Shown one piece after another: positions 1 to 64,000 of a stretch of DNA of 64,000 nucleotides. The notes under the pieces are model-generated. The model did not search any database and was not told the origin of the DNA. It was given only the letters and a program-made list of their open reading frames with translations. The DNA is taken from positions 1,567,572 through 1,631,571 of the forward strand of contig NZ_LN875035.1 of NCBI RefSeq assembly GCF_001282685.1, read 5' to 3'. The position numbers and the translations under genes are program-made. Source of the DNA: Niameybacter massiliensis. Its GTDB lineage: Bacteria > Bacillota > Clostridia > Lachnospirales > Cellulosilyticaceae. Each line of letters begins with the position of its first letter. The first letter of the stretch is position 1.

Positions 1-585
1 ATAGTATTCATAACCCCAAATACGATCGAGCAATACTTCTCTTGTCATTACACGACCTTTGTTTTGCATTAGAATTTTTAAAATCTCAAATTCTTTAAGT
101 GTTAGTTCTAATTGTTGATCACCAAAAAAAACTGTATGACTTTCTATATCTAGTCTTAAATCTTTATAATTTAATTCTTGAGCTTCTTTATTTGTACTTT
201 TTTCTATACGTTGATTTCTTCTAACTACCGCATTGACGCGAGCTACTACTTCCCTTACACTGAATGGTTTGGTAATATAATCATCTGCACCTAACTCAAG
301 ACCTATAATCTTATCAATTTCTTCCGCTTTTGCTGTTACCATGATAATAGGCATATTTTGAGTTTTAGGATTGCTCCTATACTTTTTAAGTGCTGTCATA
401 CCATCCATGTCAGGTAGCATAATATCTAAGAGTGTCAAATCTACTACTTCATCCTCTAAAATTCGATCGGCTTCTTGTATACATGTTGCTGTAAAAACTT
501 TAAATCCATTTTGAGATAAGTTGTAAGCGATGAGTTCAAGAATATGTTCTTCATCGTCTACTATCAAAATTTTTACTTTTTCCAT
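1..585 (-). CDS. OmpR/PhoB-family response regulator (3' end outside window)
   Basis: Partial gene: 195 codons are visible and the C-terminal end, roughly 30 residues, lies beyond base 1. It starts at the ATG at 585 behind GGAGG. The receiver domain (about 1-120) opens ILIVDDEEHILELIAYNLSQ, carries the phospho-acceptor in LLDIMLPDMDG near residue 54, and ends with the signature ADDYITKPFS. A winged-helix DNA-binding domain follows (LTLKEFEILKILMQN, TREVLLDRIWGYEY). This is the architecture of PhoB/WalR-type regulators controlled by a membrane histidine kinase, which probably lies just outside the window. The exact regulon cannot be told. Confidence 0.93.
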   Translation of the reverse strand, partial: MEKVKILIVDDEEHILELIAYNLSQNGFKVFTATCIQEADRILEDEVVDLTLLDIMLPDMDGMTALKKYRSNPKTQNMPIIMVTAKAEEIDKIIGLELGADDYITKPFSVREVVARVNAVVRRNQRIEKSTNKEAQELNYKDLRLDIESHTVFFGDQQLELTLKEFEILKILMQNKGRVMTREVLLDRIWGYEYY

Positions 586-737
586 ATTTATCCTCCACTC
601 TTGTGTTTACATCTTTTATTATAAACGTAAACTACGTATAAGTAAATTTACCAGACACCTTTTTGAGGACTTTGGATATAATAAGTGGTAGAGAACGAGA
701 TTTTCTATTTATTTTTCACATTTAAGGGGGATTTGAA

Positions 738-1172
738 ATGTCAAAGCTACTTAGTAAACAAGAACTCGAGGCCCATATTAATCAATTCCGTGATATTTTA
801 GCCCATTTTGATTATAGTCAGCTTAAGAACATACGCTTTTTTAATCTAGAGTCTCTTTATAACTATATGGATACTGTAGAGGGAAATCCTTTTCAAGAAC
901 AGTATCAAGCTTTACAATCTGAACTTGATTTTCTTCAACCCTATCTCCCTTTTGTATCTTCAGAACGTGCAGCTCATTTTTTAACTGCTATGTCTAAAGC
1001 AAAAGATGATGAAGAAATTGCCGAGATAAAAAAAGACTATACCCAAAAACTTCGAAAAGATTTTATCAATGTCGCTCGTACTATGACGACCAATGATCAA
1101 TGGGCATCTTTACTTTCTACATGTGAAGAAATTCGCCTTCATAAAGAAGAAAGTAGCCTTGCGAGTTATTAA
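738..1172 (+). CDS. Hypothetical protein, 144 aa
   Basis: I do not recognise this family. The start is well supported by AAGGGGG about 8 nt upstream. The product is soluble, with no signal peptide or membrane segment, and mostly helical by composition. The middle is aromatic-rich (FDYSQLKNIRFFNLESLYNYM) and a charged helix follows around residues 88-115 (KAKDDEEIAEIKKDYTQKLRK). It is followed at once by a strong terminator, so it is probably monocistronic, and it diverges from the response regulator at the window edge. Confidence 0.75.
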   Translation: MSKLLSKQELEAHINQFRDILAHFDYSQLKNIRFFNLESLYNYMDTVEGNPFQEQYQALQSELDFLQPYLPFVSSERAAHFLTAMSKAKDDEEIAEIKKDYTQKLRKDFINVARTMTTNDQWASLLSTCEEIRLHKEESSLASY

Positions 1173-1181
1173 ATTAAATGT

Positions 1182-1218
1182 ATAATAAAAAACAAGGCAT
1201 TGCCTTGTTTTTTATTAT
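1182..1218 (+). terminator. Terminator after the hypothetical gene
   Basis: A perfect inverted repeat centred on base 1200 has the core AACAAGGCA-T-TGCCTTGTT, flanked by A- and T-runs, so it can act on either strand. It lies between the hypothetical gene and the radical SAM gene and rules out the longer upstream start of the latter. Confidence 0.85.
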
Positions 1219-1237
1219 ACGCAGAAAGGATTTTTTC

Positions 1238-2152
1238 ATGTCAAATGCTACAAGATTCTATAGTTTAAACGATTTTTTAAAAGAACGTCATGGCGAAAAA
1301 GTAATGAAACTCTCATTAGATGGAGGCTTTACTTGTCCTAATAGAGATGGAAAAGTCGCTACTGGTGGATGTATCTTTTGTAGTAGTCGTGGTAGTGGAG
1401 ACTTTACAAGTTCTTCCAAATACTCTATTACAAAACAAATGGAAGAGAATATTACCTTATTATCTAATAAATGGCCTAACGTCACAAAATATATGCCTTA
1501 TTTCCAAGCTTACTCTAGTACATATGCCCCTTTACAAGTATTAAAAGAGCAATATGAAGAAGCTCTAAGTTTTCCTAATGTAGTCGGTCTTGCTATTGCA
1601 ACAAGACCAGATTGCTTAGAAGAAGATCTATTAGACTACTTAGGTGAGCTTAATAAACGTACACATCTTTGGATTGAATTAGGACTTCAAACAATACATT
1701 CAAAAACAAGTTCATTCATAAATAGGGGGCATGATCTAGCTTGTTTTGAAGAATCTGTTTACAAGCTTTATAACCGTGGTATAGAAGTCGTTGCACATAT
1801 GATTATTGGGCTTCCTTACGAAACTCGAGAAGATATACTTGCAACAGCTACCTATATGAGTAAGCTACCTCTTCAAGGCGTTAAAATGCATATGCTGCAT
1901 GTATTAGATAATGCACCTCTTGGCAAACTTTATAATAAAGAACCATTTCCACTACTTACAGAGGATGAGTATGTAGAAATTGTAGGAGAGATACTCAAAA
2001 TTCTCCCTTCTCATTTTGTCATTCATAGACTTACTGGTGATGGTGATCGCAACCACTTAATAGCTCCTTTATGGACTACACATAAAACAATGGTATTGAA
2101 TCATATCCATAAATATCTCAAATCAGAAAATATCTACCAAGGTTATAGATAA
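1238..2152 (+). CDS. Radical SAM protein, TIGR01212/YtqA family
   Basis: 304-residue radical SAM protein. The start is the ATG at 1238, preceded by AGAAAGGA. An in-frame ATG at 1178 is rejected because its first codons run through the terminator hairpin. Cys33, Cys45 and Cys48 (FTCPNRDG...GGCIFC) match the widely spaced cluster-binding cysteines of this family, and the glycine-rich SAM segment and a TIM-barrel core follow (ATRPDCLEEDLLDYL, WIELGLQT, HMIIGLPYETREDI). The family is conserved in Firmicutes; recent work links members to tRNA modification, but I cannot assign the reaction from the sequence. Confidence 0.9.
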   Translation: MSNATRFYSLNDFLKERHGEKVMKLSLDGGFTCPNRDGKVATGGCIFCSSRGSGDFTSSSKYSITKQMEENITLLSNKWPNVTKYMPYFQAYSSTYAPLQVLKEQYEEALSFPNVVGLAIATRPDCLEEDLLDYLGELNKRTHLWIELGLQTIHSKTSSFINRGHDLACFEESVYKLYNRGIEVVAHMIIGLPYETREDILATATYMSKLPLQGVKMHMLHVLDNAPLGKLYNKEPFPLLTEDEYVEIVGEILKILPSHFVIHRLTGDGDRNHLIAPLWTTHKTMVLNHIHKYLKSENIYQGYR

Positions 2153-2156
2153 ACAC

Positions 2157-2190
2157 ATATTGTATTTTTCTTAACTTTAATATACAATAT
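2157..2190. repeat. Inverted repeat upstream of the DUF4364 gene
   Basis: ATATTGTAT (2157-2165) and ATACAATAT (2182-2190) are perfect 9-base inverted copies with a 16-base spacer, just upstream of the ribosome binding site of the next gene. It may be an operator or a weak AT-rich hairpin; nothing else supports either reading. Confidence 0.35.
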
Positions 2191-2217
2191 ATATTAAAAA
2201 GCGTGAGGAGGTGGCCT

Positions 2218-2742
2218 ATGTTTAATACTAACGAAGACTTTACAATTAATAAACTTACTGTGCTCTATCTTTTATCAGAAGTAAAAATGCCTCTTACTCT
2301 TTCCCAAATCACGCAAATCGTTTTAGAAAGAGGCTACACCGATTATTTTTCTATGCAACAATCACTTAATGAACTTGTTGCATCAAAACTTATCACAAAA
2401 GCAACCGAAAATAATGCTTCTAACTTTGACATTTCTGAGAAGGGACTTCAAACATTAGAGTTCTTTGCTTCTAGAATACCAAATTCTATTCGCACTGAAT
2501 TAGACACTTTTATTTCGAGTAACTGGAGAAAACTTAGAACACAAAGAGATGTAACTGCCGAATATATTCCTACTAAGGAACACGAATATATGGTACATTG
2601 TAAAGTTATGGAACACGATTCCACATTAATTAATCTTTCTATCAATGTAGCTTCTAAGAAGCAGGCCATAGCCCTTTGTGAAAATTGGAAAAATAATTCT
2701 GATAAGCTTTATAGCGAAATCTTACAAATTATATCAAAATAA
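2218..2742 (+). CDS. DUF4364 family protein
   Basis: 174 residues starting at the ATG at 2218. A GTG 15 bases upstream is in frame, but its codons are the Shine-Dalgarno sequence GAGGAGGT itself. The N-terminal half looks like a winged helix (LTVLYLLSEVKMPLTLSQITQIVLERGYTDYFSMQQSLNELVASKLI, then ISEKGLQTLEFF), which is the pattern of DUF4364 proteins found next to the radical SAM gene in many Clostridia. A C-terminal beta-rich region follows (EYMVHCKVMEHDSTLINLSINV). It probably binds DNA; no target is known. Confidence 0.85.
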   Translation: MFNTNEDFTINKLTVLYLLSEVKMPLTLSQITQIVLERGYTDYFSMQQSLNELVASKLITKATENNASNFDISEKGLQTLEFFASRIPNSIRTELDTFISSNWRKLRTQRDVTAEYIPTKEHEYMVHCKVMEHDSTLINLSINVASKKQAIALCENWKNNSDKLYSEILQIISK

Positions 2743-2771
2743 ACCAGGCTGTCCATTACAGCCTGGTTTAT
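2741..2771 (+). terminator. Terminator after the DUF4364 gene
   Basis: AAACCAGGCTG and CAGCCTGGTTT form an 11-bp stem with a 7-base loop, followed by TTTATT. It overlaps the stop codon of the DUF4364 gene. Confidence 0.85.
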
Positions 2772-2875
2772 TTTATTGTCCACTTATTTATCTTAACTTT
2801 ATAATTTGTTTATTAAGCCCATTGTTTATTACATCTACTCTCAGGATCTATTAACCTAGTGAGTACATAATAAAA

Positions 2876-2904
2876 AAACGTCTAGATTAATATCTAGACG
2901 TTTT
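2876..2904 (-). terminator. Terminator of the tRNA-Gly/tRNA-Pro unit
   Basis: AAACGTCTAGA and TCTAGACGTTT make an 11-bp stem with a 6-base loop. On the minus strand it is followed by a T-run and lies just beyond the tRNA-Pro 3' end. Confidence 0.8.
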
Positions 2905-2910
2905 ATATCA

Positions 2911-2985
2911 TCGGGGTGACAGGACTCGAACCTGCGGCCTCCTGAACCCAAATCAGGCGCTCTAGCCAAACTGAGCCACACCCCG
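2911..2985 (-). tRNA. tRNA-Pro(UGG)
   Basis: The minus strand folds as a cloverleaf with acceptor CGGGGTG/CACCCCG, the T-arm motif GGTTCGAGTCC and the anticodon loop TTTGGGT, giving anticodon TGG. The CCA end is not encoded. It is co-transcribed with the tRNA-Gly gene immediately upstream. Confidence 0.96.
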
Positions 2986-2993
2986 AAAATAAG

Positions 2994-3066
2994 AGCGCGA
3001 GACGGGACTCGAACCCGCGACCCTCTCCTTGGCAAGGAGATGCTCTACCAACTGAGCCACTCGCGC
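2994..3066 (-). tRNA. tRNA-Gly(GCC)
   Basis: Cloverleaf with acceptor GCGCGAG/CTCGCGC, T-arm GGGTTCGAGTCCC and anticodon loop TTGCCAA, giving anticodon GCC. It is the first gene of a two-tRNA unit with a consensus-like promoter 38 bases upstream. Confidence 0.96.
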
Positions 3067-3103
3067 ATAAACTAATTAATGGCTTGTTCTTTTGACAAGA
3101 ATT

Positions 3104-3132
3104 ATCTTATCATATCACTTGTATAGAGTCAA
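3104..3132 (-). promoter_or_regulatory. Promoter of the tRNA-Gly/tRNA-Pro unit
   Basis: On the minus strand, TTGACT (3132-3127) is separated by 17 bases from TAAGAT (3109-3104), close to the SigA consensus. It lies 38 bases before the tRNA-Gly 5' end. Confidence 0.75.
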
Positions 3133-3153
3133 GTCCTTTTATCAATTTTTTTC

Positions 3154-3360
3154 CTATTGATTAAAATAGTCGCTCATTTCCCTAAATATACTCTCAATAG
3201 TTTCATCTATATAAATCTTAGAATCTTGCAGGCTTGGTATAGATGTTTGTTGTTCTACTGCTGTCATGTTTTCTTCTGGTAAACTCATAGATACTTCATC
3301 TAATACGGATAAATCTAAACGACCATTTTTTAAATAATAACATTTTGACATTTCATTCAT
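3154..3360 (-). CDS. Small hypothetical protein, 68 aa
   Basis: Start taken at the ATG at 3360, which has AGAGAGGT about 9 bases upstream; an in-frame GTG at 3369 overlaps that ribosome binding site. The product is acidic, with no membrane segment, and begins MNEMSKCYYLKNGRLDLSVLD. The C-terminal half looks helical (YIDETIESIFREMSDYF). I do not recognise the family. The good ribosome binding site and codon use support a real gene. Confidence 0.6.
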   Translation of the reverse strand: MNEMSKCYYLKNGRLDLSVLDEVSMSLPEENMTAVEQQTSIPSLQDSKIYIDETIESIFREMSDYFNQ

Positions 3361-3426
3361 CAAATACACACCTCTCTATCTATATTATATTCTAACATTT
3401 TTCAAATTTTCTTTCAATAAAATACC

Positions 3427-3462
3427 AAAAAAAGGAACAAATTTAATTTTTTTGCTCCTTTT
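3427..3462 (-). terminator. Terminator after engB
   Basis: An imperfect stem, AAAAGGAGCAAA against TTTGTTCCTTTT on the minus strand, is followed by T residues. It lies about 50 bases beyond the engB stop and closes the tig-to-engB block. Confidence 0.7.
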
Positions 3463-3513
3463 CTAAATTATACCCTTTTATTTAATTGTTATGCTTATAC
3501 TTAAATGTATTTA

Positions 3514-4164
3514 TTAATCCTCAGAGATATTACCTTCACTACTTACTTCTTCTAATACCTCAGCCTGCTCGTTATTATAATCTACAATAACACCATCAAG
3601 CATACTCCAAATCTCATCTTTCCCTAATTTACTTACTGAAGAGAAAGCCATAATTCTATCTGTAGGACGAAGCCCTAGCCCTTTCTTAACCATAGCAATA
3701 TGTTTTTGCACTTGACTACGATTAAGTTTATCTGCTTTTGTCGCAATGATGTTAACTCTCTCATAATAATGTGCGATCCAATCGTACATCATCTTATCAT
3801 TTTTGCCTACTTCATGTCTAATATCAATAAGTAAAATAACCTCTCTAAGGTTTTCTCTATTACAAAGGTAATCTTCAATAAGTTTACCCCATTTTTCACG
3901 CTCTGTTTTTGATACCTTAGCATAGCCATAACCTGGTAAATCTACAAAACGAATTTCGTCTTGTACATTATAAAAATTAATCGTTTGAGTTTTTCCTGGT
4001 TGTGAACTTGTTCTTGCTAAAGCCTTACGATTTACAAGGCAGTTAAGAAGGGATGATTTCCCTACATTTGACTTTCCTGCAAAGGCTACTTCTGGTTTGT
4101 TCATCTCTGGGAACTGTGACTTATTACCTGCTGTTATAATGAGTTCTGCTTTTGTTACGTTCAT
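3514..4164 (-). CDS. engB: Ribosome biogenesis GTPase EngB/YsxC/YihA
   Basis: 216-residue TRAFAC GTPase needed for assembly of the 50S ribosomal subunit in Bacillus and relatives. G1 is GKSNVGKS at 30-37, G2 lies in the TQTINFY segment, G3 is DLPGYGYA, G4 is TKADK and G5 lies around FSSVSK. The length is slightly above the usual ~195 because of an acidic tail (EQAEVLEEVSSEGNISED). The ribosome binding site GGAGG is 6 bases before the ATG. It follows lon by 16 bases on the same strand, the order seen in many Firmicutes. Confidence 0.97.
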   Translation of the reverse strand: MNVTKAELIITAGNKSQFPEMNKPEVAFAGKSNVGKSSLLNCLVNRKALARTSSQPGKTQTINFYNVQDEIRFVDLPGYGYAKVSKTEREKWGKLIEDYLCNRENLREVILLIDIRHEVGKNDKMMYDWIAHYYERVNIIATKADKLNRSQVQKHIAMVKKGLGLRPTDRIMAFSSVSKLGKDEIWSMLDGVIVDYNNEQAEVLEEVSSEGNISED

Positions 4165-4180
4165 TTGTTCCTCCTAAGTA

Positions 4181-6487
4181 TTATGCAAAGACATGCTCAA
4201 GTACATCTTCCATTGTTTCAGCATAAATAACTTTTACGCCGTCTAACACGTCTGCATCTATTTCTCTAATATTTTTTTCATTTTCTTTTGGTACAATTAC
4301 TTCAAAAATGCCAGCACGTTTAGCAGCTAGGATTTTTTCTTTAAGGCCTCCTATCGGAAGTACACGCCCACGAATTGTAACTTCACCTGTCATTGCTATA
4401 TCATTTCTAACTGGTTTATTGGTTAAAGCAGATATAATAGCAGTAGCCATTGTAATACCTGCTGAAGGGCCATCTTTTGGCACTGCCCCTTCTGGTATAT
4501 GAATGTGGATATCAATATTTTGATAGAAGTTTTCTTTAAGTTCTAGTTTTTCGCGTTTAGAACGAATAAAACTCATGGCAGCTTTAGCAGATTCTTTCAT
4601 CACATTACCCATGTTACCAGTAAGCTCAAAACTACCTTTACCATCCATAACATTGACTTCAATAGAAAGTGTATCACCACCAACCGCTGTCCATGCTAAA
4701 CCACGTACTACACCAACTTGAGGCTTTTTGTTCTTTTCTGCATAATTAACTTTTGGTGCTCCTAAATAGTTTTGCACCTTTTTCGAATTAATAGTCACAG
4801 ACTTTTTACTTTCTGTAGTCATTTCACGTGTTGCCTTACGGCAAAGTGTTCCAATTTGACGTTCTAAGTTTCTTACACCAGCTTCTCTTGTATAATGTTC
4901 AATAACATATTTAAGAGCTTCTTCAGAAATTTTAAGTGTCTTTTTAGTCAACCCATGCTTTTTAAGTTCTTTTGGAACTAAATAACGTTCTGCAATTTGA
5001 AGTTTCTCCAGTGATGTATAGCTACTTACTTCTATGATTTCCATACGATCAAGAAGTGGTCTTGGAATAGTAGAAAGTGAGTTTGCTGTGGCTACAAATA
5101 GAACTTTACTTAAATCAATTGGAACTTCTAGATAATGGTCTCTAAAGCTATGATTTTGAGCACCATCTAAAATCTCTAACAATGCGGCTGCTGGGTCCCC
5201 TCTAAAGTCTCCCATCATTTTATCAATTTCATCTAATAGCATAAGTGGATTATTAGAGTGTGCTTGTGTAAGCGCCGTTGCAAAACGTCCTGGCATAGCA
5301 CCAACATAAGTTCTTCTATGTCCTCTAATTTCTGCTTCATCACGTACACCACCAAGAGAAATACGTACATAGTTTCTTCCTGTTGCTTCAGCAATAGATT
5401 TAGCAATAGATGTTTTTCCTACCCCTGGAGGCCCTACTAAGCATAAAATAGGTGCTTCTATTGATCTAGAAAAGTTCTTAACTGCTAAGAAATCTAATAT
5501 ACGATCTTTAACTTGTGTAAGTCCATAATGATCACGCTCTAATGTATCTTCTGCCACTTTTAAGTCATCTATTTCTTCTGTAGACTTTTCCCAAGGTAAA
5601 TCTAGAACAGCTTCAATATAAGTCCTAAGCATGCTTGTTTCTGGTGAACTACTTGGTATTTTCATTAAACGATTGATTTCCCTTTCAATCTTTGCTTTAA
5701 CCTCTTCAGGCATTTGATGTTCATTTAATTTTTGCTTATAACTATCAACATCCGCCTTAAGGCCATCTTTATCGCCTAGCTCTTCTTGGATTACCTTAAG
5801 CTGTTCACGCAAATAATATTCTTTTTGAGTTTGATCAATATTGTCTTTTACTTTATTATAAATTTGTTTTTGAATTTTAAGTAACTCTACTTCTTCTTGA
5901 AGTAATTCAACTACCTTGTATATACGTTTTGTAATATCTAAGCATTCTAAAACAGCTTGTTTTTTCGCTACTTCTAACGGCATATTGGCAATAATCAAAT
6001 CTATTACTTCCACTGGAGAGTTACCCCCTAATATGCTATACACCATATCCATTGAAAGTTTTGTATTTAGAGAAGCATAGCTTTCAAATAACTCTCCTAC
6101 AGTTCGCATTAATGCTTCTGTCTCAAGTGTTACTTCCAGTTCCTCTTCTTCAATTTCCTCTATGTAACCTTCCATATATTCTTTAGAAGTTACTTCTAAC
6201 AACTTAGCTCTTTTAATACCTTCTACTAGAACTTTAAGCACTGGTGGTTTAAGTTTTACAATCTGTTTAACCTTTACAATTGTCCCTATTTCATAAAGAT
6301 CTTCATGTTCTGGCTCTTCTAGTTTGGTATCCTTTTGTGTTACAAGTAAAAGCTCCTCATCGTGTAGCATCGCTGCTTCAATCGCCTTTACAGATTTGTC
6401 TCTCCCCACATCAAAATGAATAATCATATTAGGAAATACTGTTAAGCCTCTAAGCGGAATTAAAGGCATTTGTTTTCTTTCTGTCAT
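4181..6487 (-). CDS. lon: ATP-dependent protease LonA
   Basis: 768 residues, the usual LonA length. The N-terminal substrate-binding LON domain spans about 7-200 and a coiled-coil linker about 200-290. The AAA+ module has Walker A GPPGVGKT at 352-359 and Walker B LMLLDEID at about 416. The C-terminal Ser-Lys protease domain has Ser675 in KDGPSAG and Lys716 in PIGGLKEK. It degrades misfolded and regulatory proteins in the cytosol as a hexamer. The start has AAAGGA upstream. I see no CIRCE or CtsR box in the 124 bases before it. Confidence 0.98.
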
Positions 6488-6551
6488 CTCTTATTCCTTT
6501 CTTTATTCTCTCTATTTATCAGATGGTTATCATCTGTTTATATATGTACAC

Positions 6552-6590
6552 ACAAAAGAATACTTAAAATAAAGTACTCCTTGTGCGTTA
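6552..6590 (-). terminator. Possible terminator between lonB and lon
   Basis: CACAA...TACTT and AAGTACT...TTGTG form an imperfect stem around the AAAATA loop, followed on the minus strand by TTTTGTG. The weak T-run suggests partial termination, so lon may be transcribed both from upstream and alone. Confidence 0.4.
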
Positions 6591-6611
6591 TTTGCATTAA
6601 TACATAAGCAA

Positions 6612-8252
6612 CTATGCGTGAAGGATATTTTCTGCCTTTTTGGTAATTGGCATATCCCAAAGATACTCAATAACTTCAGTTACTGTCTCAACTGGAATAA
6701 TCTCTATATCTTCCTTTAAGAAAGTCTCTTGCATGTTTTCTTTAGGAATAATAACTGCTCTTGCTCCAGCTTTCTTAGCAGCTCTAATCTTTTCACTCAC
6801 ACCGCCTACTGGATAAACATTACCATTAATGGTTACCTCACCAGTCATAGCAATATTCCCAGGTACTGGCTCTTCAAAAAGAGCTGAGTAAAGGCTACAA
6901 AACATAGTAATCCCTGCTGATGGTCCATCTACAGGGATACCTGATGGATAATTAACATGGATATAGTAGTCTTCATAATCTACATTATATTTCACTTTGA
7001 GCAAAGTTAATACATTTTCTAAAGAACTATATGCCATACTCTTACGTTTTGCCTTACTTGTACTCATCTTTAACTCTTCTTCTTCAATTACTCCTGTAAT
7101 ATTAACTTTTCCTTTTCCAGTACCCACTTTCTGTGCAATAGATTCTACTTCTAATACCATACCACCAGAGTGTCCCATCACACCTAGGCCATTTACCTTA
7201 CCTATATAATAGCCTGTATTTAACTTTTTGTGAAGTGCTGGGGTATAACCACCTGATTTTACAATCCATTCTACATCTGTTTTAGCGATTGTAGATGCAT
7301 GTTCATAAAGCATTTTATTATAAGCCGTTTGTAAGATACTTACAGCATCACGACCATTAGCTGCATATTGTGTAATCATCTCTTTTGCTGTATCTTCAAT
7401 TGGCATATGCTCTTTTGCAATGATTCGGTCTATAATTTTCATAATTTCTTCTTCATCTAAATCCTTAAAGAAAATCTCTACACATCTTGACCTAAGCGCA
7501 GAAGGAATCTCTTCTCTTGACCTGGTTGTTGCACCTATTAGTCTAAAATCTGCTGGAAGACCATTTTTAAATACATCATGTACATAAGTTGGTGTATTTT
7601 CATCATATGGACTGTAGTAAGCACTCTCTAAGTAAACTTTACGATCCTCCAATACTTTAAGAAGTTTATTCATTTGAATAGGATGTAGTTCACCTATTTC
7701 ATCTATAAAGAGTACGCCACCATGAGCCTTGGTAACTGCTCCTGGTTTAGGTTGCGGTACACCAGCTTGTCCATAAGCACCTGCCCCTTGATAAATAGGA
7801 TCATGCACAGAACCCATAAGTGGATCTGCCACGCTACGTTCATCAAATCTAAGTGTAGTTGCATCAATCTCTACAAACTTACTCTTAGAATTAAATGGAG
7901 ACATCTCACACTGCTTAGCCATTTCAAGAGCAATACGTGCTGCGGCAGTCTTACCTACCCCTGGGCTTCCATAAATTAATATATGCTGTGGATTAGGGCT
8001 GCATAGTGCTGTCTTTAGTGCTTTAATACCATCTTCTTGCCCGATAACATCTGCCTCATCATGAGGGCGCATCTTCTCTGTTAATGGCTCAGTAAGACGT
8101 ATACAACGCATTCTTTGCATCTTCTCATATTTCTCATCTGAATCTCTGCAAATATTTGTTTTAGTTTGCTTTGTATTTTTAAGTTGTAGTAGAAAGTACA
8201 ACCCAATGACACAGGAAAAAAAGAACTGTACCCCTATCAAAATTCCATTCAT
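6612..8252 (-). CDS. lonB: Lon-family protease LonB
   Basis: 546 residues with one predicted N-terminal membrane segment (about 4-24, ILIGVQFFFSCVIGLYFLL) and no LON substrate-binding domain, which is the LonB layout of spore-forming Firmicutes. The AAA+ module has GSPGVGKT at 95-102 and LFIDEIGE near 191. The protease domain has Ser445 in VDGPSAG and Lys488 in PVGGVSEK. In Bacillus subtilis LonB is forespore-specific under SigF; whether that holds here is unknown. GGAGGATT precedes the ATG. It sits between clpX and lon. Confidence 0.95.
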   Translation of the reverse strand: MNGILIGVQFFFSCVIGLYFLLQLKNTKQTKTNICRDSDEKYEKMQRMRCIRLTEPLTEKMRPHDEADVIGQEDGIKALKTALCSPNPQHILIYGSPGVGKTAAARIALEMAKQCEMSPFNSKSKFVEIDATTLRFDERSVADPLMGSVHDPIYQGAGAYGQAGVPQPKPGAVTKAHGGVLFIDEIGELHPIQMNKLLKVLEDRKVYLESAYYSPYDENTPTYVHDVFKNGLPADFRLIGATTRSREEIPSALRSRCVEIFFKDLDEEEIMKIIDRIIAKEHMPIEDTAKEMITQYAANGRDAVSILQTAYNKMLYEHASTIAKTDVEWIVKSGGYTPALHKKLNTGYYIGKVNGLGVMGHSGGMVLEVESIAQKVGTGKGKVNITGVIEEEELKMSTSKAKRKSMAYSSLENVLTLLKVKYNVDYEDYYIHVNYPSGIPVDGPSAGITMFCSLYSALFEEPVPGNIAMTGEVTINGNVYPVGGVSEKIRAAKKAGARAVIIPKENMQETFLKEDIEIIPVETVTEVIEYLWDMPITKKAENILHA

Positions 8253-8304
8253 GTTCTAAAATCCTCCTTGAAAATCTGTTTTCTAGATTATTGCCGGAGG
8301 CTAA

Positions 8305-8342
8305 AAAAAATATGCAAGGCAACGTTGCCTTGCATATTTTTT
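8305..8342. terminator. Terminator between clpX and lonB
   Basis: A perfect 38-base palindrome with core GCAAGGCAACGTTGCCTTGC and A6/T6 flanks. It begins directly after the clpX stop codon and can act in both directions. It should separate clpP-clpX from lonB-lon. Confidence 0.9.
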
Positions 8343-8343
8343 A

Positions 8344-9636
8344 TTATGCTGATTCTCCATCAGATTTTAATGCTTTTTTCTTAGGTGCTTTAGAAGCATC
8401 TTTATAGACAATCTCTGGCTCAGCTTTATCTTTAATTGTATCTGCGTTGATGATAACCTTCTCAACATTTTCTGCTACAGAAGGTACTTCATACATTACT
8501 TCACGCATAACATCCTCTAAGATCGCACGTAATCCACGTGCACCTGTTTGACGTTCAATAGCAAGATTTGCTACTGCTTCTAATGCTTCTTGAGTGAAAT
8601 CTAATTCAACGTGATCATAATTAAATAACTTCTGGTATTGTTTGATAAGAGCATTTTTAGGTTTACTTAGAATAAGTTGAAGTGCTTCCTTATCTAAACT
8701 ATCAAGTGACACGATAGATGGAATACGTCCTACAAACTCAGGAATAAGTCCAAACTTAAGAAGATCTTGTGGTTCAAGAGACTTAAGTAATTGGCCTACA
8801 CTCTTTTCTTTTTTACTTACAATGCTTGCACCGAATCCCATTGTTTTATGTCCAACACGATTTTCAATGATCTTATCAAGACCATCGAAAGCACCACCAC
8901 AAATAAACAAGATATTTGTAGTATCGATTTGGATAAATTCTTGATGTGGGTGCTTTCTTCCACCTTGTGGTGGTACAGAAGCAACTGTCCCTTCTAAAAT
9001 TTTAAGAAGAGCTTGTTGTACACCTTCACCACTTACATCACGTGTAATAGATGGGTTCTCTGATTTTCTAGCAATCTTATCAATTTCATCGATATAGATA
9101 ATACCCATTTGAGCTTTTTCTACATCATAATTGGCTGCTTGGATAATTTTAAGTAAGATATTCTCAACATCTTCACCTACATAACCTGCTTCTGTAAGTG
9201 CTGTTGCATCAGCAATAGCGAATGGTACATTAAGCATTTTTGCAAGTGTTTGTGCAAGGAATGTTTTACCTGAACCAGTTGGTCCTAAAAGTAAAATATT
9301 ACTTTTTTGGATTTCAACTTCATCGTCTTTATGTGAAGGTGTATTAATACGTTTGTAGTGATTATAAACTGCAACTGCTAAAGCTTTTTTAGCATCATCT
9401 TGCCCAATAACATATTGATCAAGATGTGCTTTTATTTCTTTAGGTGTAGGCATATCAAAGATACCACCTGCTTCTTCATCACCTTCAAACTCTTCTTCTA
9501 TAATTTCGGAGCAAAGTTCAATACATTCATCACAAATATAAACTTGTGGGCCTGCAATCAATCTTCTAACTTGATCTTGACTTTTTCCACAAAATGAACA
9601 TCTTAGTTGTTTTGTATCATCAAATTTAGTTGGCAT
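8344..9636 (-). CDS. clpX: ClpXP unfoldase subunit ClpX
   Basis: 430-residue AAA+ ATPase that unfolds substrates and feeds them to ClpP. The N-terminal zinc-binding domain has Cys13, Cys16, Cys35 and Cys38. Walker A is GPTGSGKT at 118-125 and Walker B is IIYIDEIDK; the IGF-type ClpP-docking loop appears as MGFGAS at about 270. The sensor-2 region is [14 protein letters not shown]. The C-terminal tail is lysine- and acid-rich and dispensable by family comparison. It lies 18 bases downstream of clpP, in the standard operon. Confidence 0.98.
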
Positions 9637-9654
9637 GCTCCACCTCTTTTCTAA

Positions 9655-10239
9655 TTATTTTTTTGCACTGATTACTTCATCAATGATACCATAAGCTTTT
9701 GCTTCATGAGCATCCATGAAATAATCTCTTTCTACATCATTTTTAATCTTTTCAAGAGGCTGACCAGTATTTTCTGAAAGCATTTGATTCATTTTAGCTT
9801 TAGTTTTGATAATATGCTGTGCATGAATTTCAATATCTGTAGCTTGGCCTTTAGCGCCACCAAGTGGTTGATGAATCATAATTTCTGCATTTGGAAGAGC
9901 AAATCTTTTTCCTTTAGCTCCCCCTGCAAGTAAGAACGCTCCCATACTTGCTGCCATCCCCATACAAATAGTGGATACATCACATTTGATATATTGCATT
10001 GTATCGTAGATTGCCATACCATCTGAAATAGAGCCACCCGGACTATTAATATAAAGCATAATGTCTTTATCTGGGTCATCTGCTTCTAAGAATAAAAGCT
10101 GTGCAACAATCAAGTTAGCAGTAACTTGATTAACCTCGTCTCCTAAAATGATGATTCTATCTTTTAATAAACGTGAATAAATGTCGTATGAACGTTCTCC
10201 TCTATTGGTTTGTTCTACAACTACTGGAACTAAGCTCAT
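9655..10239 (-). CDS. clpP: ATP-dependent Clp protease proteolytic subunit ClpP
   Basis: 194-residue serine protease that forms the tetradecameric chamber served by ClpX. The catalytic triad is visible: Ser98 in GMAASMGAF, His123 in MIHQPLGG and Asp172 in [10 protein letters not shown]. Length and spacing are canonical. GGGAGG precedes the ATG. The gene follows tig and precedes clpX on the same strand. Confidence 0.98.
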
Positions 10240-10284
10240 TTTTCACCCTCCCAACGCTTTCTATTTTGCTTTTTTGTATAAATA

Positions 10285-11583
10285 TTATTTTGCTTCTACT
10301 TTTGCTGTTGATGTAATAAGGTCAGCAGCTTTTTGTACTCTAAGGTCTGAACTTAACATTTCTCTTTCGTAAGCACCGAATGATTTTTTAAGTTCTTCTA
10401 CTTCCATTTTGTAACGTGTAGCAAGTTTTTCAACTTCTGCCATTACTTCTTCTTCTGTTACAGTGATTTCTTCAGCTTTAACGATTGCTTCAAGAACTTC
10501 TCTTGAACGTAATTGGAACTCAGCATCTTTTCTGAAGTTTTCACGGAATTTATCCATGTCCATACCTGTAAATTGTAAGTATTGAGCTAACTCAAGACCT
10601 TGTTGACGCATACGCATTTCGAACTCTTTAATGCTTCTATCAACTTGATCTTCAATCATGTTGTTTGGTACTGTAAGTTTTGCATTGTCTACAGCTTGTT
10701 GAATAGCTTGGTTTTCAACTTCTGCTTTGTAGCTAGCTTCTTTTTGTGTTGTAAGTTTTGCCTTAATATCAGCTTTATAATCAGCTAATGTTTCAAATTC
10801 TGAAACGTCTGCTGCGAAATCATCATTGATTGCTGGAAGTTCTTTAACTTTAATTTCTTTAACTGTTACTTTGAACATAGCTGGTTTACCTGCTAAATTT
10901 TCAGCATGATATTCTGCTGGGAATGTAACGTTAACTTCTACTTCTTTACCAATTTCAGCACCTATTAATTGATCTTCGAAGTTATCGATGAATGATTTTG
11001 AACCGATTACAAGTGCATAATCTTCACCTTTACCACCTTCGAATGCTTCACCATCTACGAAACCTTCAAAGTCAATGATTACTTTATCTTGTGGTTGTAC
11101 AGCACGGTCTGTAACTGTAATTTCACGTGAATTTTTTTCTGCTTCAGCATTGATAGCCATATCTACATCTTCATCGCTAACTTCAGCTTTTGCTACTTCT
11201 ACTGTAAGGTTTTTGTACTCACCAAGTTCAACTTCTGGTCTAACTGTGATGTGTGCAATATATTTCATTCCATCTTTTGACATTTCAGCTACTTCAACAT
11301 CTCCTTGGCGAAGACGTGCTGCCATATCAATTTTGTTTTCTTCTACAGCTGTTGCTAATGTTTCATCAATGATGATATCAGCAGCTTTATTGAAGAATAC
11401 TTCTGGACCATACATTTTTTCGATCATCGCTTTAGGTACTTTACCTTTACGGAACCCTGGCATATTGAAATCTTTTTTCATTTCATTATAAGCTTTGTTA
11501 ACTGCACCTGTTACTACTTCTTGGCCAACTTCTACTGTAAGTGATACAATGCTATTTTCTAGTACTTTTACTTCTGTATTCAT
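10285..11583 (-). CDS. tig: Trigger factor, ribosome-bound chaperone
   Basis: 432 residues from the ATG at 11583, which has AAGGAGGATC upstream; in-frame codons further upstream cross that site and are not used. The N-terminal ribosome-binding domain has the signature GFRKGKVP at 43-50. The FKBP-like prolyl isomerase domain follows (about 150-240, DKVIIDFEGFVDGEAFEGG) and then the long helical substrate-binding domain. It captures nascent chains at the ribosome exit. It is first gene of the tig-clpP-clpX block. Confidence 0.97.
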   Translation of the reverse strand: MNTEVKVLENSIVSLTVEVGQEVVTGAVNKAYNEMKKDFNMPGFRKGKVPKAMIEKMYGPEVFFNKAADIIIDETLATAVEENKIDMAARLRQGDVEVAEMSKDGMKYIAHITVRPEVELGEYKNLTVEVAKAEVSDEDVDMAINAEAEKNSREITVTDRAVQPQDKVIIDFEGFVDGEAFEGGKGEDYALVIGSKSFIDNFEDQLIGAEIGKEVEVNVTFPAEYHAENLAGKPAMFKVTVKEIKVKELPAINDDFAADVSEFETLADYKADIKAKLTTQKEASYKAEVENQAIQQAVDNAKLTVPNNMIEDQVDRSIKEFEMRMRQQGLELAQYLQFTGMDMDKFRENFRKDAEFQLRSREVLEAIVKAEEITVTEEEVMAEVEKLATRYKMEVEELKKSFGAYEREMLSSDLRVQKAADLITSTAKVEAK

Positions 11584-11816
11584 TAAAAATGATCCTCCTT
11601 GGATTTTAATATTCATTACGTTTAAGCGTAAATATTGCATTATAAATTAACATTCCGTAATTATAGCATAAAAAATCAAAAAAATCTACTCGTATTCCTT
11701 ATTTGTAAAATTTTATTCAGTAAAGTTCCAAGTATTACATATAGTATGTGCGTATGAATTCATTTATAATCAAGTTATGTGATGTTTTGTACGTACTCAT
11801 AGAAAGGATAACCTTT

Positions 11817-12239
11817 ATGGATGTTAGCTTTAAACACATTTATATGCAAAATATCTCTCCTAAACTTATGGGCATCGATTTGTTCTTAAAGACCAACGAT
11901 GCGCCGTATGACCCAATAGAGGTTGCCCTTATCTTAGGTATGCCAACACAGGAAATAACGGACATAATGAAGGAGCATAGTATTGCTACTATAACACTTG
12001 TTGATTTCTTTACAATTGTGTCTCATGCTTCGAGTTATATATGTAGACTGATACAGCGACAATGGAAATACGCCTTATCGCCAACTTATACACCTGAGAT
12101 GATTGCTTATATCTATGAACTTAGCTTACAAAAAGTTCAAGATGCTTTTCAAACTCTTGGTAAATGCTACATAGCTCCAGATGAAATCATGGATGTGTTC
12201 ACCCACATTCCAACTACAATTCTTGTTTTCGGTAATTAG
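11817..12239 (+). CDS. Hypothetical protein, 140 aa
   Basis: Start chosen at the ATG at 11817 behind AGAAAGGATAA; the in-frame upstream extension has no ribosome binding site. I do not recognise the family. The segment DPIEVALILGMPTQEITDIMKEHSI resembles a small helix-turn-helix, and a second helical stretch is SPTYTPEMIAYIYELSLQKVQDAFQTLG. No signal peptide or membrane helix is present. It stands alone between the divergent tig block and a converging DJ-1-type gene. Confidence 0.65.
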   Translation: MDVSFKHIYMQNISPKLMGIDLFLKTNDAPYDPIEVALILGMPTQEITDIMKEHSIATITLVDFFTIVSHASSYICRLIQRQWKYALSPTYTPEMIAYIYELSLQKVQDAFQTLGKCYIAPDEIMDVFTHIPTTILVFGN

Positions 12240-12262
12240 ACTAAGTGATGGTATGAAGTCGT

Positions 12263-12295
12263 AAGGGCTGTTACAGCGATGCTGTAACAGCCCTT
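12263..12295. terminator. Bidirectional terminator
   Basis: AAGGGCTGTTACAGC and GCTGTAACAGCCCTT form a perfect 15-bp stem with a GAT loop between two converging genes. Confidence 0.88.
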
Positions 12296-12331
12296 GTATT
12301 ATAAATATATCCAAAAAACGGTATCTTTATG

Positions 12332-12874
12332 CTATTTGATAAGCATAGCCCCCTTAATCTCTTCAGCTTTATCCACTCCTTTAACAACTTCAAGTAGCTT
12401 AAGCGCGAATTTCAAAGAGGCCCCAGCCCCAATACCTGTTACAATTTTATTACTTACTACAGTACGTTCTTCACTGTGTGTTGCACCATATAAAAACTGT
12501 TCAAATCCAGGATAACATGTTGCTTTTTCCCCTTCTAAAATTCCAAACTTTCCAAGCACACTTGGCCCCGCACAGATTGCTGCTATCCACTTATCGGCTG
12601 ATTTAAACTCTAACACACGAGCCTTAACAAGTTCACTTGCAAAAAGATTGTCTACACCTGGAAGTCCTCCTGGTAATACAACCATTCCTATCTCATCATA
12701 GTTAATATCTTCTGCTTTTTGATCCATCTGCACTTTTATTCCACGTGCACTTGATACAACATCTCCATCAACACCTGCCATGATGACTTCTACACCACCT
12801 CTTCTTAATATGTCGACTACACTAAGCGCTTCTACTTCTTCGTATCCTGTAGCAAAAAATACAACAACTTTCAT
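12332..12874 (-). CDS. DJ-1/PfpI superfamily protein (YajL/ThiJ-like)
   Basis: 180-residue single-domain protein of the DJ-1 group. The nucleophile-elbow cysteine is Cys101 in AAICAGPSVLG and the partner glutamate is in GYEEVEAL near residue 15. The group is linked to oxidative stress and to repair of reactive carbonyl damage; the specific activity cannot be read here. AGAGGTGACAT precedes the ATG. It is monocistronic by position. Confidence 0.9.
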   Translation of the reverse strand: MKVVVFFATGYEEVEALSVVDILRRGGVEVIMAGVDGDVVSSARGIKVQMDQKAEDINYDEIGMVVLPGGLPGVDNLFASELVKARVLEFKSADKWIAAICAGPSVLGKFGILEGEKATCYPGFEQFLYGATHSEERTVVSNKIVTGIGAGASLKFALKLLEVVKGVDKAEEIKGAMLIK

Positions 12875-13062
12875 TTATGTCACCTCTTCATATAGATTCA
12901 ATTTCTATCCCCTATCTTATCACAGCTAAATCTGCCTCACAACGCATCATGTAGTACAAAATACTATAATTGTCTTATAAAATCTATCTATTTTTTTGTC
13001 TATTTTCTGACTACTTAATATGATACAATGAAGTAAAGATTTATAAGGAGGAGGTAGTAGTT

Positions 13063-13515
13063 ATGGAGATTGAACGTAAATTTTTGATTAAAGAACTTCC
13101 TGACCTCAATGCATATACTTGTAAGAAGATTAAACAAGGATATATTTCTACTGACCCTGTTATTAGAATTCGACAAATGAATGATACTTATTGCGTATGC
13201 CTTAAATCTCAAGGTCATATGATTCGTGAAGAATTTGAACTTGGTATTACAAAAGAACAGTGTGATGCACTGTGGCATAAAGTAGATAATACTCCAGTGG
13301 AAAAAACACGCTACTTTATCCCCCTAGATGGAAACCTTACTGCGGAATTAGATGTGTATGCTGGTCCCTTAGACGGCCTTCTAACTGTTGAAGTAGAATT
13401 TCCATCTCAACTAGAAGCAGCTAACTTCATAGCACCTGGTTGGTTTGGTGCAGATATTACTCACGACAATCGTTATAAAAATAACCATCTTTCACAATAT
13501 GGTTTACCAAAATAG
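13063..13515 (+). CDS. CYTH-domain protein (triphosphate tunnel metalloenzyme)
   Basis: 150 residues beginning with the EXEXK signature (MEIERKF), which binds metal and the triphosphate in CYTH enzymes. Further tunnel residues are visible as VIRIRQ, CVCLKSQG, REEFELGI, EKTRYFIP, ELDVYAG and LTVEVEFPS. Members hydrolyse inorganic triphosphate or thiamine triphosphate, or make cAMP. The small single-domain form more often acts as a tripolyphosphatase, which is inference here. The start has AAGGAGGAGG upstream. Confidence 0.9.
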   Translation: MEIERKFLIKELPDLNAYTCKKIKQGYISTDPVIRIRQMNDTYCVCLKSQGHMIREEFELGITKEQCDALWHKVDNTPVEKTRYFIPLDGNLTAELDVYAGPLDGLLTVEVEFPSQLEAANFIAPGWFGADITHDNRYKNNHLSQYGLPK

Positions 13516-13517
13516 AT

Positions 13518-13560
13518 AAAAGCCCCAACTTACGAGCACAGCTCTTTGTTGGGGCTTTTA
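13518..13560. terminator. Bidirectional terminator
   Basis: AAAAGCCCCAAC and GTTGGGGCTTTT form a 12-bp stem between the CYTH gene and the converging membrane-protein gene. Confidence 0.88.
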
Positions 13561-13561
13561 T

Positions 13562-13957
13562 CTATTTAAATACAGTAAAACCAATAATCATTAACAGTAT
13601 TCCTACTAAAATTATCTCTATAACAGATGAACTATTTTGATCTAATTCATTTTTGTCTCTACGAATTTCATCTGTTTGACTCTTAAAGCTCATACTTCTA
13701 GCATAGAGATATTGAAAGTCTGCCCTTCTGCCCATATCCCCAAATGTGTTTGATCCTCCTATAAAAATATAGACTACACCAGCAATAACAAAACCATCTT
13801 TTAAAGAAAATGTAAAGAATTGTTCTGCCACTAAAATAGCTAAGGAAGTTAGTAAGAATATAATCCCCAATTTTAATATATACTTAAATAATTTTTGCCC
13901 CTTCTTATTCACATATTCCCCCCTTCCTGGTGATAAAATTTTATCTATGCCATCCAT
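13562..13957 (-). CDS. Hypothetical membrane protein, 131 aa
   Basis: Three hydrophobic segments are visible: about 27-44 (LGIIFLLTSLAILVAE), 54-69 (FVIAGVVYIFIGG) and the C-terminal 112-129 (VIEIILVGILLMIIGFTVF). Between the last two is a basic, polar stretch (GRRADFQYLYARSMSFKSQTDEIRRDKNE). I do not recognise the family. GGAG is 9 bases before the ATG. It stands alone. Confidence 0.7.
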   Translation of the reverse strand: MDGIDKILSPGRGEYVNKKGQKLFKYILKLGIIFLLTSLAILVAEQFFTFSLKDGFVIAGVVYIFIGGSNTFGDMGRRADFQYLYARSMSFKSQTDEIRRDKNELDQNSSSVIEIILVGILLMIIGFTVFK

Positions 13958-14127
13958 TAAAGCTCCAACTTTGTATTGTTCCGTCTTTAGTCCAACCTAC
14001 CCTACTTATTACTGCTTAATAACATTATAAAGATATTTTATACAAAATCATTTATACAATTACTCTCTTATAATATCATTATTCTTATCTCTTACCAATA
14101 CAAATCTCTCACTTACTTCAAATAAAA

Positions 14128-14157
14128 AAGAACTGCATTTTAATACTCACAGTTCTT
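14128..14157 (-). terminator. Terminator after the YgjV-like gene
   Basis: AAGAACTG and CAGTTCTT form the stem; on the minus strand it is followed by TTTTTTA. It lies just beyond the stop codon. Confidence 0.75.
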
Positions 14158-14162
14158 CTTAC

Positions 14163-14399
14163 TTAATTTTTCTCTTTGCTAAGTTTATACAATTGATAAG
14201 CATTAATCACTACAATTGCCGCATTAGAAATTACAACTGGATAAGCACCTACTAATACACCATAAATAACAAAAAGTACACATCCTATACTATTAATCAC
14301 TCTAAGCTTGACCATATTAGTCATAAGTAAAGAAATAACTATACCTACTGATGCTGCATAGCCTATCCACTCAATCCATCCACCAAACATATACATCAT
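14163..14399 (-). CDS. Small YgjV-like membrane protein
   Basis: 78 residues with two or three hydrophobic helices (WIEWIGYAASVGIVISLLM, VINSIGCVLFVIYGVLVGAY, VVISNAAIVVINAYQLYKL). Motif order resembles small members of the YgjV inner-membrane family, which have no firm function. Several ATG codons lie at the start; spacing from TAGGA favours the ATG at 14390 (MFGGWIEW), so the first three residues are doubtful. Confidence 0.7.
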   Translation of the reverse strand: MMYMFGGWIEWIGYAASVGIVISLLMTNMVKLRVINSIGCVLFVIYGVLVGAYPVVISNAAIVVINAYQLYKLSKEKN

Positions 14400-14514
14400 C
14401 CTATCTTATTTTTCTAAAGTAACCTCAATCTTAGTATGTGCACTTTTATTGGCGACATGCATAAGGTTTATTAATAGTCTATGATATAATAGAAAATAAA
14501 TAGGGAGGGATTAT

Positions 14515-15189
14515 ATGGAACAACTCTATACTAAATATGGCAAAAAAAATACCTTTATATTTGGGGTTATTATTACATTTATCTTAAGCCTTTTCATAGG
14601 TTTACTTACACAATATTTTAGTCGTACGTTTCGCTTCGAAGACAAAACATTTACACTAATCAAACAGACTAATACACATGCTACTTTTAAAGATTCCTAT
14701 AATAACTTATTAGAAGTAGATAGCGAACCTTATTTATTCAATACCTACAATACACTCCTTCATATTAATTACTTGGATAAAACTATAACTTATAATAGCT
14801 TAGACTTAGATGAAGGCATTATTATCACTTTATCAGATGGATCTATCCACAAAAGAGACGTCTTTGGTATATACCTTACTAATTCTACTCAAACTACGTC
14901 CTCCATACCTACCGAAGTTATTCTTTTAGATAAAACTTTTCATGTATTAAATAATAATCTTTCTACTAGTATTTTAGTATGTTTTAATATCTTAAGCCTT
15001 ATCTTAAACTTAATTGGACTTATGAATATTATTTATCCTGAAATATGCTGGAATATTCGATACTGTATGTCTGTTGACGGTGGAGAACCCTCTGATTTTT
15101 ATATTGTTTCAAGTAGATTGGGTGGTTATCTTTTAATTGGCTTTTCTATCTTTTTTCCTCTTCTTCCTCTATTCACAAGTAACTCTTAA
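14515..15189 (+). CDS. Hypothetical membrane protein, 224 aa
   Basis: I do not recognise this protein. An N-terminal membrane segment (about 14-34, FIFGVIITFILSLFIGLLTQY) is followed by a beta-rich extracytoplasmic region of ~115 residues. Two C-terminal hydrophobic segments follow (about 150-172, SILVCFNILSLILNLIGLM; and 203-220, LLIGFSIFFPLLPLF). The start has TAGGGAGGG upstream and a TATAAT at 14481-14486. Confidence 0.7.
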   Translation: MEQLYTKYGKKNTFIFGVIITFILSLFIGLLTQYFSRTFRFEDKTFTLIKQTNTHATFKDSYNNLLEVDSEPYLFNTYNTLLHINYLDKTITYNSLDLDEGIIITLSDGSIHKRDVFGIYLTNSTQTTSSIPTEVILLDKTFHVLNNNLSTSILVCFNILSLILNLIGLMNIIYPEICWNIRYCMSVDGGEPSDFYIVSSRLGGYLLIGFSIFFPLLPLFTSNS

Positions 15190-15206
15190 TTACCAGAATT
15201 ACTATA

Positions 15207-15243
15207 AGGGTCACAGAATAGCAGAATATCTATCTGTGACCTT
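15207..15243. terminator. Terminator between converging genes
   Basis: AAGGTCACAG-type arms: AGGGTCACAG (15209-15218) pairs with CTGTGACCTT near 15233-15242, flanked by A/T-rich DNA. It separates the membrane-protein gene from the radical SAM operon. Confidence 0.7.
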
Positions 15244-15257
15244 TATACTAAATAATT

Positions 15258-16472
15258 CTATTCTCCACCTAGTAACCTATAATATTTAGGTACCTTTTCT
15301 ATACTACATTTCGCACAATTTTTTTTTGCATAACAATCACACTTAGGCTTGCCACAAGCTTGGTGCATTCTTTGCCATATTTCTTCTATAGGTTCCTTTA
15401 GCACATTACCATAGCTTGCATAAATAAAATCACATGCTCTAAAATTACCTTTATAATCAATATAACTATGCTGTACACCTGCTCCACACCCATACTGTTC
15501 CTCTGATTCTACATATGGAAAGACTGATGTTTTTGGATAGTCTGGGTTATTATTGAAGCATACATGCAGCTGAATAAGTGCCTCTTTTTCTTCTTTTATC
15601 AATACCTCATCTTGTTGTTCTTCTAAGTTTCCACATGGGATAGGTTCTACTATTCTTAGTTCATGAATACCTTCTTTTTTCAAAAACTTTGCAACCTCAT
15701 GAATCTCACCACTTTGTAACATTTCTCTTGTGCAAACCACTTGCCCCATTGTATAAAGTCCTGCATCCTTTGCATGACGAATAGCATCTAATGCAATTTT
15801 GTGTGCCCCTTCATACCCCCTCTTGGCATCATGCTCTTGAGCCTTTGTACTATCAAAGCTAATAGCAACACCAAATAGGCCAGCTTTTTTAAGACTTTCT
15901 GCTCTTTCCTTTGTAAGTCCATATCCATTAGAAAACATAAGTGTCATACTTCTTTTATCTATAGCCTGTATAATTTCTTCTAGATCTTGCCTTACAAGTG
16001 GTTCTCCACCTGTAAACCCTATAATACCTACGCCTAAACGCTGTAATGCTTGTACGATTTGAATCATTTCCTTAGTTGATAAGTCACATTGTGGCTGTCC
16101 CATCATTTCACTTGCACTACAATGCCAACAGTTATACATACATCTTTTAGTTACAGCAACATATGTAGAAATAGGTGCAAGCCTTACCCCTTTAACATGG
16201 TTAGTATAAAACTCAGCCCCTTCTCCAGGTACATTTTGAGCTATACATTTAAATGATTTACTATTTACTGGTGGTAAAAATGCATTAACGATATACTCTC
16301 CATCATGTTTAACAATACGTTCATTTTTAATAACATTTAAAGAACAATTAATTAAGTATTTTAATTTATAATTTGAGTTTTCTTTAAATCTTCTATGCAG
16401 ATAAAAAAAGTTTTCTACTGCCCCTTTACTAAACAGCATCGGTATTATCTTTATCAATGATTTTAATTCCAT
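15258..16472 (-). CDS. Radical SAM/SPASM-type protein
   Basis: 404 residues. The radical SAM cluster motif is Cys111-x3-Cys115-x2-Cys118 (CMYNCWHC), followed by the SAM-binding GFTGGEPL and a TIM-barrel core. The C-terminus carries extra cysteines in SPASM style (YGCGAGVQHSYIDYKGNFRAC..., then CGKPKCDCYAKKNCAKC), suggesting one or two auxiliary Fe-S clusters. The N-terminal ~95 residues form an extra domain. Such proteins modify peptides, cofactors or lipids. It lies 12 bases after a methyltransferase gene and is last in a three-gene operon. Confidence 0.9.
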   Translation of the reverse strand: MELKSLIKIIPMLFSKGAVENFFYLHRRFKENSNYKLKYLINCSLNVIKNERIVKHDGEYIVNAFLPPVNSKSFKCIAQNVPGEGAEFYTNHVKGVRLAPISTYVAVTKRCMYNCWHCSASEMMGQPQCDLSTKEMIQIVQALQRLGVGIIGFTGGEPLVRQDLEEIIQAIDKRSMTLMFSNGYGLTKERAESLKKAGLFGVAISFDSTKAQEHDAKRGYEGAHKIALDAIRHAKDAGLYTMGQVVCTREMLQSGEIHEVAKFLKKEGIHELRIVEPIPCGNLEEQQDEVLIKEEKEALIQLHVCFNNNPDYPKTSVFPYVESEEQYGCGAGVQHSYIDYKGNFRACDFIYASYGNVLKEPIEEIWQRMHQACGKPKCDCYAKKNCAKCSIEKVPKYYRLLGGE

Positions 16473-16484
16473 ATGATCTCCCTC

Positions 16485-17339
16485 TTACTTTCTAAATACA
16501 CCCCATACAAAACTATGGGTAATCTGCTTAATTTTTTCTTTTTTTAACTCTATGGCAAGTTGATGTTGAATACTTTCATCCTTTAAATCTATCATACAGT
16601 CAAAACCTGCTAAGGCACCTGTATGGGTTACCCACCTTACAAGTTTTCTCATATCGTTAAATTGGAAAATCTGCCTTCCTTGCACTACTTTTATCTCTTC
16701 AAAGCCCACACTTCTAAACCATTTACCAAATATATGCTTATTCTTTGGATTAGGTAATGCTAACATAATTTCTTTTATAGCTTTTGGTTGCTTTATAAGT
16801 AGCTTAGGATAGACTTTTCTTATTTCAGGCAAAGTCTCCTTTGTATTCACAATCACCCCAAAAGTCCCTCCTGGCTTCAAAATGCGATGGACTTCTTTAA
16901 TTATCTTATGTGGATTTTGATATTTGATCGCCCAACAACATACAACCATATCAAACCTTCCATCTGGTTGAGTATGCAAGAAACTCAGCATATCTTGCTC
17001 ATAATATATAGCATGCGCAATCTGTTTTTCTCTTGCTTTTGATAACATGCCTCTTGATATATCTACTAAATGAAAATAAGCATTCTTATATTTTCTAGCC
17101 AGTTGTTCACTATTATATCCAGTTCCACATGCAAGATCTAATATACTCTCTACATCTTCATCACTGTTTTCTACTAGCTTTTCTAAAACCTTATCATTAT
17201 GTACATGCATTATCTTTAAAAAATAGTTTTCATAGTAGTCACTCACTTTTGTATACGCTTTTCCTATGTCTTCATAATGTACAATTTTTCTTTGTAATCC
17301 CAACTTTCCTAACCTTTTAATGAGTTCAAAATATTTCAT
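16485..17339 (-). CDS. Class I SAM-dependent methyltransferase, 284 aa
   Basis: A Rossmann-fold methyltransferase of the UbiE/methyltransf_11 type. Motif I is LDLACGTGYN at about 67-76, the acidic loop is HLVDISRGML, and the post-II region is DMVVCCWAIKYQNPHKIIKEVHRILKPGG. The C-terminal ~100 residues are basic and may contact the substrate. Its ATG overlaps the stop of the upstream methyltransferase gene in an ATGA-type junction, so the two are translationally coupled. The substrate is unknown. Confidence 0.88.
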   Translation of the reverse strand: MKYFELIKRLGKLGLQRKIVHYEDIGKAYTKVSDYYENYFLKIMHVHNDKVLEKLVENSDEDVESILDLACGTGYNSEQLARKYKNAYFHLVDISRGMLSKAREKQIAHAIYYEQDMLSFLHTQPDGRFDMVVCCWAIKYQNPHKIIKEVHRILKPGGTFGVIVNTKETLPEIRKVYPKLLIKQPKAIKEIMLALPNPKNKHIFGKWFRSVGFEEIKVVQGRQIFQFNDMRKLVRWVTHTGALAGFDCMIDLKDESIQHQLAIELKKEKIKQITHSFVWGVFRK

Positions 17340-17926
17340 ATCTGCTCCCTCTTTTTCCCTTGATATAGCATTTCAAACGAACTTGGTGCTATAAAGTTTA
17401 TTTCATCAAAATACTTTTCACACAGTTTTCTTAAACCATCTTTCGAAAATCTATGACACTTCTCAAAACACAATAATTCAAAGCACCAGATAATCTTAGC
17501 AATACACTGCTTTCCATTAAACTCCCATATCAGAATTTCTCCCCCAGCTTGTAGATACTCTCTGCTAAGTGCAATAATTTCTTCTGGATTCTTTATATGA
17601 TGTAATGCATCTCTTAGAATTACTCTGTCAAAAGTATTCTTTTTTAATATTCCTTCTAAATCTTGTAGGGTGTTGGCATAAATATGGATATGCTTATTTT
17701 TTCTGCTCACTTGATTGATCATCTCCTGACAAGGATCTACAAGTGTTACATCTGCACCCTTATGTTGTAATAAATTAGCTAAAGTACCAGTTCCTCCACC
17801 TATATCTAAAATCTTCTTTCCTTTTACTGTTCCTAGATGTTTCAAAATCTCTTCATTGGTATCTAACCGAAACCGCTTCATAAAACTATCATAGATACCT
17901 GCATAATTTTTAAATAGATAAGACAT
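17336..17926 (-). CDS. Class I SAM-dependent methyltransferase, 196 aa
   Basis: A second small Rossmann methyltransferase. Motif I is LDIGGGTGTLA at about 40-50, the acidic residue ends VTLVDPCQEM, and motif III is LQAGGEILIWE. A cysteine-rich stretch lies near 140-165 (QCIAKIIWCFELLCFEKCHRF). It is the first gene of the operon. It resembles enzymes that methylate small molecules or quinones rather than DNA or rRNA, but no substrate can be assigned. Confidence 0.87.
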   Translation of the reverse strand: MSYLFKNYAGIYDSFMKRFRLDTNEEILKHLGTVKGKKILDIGGGTGTLANLLQHKGADVTLVDPCQEMINQVSRKNKHIHIYANTLQDLEGILKKNTFDRVILRDALHHIKNPEEIIALSREYLQAGGEILIWEFNGKQCIAKIIWCFELLCFEKCHRFSKDGLRKLCEKYFDEINFIAPSSFEMLYQGKKREQI

Positions 17927-18138
17927 GCCTTCTCCTAACTCCTCATTATCACTCTACTATAAATTGTTTCTTATCTCTATTATATCCTTTCATCACCATC
18001 GCTTCTAATCTATTTAAAATATTTAATCTTTTTGTAAGAATATATAACATGTTATTTTTCACTAGTACTTGATTTATAAATCTTATAATCATAATATAAG
18101 TATGTACTATAATATAAAAATTTAGAAAGAGGAGACCT

Positions 18139-19860
18139 ATGCAAAAACTCAAAGACTTATCACTGAAAACAAAGATCATTACCATTACTTCAGTGATCAT
18201 ATTGGCAATCTGCTTGATTATCAGCAGTATTTTCTACAGCAACATGTATCATCACACAGTCAATATGATGGCAACTGATGCTCTAAACATTGCTCAATCC
18301 GCTACTTTATTAATCGATGGTGATGAATTTGAGCACTTATCTCTTAACCAAAATCCTGATTCCCCATTTTATACCCAAGTAAGAGAAAAACTTCAACATC
18401 TTAATCTGAATATAGGAAATGGTATGCTTTACACTCTGGCAAACTTAACTACAGATAATTATACCTATATTATTGATGGTAGTGATGCTTACGTAGATTT
18501 AGGATATGAACAAACAAAAAATGACTTTTCTAAAGAAGCTCAATTGACTTTTGAAACAGGAGAAACTCATACAAGTGAACCTTACTACGTAGATACTTTC
18601 TCCAAATATTATATTTCTGCTTTTGCGCCTATCTTTAATAGCAATAAAGAGGTTGTAGGAGTTGTAGAATATGATTATGAAGGTGATGAATTAACTGCTA
18701 ATACAAAAAAACTTACCTCTACAATTATCATTGTAACAACTGTATTAATTTTGCTTTCTATTGGTATTAATTATATCATTCTTACTTTCTTCTTTAAGCC
18801 AATGCGTTCACTTGTTGAAAGTATTCAATCCTTAGCAGAAGGTAATCTCCTTATTTCTATTGATGCTTCAAAATCAGATGAAATAGGAAAAATTAATAAA
18901 GCATTATATCAAACGGTGCATGCTTTAAGACATATGGTTACTGGTATTCAGCAATCAGCTACTCAAGTTTCTCAAACTTCTGAAAGCATTCTTGTTAGCT
19001 CAACTAATGCTACAATCGCTTACGAAGACTTAGCACAATCAACTAGTGAAATTTCATCTATTTCAACTCAACAACTCTCTGAAACAAAGAATATAAAATC
19101 TATACTCGAACAACTTAACTCAAACATTAATACTATTTCATCTAAAATCAATATTGCTCATCAAACTGCCAATGAAACAATCACACATACCACTCAAGGT
19201 TTAGATGCAGTTCAAACGACTCAATCTAAAATGGAAAATATCGAAGAAGGTATTAACCATACTCACGCAATCATCCAAAACCTTTCTACCAATATGGTGA
19301 AAATCCAAGGTATTGTAACAACTATTTCAGGTATAGCAGAACAAACTAACCTCCTAGCTCTAAATGCTGCTATTGAAGCTGCACGTGCTGGAGAAAGTGG
19401 AAAAGGATTTGCTGTTGTTGCAGATGAAGTTAGAAAGCTGGCTGAAAACTCTAATGTCTCTGCTAATGAGATTGTCGATATTATTGGCTACATTAATTCT
19501 CTTACTTCTACACTCTCTACAGCTATTTCTGAATGTGTCGACCATACAAAAGAAGGAAAAGATGCTACAACACATGTACTTAATTCCTTTGATGTGATTA
19601 AACATTCAAATCTGGATAATCAACATAAAATAGAAGAAATTAAAGAGACTGCAATGAGCATTGTTACTTCTATAGGTATCATTACTGATAATATGTCTAC
19701 ATTAGGCAATGTCTCTCAAACCATTGATATGAATACAATGAACTTAGCAGCTGTTACCCAAGAGCAAATGGCTACTTCTGAAGAATTTAAATCTATGGCC
19801 GAAGTCCTTCGCCAAGAAGCTGAAAATCTTCAAACAAATATTATGAAATTTAAAGTATAA
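18139..19860 (+). CDS. Methyl-accepting chemotaxis protein
   Basis: 573 residues. TM1 is at about 14-34, an extracytoplasmic Cache-like sensor about 35-190, TM2 about 193-216, and HAMP about 217-270 ([26 protein letters not shown]). The signalling hairpin tip is intact ([19 protein letters not shown]). The sensor has a serine/threonine-rich coiled coil after it and no C-terminal CheR-binding pentapeptide. It should relay an external ligand to CheA/CheW and flagella. The ligand is unknown. GAAAGAGGAG precedes the ATG. Confidence 0.95.
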
Positions 19861-19900
19861 AAAGGTTATTGCAAAATGAATAAGTACTTTTATTAATAGT

Positions 19901-19948
19901 AAAAAGAGCTCTAAAACTAATTAAATTTCTAGTTTTAGAGCTCTTTTA
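19901..19948. terminator. Bidirectional terminator
   Basis: AAAAGAGCTCTAAAACTA and TAGTTTTAGAGCTCTTTT form a perfect 18-bp stem between the converging chemotaxis and sirohaem-protein genes. Confidence 0.9.
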
Positions 19949-19980
19949 TTCATTGAGACTAATAATTATGTGACAGCCTC

Positions 19981-20649
19981 TTAGTTAACTTCAACGCCAA
20001 CTTGTTCTTTAAATGTGTCAAGGCCTACACGGTCAATGTAGTCTCCAAGGCGTTCATGTTTTGCCCCATTATCAGCATATACAGCTACAATTTTATCAAT
20101 AAGTGTAAAGAGATCCTCTTCTTTTACAAGCGGTACAAGTAGGTCTCCCAATCTTGGTCTACCACCACCTTTACCTCCTACATAAACACGCCATCCATTT
20201 TTCACACCAATAAGACCAATATCTCTTGTATGACTATCTGAACAACTATTAGGACAGCCACTTACACCTATTTTAAGCTTATTCGGTAAGTTTTGACCAT
20301 GATAAATACCATCTAACTTAGCACCAATAGCTACTGAATCATTAAGCCCTCTTTTACAAAATGTAGTTCCTGGGCAGATTTTAACACTACGTACACAAAG
20401 CCCAATTGCAGCTCCTGGCTTCATTCCTAAATCTTCCCACACATCATCTATATCATCCTCTTTAATCCCTACAAGGGCAATACGTTGAGCACCTGTTACT
20501 TTAAGTGCTGCTACATTATACTTATCTGCTACATCTGCAATTTTTCTTAATTGTTCTGGCGTTACAAGCCCACCTGTTAAGTGAGGTGCTATTGCATAAG
20601 TTTCTTTATCGCGTTGAAGCACGGCACCTTTTTCTAATAAATCAGCCAT
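19981..20649 (-). CDS. Small nitrite/sulfite reductase-like protein (sirohaem/4Fe-4S domain)
   Basis: 222 residues, about half the size of a full sulfite or nitrite reductase subunit. The ferredoxin-like half domain is at about 15-65 (PHLTGGLVTPEQLRKIADVADKY). The cluster and sirohaem ligands follow the Cys-x5-Cys...Cys-x3-Cys pattern at Cys92, Cys98, Cys132 and Cys136 (CPGTTFC, GCPNSC). GGKGGGRPRLGD and a C-terminal helix follow. It is a single-copy DsrA/B-like stand-alone protein as found in many anaerobes. No partner subunit or siroheme gene is adjacent, so its reaction is uncertain. Confidence 0.88.
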   Translation of the reverse strand: MADLLEKGAVLQRDKETYAIAPHLTGGLVTPEQLRKIADVADKYNVAALKVTGAQRIALVGIKEDDIDDVWEDLGMKPGAAIGLCVRSVKICPGTTFCKRGLNDSVAIGAKLDGIYHGQNLPNKLKIGVSGCPNSCSDSHTRDIGLIGVKNGWRVYVGGKGGGRPRLGDLLVPLVKEEDLFTLIDKIVAVYADNGAKHERLGDYIDRVGLDTFKEQVGVEVN

Positions 20650-20856
20650 TGTTGTCCTCCTTATATCGTCTTTTTATTAGTATAGCAAGTCTATGAAAAT
20701 TTATTTATATCAAATTTTCTATCTTTTTTATCTATACTCATATAATAATTATAATTAAATCTCATACTATCTTAAAGTCTATATATGCACTAAATTTCAT
20801 CTCTTAACAACTCTATTATTGGTACAAACATCTCAATTTAAAATGGAAAATCTTGA

Positions 20857-20898
20857 AAATACAAAAGATCCCTCTTGTTCGGGGATCTTTTGTATTTT
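20857..20898 (-). terminator. Terminator after the PepX-like gene
   Basis: AAAATACAAAAGATCCC pairs with GGGGATCTTTTGTATTTT around an 8-base loop, just downstream of the stop. Confidence 0.88.
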
Positions 20899-20917
20899 AT
20901 TTAATTCTTTCACTTCT

Positions 20918-23386
20918 TTATTTTGCTACAGGAATCTCTAAAAATGTCTCTGCTACATTCACTGTAAAGTGAGTTGTAGTAAGTGGTCTCATTGTATACT
21001 CAGCATCTGTAGAATATAAAATAAGCCCTAATTTATGCCCTGCCTTCACAGTATAATCCATAGGTTGCATATCTACTGTAAATGTATATTCTGTACCTGG
21101 TTTAATCGGATCTACACGATAAGGTGCCACACGGTTTTGCGCATCCATCCAACCACGTGAAATGACTTTAAATGTAGATGGCTCTGATTCCATTACAAAG
21201 TCTACTATATCATCTGACCCAGCATTACCACCATAGATAATGCCATTTGGTACAACTACTTCTGTGTCAATTGTAGGTCTATATTCTGTTCCATAATCTA
21301 CAAGCATTGCACTAATAATACCTGTTGACTGATCAAGTGCTGCTTTAAGTGTTACATTAATTGTCCCACTTATTCTCATATCTTCCTTTAAAGGTTCTGT
21401 TACATAAGCTAGACGATCAGCTCTTGCCTCTTCTGGAGTACCTACTATAGTTTGTCTCCACGCTAATCCATCTTGAACTGCTCTATCATATCCTGATATT
21501 GAAAGATTATCTACAAAGCTTTCCTTCTCCGATTTAGAAGAAGGATTAGTTGTTAATGCATGTATTTGACCTCCATTATTTAAATAAAGTTTTAGAGTCT
21601 CACCTTTAACTGGCCAGTTATCAAATGTTTCAAATTCTAAATTTGTATTGTTTTGGATTGTTACAGGTGCAATGTCTTCCATTACGTTATTATCAATCTC
21701 ATAAAGCCAGTAATCAAACCAACGATTCATCATATCATTAAAATCAATACCTGCTAAATTATTGATACTAATATGTTCACCTTGATGTAATACCATTTTA
21801 CGTGGTACATCATTTTCTTCTAAAGCTTTCCAAAGCATATCAAATTGTTTACTCTTTACATTCCAATCATTTAAACCATGTACAATAAATACACTTGCTT
21901 TAATTTGGTCCGCGTTATTTAAATAATTTCTTTCATCCCAAAATACATTGTAATCACCTGTTACACGATCTTGTTCCATACGCATTTGATCCATTGCACG
22001 TTCAAACACAGCTTTTACACTACTATAATCTTCTGGATCAAACATTCTACTCATACAATAAATAGCTAATAAGTCTGTATCATCACCTTGCCATCCTTCA
22101 CCAGCTAAGTTTAATCCATTTGTTCTGTAATAATCGTACCAACTACTAATCGCTGCTACTGGTACAATTGTTTTAAGTCCATCAACACCTGTTGCAGCTA
22201 TACCAATTGGTAAAGTTCCTCTATAAGAACGTCCTGACATTCCTACATTTCCTGTAGACCAATCCGCTTTTACTTCTATATTATCTGTTTTATTTGTAAA
22301 TGCACGTGCATCTCCATTTAACCAATTGATAATGGCTACACCTGCTGCTATTTCATCTGCTGATCCTGTATCTACAATCCCTTCAGAGCCAATACTTCCA
22401 AGCCCACCAGCTGAAACAACTGCATAACCACGTGCAAAGAAATAATCATACCATCCATCAAAATCAAACTTCTCAAGTTGTCCATGTTCAGCTTGTCCTG
22501 CTATCTTGCGTGGTGCTGGAAGTTCTTTTTCTTCTGGTTTATAAGTTACATCTCCAAGAGTTGTTTCTGTTCTTTCACTTACTGTAAGGTCTTCATCTAC
22601 GTTATGTAGATCATATAAATCGTCATTTGTTCCACGCTCATATGGACTAAGTTCAAATACAACTGGTACTTGCATCCCTTTTTCCGTTTCAGCAGGACGT
22701 TTAATCCAAACCTCAACTAAATCAAGTTTTCCATCAAAATCTGTATCTGTTTCTACTTCTACATATACTTTTTCATAAATCGCTTCATCGTGCTTAAAAA
22801 TAGGTTGAGTTTTGCCATCAAAGACTAAAGCCTCTGGGATATCTTTATTGGTGTTATAATCACTCAAGAAACCATCTGCTAATAAAATCTCAAAGTATTC
22901 ATGACCTTCTTTTGTTTTAGACTTAAGGCAATTATTTAATACTCTTGCTAAATCTTGATGTGTAAAGGATTTACTGTGAGTTGGCGCAAGACCTATAGCA
23001 TCAGCAAAAGTAATCACTGTCTCTTCATTAAAATCTACACCTTTCTCATAACCTAATAACTGAAGAAAAATTTCATAGAACTCTTTTTCAGATATTGGTT
23101 TAGAATGAGCTAAATGAGCCATTAACTCCTTATATTTGCCATCTAATGAGATACCTAGTTTCAATAAAATAGCATGTAAGTCATTACCCGTTACTTTCTT
23201 TTGGGCAAATTGAGCTGTTAGCCCCTCTTTGTCTCCAACTATTAAGCCAATATTATTCATAGCCAACATATCCTCACTTATTGATTGCTCAATACTGGAT
23301 ACATTTTGTCTTTCACTTGCATACACTACCGGAAAAGATGAAAAAGTAAGTGATGTTACAAGTGCTAATAATGCAAATTTTCTCAT
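20918..23386 (-). CDS. Secreted PepX/CocE-like alpha/beta-hydrolase (peptidase S15)
   Basis: 822 residues with a signal peptide (cleavage probably after VVYA-S at about 23). Residues ~35-170 form an N-terminal helical region with SLH-like flavour (NNIGLIVGDKEGLTA). The S15 hydrolase core has the nucleophile Ser387 in GMSGRSYRG, an acid in HGLNDWN and His in LHQGEHIS. The C-terminal ~200 residues match the jelly-roll domain of PepX. A possible calcium loop, DTDFDGKLD, precedes the core. It probably releases X-Pro dipeptides outside the cell; a cocaine-esterase-like activity is the alternative. Confidence 0.88.
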   Translation of the reverse strand: MRKFALLALVTSLTFSSFPVVYASERQNVSSIEQSISEDMLAMNNIGLIVGDKEGLTAQFAQKKVTGNDLHAILLKLGISLDGKYKELMAHLAHSKPISEKEFYEIFLQLLGYEKGVDFNEETVITFADAIGLAPTHSKSFTHQDLARVLNNCLKSKTKEGHEYFEILLADGFLSDYNTNKDIPEALVFDGKTQPIFKHDEAIYEKVYVEVETDTDFDGKLDLVEVWIKRPAETEKGMQVPVVFELSPYERGTNDDLYDLHNVDEDLTVSERTETTLGDVTYKPEEKELPAPRKIAGQAEHGQLEKFDFDGWYDYFFARGYAVVSAGGLGSIGSEGIVDTGSADEIAAGVAIINWLNGDARAFTNKTDNIEVKADWSTGNVGMSGRSYRGTLPIGIAATGVDGLKTIVPVAAISSWYDYYRTNGLNLAGEGWQGDDTDLLAIYCMSRMFDPEDYSSVKAVFERAMDQMRMEQDRVTGDYNVFWDERNYLNNADQIKASVFIVHGLNDWNVKSKQFDMLWKALEENDVPRKMVLHQGEHISINNLAGIDFNDMMNRWFDYWLYEIDNNVMEDIAPVTIQNNTNLEFETFDNWPVKGETLKLYLNNGGQIHALTTNPSSKSEKESFVDNLSISGYDRAVQDGLAWRQTIVGTPEEARADRLAYVTEPLKEDMRISGTINVTLKAALDQSTGIISAMLVDYGTEYRPTIDTEVVVPNGIIYGGNAGSDDIVDFVMESEPSTFKVISRGWMDAQNRVAPYRVDPIKPGTEYTFTVDMQPMDYTVKAGHKLGLILYSTDAEYTMRPLTTTHFTVNVAETFLEIPVAK

Positions 23387-23493
23387 GATGTCTCCTTTAT
23401 TTATGTTTATTTTTATATTTTAGTCCAAATAATTATATCATCTATTCTATTTATGTACACATTTTTTATAAACTTAAGTATATTTTTTTAAGT

Positions 23494-23537
23494 AAATATG
23501 CCGTTATAGATACTATTTCATCTATAACGGCATATTT
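23494..23537 (-). terminator. Terminator after the stalk-domain gene
   Basis: AAATATGCCGTTATAGA and TCTATAACGGCATATTT form a 17-bp perfect stem with a 10-base loop. Confidence 0.85.
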
Positions 23538-23549
23538 GCTCCATTAATT

Positions 23550-24308
23550 TTATTTTTTTAATGTAAACACAAGTTTCTGATCCATTACTACCCAATCAGC
23601 AAACATCGAAAAATACTCATACGGTACATAAACACTACCTTCTATAAACTTCGGTGCAACGCCTACACTAAACGGTGCAGACATTCCTATTGCTTTTACA
23701 CTATAGTAATTATACAAATCTGTTCCTATCTGCACTTTGGATTCTATCTCATCATTGTTAAGTGTAGCTGTATAAGTATCTGCATCCCATGTTACTTCAA
23801 ATCCCATTGCTTCCGCTACATCTCGCAAAGGTAGCATGACTTTCCCTCTATAATATTCTATTGATTTTACTTCTACTACTTTCTCATCTATTATAACTTG
23901 TTCTATTAATTTTTCTTTTAAAATTTTATAGACCTGCTCCATATTGATACCATTATTCTTTTTAGCTTTGTCTAGTATCTCTACTTTCTCTTCTATGAGC
24001 ATGTCTTCTAACCATATTTCCATTGGATATTGAGTCAAATCAATCAACCCTAATTCTTGTGCCTTTTGCATAGCAGACATTGCATAGTGTGTATCCATTA
24101 TAAGTGGTAATTCTCTACCTGTACCTGCTTCAATTAAAATAGTTATAAACTCTGCCCTTGAAATAGGTACTTCTATATTTATTAAATCTGTTGATACTGG
24201 TTGGCTTACAGGAACATTAATAGGTTGAATAATTTCCGCTGCCCATACTGGCATAGCAAATGCCCCTATACATATTGTTAATACAGCCAATAGACTTTTC
24301 TTCTTCAT
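23550..24308 (-). CDS. Secreted protein with copper amine oxidase-like (stalk) domain
   Basis: 252 residues from the ATG at 24308 (GAGAGGAC upstream); the longer in-frame start is not used. The signal peptide is MKKKSLLAVLTICIGAFAMPVWA. Residues ~45-140 are a helical region of unknown type. The C-terminal ~120 residues match the copper amine oxidase N-terminal-like domain (VMLPLRDVAEAMGFEVTWDADTYTATLNN, then SVYVPYEYFS). Such domains attach proteins to the clostridial cell envelope. It may be exported beside the PepX-like enzyme, but each gene has its own terminator. Confidence 0.85.
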   Translation of the reverse strand: MKKKSLLAVLTICIGAFAMPVWAAEIIQPINVPVSQPVSTDLINIEVPISRAEFITILIEAGTGRELPLIMDTHYAMSAMQKAQELGLIDLTQYPMEIWLEDMLIEEKVEILDKAKKNNGINMEQVYKILKEKLIEQVIIDEKVVEVKSIEYYRGKVMLPLRDVAEAMGFEVTWDADTYTATLNNDEIESKVQIGTDLYNYYSVKAIGMSAPFSVGVAPKFIEGSVYVPYEYFSMFADWVVMDQKLVFTLKK

Positions 24309-24462
24309 ATCTAGTCCTCTCCAATTCCCATTCATTTTATCACTTTAGACGTATACTTCCCTAAAAAAGTTCTCTATTTTAATTCATACAACAAGGTAGG
24401 TATTACTACCTCTATTATACTTATTTCAAAAATGTCATATGTTCAGGAGTAACGATTAAATT

Positions 24463-25287
24463 TTACCTTTCTTGAATCTGTATAGAGGCTTTGATCATAT
24501 AATCATTTTTCTCTTTTGCAGCTACTGCATCTACCAGCACATCCTCATAGGCATTACCAATAATACATAAATTATGTGCCTTAATGTACTTCATTATCTT
24601 ATCATACAATAAGGGTGTCTTATCATAATACCCTCTTATATATCCTACTACATACAACCCTTTAGGTTTAATCTCTAATTTCTCATTTCTCTGATGTCTA
24701 TCTGTCTTAGTATAGTAATAGTCATATTTATAATAATTACTCTGCTCCAATTTTTCCTTTGTAAGCATTGCCCCTACAGGATATCCTATAGCTAGTTCAT
24801 TTGCATAGCAATAATCTAGATGAGCCATATAATTTTCCATATCGTAAGGTTCTTTTGTCCCATCTAATGAATTACTTAAGATAAGGCTTTCTTCTTCTTG
24901 CTCTTGTATTATTATTTGCTCTGTATAATGAAAGCTATCATGTAATGTTTTTATTTTATTCCCTATCATTTGTTTAGTACGCTGCAATTTTTTTATTTCT
25001 TCAGTAATTTTATTAGTTTCAAATTCAAATACTTCAAGAACACTTGTAATATTCCTTGTATCTATAAGTCCCTTTATTTCTTTAAGAGGCATGCCTATAT
25101 CTCTAAGCGCAAGTATGAAATCAAATACTTCTAATTGATATTCTGAATAGTATCTATACCCATTATCCAGAATCTTATCTGGTTTAAATAAGCCTATCTC
25201 ATCATAATGAAAAAGTGTTTTCTTATTAACTCTACATAACCTTGCAAACTCACCCGTAGAAAAATACTTTATTTTATTATCATTCAT
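24463..25287 (-). CDS. MerR-family transcriptional regulator (BmrR-like)
   Basis: 274 residues. The N-terminal MerR helix-turn-helix (about 8-75, YFSTGEFARLCRVNKKTLFHYDEIGLFKPD...GYRYYSEYQLEVFDFILALRDIGMPL) is followed by a dimerisation coiled coil (about 80-118). A C-terminal ~130-residue domain ends with a GyrI-like ligand-binding fold (KGLYVVGYIRGYYDK). This is the BmrR design: it binds toxic cationic drugs and activates an efflux gene. It is divergent from the MATE gene. Confidence 0.92.
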   Translation of the reverse strand: MNDNKIKYFSTGEFARLCRVNKKTLFHYDEIGLFKPDKILDNGYRYYSEYQLEVFDFILALRDIGMPLKEIKGLIDTRNITSVLEVFEFETNKITEEIKKLQRTKQMIGNKIKTLHDSFHYTEQIIIQEQEEESLILSNSLDGTKEPYDMENYMAHLDYCYANELAIGYPVGAMLTKEKLEQSNYYKYDYYYTKTDRHQRNEKLEIKPKGLYVVGYIRGYYDKTPLLYDKIMKYIKAHNLCIIGNAYEDVLVDAVAAKEKNDYMIKASIQIQER

Positions 25288-25301
25288 ATTAAATCTCCTT
25301 A

Positions 25302-25332
25302 TTGACTATCCAGTAACAGGATACCTTATTAT
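25302..25332 (+). promoter_or_regulatory. MerR-type promoter and operator of the MATE gene
   Basis: TTGACT (25302-25307) and TATTAT (25327-25332) are separated by 19 bases, not the usual 17. The spacer holds the dyad TATCC-AGTAACA-GGATA (25307-25323). Overlong spacers with a central dyad are the hallmark of MerR-family activated promoters. It also lies 15 bases upstream of the regulator's start, so the protein may repress itself. Confidence 0.85.
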
Positions 25333-25366
25333 ACATTACAGACATTATTATTCCAAGGAGGATTGT

Positions 25367-26731
25367 ATGCAGAATGCGTTACAAAACAAAGTTTCTTTTC
25401 TATCACTTATAAAATATACCTTCCCCACTGTAGTCATGATGGTATTCTTCTCTCTATATACCATTATAGATGGTATGTTTATTTCCAGATTTGTAGGAGC
25501 CAATGCCTTATCTGCTACCAACATTGTCTATCCCATTATTAGTATTTTAATAGGGATAGGAATTATGTTTGCTACTGGTGGGAGCGCTATTGTAGCTAAA
25601 TATATGGGTGAAGGTAAAAATGACGAAGCTAAAGAAAGCTTCTCTCTTATTACCTTAAGTACTTTAATCTGTGGAGGGATTGTAGCAATACTTGCTCTCT
25701 TTTTTATTAAAGATATTATTTATGCTTTAGGTGCTACTGATTTATTATATTCATATGGACACAATTACCTATTTACCATGCTTATTTTTACACCTTTTAT
25801 CTTATTAAAAGTGTATTTTGATTATTTCTTAGTCACAGCAGGGGCACCTAAATTAGGGCTTATTAGTTCTGTAACTGGAGGCATAGTCAATATTATTCTA
25901 GATTATGTATTCGTTGTATCTTTTAACTTAGGCGTTACAGGTGCAGCTCTTGCAACATGTATCGGTTATGTGCTGCCTTCCATCATCGCTATTATCTATT
26001 TTACAAAAAAGACAAATACTCTTTATTTCGTAAAACCAAAGTTTAATTTTAATGTTATCAAAGATAGTTGTATTAATGGATCTTCTGAAATGGTTACTCA
26101 ACTTTCTTCAGCCGTCACAACTTTCCTTTACAATGTTACAATGCTTAAATTTTTAGGTGAAGATGGCATTGCTGCAATTACAATTATTTTATATATTCAA
26201 TTCTTACTAAATGCAGCATACCTAGGCTTTACTTCTGGCGCCTCACCTCGTATTAGCTTTAATTACGGAAGCCAAAACAAAGAACAAGTTCAGAAACTAA
26301 TTAAATATAGTTATATCATTATATTCATTTTCTCTATTAGCTCTTTTGTCATAGCCCGTGGCTTATCAGAAGCACTTATTGCCACTTTTACAGCTAAAGG
26401 AACGAGCTTATTTGATATTACTTTAAATGGTTTTATTATCTTCTCAATAGGATTCTTAGTTAGTGGATTAAACATCTTTACCTGTGGTATGTTCACCGCT
26501 TTTTCTAACGGAAAAGTTTCTGCCCTGCTTTCACTGCTTAGAACTTTTATATTATTTACATTGGGCATTGTAGTTTTACCGTTCCTATTCCACATTAATG
26601 GTGTATGGCTTGTTGTACCCTTTGCTGAATTTTCAACTTTAATATTCTCTATAGTATTCTTATATAAATACCGTAATCAATATATGTATGATAATCTCTT
26701 TTCTAACAAAGAAGCTTTAGATATACTATAA
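25367..26731 (+). CDS. MATE family efflux transporter
   Basis: 454 residues with about 12 membrane segments and the MATE pattern (LGATDLLYSYGHNYL, GGIVNIILDYVFVV, LGVTGAALATCIGYVLPS). It is closest by eye to the MepA-type subfamily of multidrug exporters, which couple Na+ or H+ influx to export of cationic compounds. AAGGAGG is 7 bases before the ATG. It is divergent from, and probably activated by, the MerR regulator. Drug specificity cannot be read. Confidence 0.93.
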   Translation: MQNALQNKVSFLSLIKYTFPTVVMMVFFSLYTIIDGMFISRFVGANALSATNIVYPIISILIGIGIMFATGGSAIVAKYMGEGKNDEAKESFSLITLSTLICGGIVAILALFFIKDIIYALGATDLLYSYGHNYLFTMLIFTPFILLKVYFDYFLVTAGAPKLGLISSVTGGIVNIILDYVFVVSFNLGVTGAALATCIGYVLPSIIAIIYFTKKTNTLYFVKPKFNFNVIKDSCINGSSEMVTQLSSAVTTFLYNVTMLKFLGEDGIAAITIILYIQFLLNAAYLGFTSGASPRISFNYGSQNKEQVQKLIKYSYIIIFIFSISSFVIARGLSEALIATFTAKGTSLFDITLNGFIIFSIGFLVSGLNIFTCGMFTAFSNGKVSALLSLLRTFILFTLGIVVLPFLFHINGVWLVVPFAEFSTLIFSIVFLYKYRNQYMYDNLFSNKEALDIL

Positions 26732-26784
26732 TTTTTATTACCTTACCAAATATAAATTAAGTGATTTAATTTAAATACTTTATA

Positions 26785-26834
26785 AAAAATAGAGGTTAAA
26801 CTACTCAACTGAGTAGCTTAACCTCTATTTTTTA
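26785..26834. terminator. Bidirectional terminator
   Basis: AATAGAGGTTAA and TTAACCTCTATT plus CTACTC/GAGTAG form a long interrupted stem around AACT. It serves the MATE gene on the plus strand and tRNA-Gln(CUG) on the minus strand. Confidence 0.85.
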
Positions 26835-26837
26835 TAA

Positions 26838-26909
26838 CTGGGCTGGAAGGATTCGAACCTTCGGATGCAGGAGTCAGAATCCTGTGCCTTACCGCTTGGC
26901 GACAACCCA
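26838..26909 (-). tRNA. tRNA-Gln(CUG)
   Basis: Acceptor TGGGTTG/CAGCCCA, anticodon loop TTCTGAC (anticodon CTG), T-arm AGGTTCGAATCCT. It differs from the neighbouring Gln(UUG) copies mainly in the anticodon loop and acceptor and has its own promoter. Confidence 0.95.
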
Positions 26910-26927
26910 TTATGTTTGACTTTTATA

Positions 26928-26956
26928 ATTTTATCATAAATTTTCTAAAAACTCAA
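26928..26956 (-). promoter_or_regulatory. Promoter of tRNA-Gln(CUG)
   Basis: On the minus strand, TTGAGT (26956-26951), a 17-base spacer and TAAAAT (26933-26928) precede the gene by about 20 bases. The tRNA is thus a separate unit from the nine-gene array upstream. Confidence 0.65.
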
Positions 26957-26963
26957 GAGAGCA

Positions 26964-26993
26964 AAAAAAATCGACTACCTTAGTAGTCTTTTT
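26964..26993 (-). terminator. Terminator of the nine-tRNA array
   Basis: GACTAC and GTAGTC with flanking A8/T6 form a short stem with a CTTA loop, directly after the last Gln(UUG) gene. Confidence 0.75.
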
Positions 26994-27001
26994 TCTTCAT
27001 A

Positions 27002-27073
27002 CAGGGCTAGGAGGATTCGAACCTCCGAATGCAGGAATCAAAATCCTGTGCCTTACCGCTTGGCGATAACCCT
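27002..27073 (-). tRNA. tRNA-Gln(UUG), copy 2
   Basis: Acceptor AGGGTTA/TAGCCCT; anticodon loop TTTTGAT gives TTG. The sequence is identical to the copy at 27451-27522. Confidence 0.95.
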
Positions 27074-27079
27074 ATATAG

Positions 27080-27153
<74 letters not shown>

Positions 27154-27157
27154 ATAA

Positions 27158-27228
27158 AGCGGGTGATGGGAATCGAACCCACGTGGCCAGCTTGGAAGGC
27201 TGGAGTTCTACCATTGAACTACACCCGC
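27158..27228 (-). tRNA. tRNA-Gly(UCC), copy 2
   Basis: Acceptor GCGGGTG/CACCCGC; anticodon loop CTTCCAA gives TCC. Identical to the copy at 27695-27765. Confidence 0.95.
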
Positions 27229-27265
27229 ATAAATTGCTTCATGTATAATATTAAATTTTAAAAGA

Positions 27266-27346
27266 TGCGGGTGAAGGGAGTCGAACCCCCACGCCAATGG
27301 CGCTAGATCCTAAGTCTAGTGCGTCTGCCAATTCCGCCACACCCGC
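27266..27346 (-). tRNA. tRNA-Leu(UAG)
   Basis: Class II tRNA with a long variable arm (GCGCCATTGGCGT). Acceptor GCGGGTG/CACCCGC; anticodon loop CTTAGGA gives TAG. It lies between the two halves of the array. Confidence 0.95.
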
Positions 27347-27349
27347 ATA

Positions 27350-27422
27350 TGAGCCACCGGAGGCTCGAACTCCGGACCACTTGATTAAAAGTCAAGTGCT
27401 CTACCAACTGAGCTAGTGACCC
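27350..27422 (-). tRNA. tRNA-Lys(UUU)
   Basis: Acceptor GGGTCAC/GTGGCTC, with U-G pairs; anticodon loop CTTTTAA gives TTT. Confidence 0.95.
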
Positions 27423-27450
27423 AAATTTAATTGTTTGTCCTACTGGACAG

Positions 27451-27522
27451 CAGGGCTAGGAGGATTCGAACCTCCGAATGCAGGAATCAAAATCCTGTGC
27501 CTTACCGCTTGGCGATAACCCT
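27451..27522 (-). tRNA. tRNA-Gln(UUG), copy 1
   Basis: Acceptor AGGGTTA/TAGCCCT; anticodon TTG. It belongs to the upstream half of the array. Confidence 0.95.
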
Positions 27523-27538
27523 ATATGTAAAAACTAAG

Positions 27539-27613
<75 letters not shown>

Positions 27614-27616
27614 ATA

Positions 27617-27690
<74 letters not shown>

Positions 27691-27694
27691 AAAG

Positions 27695-27765
27695 AGCGGG
27701 TGATGGGAATCGAACCCACGTGGCCAGCTTGGAAGGCTGGAGTTCTACCATTGAACTACACCCGC
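27695..27765 (-). tRNA. tRNA-Gly(UCC), copy 1
   Basis: Acceptor GCGGGTG/CACCCGC; anticodon TCC. It is the first gene of the nine-tRNA array. Confidence 0.95.
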
Positions 27766-27788
27766 GTAAAACTTTTAGTTTTTACACC

Positions 27789-27804
27789 GTCGGCCTCAAC
27801 CGAC
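27789..27804 (-). other. Leader hairpin of the tRNA array
   Basis: GTCGG and CCGAC enclose a 6-base loop in the leader between the promoter and the first tRNA. It is probably removed when RNase P or endonucleases cut the precursor. Confidence 0.4.
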
Positions 27805-27811
27805 AAAATGT

Positions 27812-27840
27812 ATTATACATAAATAAACACTCTACGTCAA
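27812..27840 (-). promoter_or_regulatory. Promoter of the nine-tRNA array
   Basis: Minus-strand TTGACG (27840-27835), a 17-base spacer and TATAAT (27817-27812). This is a near-consensus SigA promoter about 45 bases before tRNA-Gly(UCC), as expected for a strongly expressed stable RNA unit. Confidence 0.85.
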
Positions 27841-27858
27841 CACCTTTTTTATTTTTTC

Positions 27859-28377
27859 TTAAAATCTTCTAGAAACCCTTGATTCATCAAGCATTTGTAA
27901 GAGTGCAATATCCATAATACGACTATTTTTAATCTCAATCATAGCAAAAGATGGTACTGTGCTATCTTTTGGTAAAGTCATACTTCCTGGATTTAAAAGG
28001 GTAATGCCATTTTTTGTTTCTTTGTGGGCAATATGCGTATGACCAAAAATAGCAATCTTTGCATCATAAGCCTCTGCATCAATCCATAATTCCTCATAAT
28101 CATGCTTTGCATGTTGCTGATGACCATGAGTAATCATAATCGGTACATCATCAATGTGCACCAAAATAGTATTTTCTATACCATAAGAAGAAAAGTCGCA
28201 ATTCCCTGGCACTTTATAGACCGTTAATTCTGGATATATCATTTCAAGACGTCTAGCATCATCTATACAGTCTCCACAATGTATAATGTGTGTAAGATCA
28301 TGTGATAAATACATTTCTATTAAACTTTCCACATGGCCTGTACGAGCATGTGTATCACTTATAACAAGTATCTTCAT
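27859..28377 (-). CDS. YfcE/MJ0936-family metallophosphoesterase
   Basis: 172 residues starting at the ATG at 28377; AGGTG within the end of rdgB is 8 bases upstream. An in-frame GTG at 28386 is less likely. Metal ligands of the calcineurin-like fold are visible: SDTHAR near residue 9, HCGDCIDD at 36, PGNCD at 59, ITHGHQ and FGHTHIAH. Members hydrolyse phosphodiesters in the cytosol. It sits directly after rdgB, a common pairing in Clostridia. Confidence 0.92.
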   Translation of the reverse strand: MKILVISDTHARTGHVESLIEMYLSHDLTHIIHCGDCIDDARRLEMIYPELTVYKVPGNCDFSSYGIENTILVHIDDVPIMITHGHQQHAKHDYEELWIDAEAYDAKIAIFGHTHIAHKETKNGITLLNPGSMTLPKDSTVPSFAMIEIKNSRIMDIALLQMLDESRVSRRF

Positions 28378-28378
28378 A

Positions 28379-28978
28379 TTATTCACCTAAATATTCCATT
28401 AGTTTTACCTTCATAGCTTCTAAAGCTTTTGCACGGTGACTAATTTTATTTTTTTCTTCAGCTGAAAGCTCTGCTGTGCTCTTTTTAAAATCATTAATAA
28501 AGAAAATAGGATCATATCCAAAACCATTTTTGCCTTTTGCTTCATGTCCAATATGCCCTTCTATTGTAGCAAGTGTTACCATTGTAGGGATATTCTTCCC
28601 TGCTGCTGCAATAGCGCATACGAATCTTGCTGTTCGCTCTTCATCCTGTATATCTTTAATACGATCCAGTATAATCTGATTTTTAACTTCATAAGGTGTA
28701 TCCTTCCCTAAATAGCGTGCTGAATATACACCTGGCTCTTTGTTTAAACAGTCAATCTCAAGACCTGAATCGTCTGCTAAAATAATAGCATCTGTATAAG
28801 CAGTTAAAGCTTCTGCCTTAATCACCGCATTCTCTTCAAATGTTGTGCCATTCTCTTCAATATCTATATCAATCCCTGCTTCTCCCATAGTTAATACTTC
28901 TACAGGAAGCCCCTCTAAGATTTTCTTGATTTCTTTTACTTTTCCTTGATTTTGTGTAGCAAATATAATTTTTTTCAT
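28379..28978 (-). CDS. rdgB: RdgB/HAM1 non-canonical purine NTP pyrophosphatase
   Basis: 199 residues. It removes ITP, dITP and XTP from the nucleotide pool. The family start IIFATQNQGKVKEI, substrate motif ILADDSGLEID, PGVYSARY and the C-terminal GKNGFGYDPIFF and SHRAKAL are all present. Length is normal. Its stop lies one base before the ATG of the phosphoesterase, so the two are coupled. Confidence 0.96.
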   Translation of the reverse strand: MKKIIFATQNQGKVKEIKKILEGLPVEVLTMGEAGIDIDIEENGTTFEENAVIKAEALTAYTDAIILADDSGLEIDCLNKEPGVYSARYLGKDTPYEVKNQIILDRIKDIQDEERTARFVCAIAAAGKNIPTMVTLATIEGHIGHEAKGKNGFGYDPIFFINDFKKSTAELSAEEKNKISHRAKALEAMKVKLMEYLGE

Positions 28979-29147
28979 TAGTTTACCCTCGTTAATCTAT
29001 TTTTATATTGTTATAAACAAATTTCTTAAATATATTCTATTGTAAAGCTAAATAATCTATTTGTGAAGTCTAGGTTCCGATTCAATCAGCTAAATTATAG
29101 TCCCTTTCAACCTCTCCATTCTATAAATTAAATATTCTTTGACACAC

Positions 29148-29185
29148 AAAAAAGGAGTCATTACACTTCGTGTAACAACTCCTTC
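29148..29185 (-). terminator. Terminator after the amidase gene
   Basis: AAGGAGT...TTACAC and GTGTAA...ACTCCTT form an interrupted stem with a GAAG loop, followed on the minus strand by T6. Confidence 0.85.
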
Positions 29186-29192
29186 CAATTTC

Positions 29193-31388
29193 TTATCTAA
29201 ATGAGATTGTATTAAACATCTCGATAATCGCATTTCCTACTGCTCTTGCATAAGTTTGATTAAAGCTACTACTTGCTAATAGAGCTGCCTCTGTAGGATT
29301 AGAAATAAATGCTCCCTCTAATAATATAGCTGGCATTTTGCTTGTATTAAGTACAACTAAATCTGGTCGTGATTTAACACCTCTATTGTAAGTTCCACAT
29401 TCAGCTATAATATGATCTAGTGCAATTTGAGCCATTTGTTTACTTCTGCCATCTGTTGTGCTTGGATAGTAAAGTACCTCTGTCCCTTTACTTGTTGCTG
29501 TATGAGAATTATTATGTACGCTAACAAACATATCCGCTTCGATTTCATTTGCCATATTCGTACGATCTCTTAACCCTGGATAGGTATCTTCTTCTCTTGT
29601 CATATAGATCTTAATATCGGAGTTTGCCTGAATATAGTTCATAATGGCTAATGTCTGAGTTAAGTTAACTGTTTTTTCAACTACCCCATTACCACTACTT
29701 CCACCATCTGTTCCACCATGTCCTGCATCTAGCACAAGTATCTTTCCATATTTCTCTTTTGGTTTAACCAATTCAATCACAAGCTTATCATCTTTTTTAC
29801 TTAAGTTAACAGCTCTTATAGTCTGCTCTTCGATAATAAAACGTGTTGTTGTTCTATTTTCTACTGTCAACGTTGAGACTGCACTATCTCTAATAGTCCA
29901 TTTCCCTTCACTAAACTGACTAGAGTAGTTATCTCCTAAATCGATAACTAATTTCTTCTCTCTATATCTATCATCAACAGTGATATCGCTTATACTAAAA
30001 CTTGTTGGCATAGTAATTTCAAAGCTTGGTCTATATTCTCCTGTGTATTCAATAAACTCAAATAGTGGTTTGCTAAAGCGTATGATTGTATTTTCTTTTA
30101 CAATTTCTGTTGTATGTGTAAATTTCACATCATCTTGTAGATTAATTGTAATTTTTACGTTATTGCCACTTTCCGTTGCATATACACTATCTATGTAATT
30201 GCCTCTAACACGATTCCACTCAACATCTTCTACTAAACTTGTATTTGGTAAAGTCACTATAAGCTGACTTGCATTTTCTTCTATTGTCATCTGACTTGGC
30301 GCAAATCCTTGAATTCCTAAATATTCACCTTTTAAATCTTCTCCTACTGCAAGTGCAGGAATTTCTTCTTTTGAAAGTTGAATAATAATGTCTGTACGAT
30401 CATCACTTAGGCTCACAAGAGCCTCTGCTCCAGATGTTAAATCTAATACAACACGCGTTTTATCCGCTGCAAATTGACTTGTACGGATTTGTTTAACATA
30501 GCTATTGCTTGCTACTTGAACTGTACTACCTAATTGATTCTTACTATTTTTAATATCAATAATAAGCTTACCTTCTGAGCGACTTACTTCAAAATCACTA
30601 ATTGGTGTACTTGCTTCAATCATACATGTTGCATCATTACGTCCACCTAATACTGTAGCACGGTCAATTGTTGTCATATTGTAACTTGCTGCCGCTTTAT
30701 CTACAACTAACCCCGTACTATCTCCTTCATAAAACTGCTTAATTCCATCTACTGCATTTTCTAATTTATTACCTATAGCTGGTAATATAGGTGTTGGCTT
30801 ACTTTCTGGCTTTTCTTCCGGTACTGGATCTGGCGTTGGCTCTGGTTCAGGTGTCACTTCTGGCTTAGTCTCTGGAAGTGGCTCTGGGTTATTACCACCA
30901 TCTGGCTTTGTGCTACTTTCTGATACGTAAACTGCACGTTCATCTCCACCTACCCATTTTACTTCTAATCCAATATTCTCCCCTATAAATCGTAAAGGCA
31001 CCATAATCTTATCATTAATAATCTTAGCTGGTACATCTAGCTGAACATTTTTACCATCTAACCATACTTCATCATTATCTGGCTCTAAAATCATGAGTGA
31101 GTCTTTATAACTTACATATATTTTTCTTTCATAACTTTTCCATTCTACCGCTGCTCCCAATGGTTCAAATACTTCACGAGCAGGTACTAATACACGTTCA
31201 TCTATTTGGACAGGAGGCATAATCTCTGTCTTTTTTTCCTCCCCATTAATATAAAGTGTAATTGGTGGTAAATTGTATTGATGTGTTTTTCCATCATAAG
31301 TTAATTCCATAGAACTTGCATATATAGGGCTAACGCTCATTAAAGCAATAACTGTACTAAGCACTAACTTCTTCGTCGTTTTTTGCAT
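29193..31388 (-). CDS. Cell-wall N-acetylmuramoyl-L-alanine amidase with stalk and AMIN domains
   Basis: 731-residue secreted enzyme with a signal peptide (about 1-24). A copper amine oxidase-like stalk domain (about 30-155) is followed by a Pro/Glu-rich linker (about 165-205), AMIN-type beta-sandwich repeats (about 235-520) and a C-terminal Amidase_3 domain (from about 548). Zinc ligands are seen in DAGHGG, VVEK and SVHNNS, and the catalytic Glu in ILLEGAF. It cleaves the amide bond between MurNAc and L-Ala, in division or sporulation. AMIN domains bind peptidoglycan or cell-wall polymers. The start has AGGAGG upstream. Confidence 0.94.
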   Translation of the reverse strand: MQKTTKKLVLSTVIALMSVSPIYASSMELTYDGKTHQYNLPPITLYINGEEKKTEIMPPVQIDERVLVPAREVFEPLGAAVEWKSYERKIYVSYKDSLMILEPDNDEVWLDGKNVQLDVPAKIINDKIMVPLRFIGENIGLEVKWVGGDERAVYVSESSTKPDGGNNPEPLPETKPEVTPEPEPTPDPVPEEKPESKPTPILPAIGNKLENAVDGIKQFYEGDSTGLVVDKAAASYNMTTIDRATVLGGRNDATCMIEASTPISDFEVSRSEGKLIIDIKNSKNQLGSTVQVASNSYVKQIRTSQFAADKTRVVLDLTSGAEALVSLSDDRTDIIIQLSKEEIPALAVGEDLKGEYLGIQGFAPSQMTIEENASQLIVTLPNTSLVEDVEWNRVRGNYIDSVYATESGNNVKITINLQDDVKFTHTTEIVKENTIIRFSKPLFEFIEYTGEYRPSFEITMPTSFSISDITVDDRYREKKLVIDLGDNYSSQFSEGKWTIRDSAVSTLTVENRTTTRFIIEEQTIRAVNLSKKDDKLVIELVKPKEKYGKILVLDAGHGGTDGGSSGNGVVEKTVNLTQTLAIMNYIQANSDIKIYMTREEDTYPGLRDRTNMANEIEADMFVSVHNNSHTATSKGTEVLYYPSTTDGRSKQMAQIALDHIIAECGTYNRGVKSRPDLVVLNTSKMPAILLEGAFISNPTEAALLASSSFNQTYARAVGNAIIEMFNTISFR

Positions 31389-31514
31389 GGTCTCCTCCTA
31401 AAAATGTCAACATTTGCTTCTAATCTATCCACATTATAGCAAATTTTTTAGGGGTACATACATTTTCTTTATACTTCTTAACAAACTTGTAATAATTTAT
31501 AATCTCCACAATTT

Positions 31515-32804
31515 TCAAGTCGTTTTATCCAATTTATTGAAATCATAGTTCTCTTGTTCTACTTCCTTTTCCTTAGGGATACACAAGATACAGATAAACG
31601 CAATACTAATTAATCCAGTCAATACCCCTAATGCTGTCTGCCATACCATTTGCATATTATCATGAGGTAGTTTATCGTATACGACACCAATAAGTTGAGG
31701 AACTATCGCCCCCCCTAAAAAACCTGCAAAGTTTACTACTGACATAGTAATACCTGCATATTGCTTAGGATGGCGTTCTTTCGCATAGGCCCAAGATACA
31801 ACAAAACTTGTTGCGGTAAGACCTAAGATAAAAAATACTATATTGAGTACAATCCAAGGCATAGGAATAAATACAACTATCAACCAACATATTAATTGCA
31901 TACCACCAAATAAAATCATTGGTTTTCTTCTACTTTTCATGGTATCTGAAAGCTTTCCAATAATGATTCCACCTACTGCTACTCCCAGGGTAATAAAACT
32001 CATAGCATTAGCTGCTGTTGTTTTACTAATTCCTTTATATAAATCTTGGAACATACTTACTCCCCATGTCCCCGTTAATGCCATTGTTGAACCAAAAGTT
32101 AAAGCATAAGCTATCATAATAGGATATAATGCTCTATCTTTTAATATTTTTTTGATAACCTCCCAAATTCGAGACCATTCATTACATTCTACATTCATTT
32201 CTTCTACAGGATTTACAGGTTCTCTTTCTTTAATAAAACACCACCCTAATATACCTAGTATCAATGTGATTCCACTAATCATTAAAAATGAATTTCTCCA
32301 ACCTATAAAACTATTCAAATAAGCTAATGGTGCCATGGCTAAAATTGCGCCTAAGTTTCCAATAAAAGAAGTACATCCTGACATAGTTCCAAACTTCTCC
32401 TTTGGAAACCATTCTGCAATGATTTTAAGAATACATACAAATACGACTGCCACGCCAATACCAACTAGGAAACGACCTATAAATGCTACAACAATATGTG
32501 GTGCACAAGCAAAAATTAAACTGCCTACTGTTGCTAGCATGGTTCCCATTGTAATCGTTTTACGAGGTCCTAATGTATCTGCTAAGATACCTATTGGTAT
32601 TTGCATAAACATATAGGCGTACATATACATAGATCCTAACAGTGCAAAAAGACTCCCCGCTTCTTCACTATTCGTTAATCCAAAAGCCTCAAACATTTCA
32701 TCTTTTACTACACCTGTAGCTACCCTATGAAAAAAGACAATGACATAAACACAGGCAGCAATTCCCCAGATCATATAAGCCTTATCCTTATTTTTTGTGT
32801 CCAT
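31515..32804 (-). CDS. MFS transporter
   Basis: 429 residues with about 12 membrane helices in the major-facilitator layout. The signature between helices 2 and 3 reads GILADTLGPRKTIT, the second-half counterpart is GKLSDTMKSRRKP, and the loop after helix 6 is hydrophilic (EREPVNPVEEMNVECNEW). The pattern resembles anion or organic-acid symporters of the NNP/OPA type. The substrate is unknown. It stands alone between the amidase and the sugar-binding lipoprotein. Confidence 0.9.
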   Translation of the reverse strand: MDTKNKDKAYMIWGIAACVYVIVFFHRVATGVVKDEMFEAFGLTNSEEAGSLFALLGSMYMYAYMFMQIPIGILADTLGPRKTITMGTMLATVGSLIFACAPHIVVAFIGRFLVGIGVAVVFVCILKIIAEWFPKEKFGTMSGCTSFIGNLGAILAMAPLAYLNSFIGWRNSFLMISGITLILGILGWCFIKEREPVNPVEEMNVECNEWSRIWEVIKKILKDRALYPIMIAYALTFGSTMALTGTWGVSMFQDLYKGISKTTAANAMSFITLGVAVGGIIIGKLSDTMKSRRKPMILFGGMQLICWLIVVFIPMPWIVLNIVFFILGLTATSFVVSWAYAKERHPKQYAGITMSVVNFAGFLGGAIVPQLIGVVYDKLPHDNMQMVWQTALGVLTGLISIAFICILCIPKEKEVEQENYDFNKLDKTT

Positions 32805-32918
32805 AGTATCTCCCCTTATAGCTTATCACTTTTTTCTATTATACAAAGTGGACAGGAGTGTTGTCTATTATTATTCAGAAAATACGCTTTATTCTCTTAT
32901 ATAAATCTAACTACAAAA

Positions 32919-32953
32919 ATAGAAGCTACTACACTTGTATGTAATAGCTTCTA
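32919..32953 (-). terminator. Terminator of the ABC-transporter operon
   Basis: AGAAGCTA.TACA and TGTA.TAGCTTCT form the stem; on the minus strand ATTTTTG follows. It lies 24 bases beyond the lipoprotein stop. Confidence 0.8.
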
Positions 32954-32976
32954 ACCTATTTATACTTTACACTAAT

Positions 32977-34566
32977 TTACTTATTTAAACCTTCAGCGTA
33001 CTCTTTGAATTTTATAGCCATTTCTTTATATACGTCTTCTGAACCTGCTGCTTTAAGCTTCTTTTGCATTTTAGCAATATCACCTGCTGGATCATCTGTA
33101 AAGCCTAAGCAAAGTAACTTATAGTCAGAAGCAAAGATATCACTCATTGCAGCTACTTGGTTCTTAACAGGATCACTATTAAAGTTAAAAGTTGAATACT
33201 CATTAGGAGATACTGCCGTTTCTAGCCATTTGTTGTAGAGTTCTGAATAATTAGGAATACCACCTTTTAAGCGTTTCCAATAAGCATCATTACGAATCCC
33301 CCAGTTACAATTTGCATCATAACCATAATTTGCATTAGCAGGTAATAAAGTAACTGTACCATCTCCATTATTTGTATAGTGTTCACCTTCAATACCATAA
33401 CAGAATAAATCATGAATTTCTTCATCATTTCTCAATAAATCTAATGCCATAAGTGCTCTTTCTGGATTCTTAGATTTTGAGAAAATACTCATTCCATTTC
33501 CCATAAAGGATACAAGTGTAGCAGGGATCTCATCCATTGCATCAAATACTTGAACTTTCCATTCTGGATGTGCTTCATTGACAGAAGAGTACTGGCTTAC
33601 AGCTGTATTTAAGTTCATAATGGCTGCTGCACTTCTACCAGATGCAAAGCTTTCACGATTGTCTGTTGTATTAACAACTGCACTCTTGCTCCAGTATCCT
33701 TTGTCTTTCCAATCTTTTAATTTGGTAATAACATTAAGGAATTCAGGATTCTCGCTTACATGTTTTACTGTGTAAGATTTATCTCCTACTGCCATGGAGC
33801 CACTTAATTGCCATGGTCCTACACCTGTAACTTTACCATAAACCTCTTGATTCCACATTCTATCAAACATAAATGTTGCATCATAATCTGATCCAACATC
33901 CATAGGGATCAATTGAGGTTCATTTTTAGCAATTGTATCAAGATATTTTTCTAATCCCTCTAACCCTGTTACATCTGCTACACCATATTTATCCATTAAA
34001 TCTCCACGTGCCATATAAACATAACCTGATAATTCTTTATAATTCATTGGTAACATATAAACTTTACCTTCTACCTTTGCTTGTTCCCAAGCTTCTTTAT
34101 AAATTGTAGAAGCTGTCATCGGTGCATACTTTTCTAAATTTTCTTGTGTAATTTCATAGAATCCTTGTTTAACGGCTTGAGAATTATAAAATGCCCAGTC
34201 TGCTGAATAAATAATGTCAAACTCTTCTCCTGAAGCGAAAAGAAGCGGATACTTTTGTTCATATTCTCCCCAACTCATAAATTTCACATCTAATGTTGCA
34301 TTAATCTTTTCTTTTAATTTTTCATTAATCATTCCAAATACTCTATCAAAATCAGGTGTACGATCTCCTAATAGGTACATGGTCAATTTAACTTCTTTTG
34401 AAAGATCAATATCAGGTTCTTGGGTCTTATCTCCTTCTGCTAGTTGATTTATTTCCTGATTCGGTGTAGGTTTTGTACTTTCCGTCCTACTACTACACCC
34501 TCCAAGTGCCATAGATAACATTAATAAAACTGAGATAACTCCTGACAATAATTTTTTTCGATGCAT
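32977..34566 (-). CDS. Sugar ABC transporter substrate-binding lipoprotein (LipO-like)
   Basis: 529 residues. Lipobox LGGC puts the lipidated cysteine at about 24. The mature protein has the two-lobe binding fold of extracellular solute-binding family 1, and its C-terminus (NFNSDPVKNQVAAMSDIFASDY...LKAAGSEDVYKEM) matches the DUF3502 domain of LipO-type proteins. These bind oligosaccharides, often from plant polymers or glycosaminoglycans. It is third in the operon after the two permeases, and no ATPase is present; a shared MsmX-type ATPase is likely. Confidence 0.92.
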   Translation of the reverse strand: MHRKKLLSGVISVLLMLSMALGGCSSRTESTKPTPNQEINQLAEGDKTQEPDIDLSKEVKLTMYLLGDRTPDFDRVFGMINEKLKEKINATLDVKFMSWGEYEQKYPLLFASGEEFDIIYSADWAFYNSQAVKQGFYEITQENLEKYAPMTASTIYKEAWEQAKVEGKVYMLPMNYKELSGYVYMARGDLMDKYGVADVTGLEGLEKYLDTIAKNEPQLIPMDVGSDYDATFMFDRMWNQEVYGKVTGVGPWQLSGSMAVGDKSYTVKHVSENPEFLNVITKLKDWKDKGYWSKSAVVNTTDNRESFASGRSAAAIMNLNTAVSQYSSVNEAHPEWKVQVFDAMDEIPATLVSFMGNGMSIFSKSKNPERALMALDLLRNDEEIHDLFCYGIEGEHYTNNGDGTVTLLPANANYGYDANCNWGIRNDAYWKRLKGGIPNYSELYNKWLETAVSPNEYSTFNFNSDPVKNQVAAMSDIFASDYKLLCLGFTDDPAGDIAKMQKKLKAAGSEDVYKEMAIKFKEYAEGLNK

Positions 34567-34590
34567 AACTGTGCCCCCTTTATTTTTTCA

Positions 34591-35496
34591 TTAACCTTTT
34601 ACTGCTCCTATTGTAACGCCTTTAATAAAATACCTTTGCAAAAATGGATAAAGTAATATAATAGGTCCAATAGCAATAACTGTCATAGCCAGTTTCATCG
34701 GTTCACTCGGTATAGATGCAACGACAATACCACTTCTTGCTGCAGCAGCTTGCAAAGCACTTGCCTTGGTCAAAATATTATTTAAGTAATATTGAAGTGG
34801 AAACATCTTTTCATTATCGATAAAAAGCATTGCATTATACCAGTCATTCCAGTAGTTAAGTGCTGTAAAAAGTCCTACCGTTGCCATACCTGGCTTACAA
34901 AGTGGCAAAATAATTTTGGCATAAATCGTAAAGTCTCCTGCTCCATCTAATTTAGCACTTTCATAAATAGAATCTGGTATAGACTTCATATAACTCTTTA
35001 GTATAAGGAGATAAGTAACATTTACAACAATGGGTAAAATCAAAGATAAGAAGTTATTTTTGAAATGGAGATACTTGATACATAAAATATACCAAGGTAC
35101 TAAACCTCCCCCAAAAATGGAGGTAAAATAATAGAAAAAGGAAACTTTGTTACGGTATTTAAAATCTTTACTATTTAAAACATAAGCTGCCATACTCATC
35201 ATCAATAGACTACTTATTGTACCAATCACTGTAACACCAATGGTGACCGCATAAGCATTTAAAAGTGCACCTGGTGCTTTAAACAAAATTTCATAGGCTT
35301 CTCCTGAAAAACTTTTTGGCCATAGCCTGTAGCCATCTAGTAAAATAGATTCTTGTGTTGTCAATGAACCTACAATAATAAGCCAAAAAGGTATGGTACA
35401 GTAAATAGTAAGCACGGTTAAGAACAGATAGGAAAACACATTGAACATTTTACGATCTAGTGATGTTGGTACATTTTTAATTTTTCTTTTCATCAT
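34591..35496 (-). CDS. Carbohydrate ABC transporter permease (LplC-like)
   Basis: 301 residues with six membrane helices and the EAA loop, which contacts the ATPase, as YESAKLDGAGDFTIYAKIILPLCKPG. The N-terminus is cytoplasmic and the C-terminus ends ITIGAVKG, as usual for LplC/YtcP members. It pairs with the LplB-like permease 9 bases upstream and is followed by the lipoprotein. Confidence 0.93.
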   Translation of the reverse strand: MMKRKIKNVPTSLDRKMFNVFSYLFLTVLTIYCTIPFWLIIVGSLTTQESILLDGYRLWPKSFSGEAYEILFKAPGALLNAYAVTIGVTVIGTISSLLMMSMAAYVLNSKDFKYRNKVSFFYYFTSIFGGGLVPWYILCIKYLHFKNNFLSLILPIVVNVTYLLILKSYMKSIPDSIYESAKLDGAGDFTIYAKIILPLCKPGMATVGLFTALNYWNDWYNAMLFIDNEKMFPLQYYLNNILTKASALQAAAARSGIVVASIPSEPMKLAMTVIAIGPIILLYPFLQRYFIKGVTIGAVKG

Positions 35497-35505
35497 GTTT
35501 CCCCC

Positions 35506-36432
35506 TTAGAACAGTGAATAATCTGGTTCTACTTTCTTAACAATGGTATTGGCAATCATAATAAGGATGAACGAGAATACTGATTGATAAAAGCCTACTG
35601 CTGCTGTCATACCATATTCTTGCATACTGAGCATAGATCTTGTGACATACGTATCAATAACATCTGTGGCTTCATAAACCATAGGGTTATTACCTGTTAC
35701 TTGCCAAAACATTTGGAAGTCCCCTTTCATAATGGTTCCAATTGCAAGTAAGAATAAAATCACAATGGTTGGTCTAATACAAGGTAAAGTAATATTCCAG
35801 ATTTTCTGCCACATGGTTGCACCATCAATACTTGCTGCTTCATATAGTTCTTCATCAATACTCATAATACTTGCCAAATACATTGTTGTAGAGTAGCCTA
35901 CTCCCTTAAAGACACTCGCCGCTGCCAGTATGGGTATCCATGCTGCCGGGTTTGAATACACATCAATCGGTTTCTTTCCAAAGGCCTCAAGCAATGTATT
36001 AATAGCCCCAAACTCATAGTTAAATAAACTATAGATAAAAGCACCTACTACAACCCATGAAATAAAATAGGGTAAAAACATTAAAGATTGTGTCAGGCGT
36101 TTAAAAAACTTATTAGTCAGTTCTGCCAATAAAATTGCACACATAATAGCAAAAAAAGTTCCAAGAATAAGAAATAAAATATTATAGAGAATAGTATTTT
36201 TTGTAATACTCCAGATCTTACCTGATTTAATAAAAAACTCAAAGTTATCAAATCCTACCCATGGACTTCCAAATATGCCATCATGATAATTAAAATTTTT
36301 AAAAGCTAGAACTATACCACCCATGGGAATGTAACACATTAAGATAAGAATCAGCGCACTTGGCAGTAACATCAGCCATTTGGTCCTGTTAACTTTTAAA
36401 TCATAAAATATGCTGTGTTTTTTTTGTTTCAC
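35506..36432 (-). CDS. Carbohydrate ABC transporter permease (LplB-like)
   Basis: 308 residues, six membrane helices. The EAA loop reads YEAASIDGATMWQKIWNITLPCIRPT. It resembles LplB/YteP, the first permease of oligosaccharide importers in Firmicutes. It is the first gene of the three-gene ABC operon; the preceding histidine-kinase gene ends in a terminator, so this operon should have its own promoter in 36,433-36,534. Confidence 0.93.
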   Translation of the reverse strand: MKQKKHSIFYDLKVNRTKWLMLLPSALILILMCYIPMGGIVLAFKNFNYHDGIFGSPWVGFDNFEFFIKSGKIWSITKNTILYNILFLILGTFFAIMCAILLAELTNKFFKRLTQSLMFLPYFISWVVVGAFIYSLFNYEFGAINTLLEAFGKKPIDVYSNPAAWIPILAAASVFKGVGYSTTMYLASIMSIDEELYEAASIDGATMWQKIWNITLPCIRPTIVILFLLAIGTIMKGDFQMFWQVTGNNPMVYEATDVIDTYVTRSMLSMQEYGMTAAVGFYQSVFSFILIMIANTIVKKVEPDYSLF

Positions 36433-36534
36433 TGTATTCTCCCCCCCTCCTTTACTCTTATTATACGATTCTCTGCATAGTAAATTAACGGGATTATTTT
36501 TAGATAAGTAGAATTTTTTGTGTTGTTATAAACA

Positions 36535-36563
36535 AAAAAAGGTTACTCATAAAGCAACCTTTT
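36535..36563 (-). terminator. Terminator after the histidine kinase gene
   Basis: AAAAGGTTGCT and AGTAACCTTTT form the stem, with T6 following on the minus strand. It begins at the kinase stop codon and separates the regulators from the transporter genes. Confidence 0.85.
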
Positions 36564-38349
36564 AGTCTAATATTTTCGGAATACGCAATGTAACAATCGT
36601 TCCACTATCTATTTTGCTTGTACATGTGATACCATATTTGTCTCCATAGGCTAGTTTGATTCTTTCGTGTACATTTCTTACGCCATAACCACTCCTTTGT
36701 TGTTCCATAGACTTATCAAAACTAAAATGTTTCTTAAAAGTCATTTCGCTCATACCAATCCCATCATCTTGTACATTCAAGCAAATGTCTTCTCCTTCTT
36801 CTAGCACCGTTACTAAAATCATGCCTTCTCCGCTTGCCTTCTCAAAAATACCATGTATAATTGCATTTTCTACAATAGGCTGAAGAATAATTTTAATCAC
36901 TTTATACTGCATAAGCTTTTCATCTGCTTGTATCATTAGTTCAACCCGTTGATTGAACCTTAAATTTAAAATTTGTACATAGAGTTCTACATGACGGAGT
37001 TCTTCTTTAATACTGATACAGTCTCTACCACGACTTAAGGAAATTTTGTAAAATTGTCCTAATGCTTTTACCATGGTTACAATTTCAGGAATTTCTCTAT
37101 CTATAGCAATACAATTAATAAGATCTAGGGAATTATATAGAAAATGGGGATTAATCTGGGCTTGTAACGCCTTCAGCTCTAGGCTCTTAATTGCTTTACC
37201 TGCCTCTTCTTTTTCCTGCATAAGGATATTGATACGTTGCATCATATTATTAAACGCTTGCATGGTCACACCAATCTCATCTGTACCCTCTGCTTGAATC
37301 GTAATACTCATATCTCCTTCTTCAACCTTTTGTATAGACTGTGTAAGCTTAATGACACGATTAAGCGTTAAGCTAGATAATGCATAGGCTATACAATATG
37401 CCATACCGCCTACCACTATCACAAGCAACAATAAACTGACTATTAATCTTGTTATCTCTCCATATACATCTTCATAAGGAATGACACTTACCATATACCA
37501 TTGTGTATCTGAAATAGAGGCATAACGATAGAAATATTTTTCTTTACCAATGAGTGTTTCATGCCACTGTTCCTGTGTTTCATTACTCATACGCAAAAAT
37601 AAAGTGGTATAAAAACCTTTATCAAAGTGCTTATTAGAGGTAACTAACAAGCGATTTTGCTCAATTAAAAAAAAAGAACTATTTTCTGTAACAGGTGTCC
37701 TTATTGCTAAATCCATAAAATATTTTTTGCTAATCTCTATGCGCAGTACTGCTAAAATCTCTGATAAATCACTAGGGTCATAGAGCAATCTAACCATAGA
37801 AAAACATTCTTTCTCTTCTTCACTCGTATCTTGAAATAATTCTGGATCAAACCAGTAATTTACCTTTTTCGACTCACTTGCCTTCACAAACCAATCTTTA
37901 TTTTGGATACTTTCTAGCTTAAAAATTTCTTTATTTTGCCCTGCATAGATACTTTCATTATTAACATAGAAACTTATTTTTTCTACATTTGTAACATCTC
38001 TAAAATGCTTAAAAATCTCTACAAGTGTCTTACTATCTATCAACTGATTATAGATTGGATAGCCTGACAAATCAGTTGTTGCCATACGATAAATCAACTT
38101 ATTTTTAGCTAAGGTATTCATCATTTCATCTATCTGTCTAAAATTTTCTTCCATCATAAACTGAGTATTACTAAATGTCTTTGTTGCTGCAGATAAGGTT
38201 TGATCATGCATCATATAGGATAACTTGCTAAAAGTTACTATGGAAAAGCATCCAAGGGGTATAAGAAGTAAGAAAAAATACATGCCTAACAATTTATTTT
38301 TAATATGACCATTATAAAGTTTTTTCCCTAACCTATATTTCATCCTCAT
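36562..38349 (-). CDS. YesM-type sensor histidine kinase
   Basis: 595 residues. TM1 about 20-42, a large extracytoplasmic dCache-like sensor (about 45-300), TM2 about 305-325, HAMP about 330-380. The His_kinase domain has QINPHFLYNSL with the phospho-accepting His at about 402, and the ATPase shows IVENAIIHG and GIGM..., GYGVRNVHERI. It should sense a sugar-derived ligand outside the cell. Its start overlaps the end of the response regulator gene by 17 bases. An ATG 6 bases downstream is an alternative start. Confidence 0.94.
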   Translation of the reverse strand: MRMKYRLGKKLYNGHIKNKLLGMYFFLLLIPLGCFSIVTFSKLSYMMHDQTLSAATKTFSNTQFMMEENFRQIDEMMNTLAKNKLIYRMATTDLSGYPIYNQLIDSKTLVEIFKHFRDVTNVEKISFYVNNESIYAGQNKEIFKLESIQNKDWFVKASESKKVNYWFDPELFQDTSEEEKECFSMVRLLYDPSDLSEILAVLRIEISKKYFMDLAIRTPVTENSSFFLIEQNRLLVTSNKHFDKGFYTTLFLRMSNETQEQWHETLIGKEKYFYRYASISDTQWYMVSVIPYEDVYGEITRLIVSLLLLVIVVGGMAYCIAYALSSLTLNRVIKLTQSIQKVEEGDMSITIQAEGTDEIGVTMQAFNNMMQRINILMQEKEEAGKAIKSLELKALQAQINPHFLYNSLDLINCIAIDREIPEIVTMVKALGQFYKISLSRGRDCISIKEELRHVELYVQILNLRFNQRVELMIQADEKLMQYKVIKIILQPIVENAIIHGIFEKASGEGMILVTVLEEGEDICLNVQDDGIGMSEMTFKKHFSFDKSMEQQRSGYGVRNVHERIKLAYGDKYGITCTSKIDSGTIVTLRIPKILD

Positions 38350-39868
38350 ACGCCCAATGCCTTTCTCTAAATTGCTTTGGTGTAATCCCTGTTACTTTGC
38401 TAAAAACTTTTGTAAAGTACTTTCCATCTGCATAGCCTACTTTATAAGCAATATCATATAGTTTAAGTTTTGGATTTTTTAGCAATTCTTTTGCTTTATC
38501 AATGCGTAGCTGAGTAAGTGCTTGATTAATGGTTATACCTGTTTTCTTTTTATACATGACACATAAGTAACATTGTGTAAAATTAAAATAATTTGCCATA
38601 TCTTTGATGCTAAATTCAATTTCTTGATAATGCTCCTCCAGGTATTGATGCATCTTATAAAAGGGATCATCTACTTCAGTAGGTGCACGTTGTACCATTT
38701 CAAAAAATTTGCGTAGTGTTTCTTTTACAACACCTGCTGTACGATATAAAGTTTCTGACTGATTGAGCCTATGTATTATTTCTCTTCTTTCTAGTTTAGA
38801 GCTTAACATTCGTGACTCTACTTCTTGTAAGACATAGAAAATTAATTTAAAGTAGACATTTTTAACATAATTAATTGATGTTCCATTGGAATGTTCAAAC
38901 TGATTATAAAGCGTGTGTAAGAGCATCATCAACTCATGTTCTCTTCCTTCTTTTAACTCATGTTCAAAAGTATCAAATAACTCATGTTCAACTTCATAAG
39001 CTGGTTGTGCTGCTTGAACAACATAGACTTGATTTTCTTTTTCAAAGAAACACCTATTTATCCCTTCTCTTACAAATTCGCAGGCCTCTTGCAAATCAGA
39101 TAACCTAACACTCTGGTTAATAATCGATATAAAAATAAGTCCTTCCTTATTAATCTCAACCATTTGACTGACTACACTCTGAATTTTTTCTTTAAATTGA
39201 CTCCATTTCTCTCCACCTTTTACAATTAAAAACAAAATACCTACCCTATCCATACTTTTAATACAAGATTCTTTTGGAAAATTATACGTTAAAATTTCTT
39301 GATAAGCTAAATACTCATTAGAAGGCATAGCAACATGTAATTTAAACGCAGCAATATAATAATTAAGATTACTTGCAAAACTCGGTTTTGCTTCTAGAAC
39401 AAGTTTCACAAAATCTTCTTCATTTAGAGTCACCTTGGTCATAAGTTGTTCCTCTAACAAATTCGTCTCCATTTTAAATACACGGATCTTTATTTCTTGT
39501 ATTAGCTCTGTCATTAGCTTTGTAATATCTTCAAGGTCAATGGGTTTTTCTATAAAATTAGTGGCCTTAATTTGAATAGCCGTTTTTAAATATTCCTTAT
39601 CTGCATAAGCACTTAAAAAGACAAAACAATTATCTGGTTGTTCCTTTCTAATTGCTTTTGCCATTTCAATTCCGTTCATATGTGGCATCTTAATATCACT
39701 AATAATAATATGAGGCTTGAGTTCCCTAGCTAACTTTAAGCCTTCCATACCATTTTCAGCACTATATACCTGCTCTACCCCTAACTGTTGCCACGGAATA
39801 TGTTTGACTAAAATCTGTCTTGTAGCACCTTCATCATCTACAATAAGTACAATGATTGATTGATTCAT
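38333..39868 (-). CDS. YesN-type response regulator with AraC DNA-binding domain
   Basis: 511 residues from the ATG at 39868 (AAGGGAG upstream); a GTG three codons earlier is less likely. The receiver domain has VLIVDDE at the start and the phospho-acceptor Asp in HIIISDIKMPHMNG. A middle region of ~250 residues follows, and then two AraC helix-turn-helix repeats at the C-terminus (IKDMANYFNFTQCYLCVMYKKKTG and LYDIAYKVGYADGKYFTKVFSKVTG). It probably activates the ABC operon. Confidence 0.94.
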   Translation of the reverse strand: MNQSIIVLIVDDEGATRQILVKHIPWQQLGVEQVYSAENGMEGLKLARELKPHIIISDIKMPHMNGIEMAKAIRKEQPDNCFVFLSAYADKEYLKTAIQIKATNFIEKPIDLEDITKLMTELIQEIKIRVFKMETNLLEEQLMTKVTLNEEDFVKLVLEAKPSFASNLNYYIAAFKLHVAMPSNEYLAYQEILTYNFPKESCIKSMDRVGILFLIVKGGEKWSQFKEKIQSVVSQMVEINKEGLIFISIINQSVRLSDLQEACEFVREGINRCFFEKENQVYVVQAAQPAYEVEHELFDTFEHELKEGREHELMMLLHTLYNQFEHSNGTSINYVKNVYFKLIFYVLQEVESRMLSSKLERREIIHRLNQSETLYRTAGVVKETLRKFFEMVQRAPTEVDDPFYKMHQYLEEHYQEIEFSIKDMANYFNFTQCYLCVMYKKKTGITINQALTQLRIDKAKELLKNPKLKLYDIAYKVGYADGKYFTKVFSKVTGITPKQFRERHWAYEDEI

Positions 39869-39904
39869 GCTCAACACTCCCTTTAATCTATAGCCCTTTC
39901 CATA

Positions 39905-41473
39905 TTAACTTTCTAATATCAACTTTCTAATACTTTCAAATTGTTCCACCTCTGTATTATACACTTTAAAGGATGGGCACAACTTCTGCATCCATCTTCG
40001 CACTTGTTCTTGTTGTATACAGGGTAATGCCTTGAATAATTCATAGTCTTGTGCACCTGCCCTTTGAGCAATATAACGCATACTTCTATAAACATCTTTT
40101 TCTCCTGGGTAAATAATATGTGCATCTCCTGCTGGAAGTTTCTTTCCCTTATGAGGACAACATGCCTCATGGTATAGATCTTCTCCTATATAATAATTAA
40201 ATCCCCAGTGTAAAAAGCCACTAAGTCCATAATAAAAAACCATCCACAAAATATATCTAGAAACTAACAGGGGTAAGTCCATACTCCTATTCATAATTTT
40301 CCCAGCTGGAAAAGCACAGGTATAATACCATATTTGCTCACCCGCATCTTGAATCTCTTGAAACTTTTCTCTATGTTTTTCATAAGTATCTTGTTTAGGC
40401 ACCCATATATCTATGCCTCCACCTAAATTAAAAGTTTCTACCGCCTCTATAATGTTTACTCCTGGTACACACTTTCTAAATACAGAAGCAATGGCTCTAT
40501 AGCTTAAAGCATTATATACTTGAGGCTCATCTGCTAAGGACTGCATAATTCTTCTATTCCATCCTTTTTCGTCTACAATACTTTGCCATTTGCAAAAATA
40601 TTTTTTGAGTTGGTAATACCCCTCTAAGCTTTCTGCTGCAATACTTGGCTCCCACAGTAAGTAATATCCTTTATCGTTCCATTCTCCCCAATGTGCTATA
40701 CATGCCCCTACAATGAATGGTGCACCTTCTTCTAAGGCTATCTCACCTGCTTTAATAACTTCTGTAAAATCAAAATCAACAACTTCATTCTTCTCATTTC
40801 TAATAGACTTTGCGTAAGGGAGCATAATATGGGTACAATGCATTTCTAACTGCCTTCGTACATAAAGGCGATAAAGTGCCCAGTATGCTTTAGAATTTAA
40901 TGTAACCCCATGGTTCTTTACGATATTATCGTAACAAAAAAAATTCATCATCCCCAACTTTTGGTGTTTTTGTTCAGGCAATCGTTTATCATACACTTGT
41001 AATTTAATAACAATCTCTACAACCTTTTGTTGTTTGCTTTCATCTTCTATAAAAAGTTTTAAGATACCCCTTACTTCTCCTACTGCTCCCTCTCCTACCT
41101 TAAACTGTATATAAAGAGGGATACGCTTTTCATAACTTTCTACTTTTTCCCAAGGTATGAGACAATCATAAACTTTAAAGGGTGCTTGCCGAGTCACAAA
41201 GGTTTTGCATCTTTCATAGTCTAGGGTGGTCATAAACTCTAAATCTGTATTTTCATCTACAGTAATAGACTCTAAATAAAATACTTCTGTTTCTATAGGT
41301 TGTTCTACTTCCCAGTTCATCTGAATATGACATAATTTAAATTTTTCCAGAGGGTCTAGAATACACTGAAAGCCTATATAGGCATTTTGAGCTGTATGTA
41401 AATGTGCATGCGTATTCTTATTTACCTCTGTATCTGGATAAAGCCATTCATTTTCATTATAAATAGATAGCAT
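39905..41473 (-). CDS. DUF4091 protein, GH123-like glycosidase candidate
   Basis: 522 residues, no signal peptide, so probably cytoplasmic. An N-terminal beta-rich region (about 1-170) precedes a TIM-barrel-like half matching DUF4091. The catalytic-type motif is MQSLADEPQ: in GH123 beta-N-acetylgalactosaminidases the Asp-Glu pair of a DE motif performs substrate-assisted catalysis. Other barrel signatures are MMNFFCYDN, IVGACIAHWGEW and GFLHWGFNYY. It is the first gene of the operon with YesN and YesM. It may act on the imported sugar; activity is inferred. Confidence 0.82.
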   Translation of the reverse strand: MLSIYNENEWLYPDTEVNKNTHAHLHTAQNAYIGFQCILDPLEKFKLCHIQMNWEVEQPIETEVFYLESITVDENTDLEFMTTLDYERCKTFVTRQAPFKVYDCLIPWEKVESYEKRIPLYIQFKVGEGAVGEVRGILKLFIEDESKQQKVVEIVIKLQVYDKRLPEQKHQKLGMMNFFCYDNIVKNHGVTLNSKAYWALYRLYVRRQLEMHCTHIMLPYAKSIRNEKNEVVDFDFTEVIKAGEIALEEGAPFIVGACIAHWGEWNDKGYYLLWEPSIAAESLEGYYQLKKYFCKWQSIVDEKGWNRRIMQSLADEPQVYNALSYRAIASVFRKCVPGVNIIEAVETFNLGGGIDIWVPKQDTYEKHREKFQEIQDAGEQIWYYTCAFPAGKIMNRSMDLPLLVSRYILWMVFYYGLSGFLHWGFNYYIGEDLYHEACCPHKGKKLPAGDAHIIYPGEKDVYRSMRYIAQRAGAQDYELFKALPCIQQEQVRRWMQKLCPSFKVYNTEVEQFESIRKLILES

Positions 41474-41524
41474 TTTAGACCTCCCTATATATTTGTATAC
41501 GTCTATTATATATTATATTTGTGC

Positions 41525-41560
41525 AAAAAAGTCCCAAAATCATTTAAAATTTCAGGACTT
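41525..41560 (-). terminator. Terminator after ligA
   Basis: AAAAAGTCC and GGACTTTTT form a stem around a long AT-rich loop, 76 bases after the ligA stop. Confidence 0.7.
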
Positions 41561-41635
41561 TTTACAATTCTATTTATAGTATTTGTAGAAGTAATTTATA
41601 TCTAATATTAGAAATGCATTAAACTATTTAATGTT

Positions 41636-43594
41636 TTATTCTTGTATCATTTGTAAGAAATCTTCTTCAGTTAAAATAGGTATTTCAAGTTCTTTTGCTT
41701 TTTTATTTTTACTAGAAGCAGATGTATTATCATTATTAATAAGGTAATCTGTCTTCTTACTTACAGAGCCTGTTACTTTTCCACCTAATTCTTCTATCTT
41801 ATTACTTAATGCTTTACGGTTAGCAAAGTGATTTACATCTCCTGTAATAACAAATGTTTTCCCTTCTAGAGTAAGTGCACTAGTTTCTACCTTCTCTACT
41901 TGTTTAAATTTGATTTCTTTTGTTAAACGCTCTAGCATTTCTACATTAATTGGCAATTGGAAATAGTCATGCATCTCACGTGCAATAACTGGTCCGACTC
42001 CCTCTATTGTTACTAATTCCTCTGGTGTTGCTTTCTGAATAGCTTCCAAGTCATTTTCAAAATGCTTACAGATTAGTTTTGCATTCATTGGCCCTACTTG
42101 TAGGATGCCTAATGCGTAAATAAATTGATGTAAGTTAACTTCTCTTGTACGTTCAATAGCACTAATTAATTTATCATAAGATTTTTGTCCAAAGCCTTCC
42201 ATAGCTTTAATCTCTTCTTCATAGTCTGATAAATGATATAAAGAAGCAAAGTCTACTAAAAAACCTTTTGCTAAGAATTTCTCTACTGTAGCTTCTGATA
42301 GTCCTTCAATATTCATAGCATCGCGGCTTGCATAGTGAACAAACGCTTGCTGACGTTGTGCTGGGCAGTTACCATTTGGACAATAAACTGTTTTAGCTGT
42401 CTTATCTTGTTTGATTACAGTTTCTGCACCACATACATGACATTCATGAGGTGGCTCAATTGGCCCTGACTGAGTTAAATTCTCAGCTATTTGTGGAATG
42501 ATCATGTTGGCTTTAAAAACAGTTACTTGATCTCCAATACCAATTTTTAAATCTTCTACAATACTTAAGTTATGCAGACTTGCACGTTCTACCGTTGTTC
42601 CTTCTAATTCTACTGGCTCAAAAATAGCCACGGGATTAATAAGCCCTGTACGAGATGTATTCCATTCTATGGCTATAATCTGTGTCTCGCTGATTTCATC
42701 TTGCCATTTGAAAGCAATACCATCTTTAGGGAACTTAGCCGTTGTTCCTAAACTTTTAGAATAGGCAATATCATCATAAACAAGTACAAGTCCATCAGAG
42801 GCAAAATCACGTTTTTTAACTTCGTCTCCAAAGTAGGCTACAGCTTCTTCAATATTTTCTTGTGTGACTGCTTTGTATTCTACTGTTTCAAATCCAAGGC
42901 CTTTTAGCCACTCCATCTTTTCCATTTTACTATTGCAAGCTTCATCACCTTCTACAACCGCAAATGCATAAAGGCGCACATTTCTCTTAGCTGTAATCTC
43001 TGAATTCAGTTGTCGTACGCTTCCACTACAAAGGTTACGTGGGTTTTTGTATTTGTCATCCCCTTCTAACTTTTCATTGATACGTTCAAAGTCGCTATAG
43101 GTAATGACTGCTTCTCCACGAATTACGAGGCGCTCTTTGTAAGAAATAGTAAGAGGAAGGTTGAGAAATGTTCTCGCATTATTTGTTACATCTTCCCCTA
43201 TTTCACCATTTCCACGGGTTACAGCTTGTATGAGCTTTCCTTCTTCATAAGTACATACAATAGTCAGACCGTCCAACTTCCAAGAAAGCATACCAAGCTG
43301 ATTTCCTAAGAAACTTTTTAGCTTTTCTATTTCCTTGGTTTTATCTAAAGATAACATTCTAGATGGATGGGTTACTTTCTTCAAGTTACTTGCTACTTCA
43401 TAACCAACCTTTTGCGTTACGCTTCCAGCAAGTACTGTCCCTGTTTCTTCTTCAAGTTTTAAGAGTTCATCATATAATTTATCATATTCAAAGTTACTCA
43501 TCAGCTCACGATTTTCTTGTTCATAAGCATAGGCTGCTTTTTTGAGTAGCTCAACTAATTCTTGCATACGTTTCATCGTTTCTTCGTAGTTCAT
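41636..43594 (-). CDS. ligA: NAD-dependent DNA ligase LigA
   Basis: 652 residues from the ATG at 43594, chosen because AGGAG lies 6 bases upstream; adjacent in-frame ATGs fit less well. The adenylation domain has the nucleophile Lys106 in SWKLDGL, then the OB fold. The four-cysteine zinc finger is CHVCG...CPNGNCP. The HhH repeats include IEGLSEATVEKFLAKGF and IEGVGPVIAREM, and a BRCT domain (about 570-650) ends the protein. It seals nicks in replication and repair. KLDG replaces the more usual KIDG, a conservative change. Confidence 0.96.
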   Translation of the reverse strand: MNYEETMKRMQELVELLKKAAYAYEQENRELMSNFEYDKLYDELLKLEEETGTVLAGSVTQKVGYEVASNLKKVTHPSRMLSLDKTKEIEKLKSFLGNQLGMLSWKLDGLTIVCTYEEGKLIQAVTRGNGEIGEDVTNNARTFLNLPLTISYKERLVIRGEAVITYSDFERINEKLEGDDKYKNPRNLCSGSVRQLNSEITAKRNVRLYAFAVVEGDEACNSKMEKMEWLKGLGFETVEYKAVTQENIEEAVAYFGDEVKKRDFASDGLVLVYDDIAYSKSLGTTAKFPKDGIAFKWQDEISETQIIAIEWNTSRTGLINPVAIFEPVELEGTTVERASLHNLSIVEDLKIGIGDQVTVFKANMIIPQIAENLTQSGPIEPPHECHVCGAETVIKQDKTAKTVYCPNGNCPAQRQQAFVHYASRDAMNIEGLSEATVEKFLAKGFLVDFASLYHLSDYEEEIKAMEGFGQKSYDKLISAIERTREVNLHQFIYALGILQVGPMNAKLICKHFENDLEAIQKATPEELVTIEGVGPVIAREMHDYFQLPINVEMLERLTKEIKFKQVEKVETSALTLEGKTFVITGDVNHFANRKALSNKIEELGGKVTGSVSKKTDYLINNDNTSASSKNKKAKELEIPILTEEDFLQMIQE

Positions 43595-43773
43595 CATTAT
43601 CTCCTTTTGTACATTCTTCATCCTATATAGTTTGCCGTTATAATCTTTTTTAATCTCAGATAAAGTGAGTTCTAAAGTCTAGATGGCAATCATCAGATCA
43701 ACTATGTATATTCTCTATATTGCATGAGTTTCAACTTATTTTCAAGTCAAAGCGCCTTATATGATATAAAAAT

Positions 43774-43800
43774 AAAAGGAGCGTCAACAACGCTCCTTTT
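43774..43800 (-). terminator. Terminator after the SHOCT-like gene
   Basis: AAAAGGAGCG and CGCTCCTTTT form a 10-bp stem directly after the stop. Confidence 0.85.
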
Positions 43801-43804
43801 CCCC

Positions 43805-43999
43805 TTAGCAAAACTCTATATTTGGTTTTTCCGCTGCTGCTTGTGTTAAAAAATCTTTTTTTACAAAAGTTAATTCATCGTATTCCGCTTCAGTAATTTT
43901 CCCCTTACTATACAACCTATCCGCTAATTTGATAAAATCTTTTGTGACTTGTACAAGTTCATCTAAACTTAATTCATCATTTTTATACATTTTATCCAT
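43805..43999 (-). CDS. Small SHOCT-like protein, 64 aa
   Basis: Short, helical, acidic. The segment LADRLYSKGKITEAEYDELTFVKKDFL follows the pattern of SHOCT domains (a short C-terminal domain of unknown role that mediates oligomerisation). AAGGGGGAAA precedes the ATG and a terminator follows, which supports a real single gene. Its partner is unknown. Confidence 0.75.
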   Translation of the reverse strand: MDKMYKNDELSLDELVQVTKDFIKLADRLYSKGKITEAEYDELTFVKKDFLTQAAAEKPNIEFC

Positions 44000-44081
44000 A
44001 TTATTTCCCCCTTACCACAATAACTTTAGCAGCGTTATAGGAATATTGTAACATTTACAGATAATTCCATCAAGTACTTTC

Positions 44082-46499
44082 TTACAATTTTTGTAACTTT
44101 GCAAAACGTGCACTCAATTTCTTTTCTTGACCTTTGTCAAAAGCTATTGTTACAAAGACATCATCTTCTGTATGATCCACATCTTTGATCGTTCCTGTAC
44201 CAAACATTTTATGCTTAACTTTCTCTCCAACAGTATAAGAATCACTCACTGTAGGTAGATTTTCTATTTTTTTACCTACACCACCTACTGTTGCCTTATA
44301 ATTAGAAGGTTGATTACCTCCTATTGCATTACGACTAAATGGTGAAAGTGGATTAGTATATGCTGTATTAAGCTTCATTTGACCATTTGTTGACGTTGGT
44401 GTGGCTAAACGTGTTGTTGTCCCACTAGCTGATTGCGTGTTAAGTTTACCAGCAAAGTAATCTGCTGCTGAACCACGGGCTGCAACACCTGTATTTAAGG
44501 ATTGTTTATTTGCAGGACTCGACATAGTTTGTGTGTACTGTGGCTTTTGAGCAGGTTTTCTATCTAATGCTGATAAATTAGTAAGTTCCCTTGGTAACTC
44601 CTTAATAAAGCGTGAATTAGTACAACCTTGTGTACGTCCAAATAATGTACGTTGTTGTGCATAGAGCATGTAAAGCTTCTCACGTGCACGTGTGATCCCA
44701 ACATAGCAAAGGCGACGTTCTTCTTCTACTTTATCTTCACCTTCTGTTAAGCTCATATAACTTGGGAATAATCCCTCTTCCATCCCTGGCATAAATACAA
44801 CTGGGAACTCTAATCCTTTTGCACTATGAAGTGTCATCAGTACTATTGAGTTGCTATGTTGGTCGTAGTTATCTACGTCTGCAACAAGGGCAACATCTTC
44901 TAGGAAACCAGCAAGAGATGGCTCTTCAGCAATCTCCATATACGCAGCTGCTTTAGATACAAGTTCTTCAATATTGGCAATACGGTCTTGATAATCTTCA
45001 CCATCTGTTTGGCGTAAGTAATCTCTATAACTTGTCTTTTCAATAATTGTTTCAAGTAAATGAGGGATATTGCCATCTTCTGCAACTTCACGTAGCTCTT
45101 CTATTAATGCCACAAAGCCTAACACCTTAAGAGCTGGTCCATTACCTAAGATACTCATCTCTTTAACTAATTTTGTTGCTTCATAGAAGTCCATTCCTTG
45201 TACATTGGCATAACGTGTAATCGTTTCAAGACTGCTTGCACCAATACCACGTTTGGGTACATTGATAATACGTTTCATAGAAACATCATCTTTTGTATTG
45301 GCTACTGTACGTAAATAAGCAAGCATATCTTTAACTTCTTTACGTTCGTAGAATCGTGTACCACCTAATAATCTATATGGAATACCATTTTTAATCATTT
45401 TTTCTTCCATTACACGAGACTGTGCATTGGTTCTATAAAGAATGGCATAATCTTTAAATTCATATTCACCTTGGTCAATACCCCTAACAATAATCTCAGA
45501 AACAGCATCTGCCTCACGATATTCATTGTCCATTTGGAGGATGGTAATAGGTTCACCCTTGTCATTTTCAGTCCAAAGGTTCTTTACTTTACGCCCATGA
45601 TTATGCGCAACCACTTTATTGGCTGCATCTAAAATATTTTGTGTAGAACGATAATTTTGCTCAAGTCGAATTACACTTGCATTATCAAAGTCACGTTCAA
45701 AGTCTAAGATGTTGCGGATATCCGCCCCACGCCAACCATAAATAGATTGGTCATCGTCCCCTACTACGCAAAGGTTCTTATATTTTTTAGCAAGCATTTG
45801 TACAAGTTGGTATTGAACACCATTAGTATCTTGATACTCATCTACTAAGATATATCTAAATTTATTTTGATAAAACTCTAATACATCTTTATGATCTCTA
45901 AAAAGAATACACGTATTAAGCATTAAATCATCAAAGTCCATTGCATCATTTTCTCTAAGCTTCTTTTGATAATGGGCATAGATTTGAGCAATAACTTTAT
46001 TTCTATAATCTTCTCCAGCTGTTTTTGCATATTCATCTGCTGTAATGAACTGATTTTTTTGATTACTAATTTCTCCAAGCACACCTGATATTGGGTGATT
46101 TTTCTCATTTATATTAAGCTGTTTCATAATATCTTTAAGGAGGGCTTTTTGGTCCGAAGTATCATAAATAGTAAAGTATCTACCATATCCAAGACGTTCA
46201 CTATTACGTCTTAAAATACGTACACACATAGCATGGAATGTACTAATCCACATATCTTTAACCATTTCTTCTCCAATGAGTGCACCAATACGTTCCCTCA
46301 TCTCGGCTGCTGCTTTATTGGTGAAAGTGATTGCGAGTATTGACCATGGAGATACATCCTTATTTTTAATAAGATGTGCAATACGATGTGTGAGCACCCT
46401 TGTCTTTCCTGATCCTGCCCCTGCTAGAACAAGAAGTGGTCCTTCTGTATGCAATACAGCTTCTTTTTGTTTATCATTTAATCCTGCTGTAAAATCCAT
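44082..46499 (-). CDS. pcrA: ATP-dependent DNA helicase PcrA (UvrD/Rep family)
   Basis: 805-residue superfamily 1A helicase. Walker A is AGAGSGKT at 26-33, motif II is VDEYQDTN, motif III is GDDDQSIYGWRGAD, motif IV is LEQNYRST, motif V is MTLHSAKGLEF and motif VI is CYVGITRAREKLYM. A ~120-residue low-complexity linker rich in Ser, Thr, Asn and Gln leads to a C-terminal Tudor-like domain that starts VGEKVKHKMFGTGTI and binds RNA polymerase. It works in repair and plasmid replication. YerC lies just upstream. Confidence 0.97.
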   Translation of the reverse strand: MDFTAGLNDKQKEAVLHTEGPLLVLAGAGSGKTRVLTHRIAHLIKNKDVSPWSILAITFTNKAAAEMRERIGALIGEEMVKDMWISTFHAMCVRILRRNSERLGYGRYFTIYDTSDQKALLKDIMKQLNINEKNHPISGVLGEISNQKNQFITADEYAKTAGEDYRNKVIAQIYAHYQKKLRENDAMDFDDLMLNTCILFRDHKDVLEFYQNKFRYILVDEYQDTNGVQYQLVQMLAKKYKNLCVVGDDDQSIYGWRGADIRNILDFERDFDNASVIRLEQNYRSTQNILDAANKVVAHNHGRKVKNLWTENDKGEPITILQMDNEYREADAVSEIIVRGIDQGEYEFKDYAILYRTNAQSRVMEEKMIKNGIPYRLLGGTRFYERKEVKDMLAYLRTVANTKDDVSMKRIINVPKRGIGASSLETITRYANVQGMDFYEATKLVKEMSILGNGPALKVLGFVALIEELREVAEDGNIPHLLETIIEKTSYRDYLRQTDGEDYQDRIANIEELVSKAAAYMEIAEEPSLAGFLEDVALVADVDNYDQHSNSIVLMTLHSAKGLEFPVVFMPGMEEGLFPSYMSLTEGEDKVEEERRLCYVGITRAREKLYMLYAQQRTLFGRTQGCTNSRFIKELPRELTNLSALDRKPAQKPQYTQTMSSPANKQSLNTGVAARGSAADYFAGKLNTQSASGTTTRLATPTSTNGQMKLNTAYTNPLSPFSRNAIGGNQPSNYKATVGGVGKKIENLPTVSDSYTVGEKVKHKMFGTGTIKDVDHTEDDVFVTIAFDKGQEKKLSARFAKLQKL

Positions 46500-46529
46500 T
46501 ATTCTTCCTCCTTCATCCTGTGTACAAAA

Positions 46530-46556
46530 ATAAAACAGCCTATTAAGCTGCTTTAC
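46530..46556 (-). terminator. Possible terminator after yerC
   Basis: AAAGCAGCTTAATAGGCTGTTTT forms an imperfect short stem with T4; it is weak, so pcrA may also be read from upstream. Confidence 0.4.
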
Positions 46557-46840
46557 TTTTTGATACGTTCTAAAATTAATTTATATCCATCTGATCCATA
46601 ACTTAAGCATCTATTCACACGACTTATTGTTGCTGTTGATGCTCCTGTTATCTGTTGAATTTCTGTATAGGTTCTTTTTGCTTCTAGCATCTTTGCAACT
46701 TCTAGACGTTGTGCCAAAGATTTAATCTCATTAATTGTACATATATCTTCAAAAAAGGCATAACATTCTTCAATATTTTCTAGTTTCAAAATTGCTTCAA
46801 ACAAACCATCTGTCATATCATCTTTGAGTTTGTTATTCAC
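46553..46840 (-). CDS. YerC/YecD family TrpR-like protein
   Basis: 95 residues. The helix-turn-helix (YTEIQQITGASTATISRVNRCL) and helical repeats of the TrpR superfamily are complete. YerC-type proteins sit next to pcrA in Firmicutes; their ligand, if any, is unknown. The start has AGGGGTGACT upstream. It is probably a DNA-binding dimer. Confidence 0.9.
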   Translation of the reverse strand: MNNKLKDDMTDGLFEAILKLENIEECYAFFEDICTINEIKSLAQRLEVAKMLEAKRTYTEIQQITGASTATISRVNRCLSYGSDGYKLILERIKK

Positions 46841-46896
46841 TTAAGTCACCCCTTGTCCTATTCTCCTCCTCATTTTACCGTATCAGGAAGGACATT

Positions 46897-47613
46897 TCAA
46901 TTCTTTAGCGCAATAAAGTCTAGAATTCGTTCTGGATGCAAGTTGAGAATAAGCTCTTGTGGGAAATCAACCTCTTCAAATAAACGTATACTTTCTTCAA
47001 ATTCACCTACTGCATAAGCAATATGAGCATCCGTATTTGCCATAACTGGTACATTATATTGCTTACATAAACCAAGTACACTAATAAGATTTTCACGTAC
47101 CCCTGGTCTAAATCCACCTGGTTTTAAAGATGCATTATTTACTTCTAGTATAGTCCCTGTACGTTTTGCCGCAAGGACTACTGCCTCATGATCAAATGGG
47201 TAGCGATCATCCCCTGGATGCCCTAATATTTTTACGAAAGGATTTTCCATTGCACCAATCATTGCACGTGTTACTTCTTCTTTATCACCAAATCTTAAAC
47301 ATGGTGGATGCATACTTGCAATGGTAAAATCTAATCCACCAAGTGTATCTTCTGTTGCATCAATATTTCCATCAAAATCAATGATATTTGCTTCCATTCC
47401 TCTAAGGACAGTTACACCATATAATTGTCTTGGAATCGCTTTTAAATTATGAAAGTGGAAATCATGTGCCCCACCTGGTAATCCACTATTATGATCTGTA
47501 ATAGCAATAATCTTTAGTTCTTTTTCTCCTGCAAATCTTGCTATCTCATCTACAGTACTATAAGCATGTCCACTTGAAACAGTATGAATATGCATATCTG
47601 TTAAAAGTTTCAT
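46897..47613 (-). CDS. PHP-domain phosphoesterase (YcdX-like)
   Basis: 238 residues of the polymerase and histidinol phosphatase fold. Metal ligands are visible: DMHIHTVSSGHAYST near residues 6-20, ITDHNSG, GMEANI, ASMHPP, LGHPGD and NTDAHI. It matches stand-alone members that hydrolyse phosphomonoesters. It is 56 bases upstream of yerC on the same strand and may be co-transcribed. Substrate unknown. Confidence 0.9.
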   Translation of the reverse strand: MKLLTDMHIHTVSSGHAYSTVDEIARFAGEKELKIIAITDHNSGLPGGAHDFHFHNLKAIPRQLYGVTVLRGMEANIIDFDGNIDATEDTLGGLDFTIASMHPPCLRFGDKEEVTRAMIGAMENPFVKILGHPGDDRYPFDHEAVVLAAKRTGTILEVNNASLKPGGFRPGVRENLISVLGLCKQYNVPVMANTDAHIAYAVGEFEESIRLFEEVDFPQELILNLHPERILDFIALKN

Positions 47614-47794
47614 TTAATCACCTTCTTTATTTAGTCTCTTTTTCTTGTCTCTTTTTATCTTACACGCTCAGACTTAATTTGACAAAATGATTTTCACCTT
47701 TTTAGCAATAAATTCTTTCCATTTATCATAAACTAACCTTATAATATATTTGTACACAAAAATTTATATTTTTTAAAACATTTATAATGGGGGA

Positions 47795-48661
47795 ATGATG
47801 ATGCCAAAGATTAAACTGGATATTAAACGTGCACTTTTTATTGTTATAGGTACTTTTTTAATAGCTTTATCTACAAATGCTATTCTTATTCCTAATCATC
47901 TATTGAGTGGCGGCGTAAATGGTATTGCAACCTTCTTACATTTCATCTTTAATTGGAACGTCAGTATACTTGTTCTCCTCTTAAATATTCCACTATTTTT
48001 ATTAGCATTCTTTTTTTTAAAACGTCACTTTCTTGTTTCAAGCCTCTTTGGTATGTTGATGCTTTCCTTTTGGCTACAAGTAACAAAAGATATACAAATT
48101 GCTACAACCAATACCCTTAGTATCATACTATTGGGTGGTCTACTCAATGGAGTAGGTAGCGGTATTATCTTTAGAGGAGATGGTTCTACTGGTGGTTCTG
48201 ATATCGTCGCTAAAATCGTTAATAAAAACTTTTCTTTGAGCATGGCTACTGTCAATATGATTATTAATGCTATCATTATTAGTTGTTCTATTCTCTTCTT
48301 CGGATTAGACTTATCTGTATTAACCCTTGCAACCATGTTTGTAGCTAGTAGAATTACCCATTTTGTAGTAGATGGTCTTAATTACAAACGTACATTATTT
48401 ATTATTACCACCAAAGACCACTACCAACCCATGGCCAATGATATTATGTCTGAACTTCTCCGCGGCGTGACTATCATACCGGCAAAAGGTGCGTACACTA
48501 AAGAGGATAAATTTATTCTCTATACTACAATTAGTATTCAAGAAGTAGCCAAAATTAAGCACATCGTTGCTGAACATGACCCAACCGCCTTTGTAACCAT
48601 AACCCCAACCGCTCAGGTTATTGGAAACGGAAAAGGATTCTTGCCAAATATCTCAGATTAA
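47795..48661 (+). CDS. YitT family membrane protein
   Basis: 288 residues with about five membrane helices (IVIGTFLIALSTNAILIPN, LNIPLFLLAFFFL, TTNTLSIILLGGLLNGVGSGIIF and others). The conserved GGVNGIATFLHF and RGDGSTGGSDIVAK motifs belong to YitT/DUF161, and a C-terminal DUF2179 cytoplasmic domain starts about residue 220. Function unknown, perhaps transport. Three ATGs lie in tandem; GGGGG favours that at 47801 by spacing, so the first two residues are doubtful. Confidence 0.92.
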   Translation: MMMPKIKLDIKRALFIVIGTFLIALSTNAILIPNHLLSGGVNGIATFLHFIFNWNVSILVLLLNIPLFLLAFFFLKRHFLVSSLFGMLMLSFWLQVTKDIQIATTNTLSIILLGGLLNGVGSGIIFRGDGSTGGSDIVAKIVNKNFSLSMATVNMIINAIIISCSILFFGLDLSVLTLATMFVASRITHFVVDGLNYKRTLFIITTKDHYQPMANDIMSELLRGVTIIPAKGAYTKEDKFILYTTISIQEVAKIKHIVAEHDPTAFVTITPTAQVIGNGKGFLPNISD

Positions 48662-48669
48662 CTCTACAG

Positions 48670-48697
48670 AGTAGGATAAGTATCCTGCTCTTTTTGC
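48670..48697 (+). terminator. Terminator after yitT
   Basis: GAG-AGGATA and TATCCT-CTC form the stem followed by TTTTT on the plus strand, 9 bases after the stop. Transcription of the adjacent non-coding RNA therefore needs its own start. Confidence 0.8.
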
Positions 48698-48727
48698 TAT
48701 AAGTACGTAAAATAAATATTGGGTTAA

Positions 48728-49402
48728 GTGTGAGGGCATGTAGGCAAGCTTATTGTATTCCAACTTCTAGTCCTCAACTCTTAAGAGAGGCTAATTTCAT
48801 TTCATCAAACTAACGGTCAAAACTCAGAAAAGAAGTTCACTTTTCTTCAAACATTTCCCTAAAACCAGTTTGATTTCATTCCCTAAGCCTCTCTAAAAAG
48901 CCTGTGGAAAAGTTTCCATACAATAACTTCCCTTACAACCCATCACATAATAGACCCCTTCTGGTATAAAGGTAGCTAAACTACATAATCTATTTTCTAA
49001 ACATCCTTCATGTGAAAGTGCCTAATCATTCCTAAGTTGAGATAAAGAGCAAACTATGAAGGAGTATTATCAAGCACTAGGAAGTATTCTCTCTAAAGAA
49101 GAGACGTTTGCTCTTCTGTCTTCTCTTCGGCATACCATTGGAAGTGAAAACTTACTTCTCTGAATAGAAAAGAGCGGTGATGCGTGGGTGACCTCCATGT
49201 AGCTTTTTTTCGAGGATGGACTTAGAGTGTGTTAACGAATATGAAGGAAGGGGGTTGTGCGAGTGTTTGCTGTGTGCCCCTCAGAGTAAGCGTTAGCGAG
49301 TTTTCTCATATCCTAACTGAATAAGAGTTTACACAGTCTTAGTCCATTTGAGCAAAAGCGAAAGGGAGGCACCCATGTAGTGCCGACCGGACGACCTCAC
49401 AT
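48728..49402 (+). ncRNA. Candidate large structured non-coding RNA, ~675 nt
   Basis: The 820-bp gap between yitT and trpS has no convincing ORF but many nested helices. Ends pair: 48728-48735 with 49395-49402 (8 bp). 5' domain: 48784-48792/48886-48894 (9 bp), 48804-48811/48867-48874 (8 bp), 48826-48832/48840-48846 (7 bp). Middle: 49045-49054/49106-49115 (10 bp), and AAGT-GAAA-ACTT at 49142-49153. 3' domain: 49175-49196/49365-49385 (20 pairs, one bulge, one mismatch), 49216-49236/49327-49347 (18 of 21) and 49239-49244/49306-49311. Wobbles such as 49084-type G-U pairs at 49182/49378 and 49184/49376 work only on the plus strand. Class unknown. Confidence 0.75.
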
Positions 49403-49447
49403 ACTAAAAGTTTTTACTCTATAAAATATTTACTTTAAAAGTTAAAA

Positions 49448-49471
49448 AGGCTGCCATCATGGCAGCCCTTC
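49448..49471 (-). terminator. Terminator after trpS
   Basis: AAGGCTGCC and GGCAGCCTT-type arms with an ATCAT centre, followed by TTTTTAA on the minus strand. Confidence 0.85.
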
Positions 49472-49484
49472 CTTCTAGCTTTAA

Positions 49485-50492
49485 TTAACGTACAACTGGT
49501 GGGAATCCCACTTTCTTTTGTACTTTTCTAAGTGTTTTTGTTGCAAGATAGTTAGCTGTCTCTGCATTTTTCTTAATGATTCCATCAATATAAGCTTTAT
49601 CTTTTGAAAGTTCTTCAAAACGTTTGTGAAGAGGACGTAGTTCTTCTACTACAGCTTCCCCTACTCTCATTTTGAAGTCACCATATCCTTTACCTTCAAA
49701 CTCGTTTTGGATAGCTTCCATAGACATACCTGTTACCGCACTATAGATTGTCATCAAGTTACTAATACCTGGTTTTGCTTCTTGGTCAAAGCGTACCAGA
49801 GCATCCGAATCTGTTACTGCACGTTTGAACTTACGGATAATAGTGTCTGGATCATCAATTAATGAGATACTTGCATTATTATCTTCATCTGATTTTGACA
49901 TTTTCTTTGTTGGATCTTGTAGACTCATAATTTTTGCGCCTACTTTACTAATATATGGTTCTGGAATCTTGAAAGTATCGCTATATAAGTTATTAAAGCG
50001 TGCTGCAATATCACGTGCAAGCTCGAGATGTTGTTTTTGGTCTACGCCTACTGGTACAAGGTCTGTTTGGAAAAGTAAAATATCTGCTGCCATAAGTGTT
50101 GGATATGTGAAAAGTCCAGAGTTAATATTCTCTGCATGTTTAGAAGACTTTTCTTTAAATTGTGTCATACGGCTAAGCTCACCCATATAAGTATAGCAAT
50201 TTAAAATCCATGCAAGTTCAGCATGAGCTGGTACATGTGATTGATAATAAATAACGTTTTTTTCTGGATCTAAACCAGCAGCAATATATTGCATTAATAA
50301 GTTTCTAGCATTTTTTCTAAGTGTAGCTGGATCTTGTCTTACAGTAATCGCATGCATATCAACTATACAATAAAGACAGTTATATTCATCTTGTAAGTTT
50401 GTCCAGTTTTTAAGGGCACCTAAATAGTTCCCAAGTGTAATAACACCTGAAGGCTGCATCCCACTAAAAATGACCTTTTTTTCGTTTTCCAT
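49485..50492 (-). CDS. trpS: Tryptophanyl-tRNA synthetase
   Basis: 335-residue class I synthetase that charges tRNA-Trp. The HIGH-equivalent is in TLGNYLGALKNW (about 19-30) and the KMSKS loop is at 197-201. Other family marks are YPTLMAADILLF, VPVGVDQKQH and GAKIMSLQDP. Length is normal. It diverges from luxS with only 121 bases between, too short for a T-box leader. Confidence 0.98.
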   Translation of the reverse strand: MENEKKVIFSGMQPSGVITLGNYLGALKNWTNLQDEYNCLYCIVDMHAITVRQDPATLRKNARNLLMQYIAAGLDPEKNVIYYQSHVPAHAELAWILNCYTYMGELSRMTQFKEKSSKHAENINSGLFTYPTLMAADILLFQTDLVPVGVDQKQHLELARDIAARFNNLYSDTFKIPEPYISKVGAKIMSLQDPTKKMSKSDEDNNASISLIDDPDTIIRKFKRAVTDSDALVRFDQEAKPGISNLMTIYSAVTGMSMEAIQNEFEGKGYGDFKMRVGEAVVEELRPLHKRFEELSKDKAYIDGIIKKNAETANYLATKTLRKVQKKVGFPPVVR

Positions 50493-50613
50493 CTATCGCA
50501 CCTCATTTTTCTATCTTTTTATGAATTAAAGTTATCATATCATATTTTTCTAGAAAGCAAAATGCCTTTCGGTATATAATAACACTAATAGCAACTGAAA
50601 GGAGCTTACAACT

Positions 50614-51093
50614 ATGGAGAAAATTCCAAGCTTTACAATTAACCACTTAACATTATTACCAGGTATCTATGTTTCTAGAACAGATGATATGATGGGACAT
50701 GCTATTACGACTTATGATCTTCGTATGAAAGCACCAAATAGGGAACCTGTTTTAAATACAGCCGAAATCCATACTATGGAGCATTTAGGTGCTACTTTCT
50801 TACGCAATCATCATGAGTATGCTAGTGAAGTAATCTACTTTGGTCCTATGGGATGTCGTACTGGTCACTATCTTATTTTAAAAGGTAATCGCCCTTCTAG
50901 TGAAATTGCACCTCTTATCACAGAAATGTTTGAGTTTATTGCAAACTATGAAGAAGAAGTTCCAGGTGCAAGTGCTCATGACTGTGGTAACTATTTAGAT
51001 ATGAATTTAGGTATGGCTCGTTATGAAGCTAAAAAATACTTAGAAACACTTCATAACTTAACATCTGAAAACTTGGTCTATCCAACTAACTAA
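50614..51093 (+). CDS. luxS: S-ribosylhomocysteine lyase LuxS
   Basis: 159 residues. It converts S-ribosylhomocysteine to homocysteine and DPD, the precursor of autoinducer-2. Metal ligands are His53 and His57 in HTMEHLGA, plus Cys124 in AHDCGNY; the catalytic Cys81 is in GCRTG. Length normal. GAAAGGAGC precedes the ATG. A TATAAT at 50575-50580 is a plausible -10. It also recycles the methyl-cycle product in step with SAM-using enzymes elsewhere. Confidence 0.98.
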   Translation: MEKIPSFTINHLTLLPGIYVSRTDDMMGHAITTYDLRMKAPNREPVLNTAEIHTMEHLGATFLRNHHEYASEVIYFGPMGCRTGHYLILKGNRPSSEIAPLITEMFEFIANYEEEVPGASAHDCGNYLDMNLGMARYEAKKYLETLHNLTSENLVYPTN

Positions 51094-51095
51094 AA

Positions 51096-51119
51096 AAGTG
51101 GTCTAATGACCACTTTTAA
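51096..51119. terminator. Bidirectional terminator
   Basis: AAAAGTGGTC and GACCACTTTT around TAAT, between luxS and the converging solute-binding protein gene; it overlaps the latter's stop. Confidence 0.85.
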
Positions 51120-52696
51120 TCTATAGAATGCTTTTCTGAACACTTACATTTATTATACTTTTCTTGATAAAATGCAACATATTCTTTCATCCCCATATTT
51201 TCTAGAGCACTTAAATAACTTTCCCATTCTTTCTCTATATCGTACTCTCCAGAAACCCACCTTATTTTCATCTCTACAACATATCTATTTAAGCTATTAT
51301 AGATTTTACCCATTCCCATAAAATCAGTCATAAACATAGTCCTACGACAAATATTATCTTCTATCAAATAAGGGCTATACTCTTTATAGTTTAGTTCATG
51401 ACGTACTAACATTGGATTAAAAATAAACTTACTTTTTTCACTTCTTGGGAATATACCCGGGCATGCTCCTAATGGACTATTCTCCATGCTATATTGCGCA
51501 TAACTTTTTCCTAAAGGTGGACAGATAAATCTATAATTTCCTCCACTCTTTTCAAATGTAACACCTTCAGCTCCCCATATTAACTCTTGTATATTTTCAG
51601 GATTAAAAAACTGATCAATCCAAGCCATAGTAATCTCTGGATAAAGATTACTAGATGTAATCATAAATTGATTTGTTGTAATCTTACTATTTTGTTTTCC
51701 CCATAACTGTGTACCACTTGGCCCTTTTAGTGGTGGAATAACTATATATTCATCTCTTCCTCTTTCTTCTCCTACCACAATTGTACTATCTTTAGCAAGA
51801 AATGCTCCTACAACAGGTGTTTCTCTCATCCCCTTTGCTACATACTGTTCAATGTCTTGTGTAAAAATTTCCGCATCTAATAGACCTTCTTGATATAACT
51901 TCCTTAAATATAGTATTGCTTCCTTATAACCTTCTTGTGCTGGTGTAAATAATACATTTTCATCTTGCACCAGCATCATTCTATCTCCATTAATCACGCC
52001 AAATGATCCTATAAATGAATTCATACTGTAATTGTATACCCCATCTATATAGCTAAAGGGTATCTCATCAGCTTTACCATTTCCATTAGGATCTTGTGTT
52101 TTAAATGCCTTTAAAACATTATAAAACTCGTCTATCGTTGTTGGTATTTGTAGTCCTAGCTGATCCAACCATACCTTATTAATAAAAAGATAATTTTCTA
52201 CCAATGCTGAATCCATTTCATTATAAAACGGTAACGTATAAATTTTATTATCTAAAAATGTACAGGCACTTTTTATAAAAGGCTTTTCTTCTAATAATGC
52301 TTGAATATTTGGAGCATACTTCTCTATAAGTTCATTTAAAGGAATAATCCTTTCACTTTGTATATATCCTAAAATATCTGTATTCTGCAAATCTCCTCCC
52401 ATAATAAAATCTGGGACTTCTTCCATCTGTAATATATGTATCTTTTGTAAATCTCTTCTTGCACTATTAATTTGATTAAAATTAACCTCAATACCCATTT
52501 TCTTTTTAATGTTATTTAAAACTTCCATTTCATTATAATTGCCTAATCCCACTGGTGAAAATACAACACCATTCAATGTGATTTTACTCTCTTGTATAAC
52601 CTGCATAGGTTGTATATCTATAGATATTTTATATCCTATACAAATTAAAAGGATACATATTATAAATGTAATAATATTTTTTTTAATATTTTTCAT
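51116..52696 (-). CDS. Membrane-anchored extracellular solute-binding protein
   Basis: 526 residues. The N-terminal hydrophobic segment (about 8-22, IITFIICILLICIGY) may be an uncleaved anchor; the LLIC site is a poor lipobox. The rest has the family 1 sugar-binding pattern (VDEIPFSYIDGVYNY-like centre, MITSSNLYPEITMAWIDQFFNPENIQ). No permease or ATPase is adjacent. It diverges from a membrane AraC regulator, so it may present a ligand to that sensor rather than act only in uptake. Confidence 0.85.
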   Translation of the reverse strand: MKNIKKNIITFIICILLICIGYKISIDIQPMQVIQESKITLNGVVFSPVGLGNYNEMEVLNNIKKKMGIEVNFNQINSARRDLQKIHILQMEEVPDFIMGGDLQNTDILGYIQSERIIPLNELIEKYAPNIQALLEEKPFIKSACTFLDNKIYTLPFYNEMDSALVENYLFINKVWLDQLGLQIPTTIDEFYNVLKAFKTQDPNGNGKADEIPFSYIDGVYNYSMNSFIGSFGVINGDRMMLVQDENVLFTPAQEGYKEAILYLRKLYQEGLLDAEIFTQDIEQYVAKGMRETPVVGAFLAKDSTIVVGEERGRDEYIVIPPLKGPSGTQLWGKQNSKITTNQFMITSSNLYPEITMAWIDQFFNPENIQELIWGAEGVTFEKSGGNYRFICPPLGKSYAQYSMENSPLGACPGIFPRSEKSKFIFNPMLVRHELNYKEYSPYLIEDNICRRTMFMTDFMGMGKIYNSLNRYVVEMKIRWVSGEYDIEKEWESYLSALENMGMKEYVAFYQEKYNKCKCSEKHSID

Positions 52697-52836
52697 AACT
52701 CCCCCCCTAATTTATCTTAACCTTTGTCAGATTATTTTTCAATTAATAATATTATAAAATTTTATAATATATTAAAGCATTTATGCTTGTATTTCCTATA
52801 TATTTAGCTTAAAATGTCGTTGAGGTGAAAAAGTAA

Positions 52837-54948
52837 ATGTCTTCACAACTAAATTTATTTAAAAAATATTTAATATCGTTTTTACTCATCTTTATGATTC
52901 CAGTATCATGCATTATAGCCACTTTATTTAGCGTAGGTTATGACATTTTTTCTAAAGAACTTTTTTCTAAAGAAATAACTAATATTGAATTATCTATGAG
53001 TCATCTTAATAATGAATTAGATGAATGTCTACTCATTGCTCATCACTTGACGAACAAAGACGAGTTTAAACCCTTTAACTTAAATGAAACCCCCTCTGAA
53101 GGTTCGCGATTGATTAATACATTATTTAATTATATTATTTCTAATAAACTTTTGAATGAGGCAGCTGTATACTTTTATAATACTGACTATGTGTATACCA
53201 GTAAGAGTAGCTTGTCTGTAGAAAATTTTTATGAGCAATATTCTTCAAGTACTTATAGTCCTAATGCTTTAAAAGAATTAGTCGAAACCAGTACTGACTC
53301 TATATTTTTTAATGACTTAAAATATAACGACACGAACTACTTTGCTCTTTTAGTACCTCTTTCTGCCTATTACGAACAAATTGGATGTAGCATCTTTTTA
53401 TTTGATCAAAATCTTTTGTATGACTCTATCTTTGCTTCGCAAGAAGATAATAGACAATTTTACTTTGTAAATACTTTAGATTTAGAAAACTCATTAGATT
53501 CCTTTGATCTTAGCCATATGCCTACACTTAATTACGAAAGTTTAATACGCTCACTAAGTACACTTACTAAAACTGGCGATTCTTTCTCCACACATTCAGA
53601 TCAATATCTAATTTATGCATCTAAGCCTTCTCTTTCTGCAGATAACTTATTAATTTTAAGTACGGCTTCACACAAAAAAGTCTTTGCACCATTACATACC
53701 CTTAATCTGATTATGTTAGTAAGCCTTGTAGGAGCTATACTCTTTAGTTTACTTTGTAGTTATTATATTGTTAAACGTAATTTTGCACCACTTCGTGAAA
53801 TGAACTATTCACTTACTATGCTAAAACAAGATTACTCTAAATTAGAAAGAGAAGTAACTCAAAGTATTCCTATGCGTCAATATTTCCTATTAAATCAGCT
53901 TATTAATGGGAATATCAATAACATTCCTGATTTCATAGAAAACTGTCATTCCTTGAATATGGATTTAACATCCCCATATCATGGCATCATAGTCGTTAAA
54001 GCACAAATTAATCACTTTGCATTTGATAAAACTATTATTGATACACTACAAAGTATGCAACAAACTTCATTAAAACAAAGTTATCTCATCCAACATATTT
54101 ATCCTAATATAGATATCTATTTAGTTGGAACTGAAGGAAATATTAAACTTTCGACAATTGTTCTACCCCAAGCAACATTGTACTTTGGCAGTTTCTCCAG
54201 AAGACTTTCTAATATTTCTAAGTCTTATATTAATGCACGTGCTCTTAGTGAACTTGCTACATCTACACCAGAACTTGCTGATTCTATACAAGTTCTTTTT
54301 CAAGATTATAAAGCTATTGCATTACAACTTACCACATTTCTACAAGTTGGAGACTATCAAAAAATCCCTGAACTTCTCCTACAAACTATACAATCTCTAG
54401 AGGCTACAACACTTCCTTTTTCATTACAAAAGGTTATTTGTATAGAAATTATGATGGCATTTAACAACTACATTTCTAAACAAAAATATTCTATTCCATA
54501 TGATAAACTAGATTTAGTCTCCTTATTTAAGGTAGAATCCTTCGAAGAACTAAAAGAGATTGTCTTAGAAGTTTCTTCTGAAATGTTAAATCTTATTATA
54601 GATTTTCGAAATGATCGTATTCTTGAGCCATCTATTACACTTATTAAAGATTTCATTAAAGAGCATTATGAGGACCCTAATCTATCTACAGAACAAATTG
54701 CTTTAGAATTTTCCATACCTACTTCTTATTTAGAAGACTACTTTTATAAACATACTTCACAATCGCTCTTAGATTACATGTATCATTTACGTATTGAAAA
54801 ATCTAAGGAACTACTGAAGACAACACCATATACGCTTAAAATCATTGCTAATCAAGTAGGGTTTGTGCATATCTCTAGTTTCATTTCTTACTTTAAGGAA
54901 TACGAGCACTGTACACCAGGGCATTATCGATCAAAATACCATATTTAA
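52837..54948 (+). CDS. Membrane-anchored AraC-family regulator with extracellular sensor
   Basis: 703 residues. TM1 about 10-33 (YLISFLLIFMIPVSCIIATLF), an extracytoplasmic sensor of ~250 residues, TM2 about 288-310 (LIMLVSLVGAILFSLLCSYYIV). A cytoplasmic region of ~290 residues precedes two AraC helix-turn-helix repeats (TEQIALEFSIPTSYLEDYFYKHT and LKIIANQVGFVHISSFISYFKEY). The protein joins sensing and DNA binding in one chain, like YtdP/YesS. The upstream gap to the solute-binding gene is 140 bases and should hold both promoters. Confidence 0.9.
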   Translation: MSSQLNLFKKYLISFLLIFMIPVSCIIATLFSVGYDIFSKELFSKEITNIELSMSHLNNELDECLLIAHHLTNKDEFKPFNLNETPSEGSRLINTLFNYIISNKLLNEAAVYFYNTDYVYTSKSSLSVENFYEQYSSSTYSPNALKELVETSTDSIFFNDLKYNDTNYFALLVPLSAYYEQIGCSIFLFDQNLLYDSIFASQEDNRQFYFVNTLDLENSLDSFDLSHMPTLNYESLIRSLSTLTKTGDSFSTHSDQYLIYASKPSLSADNLLILSTASHKKVFAPLHTLNLIMLVSLVGAILFSLLCSYYIVKRNFAPLREMNYSLTMLKQDYSKLEREVTQSIPMRQYFLLNQLINGNINNIPDFIENCHSLNMDLTSPYHGIIVVKAQINHFAFDKTIIDTLQSMQQTSLKQSYLIQHIYPNIDIYLVGTEGNIKLSTIVLPQATLYFGSFSRRLSNISKSYINARALSELATSTPELADSIQVLFQDYKAIALQLTTFLQVGDYQKIPELLLQTIQSLEATTLPFSLQKVICIEIMMAFNNYISKQKYSIPYDKLDLVSLFKVESFEELKEIVLEVSSEMLNLIIDFRNDRILEPSITLIKDFIKEHYEDPNLSTEQIALEFSIPTSYLEDYFYKHTSQSLLDYMYHLRIEKSKELLKTTPYTLKIIANQVGFVHISSFISYFKEYEHCTPGHYRSKYHI

Positions 54949-54962
54949 TTTAATCCATACAT

Positions 54963-54989
54963 CAAAAGAGCGCCATTGGCGCTCTTTTT
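54963..54989. terminator. Bidirectional terminator
   Basis: AAAAGAGCGCC-ATT-GGCGCTCTTTTT between the AraC gene and argD. Confidence 0.9.
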
Positions 54990-54991
54990 CT

Positions 54992-56167
54992 CTAACTATA
55001 CTGTTCTATAACTTTTTCTAATAAAGTTACCGCTTCATCTACATGCTGCTTTTCTATAATTAGTGGAGGTAAAAATCGTATAACGTTCTCTCCTGCCCCT
55101 ATAACAAGTAACCCCTCTTCTATACATTGATTAATAACATGACGTGCTGGTATAGAAAGTTCTATTCCTATCATTAATCCCATTCCACGTACATCTACAA
55201 CTTCATTTTTACGTTTCTTTAAGCACTCTAACTTTTCCTTTAAGTAGTTACCTATTTCTTGCACGTGCTGTAATAAGTTATTCTCACATAGCTCCCCTAT
55301 AACAACCTGAGCTGCTGTTGTTGCCATTAAATTCCCACCAAAAGTAGTGCCATGGTCGCCTGGTACAAGTACATCTGCTTTTTCTTTCACAAGTACTGCT
55401 CCTATTGGCAATCCCGCTCCTAAACCTTTTGCTGTTGTAATCACATCTGGCTCAATGTCAAACTGACTATATGCAAATAAACTCCCCGTTCTTCCTACAC
55501 CCGTTTGTACTTCATCTATGATAAGAAGGGCATTATAATCATGACATAGCTTCATCACTTCTTGAAGGTAGCACTTATCAGCTACATGTATACCACTTTC
55601 CCCTTGAATCACTTCTAGAATAACCCCGCAAGTATCATGAGTGATTACTTGTTTCAACTGTTGTATGTTGTTATATTCTACATAGTTAAAACCAGGCACC
55701 ATAGGTTTAAACGGTGCTTGGTATTTCTCTTGTGCCGTGGCAGTCAATGCACCATAAGTACGACCATGGAATCCACCTGTCATAGAAATCATTTGTGTCT
55801 TAGTGGGTGATTGACTTACTCCATGTTTTCTTGCTATTTTAATAGCCGCTTCATTGGCCTCTGTACCACTGTTGCAGAAGAATACTTTCTTAAATCCACT
55901 ATATTTTGCAAGTAGTGCCGCTGTTTCTATTTGTGGCTTTGTATAATAAAGATTAGAAGTGTGCATGAGTTTATGTAATTGACCTTCTAAACTTTTCATA
56001 AGCTTTGGATGACTATATCCCAAACTATTCACTGCAATACCACTTCCCATATCTAAATACTTTTTCCCATAATTATCATAGATATAACACCCTTCCCCAC
56101 GGTCAAGTACCACATCAAAACGGTTATAAGTATGCATCACATGCTGACTTTCTAAGTCTTTTAGCAT
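54992..56167 (-). CDS. argD: Acetylornithine aminotransferase
   Basis: 391-residue PLP enzyme of the class III aminotransferases; it converts N-acetylglutamate semialdehyde to N-acetylornithine. The PLP lysine is Lys247 in TTAKGLG, after IIDEVQTGVGRTG. Cofactor phosphate is held by CNSGTEANEAAIK. Its ATG overlaps the argB stop by 7 bases. The purine-rich end of argB provides its ribosome binding site. Last gene of argCJBD. Confidence 0.96.
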   Translation of the reverse strand: MLKDLESQHVMHTYNRFDVVLDRGEGCYIYDNYGKKYLDMGSGIAVNSLGYSHPKLMKSLEGQLHKLMHTSNLYYTKPQIETAALLAKYSGFKKVFFCNSGTEANEAAIKIARKHGVSQSPTKTQMISMTGGFHGRTYGALTATAQEKYQAPFKPMVPGFNYVEYNNIQQLKQVITHDTCGVILEVIQGESGIHVADKCYLQEVMKLCHDYNALLIIDEVQTGVGRTGSLFAYSQFDIEPDVITTAKGLGAGLPIGAVLVKEKADVLVPGDHGTTFGGNLMATTAAQVVIGELCENNLLQHVQEIGNYLKEKLECLKKRKNEVVDVRGMGLMIGIELSIPARHVINQCIEEGLLVIGAGENVIRFLPPLIIEKQHVDEAVTLLEKVIEQYS

Positions 56168-57045
56168 CCTCCCCCCTCCCCTTCATCATAAAGCATTGTT
56201 CCTATTCCTTCGTGGGTGTAGATCTCTAAAATAAGAGAATGTTCAACTCTTCCATCTAAGATATGGACCATCTTAACACCTTTTTCCATTGCCTCAAGAC
56301 AACAAGTTACTTTAGGGATCATCCCACCTGCTATCGTCCCATCTTCTAAGTATTTATTGGCTTCTGATTTGCTTAAATAAGAAATAAGAGTACTTGGGTC
56401 CTCTTTATCTTTTAATACCCCTTCAACATCTGTCAAAAATACTAATTTCTCAGCCTTTAAGGCACCTGCTATAGCTACTGCTGCATAATCTGCATTAATA
56501 TTATAGGTATTACCTTCATGATCTGTCCCAATAGGTGAGATAACTGGTATGAAGTCTCCTTCAATTAAAGTATTAATAAGCTTTGTATTGATATTTACAA
56601 TTTCCCCTACATAGCCTAAATCTATATCCTTCTTAATCATTTTTGTTGACTCTATAATCATACCATCCTTACCACTTAGTCCTACAGCACTTCCACCCTG
56701 AAGATGAATCATAGAAACAATACGTTTGTTAACCTTACCAGCTAAAACCATTTCTACCACATCTACTGTTTCTTTAGTAGTGACGCGTAAGCCTTCTACA
56801 AAAGAAGATTCTATATTCATATCTGCTAATGTCTGATTAATCTCAGGCCCACCCCCATGTACAATTACTGGTTTTAACCCCACTGATTTGAGTATCACCA
56901 TGTCTTGCACAATTGTATTATTAATCTCAGGATTAAGCATTGCACTCCCACCATATTTGATTACAACAATCTTATCCTTAAATGCTTGAATATAGGGCAA
57001 TGCTTCACTTAATACTTTTGCTTTTTCTATAATTTGATTGGTCAT
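56161..57045 (-). CDS. argB: Acetylglutamate kinase
   Basis: 294 residues. It phosphorylates N-acetylglutamate. The ATP-binding KYGGSAM is at 30-36, and GGGPEIN near 64 binds substrate; EGLRVTTKETVDVVEMVLAGKVNK follows. Length normal. The C-terminal glycines (EGEGGGC) are coded by the G-rich run that also serves as the argD ribosome binding site. It may be feedback-inhibited by arginine; the N-terminal helix used for that in other phyla is short here. Follows argJ by 11 bases. Confidence 0.96.
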   Translation of the reverse strand: MTNQIIEKAKVLSEALPYIQAFKDKIVVIKYGGSAMLNPEINNTIVQDMVILKSVGLKPVIVHGGGPEINQTLADMNIESSFVEGLRVTTKETVDVVEMVLAGKVNKRIVSMIHLQGGSAVGLSGKDGMIIESTKMIKKDIDLGYVGEIVNINTKLINTLIEGDFIPVISPIGTDHEGNTYNINADYAAVAIAGALKAEKLVFLTDVEGVLKDKEDPSTLISYLSKSEANKYLEDGTIAGGMIPKVTCCLEAMEKGVKMVHILDGRVEHSLILEIYTHEGIGTMLYDEGEGGGC

Positions 57046-57056
57046 TTTACTATCCC

Positions 57057-58277
57057 CTAACTTCTATATTCCCCATTAATCTTTACATAGTCATAGCTTA
57101 AATCACAGCCCCATGCTGTTACCTTTTCTACACCCTCACCCATTTCTACAAAAATTTTAATTTCATTCTCTCCTAAAATTCTTTTAGCTTTATGCTCACT
57201 AAATTTAATAGGCATACCTTCTTTAAATAGAGTAATACTTCCTACACAACTTTCCAATATCAAAGTCACTTTCTCTTGATCAAAAGGTACCCCTGCATAC
57301 CCCATGGCTGCAAGTATTCTTCCCCAGTTTGCATCTTCCCCAAAGAACGCTGTCTTAACCAAGCTAGAAGTTAAAATACTTTTCGCTAAGAGTTTACCTG
57401 CTTCAAAACTTTTTGCGTTTTGTATTTCTACTTCTAATAATTTAGTTGCACCTTCACCATCTTTGACTATGGAGATAGCGATATACTTAAGCGCTTCAAA
57501 CAGCATACTCTGAAACTGTTCAAATGCTTCTCCTTCTTGATCTATAATTGGATTACCTGCTTGCCCACTTGCAAGCACAATCACACTATCATTAGTACTT
57601 GTATCGCCATCTACCGTAATCATATTAAAGGACAAGTTGACACATTTGCTAAGAGCTTTTTGTAACATGGGTTTTGTAATATTAACATCTGTTGCTATAA
57701 AAGCAAGCATTGTTGCCATATTAGGATGGATCATGCCTGAGCCTTTCCCCATGGCTCCTACATGAATGGTATAACCTTCTATTTGTTCTTCTAATGCAAT
57801 CTCTTTTGCAAATGTATCTGTTGTTAAAATAGCTTCCGCAGCTTCAGTTGCTGCTTTTTTTGTATCTTCAAGTTGTTCTGCTACCTTGCAAATACCTTGT
57901 GTAACAATATCCATAGGAAGTGGTACACCTATAACGCCCGTAGAACATACCAATACTTCTTCCTTTTGGATATTTAATGAAGATGCAGTAACCTCTGCCA
58001 TTGTTTGAGTATCATTATGCCCTGTTGCCCCTGTTACTGCATTAGCATTTCCACTATTAATAACTACTGCATGCACAGTATTTTCTGCACTTAATACTTT
58101 TTGATCCCATATAACTGGTGCTGCCTTTACTACATTTTGAGTAAACGCTCCTGCATAAGTACAAGGTGCCTCACTATAAATGATAGCCATATCTTTTTTC
58201 TGTTTTTTAATTCCTGTATGTGTGCCAGCAGCTTGAAAGCCTTTTGCTGCTAAAATCCCATTATTATTCAATTTCAT
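57057..58277 (-). CDS. argJ: Glutamate N-acetyltransferase/amino-acid acetyltransferase ArgJ
   Basis: 406 residues from the ATG at 58277 (AAAGGTGGGG upstream); the longer in-frame start runs into argC. ArgJ recycles the acetyl group from N-acetylornithine to glutamate. The precursor self-cleaves before Thr189 in NMATMLAF, giving the alpha and beta chains. MITVDGDTSTND is present. No argA gene is nearby, so a bifunctional enzyme making N-acetylglutamate from acetyl-CoA is likely. Second gene of the operon. Confidence 0.95.
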   Translation of the reverse strand: MKLNNNGILAAKGFQAAGTHTGIKKQKKDMAIIYSEAPCTYAGAFTQNVVKAAPVIWDQKVLSAENTVHAVVINSGNANAVTGATGHNDTQTMAEVTASSLNIQKEEVLVCSTGVIGVPLPMDIVTQGICKVAEQLEDTKKAATEAAEAILTTDTFAKEIALEEQIEGYTIHVGAMGKGSGMIHPNMATMLAFIATDVNITKPMLQKALSKCVNLSFNMITVDGDTSTNDSVIVLASGQAGNPIIDQEGEAFEQFQSMLFEALKYIAISIVKDGEGATKLLEVEIQNAKSFEAGKLLAKSILTSSLVKTAFFGEDANWGRILAAMGYAGVPFDQEKVTLILESCVGSITLFKEGMPIKFSEHKAKRILGENEIKIFVEMGEGVEKVTAWGCDLSYDYVKINGEYRS

Positions 58278-58302
58278 AATTCCCCACCTTTTCTTTGACC
58301 AC

Positions 58303-59337
58303 TTATGCTGGGAAAAGTGGTACATAATGAATGCCTGTATCTTCTTCTAGACCTAACATAATATTCATGTTTTGTACTGCCTGACTTGCTGCACCCTTCA
58401 TCATATTATCTAAGGCACTTACAATAATTAAGCGTTTGGTACGGTCATCTACTTTAAAACTAATATCGCAGAAATTAGAACCTTTAACCCATCTTGTTTC
58501 TGCTATACTTGTATCTCCAAGCAACCTTAAAAATTGCTCTTTTTCATAATATGTATTGTATACTTTATTAACTTCATGGTTTGTTACACCAGGTTTTAAG
58601 CTTGCATAAATAGTCGTTAATATGCCTCTATTCATAGGTACAAGATGTGGCGTAAAAGTAAGTGTTACCTTCTTGCCACCAAATGCTTCTAGTTTTTCTT
58701 CAATTTCGGGTGTATGCCTATGTGATGTTAATCCATAAGCTTTAATGCTTTCATTACATTCTGTATAATGTGTTCCTATATTAAGTCCTCGCCCTGCTCC
58801 TGTAACACCTGACTTGGCATCAATAATAATCGTACTTGTATCAATAAGTCCTTCTTTTATCAGAGGAATTAGACTTAGTAAACTACATGTTACATAACAA
58901 CCTGGATTTGCAATAAGTCTTGCCCCTTGGATATATTCTCTGTTCCACTCACATAATCCATATATTGCTTCTTCTAATACTTCCTTGCCAAAGTGTTCAA
59001 CCTTATACCATGTATCATATGCTTCACTGGTAATACGGAAGTCTGCTCCTAAATCAATAACCTTCGTCGTTGCTAGTAGTTCCTTTGTAACCACTTTGCT
59101 TGCAATCCCATGAGGTAAAGCAATAAATAATATATCCGCATCTATCTTAGATAAGTCATCTTCTATACAAACCTCATCTACTAAATCTTTAAAATGAGGA
59201 TAAACCTTGCTATATGGCTCACTTTGATAACTATGAGAAGATAAATGAGTTAGTTTAACACTAGGATGATTATAAAGAAGCCGTACTAACTCTTCTCCTA
59301 CATATCCTGTTGAACCTAATATTGCTACTTTATACAT
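58303..59337 (-). CDS. argC: N-acetyl-gamma-glutamyl-phosphate reductase
   Basis: 344 residues from the ATG at 59337 (AAGGAGGAG upstream). It reduces N-acetylglutamyl phosphate with NADPH. The Rossmann motif GSTGYVGEEL is at 8-17 and the catalytic Cys147 is in ANPGCYVT; HTPEIEE and PHLVPMNRGIL are family marks. First gene of argCJBD; argG, argH, argF and carbamoyl-phosphate synthase genes are not in the window. Confidence 0.96.
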   Translation of the reverse strand: MYKVAILGSTGYVGEELVRLLYNHPSVKLTHLSSHSYQSEPYSKVYPHFKDLVDEVCIEDDLSKIDADILFIALPHGIASKVVTKELLATTKVIDLGADFRITSEAYDTWYKVEHFGKEVLEEAIYGLCEWNREYIQGARLIANPGCYVTCSLLSLIPLIKEGLIDTSTIIIDAKSGVTGAGRGLNIGTHYTECNESIKAYGLTSHRHTPEIEEKLEAFGGKKVTLTFTPHLVPMNRGILTTIYASLKPGVTNHEVNKVYNTYYEKEQFLRLLGDTSIAETRWVKGSNFCDISFKVDDRTKRLIIVSALDNMMKGAASQAVQNMNIMLGLEEDTGIHYVPLFPA

Positions 59338-59404
59338 TTCTAATCTCCTCCTTAGCTCAGTAATCTCTGTAATCAGATTATTCATTTTTCTTAATTTATT
59401 AATT

Positions 59405-59433
59405 ATTATACTTTTTAATGTTTAAATATGCAA
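59405..59433 (-). promoter_or_regulatory. Promoter of argCJBD
   Basis: Minus-strand TTGCAT (59433-59428), a 17-base spacer and TATAAT (59410-59405), 68 bases before the argC start. Close to consensus. Confidence 0.8.
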
Positions 59434-59460
59434 TATATTTTTTAATAAAAATTATATTTA

Positions 59461-59476
59461 ATGAATTTTTATTCAT
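59461..59476 (-). promoter_or_regulatory. ARG box (ArgR/AhrC operator)
   Basis: ATGAATAAAAATTCAT on the minus strand matches the Bacillus ARG-box consensus CATGAATAAAAATKCAAK almost perfectly and is itself palindromic. It lies 27 bases upstream of the -35. A weaker AT-rich copy may follow at 59442-59457, between it and the promoter. ArgR with arginine should repress the operon here. Confidence 0.8.
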
Positions 59477-59489
59477 TATGTAGACTAAA

Positions 59490-59516
59490 AAATGAGGCGG
59501 TTAAAACCACCTCATT
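59490..59516 (-). terminator. Terminator after the anchored disordered protein
   Basis: AATGAGG-GGTT and AACC-CCTCATT with a short TTTT turn, then T6 on the minus strand; it overlaps the stop. Confidence 0.85.
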
Positions 59517-60318
59517 GATTGTCTGCTATTTCCATGGATTGATAATACATATAGAGTTCATCTAACTCTTCTAAGGTAAAATTCTCTTGGACAAGCTCTT
59601 GCAACTTCTTACTATCTTCTTCATCTATGCCATCTTTAATCATATTCCATACTTCGTTTATATTGATGTTTTGTACTTTAGATAAAATCATATTAAGTAA
59701 TTTTAATTGATCACTTAAAGATAAATTACTAAACATCTTATTTACTATATTTTGATAATCAATGCGCCCATTATTATAGACACCTTCCATTTGATTCACA
59801 ATATGATCATCTAACATAAGTACATAGGCATCATAAATAGGTACTTGCTCATACTTTTCATCTGTTGGTTGTTCTCTTGTTTCTTCTACTTGCTTACTTA
59901 TTTCTGCTTTGTCTATAGATTGAGTATTCCCTCCTCCTTCTACTAGTTGATCCACATTTATTGTAGAGCTTACCTCATCTGTAGACTCTTGTTCTATACT
60001 TATATCATTTTCTGATTGTATATTATTCTGATTAGGAAACTTGTCATTATCTTGTTGACTTGCTAGCTCTTCTTCTTGTGATAATTGTGATTTACCACTT
60101 ATATCTTCCGTAACTACTTGGTCACTTACTACTTCTTGTTTCATTTTTTTCCCTGTTAAATTTTCTGTTAAATTAGCTAATTGTTCTTCAGTATAAACCT
60201 CTGGCCTCTCTGTCAAAAAATATACAGCAAATAAACCTATTAATAATACAAAGCTAATACTTGCACAAAGGTTCAATAAACGCAATAAACAGTCATTAGT
60301 ATGCTTCCTCTTCCTCAT
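59512..60318 (-). CDS. Hypothetical single-pass protein with long acidic linker
   Basis: 268 residues. A basic N-terminus (MRKRKH) leads to one membrane helix (about 16-35, LCASISFVLLIGLFAVYFL). A Gln/Glu/Ser-rich region of ~120 residues looks disordered. The C-terminal ~90 residues are helical (IVNKMFSNLSLSDQLKLLNMILSKV and DEEDSKKLQELVQENFTLEELDELYMYY). I do not recognise the family. GGAG is about 12 bases from the ATG, slightly far. It may be co-transcribed with the phosphodiesterase gene upstream. Confidence 0.7.
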   Translation of the reverse strand: MRKRKHTNDCLLRLLNLCASISFVLLIGLFAVYFLTERPEVYTEEQLANLTENLTGKKMKQEVVSDQVVTEDISGKSQLSQEEELASQQDNDKFPNQNNIQSENDISIEQESTDEVSSTINVDQLVEGGGNTQSIDKAEISKQVEETREQPTDEKYEQVPIYDAYVLMLDDHIVNQMEGVYNNGRIDYQNIVNKMFSNLSLSDQLKLLNMILSKVQNININEVWNMIKDGIDEEDSKKLQELVQENFTLEELDELYMYYQSMEIADNQ

Positions 60319-60426
60319 GATGTAAAAGTTCTCCTTCCAAACTTCTTTACATATTTGTTAGAGTATTTGCCCTAATGACTGCTTATTATTCAATGTTTAA
60401 AAACTTATTTATTTATCTACAAAATA

Positions 60427-61707
60427 CTATTGCTCTATTAATTCTGCAAGCACACGGCCATCTGCTCCCGGCATTTCAAATCCAAGAAGTGCAGTACAAG
60501 TTGGTGCAATATCTACATTGTATGCTTTTTCTAATACAGTCCCTGATTTTACTCCAGGTCCGCATAATACTAAGGCTGGTTGAGAACCACGAGTTGGTAT
60601 ATGTCCATGAGTTCCTACACTTGTACGGTAATCTTCATTAGCTACCTTTTTAATAAATGGTGCACTTAACATATAATTAAAGCCTACACCTTCTTCAGCT
60701 TCAAGTACAAAGTCAAAGTCTCCATCTAATTTATAAGCTTCTTTTACTTCTTCTGTTGTAAACATTTGATCAATTCTAAAACGGGTTTTGTTTTGTTTTA
60801 AGTATTCGGCAACTTCTTGTTTAAGTGTTTCATCATGGTCTCTTACATATATTTGTGCAGATGCTGCAGCTGAATGTGCAAATACTTTCCAGTCTATTAC
60901 ATTTCCTTCTGCATCTACTGTAATCCATCCTTTATCCATAAAGTCACGATTTAAGTTGATGCTTTCATCAATATTCACTTGTCCATGATCTGAACAAATA
61001 ACAAATATTGTTTCATCATAGATACCTTTTGCTTTAAGTGCATCAAAAGTATAGCCTAACATATCATCTATAAATTTAATGGCTTCTTTAATTTTCTCAC
61101 TATATACACCATATACATGTCTGTAATGATCAATTAATGTCATATGCATAAAAATAATATTTGGCATTTCTGTTTCGATTAGATACTTACTTGCAAGCCC
61201 AGAGAATTTATCTGAATCCTTGTATTTTTCCTCTTTCCAAGCATCACTACATATCTCATACATTTTTTCCATAAGCCCTGGTGTAGAATTGGCAATCATA
61301 GATGCTTTTTTATCATCAGCCACTTGGTGAATCCCTGCACGTTGAAGATTCCAAGTTACATCTGCCCCTACCATTGTTGGCCAACTATTAATAAGTACTT
61401 TAAGTCCATGTTTTTCACATTCTTCTGGAAGGATAGCTGCATGAATTCCATTACGTTCTTCAAACCAATCTCCAAATTTCATAAATGGATTAAATATTTC
61501 ATTATTTACAACACCATGTTTATCTGGATATGTACCAGAAATCATTGAAGCATGTGCTGTATAAGTCAATGATGGATATACTGTTTGAGAGTTTTTTACG
61601 ATTGCCCCATTTTGTACAATAGGTCCTAGATTAGGAAGTGTTTTAATATATTCTAAGTCCTCAGAAATCATAGCATCCAATGAAATAACAAGCATTCTTT
61701 TAGTCAT
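60427..61707 (-). CDS. Nucleotide pyrophosphatase/phosphodiesterase-like protein (alkaline phosphatase superfamily)
   Basis: 426 residues, no signal peptide. Metal and nucleophile residues of the NPP group are visible: Asp11 in ISLDAM and nucleophile Thr48 in YPSLTYTAH. Later ones are ICSDHGQVNID and VGTHGHIP. NPP enzymes hydrolyse phosphodiesters or nucleotide pyrophosphate bonds. Most characterised ones are exported, so a cytoplasmic form is less usual. AGGAGAAA precedes the ATG. Substrate unknown. Confidence 0.9.
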   Translation of the reverse strand: MTKRMLVISLDAMISEDLEYIKTLPNLGPIVQNGAIVKNSQTVYPSLTYTAHASMISGTYPDKHGVVNNEIFNPFMKFGDWFEERNGIHAAILPEECEKHGLKVLINSWPTMVGADVTWNLQRAGIHQVADDKKASMIANSTPGLMEKMYEICSDAWKEEKYKDSDKFSGLASKYLIETEMPNIIFMHMTLIDHYRHVYGVYSEKIKEAIKFIDDMLGYTFDALKAKGIYDETIFVICSDHGQVNIDESINLNRDFMDKGWITVDAEGNVIDWKVFAHSAAASAQIYVRDHDETLKQEVAEYLKQNKTRFRIDQMFTTEEVKEAYKLDGDFDFVLEAEEGVGFNYMLSAPFIKKVANEDYRTSVGTHGHIPTRGSQPALVLCGPGVKSGTVLEKAYNVDIAPTCTALLGFEMPGADGRVLAELIEQ

Positions 61708-61949
61708 AGTTTTTCTCCTTCAAGTCATGTTTTAGGTTTGATTAACTTCACCAAACATTTAAATATACCATACTTTTATAGTTTTACACAAGCTAAATGA
61801 TAATTTTTATTATTTAAACATATTTCGATTAACTTGTTTTTCTTAGCTCTCTATTATATTATGACTAAGAATAGACTGGTTTATGATTACTTTTAACATA
61901 TTTGATACCTATTTGGTATACACTATGAGACGAACGAGGAGACAATTAA

Positions 61950-62237
61950 ATGACTATATACGAAGCTTTAAAAAATGACACAAACCCAATTATTTTAGAT
62001 GTACGTGAAAACAGTGAATTCAACGAAGGCCATATTAAAGATGCCCTTCATATTCCACTGAACTCACTTGAAGCCCAAGCTGAAGGTGAAATGACAGATT
62101 ATGACCAACCAATCTACGTTTACTGTCGTAGTGGTGTACGTAGCAAAGTAGGATGCCATATTCTAAATAGCTTAGGTTATACAAAGACCTATAACTTAGG
62201 TGGTATTCTTGACTGGCCTGAGGAAATTGTAAAATAG
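61950..62237 (+). CDS. Rhodanese-like domain protein, 95 aa
   Basis: A single rhodanese domain. The catalytic Cys59 begins the active loop CRSGVRS. LDVRENSEFNEGHIKDALHIPL is typical. It probably carries sulfane sulfur or acts in thiol reduction. The start has CGAGGAGAC upstream and a terminator follows, so it is a single gene. About 240 bases before it show no clear structured element. Confidence 0.92.
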   Translation: MTIYEALKNDTNPIILDVRENSEFNEGHIKDALHIPLNSLEAQAEGEMTDYDQPIYVYCRSGVRSKVGCHILNSLGYTKTYNLGGILDWPEEIVK

Positions 62238-62252
62238 GTTGATTTTTCTTTT

Positions 62253-62303
62253 AAAATAGGCAAGACGTATTGCTCATATGCAATACGCCATGCCTATTTT
62301 TTG
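62253..62303. terminator. Bidirectional terminator
   Basis: AAAATAGGCA...CGTATTGC and GCAATACG...TGCCTATTTT form a long stem interrupted by a small internal loop, between converging genes. Confidence 0.85.
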
Positions 62304-62324
62304 TTTTTATAACTTATTTTACTA

Positions 62325-63626
62325 TTACTCTAAACCTTCTACATCCAAAACTTTTTGTATACAAGTATCTATACTTAAATCATCTTTGCGCATTGGATGT
62401 TGTACTTCATGATCTGGTATAGTCTTATGCTCTTCATTACATATCCCTTCTTCACTCGTTCCCATTTCCTTTGTAAACCTTACAACATATCCACTTTTAG
62501 GAAGCATTGCCAAAATAGGATCTGAACCAATGCCATCTCCTCCAGTTTTTTCACCAATTAACGTAGCAAGCCCTGAACTTTTTGCAAACATTGCAAGTCC
62601 TTCTGCTGATGAGTATACATAATGGTCTACAAGCAAATAAATATTCCCTTGAAATTGTATAGAATCCTCCGCTGGCTTTACTTCTACACAATATTTTTCA
62701 TAGTAAGTAAAATCTTCGCTTACCTCTGGAGGAAGTTCCGGCAAGCTTGCAGTATCTAAATCCTTAACTTTTTTAGCATACATTTTAGGCATATGGTTTG
62801 CTTGCATATATCGTTGTAAATACACGCCGTCTTTATAGAAAGTATATTCCCAAGATACATATGATTTATCAATAATTTGGGGCAATAAAAAGTCTGACCA
62901 ATATCTTGTATCACCGCCACCATTTCCTCTGATATCAATAATGAGTGCTTGGTAATCTTTAATGTTTTGTAAATATGCCTGAATGATCTTATAATCAGCT
63001 TTGGCATTCCAAGGATTTAGCATCTGGGGAATATGTATATAACCAACTCTTCCTTCTAAAGCATCCTTGGCAATTACCCTAGATTGCTTTATTTTCTCTT
63101 GTACTTCTTGTCCTATCTCTTCATCCTGCTTTTCTTCTTCCGCTAATGGTATATTATATCTTCTAAGTGCTAATGGTTTGTTAACTGTATCATAATTGAT
63201 ACCTTGCCAATATCCCTCAACTTTCATATTATGGTAGACTTCTCTCATCCATTCAACTTCTTCCTTGCTAAGTAACTGTGTATGACCGTTATGAAGATCG
63301 TCTAGACTATCACTGATAACCTGTGCAAATTCCTTATCATTCCTACTTTCTTTAACTTGCTGCAAATATCGCTCTTTGTTATTTAGCCAATCTACACCAT
63401 TCATTCTTTTGTTCACTTCTAGATAAGGATAATTTTCCTCTATCGTTTTATAGAGATACTCAAAATCCTCTATCTTTTCTTCCATAGTGAGTGCCTGTAA
63501 CGGTGTTTCCAAGATTTTATCTCTTTTATTATAGCTTTGCTGCTTATAAATCAACACCCCTGCTAGCATGATAAAAACAGCCATACTTATTCCTAACAAA
63601 ACCTTCTTTGTTCCCCACTTCATCAT
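62325..63626 (-). CDS. S41-family peptidase, membrane anchored
   Basis: 433 residues. One N-terminal membrane helix (about 9-27, VLLGISMAVFIMLAGVLIY). The tail-specific protease core follows: GRVGYIHIPQM, ALIIDIRGNGGGD, then the catalytic Ser in YVYSSAEGLAMFAK and Lys in GEKTGGDGIG. No clear PDZ domain precedes the core, only a helical cap (about 35-130), so this is the C-terminal-processing-protease relative seen in Clostridia. It faces outside. Substrate unknown. GGGAG is 7 bases before the ATG. Confidence 0.88.
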   Translation of the reverse strand: MMKWGTKKVLLGISMAVFIMLAGVLIYKQQSYNKRDKILETPLQALTMEEKIEDFEYLYKTIEENYPYLEVNKRMNGVDWLNNKERYLQQVKESRNDKEFAQVISDSLDDLHNGHTQLLSKEEVEWMREVYHNMKVEGYWQGINYDTVNKPLALRRYNIPLAEEEKQDEEIGQEVQEKIKQSRVIAKDALEGRVGYIHIPQMLNPWNAKADYKIIQAYLQNIKDYQALIIDIRGNGGGDTRYWSDFLLPQIIDKSYVSWEYTFYKDGVYLQRYMQANHMPKMYAKKVKDLDTASLPELPPEVSEDFTYYEKYCVEVKPAEDSIQFQGNIYLLVDHYVYSSAEGLAMFAKSSGLATLIGEKTGGDGIGSDPILAMLPKSGYVVRFTKEMGTSEEGICNEEHKTIPDHEVQHPMRKDDLSIDTCIQKVLDVEGLE

Positions 63627-63722
63627 TTTGTTTCTCCCAACCTTATTATTTTAATAATCATATTATATCATTTTTTTCTATCAATTCAATTTTCTACGCT
63701 TATTAACATTTCTAGATGTTCC

Positions 63723-63751
63723 TTGATTTCCTATTTATTTTATGCTACACT
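63723..63751 (+). promoter_or_regulatory. Promoter of the fluoride-riboswitch leader
   Basis: TTGATT (63723-63728), a 17-base spacer and TACACT (63746-63751), with TGC just before the -10 (extended -10). Expected transcription start near 63758, about 27 bases before the aptamer. Confidence 0.65.
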
Positions 63752-63784
63752 AACTTCAATCTAATACTAGTGTCTTTATGACCG

Positions 63785-63850
63785 AAGGGAATGAATGTCT
63801 CCCTTGGACTTAGTATCCAAAACTGCTCTTACAAGCTGATGACTTCTGCC
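63785..63850 (+). promoter_or_regulatory. Fluoride riboswitch (crcB motif) aptamer
   Basis: P1 is AAGGGA/TCCCTT (63785-63805) with an AUG-containing loop. The conserved core AAACTGC (63820-63826) and GCTGATGAC (63835-63843) matches the crcB motif. The P2 stem is GCT/AGC, and loop bases AA-GTC can pair with GACTT as in the aptamer pseudoknot. The canonical GAUG reads AAUG here, and a hairpin (63804-63820, TTGGA/TCCAA) is inserted after P1. The downstream antiporter is a known target class for fluoride switches. Confidence 0.75.
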
Positions 63851-63875
63851 ACAAGCAGGGTTATCAGCTTTTTTT
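63833..63875 (+). terminator. Riboswitch-controlled terminator
   Basis: AAGCTGAT (63833-63840) pairs with ATCAGCTT (63863-63870), followed by T5. Its 5' arm is part of the aptamer core, so ligand binding should block the terminator and allow read-through (an ON switch). Confidence 0.85.
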
Positions 63876-63898
63876 GCGTGATTAAAAGGAGGAATAAA

Positions 63899-64000
63899 AT
63901 GATTCTTACAAGCTTAGCATTAATCTTTTTATGTGGTTTACTACTTGGTGGACTAATGAAAAAGTTAGGTTTACCTGACTTACTTGGTATGCTCATAACC
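63899..64000 (+). CDS. Cation:proton antiporter (3' end outside window)
   Basis: Only 34 codons are visible. The start ATG at 63899 has AAAGGAGG upstream. The first segment, ALIFLCGLLLGGLMKKLGLPDLLGMLI, is the opening helix of CPA-type Na+/H+ exchangers, where the Leu-Pro turn follows the first membrane span. With the fluoride-type riboswitch upstream it may help fluoride or cation tolerance. Confidence 0.8.
   Translation, partial: MILTSLALIFLCGLLLGGLMKKLGLPDLLGMLIT

Follow-up and report, generated by a model that had tools for sequence, protein, structure and literature searches.

The locus and its repeat

The interval described here lies in a window of 64,000 nucleotides (the whole stretch of DNA that was analysed), between two genes. 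To its right, on the minus strand, is trpS (49485–50492; TIGR00233, E 1.5e-112). To its left is a plus-strand gene (47795–48661) that is called yitT-like only from a weak, below-cutoff match, so of the placement 'between yitT and trpS' given in the first-pass annotation, the second half is secure and the first provisional. There is a terminator on each side. An intrinsic-terminator-like site belonging to the yitT-like gene (48668–48691, plus strand) directly precedes the interval, and a terminator-like hairpin (49449–49467, minus strand) directly follows it, with a T-run on the minus strand too, pointing back toward the interval. Elsewhere the window contains a fluoride riboswitch aptamer (63778–63855, plus strand; 35.9 bits, cut-off 34) and a cluster of ten tRNA genes (26838–27765, minus strand), both identified with Rfam.

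The first-pass annotation had read positions 48728–49402 as a candidate structured non-coding RNA of ~675 nt, transcribed from the plus strand and similar in size and context to ROOL, GOLLD or OLE. The helices that it listed are there. Checked base by base, the two ends pair in all eight positions (48728–48735/49395–49402, one pair being G-U) and the middle stem in all ten (49045–49054/49106–49115), and the long arm on the right comprises a helix of 20 pairs (49175–49196/49365–49385; 16 Watson–Crick and 4 G-U, with one mismatch and one bulge), then 18 pairs of 21 (49216–49236/49327–49347), then six of six (49239–49244/49306–49311). The five positions named as G-U are correct, and the interval contains, as had been said, no gene: no open reading frame exceeds 42 aa. 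What was overlooked is that further copies of the interval occur throughout the genome, and that the repeat has its borders further out, at ~48708–49436; 42 aa is also the length of the longest frame within these borders.

When a 731-base query was compared by BLAST with the organism's own genome (4.57 Mb, 11 contigs), 45 matching pieces were found including the window copy, mostly 75–93% identical. Merged by hand they amount to about 30 places, of which 29 besides the window were retrieved. A typical copy consists of a common 5' module, optional middle parts and one of two right modules, A or B; the window copy carries type A, and some few copies are fragments. The type B module, used as a query in turn, gave 13 pieces, mostly at places found before. 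Of 18 copies measured, 17 are 0.62–0.96 kb long and one is 0.31 kb. Seven of 19 copies contain open frames of 83–98 codons (98 being the largest outside the window copy, in which the frame is broken); we take these to be chance frames rather than genes, because their places differ, or their sequences diverge past the common stretch. The interval, then, is one copy of a dispersed, apparently non-coding repeat of ~0.7 kb with inverted-repeat ends.

The window copy, ~0.73 kb, spans 48708–49436 by the alignment of dispersed copies. Comparison of copies places the left terminal inverted repeat, TAAAATAAATATTGGGTTAAGTGTGAGG, at 48708–48735 (plus strand), and the right terminal region, which ends AAATATTTACTTT, at 49395–49436 (minus strand). 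The left repeat has the form AATAAATATTTGG...GTGAGG, and the right end is its close inverse in type B copies and its partial inverse in type A. Inside these ends, consensus folding defines two long hairpin arms: a left arm (48728–48950) that folds better, and carries its motif, on the minus strand; and a right arm of type A (49172–49388, plus strand), replaced in other copies by the type B arm. A conserved motif (48803–48874, minus strand), located by covariance-model matches and covariation, caps the left arm, and a diverged version of it (GUUGUGCGAGUGUUUG...GCGAGUUUUCUCAUAUCC; 49250–49313, plus strand) caps the right, as judged from weak matches in sister type A copies. Between the arms lies a middle region (48951–49139) that contains the 10-bp stem (49045–49115); in an alignment of eight copies, it differs from copy to copy and is partly absent from some.

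An apical motif, its distribution and its strand

The motif reads P1, GNNNUUAG, P2, nnUGUYUGA, a P3 hairpin, GAGUU, P2', CGUU and P1'. A weak BLAST match in Cellulosilyticum ruminicola JCM 14822 (genome G016) kept the loops and changed the stems. R1, a covariance model built from the core on the minus strand, matched 7 of the 24 genomes of the family, in three of nine genera, with up to 26 copies; 69 matches were aligned, 54 of them distinct. Helix P2, which was missing from the model that produced this first alignment, emerged by eye in the aligned matches (GGCAG/CUGCC, GGUGU/ACACC, GCUCC/GGAGC and others). In the 54 distinct sequences 92.3% of cells are paired, and covariation is 0.570 versus 0.134 when shuffled (0 of 500 shuffles as high) and 0.069–0.118 in slid controls, with changes on both sides in 19 of 21 pairs. 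For P2 by itself the paired share is 80.1% of cells, and five of its six pairs have compensatory changes; the unpaired cells are largely tandem G-A mismatches at two positions.

Both R1 and a refined model, R2, were built on sequences of the own family (f1), so the E-values of f1 matches are partly a matter of construction; those of two other families of the order (f5 and f22) and of genome G635, from another class, are not. A broader alignment, made from 98 matches (88 distinct), is 94.6% paired, with covariation of 0.861 versus 0.186 (0 of 500 shuffles as high), values to be read with the knowledge that its 72 loci were chosen by us and that it was fitted to R2, and hence leans to the R2 structure. 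Changes on both sides occur in 16 of its 16 pairs, a count that 102 of 500 shuffles also reached. The covarying pairs among homologues that the first-pass annotation had looked to are present for the apical motif. Across groups the letters kept are GNNNUUAG before P2, UGUYUGA before P3, GAGUU after P3 and CGUU before P1'; the f5 set retains the UGUYUGA/GAGUU part and does not clearly retain the UUAG part. Outside the apex, a CUUAG opposite a CUUAG, with a central U-U mismatch, was noticed by eye in copies from the own genome, genome G002 and g9 genomes and in some f5 copies (loci L128, L124, L143 and L155, as well as own-genome copies).

The motif is multi-copy in three genera of the family, C. 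ruminicola among them, and weaker in the two other families of the order. With R2, at E up to 0.001, matches came from 16 of 392 genomes in the order: eight in f1 (3–13 copies per genome among the matches listed, no more than 13 candidates being scored in any one genome), seven in f5 (1–3 each) and one in f22. Among 398 genomes of the phylum, two gave matches at E up to 1e-4: the own genome and G635, where three motif copies stand in AT-rich intergenic repeats alike over 0.34–0.56 kb. The G635 repeats (L256–L258) have outer arms of the TTTCTTTTGAAAGGTCAAAAGAAAA type. Among the relatives searched there was no second genome of the own genus, and a g1-specific exact pattern had no matches in 84,980 species genomes, the own genome left out. 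A general exact pattern gave 11 stretches in the species-genome scan, in C. ruminicola and also in bins labelled Clostridia, Bacilli and, once, Gammaproteobacteria. The long motif pattern matched no viral sequence, and BLAST against plasmids and phages gave no match. A viral or plasmid origin was considered on account of a 16-letter piece present in five viral contigs and set aside, the surroundings examined showing no further likeness. The g9 genomes contain, in addition, another hairpin repeat, whose conserved apex, CTCCACGCCTACCCACAGCCAAACCCGAGTCGA, lies in variable, nearly perfect stems; this repeat is situated 0.2–1.3 kb upstream of the motif hairpin (L128, L129, L132, L162, L167, L168 and L169; four of the seven from sequence, the rest from BLAST only).

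No description of the motif was recognised in the literature searched at the level of main texts. Rfam 15 has no match to the interval at gathering score across the window, nor, for ROOL, GOLLD, OLE and HEARO (which we take to be Rfam families), at E up to 10 within 48600–49600. Over the interval at E up to 10, and in 12 related loci at E up to 0.5 and 0.1, Rfam returned only chance-level or unrelated matches, and a known RNA family was set aside as an explanation. Locus L007 has a true T-box elsewhere (Rfam).

Which strand folds? Against shuffles, the plus strand of the interval has a z of -4.7 and the minus strand -5.1, with 0 of 20 shuffles as good in either case; fold energy alone does not tell the strand, because both are equally strong. 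We therefore counted departures from Watson–Crick pairing, in consensus stems defined without G-U pairs. The 5' module has 9 G-U and 16 A-C when read on the plus strand, and 17:9 on the minus; the type A right arm has 11:4 on the plus strand and the type B right arm 13:2 (p 0.007), the only one of these three tallies significant singly. These tallies tend to favour the minus strand for the left arm and the plus strand for the right arms. Consensus energies point the same way, at -61.1 (minus) versus -43.1 (plus) kcal/mol for the 5' module, -65.0 (plus) versus -33.5 (minus) for type A, and -112.1 (plus) versus -88.9 (minus) for type B.

A single large RNA of ~675 nt, transcribed from the plus strand, would account for the strong plus-strand fold and for the preference of the right arms for that strand, but it is very improbable. 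Folding is just as strong on the minus strand, which also carries the left motif, its right-hand version being on the plus; the middle is variable and the right arms are exchanged between copies, which are dispersed and mosaic. Terminators stand on both flanks, moreover, and two further terminator-like sites lie on the plus strand inside the window copy. What survives of the structured RNA first proposed is a real fold, part of which is conserved and covaries; its extent and strand are not supported, and ROOL, GOLLD and OLE, from which the dispersed copies and opposite-strand motifs set it apart, gave no match.

A different possibility is that the motif itself acts as RNA, outward-transcribed arms binding a protein, or protecting or ending transcripts, with mobility merely spreading the motif; this is compatible with the element being mobile. 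Three further module sets, read on the motif-sense strand, have G-U:A-C ratios of 9:4, 10:6 and 14:3, so that G-U exceeds A-C in all six sets (74:28 in total, from tallies that are not independent events, with p below 0.05 singly in two of the six). The motif-sense consensus also folds better than the antisense in 6/6 sets, and the joints keep their sequence across two classes. The excess of G-U suggests that folding takes place on the motif-sense strand. It disappears when genera are compared with one another (13 G-U and 16 A-C cells), and P1 has hardly any pairs other than Watson–Crick, which is unexpected for RNA stems; on both counts the acting form of the fold is at least as likely to be DNA as RNA. 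The window copy, besides, lies between two terminators, its two promoter-like sites compare with 3.0 expected by chance, and the middle region, where outward promoters would be expected, is not conserved. We consider it unlikely, on balance, that the motif acts as RNA.

Paired ends and mobility

Both motifs are present at 17 of 30 own-genome loci, and at all 17 the left one is minus-strand and the right one plus-strand; seven of these 17 are loci whose type A right arms were matched at E 0.0035–0.11 only, and the right motif of the window copy was undetected by R2 at E up to 0.5. The elements of G002 are largely unlike those of the own genome in sequence and identical in layout. Of 16 loci there, 12 have both motifs, all 12 minus-left and plus-right, three have the left motif only, and one (0.13 kb) has neither. 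Thirteen G002 elements have both ends located, AAATAGAAATTTGTC in sequence; 11 of them measure 0.60–0.88 kb, one 1.14 kb and one 0.13 kb. In f5 a second match accompanies the first in three of eight loci, again minus-left and plus-right (E 1e-4 to 8e-4). The motif is frequently a lone hairpin in g9; same-direction pairs 2.8–8 kb apart occur in g9 and C. ruminicola, and in one g9 case two motifs flank two host-like genes. The opposite orientation of the two motifs within an element is fixed; that a protein recognises them is what we infer.

Gaps that contain own-genome elements (n=19; flanking ORFs of at least 80 aa) lie between convergent genes in 8 cases, between co-directional genes in 11 and between divergent genes in none. 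For 18 elements, a strong terminator occurs within 80 nt on 13 of the 26 sides that face the 3' end of a gene, versus 0 of 10 other sides (the rate of the terminator scan in shuffled sequence being 0.3%).

The interval is probably a non-autonomous mobile element, similar to a REPIN or a MITE (both discussed below) and moved in trans. Its dispersal, its inverted-repeat ends and its two inverted long hairpin arms with covarying caps are observed directly, the cap being clear in the left arm and diverged in the right arm of the window copy. A non-autonomous transposable unit fits because the element combines paired structures that face outward, inverted ends, and spread through the genome with no encoded protein. 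The two arms would be its recognition ends. A transposase encoded elsewhere in the cell would bind the folded motif, or the adjoining terminal repeats, at both ends, and the bound protein would move the whole unit. Copies would then persist mainly beside the 3' ends of genes, often past terminators, where the harm they do would be small, and exchange of modules among copies would yield the mosaic. Such an element would work in the manner of a REPIN or a MITE; its hairpin arms are five to ten times as large as a REP. The first-pass annotation had named a match to a transposon as a result that would count against it; the repeat is of a mobile type, and no known transposon was matched.

A search of the own genome for a parent element, with the terminal end and up to 3 mismatches, left a few unassigned hits; in G002, no transposase with matching ends lies between the paired ends, which are 0.13–1.14 kb apart. 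Candidates for an autonomous copy, in G002 or between opposed motifs at L134, L159, L149, L156 and L144, were rejected, the latter judged by eye from their ORF lists, since they contained host-like genes or small or decayed frames only. One frame between opposed motifs is a fragment of a Y1 transposase (G016:C16).

How much of the element is needed for movement? An ordinary MITE would be read by a DDE cut-and-paste transposase through its terminal inverted repeats alone, the arms being passengers or plain long inverted repeats. Dispersed copies are what this predicts, and an outer terminal core, AAATARAWATTTG, is common, by eye, to the terminal repeats of the own genome and G002. (At L228 and L229 in G002, both terminal repeats share a change, AAATTG for AAATAG, as if the ends had been homogenised.) Passengers, though, need not have a fixed orientation at each end, as the motif does. 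The motif extends to g9, f5, f22 and G635, whereas the terminal repeats, compared between two genera only, went undetected when the g9 hairpins were inspected by eye. Nor was a target-site duplication detected: in 13 and 17 elements, 30 altogether, there was no clear excess of flank repeats. Of 171 flank settings, the best concerned 2 bases located 9 bases beyond the ends (5 of 13, versus 1.25 expected); a 2-bp target duplication may exist. We judge the ordinary MITE to be somewhat unlikely, a little less so than the RNA role considered above.

A more specific proposal is that long Y1 (IS200-like, RAYT-like) transposases, single-copy in the host, move the unit through single-stranded hairpins. 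The inverted hairpin pairs resemble those of REPINs (PMC3116915). PF01797 frames of 226–322 aa occur in 7 of 8 motif-bearing family genomes versus 3 of 16 others (Fisher p 0.0023, with length limits set after the list had been seen; with a weaker match of 374 aa in G013 included, the count is 4 of 16, p 0.0078). This count is confounded by descent, however. Any PF01797 match at all is found in 17 of the 24 family genomes, and G012 has the motif and no such frame. RAYT genes usually adjoin their repeats, yet no motif was found in the 4–16.5 kb around 11 long Y1 genes, and the Y1 of the own genome, inspected by eye, does not resemble the g3 and g9 ones. These points leave the Y1 route improbable.

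If the preferred reading, a non-autonomous element moved in trans, is taken further, these repeats might form a new class in which both ends are recognised in the form of large, folded single strands, the same internal-loop motif capping each of them outward. We put this forward tentatively, as a possibility more likely to fail than to hold. It would occur in Clostridia and, outside them, in one or more genomes of a different taxonomic class, and it predicts transposition machinery that binds RNA or single-stranded DNA; at each end, the motif would lie on the strand that runs 3' into the flank. No description of such a class was found in the papers searched. Whatever the machinery, a covarying motif in inverted pairs, without a match in Rfam 15, provides a handle on how repeats that encode no protein move and persist, and the element gives REPINs and MITEs a relative of larger size. 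It is also a warning that a densely folded stretch between two genes may prove to be a mobile repeat, its motifs lying on opposite strands, and not a single large RNA.

Comparison with known systems

REPINs are inverted doublets of REP sequences, moved by RAYTs (PMC3116915), and REPs tagged GTAG/CGTC sit between co-directional and convergent genes (PMC3733652). The element resembles these in being non-autonomous and intergenic, in consisting of an inverted pair of imperfect hairpins, and in lying downstream of coding regions. The inverted doublet is the unit at all two-motif loci of G002 (12/12) and of the own genome (17/17); lone hairpins are common in g9. It differs in that its arms are ~200 nt, compared with 20–40 in a REP, and in having terminal inverted repeats. 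In place of the GTAG/CGTC tag it has a large internal-loop motif, with conserved UUAG and CGUU inside the stem, and a RAYT gene beside the repeats was not observed (0 motifs around the 11 long Y1 genes).

Bacterial MITEs (e.g. Correia/NEMIS, ERIC, RUP and CIR) are ~100–200 bp and form long stem-loops, and the 5' and 3' sections of CIR fold independently (PMC2229807). The element shares with them terminal inverted repeats, long stem-loops, and multiple copies without an encoded transposase. At ~0.6–0.9 kb, it is larger than their 100–200 bp; no target duplication was detected, and its motif covaries across genera and in a genome of another class. Because size, tag or transposase fails to agree in each case, we assign the element neither to REPINs nor to tagged REPs nor to MITEs.

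A survey of non-coding RNAs in 50 genomes lists 250 mobile or repeat candidates, and allows that such folds may act as DNA or as RNA (PMC11109978). Its MRSC-65-2 is, like the element, structured and multi-copy; unlike it, MRSC-65-2 has a UYCCGG repeat that is absent from the element motif. The main text, on which this comparison is based, has no mention of Cellulosilyticum or Lachnospiraceae; one of the candidates that it leaves unnamed may overlap with the element. ROOL, GOLLD and OLE, finally, are similar in length and in their dense helices (PMC12286853). The element is distinguished from them by its mosaic, dispersed copies without an Rfam match, by motifs that stand on opposite strands, and by its distance from tRNA genes, the nearest one found being more than 20 kb away.
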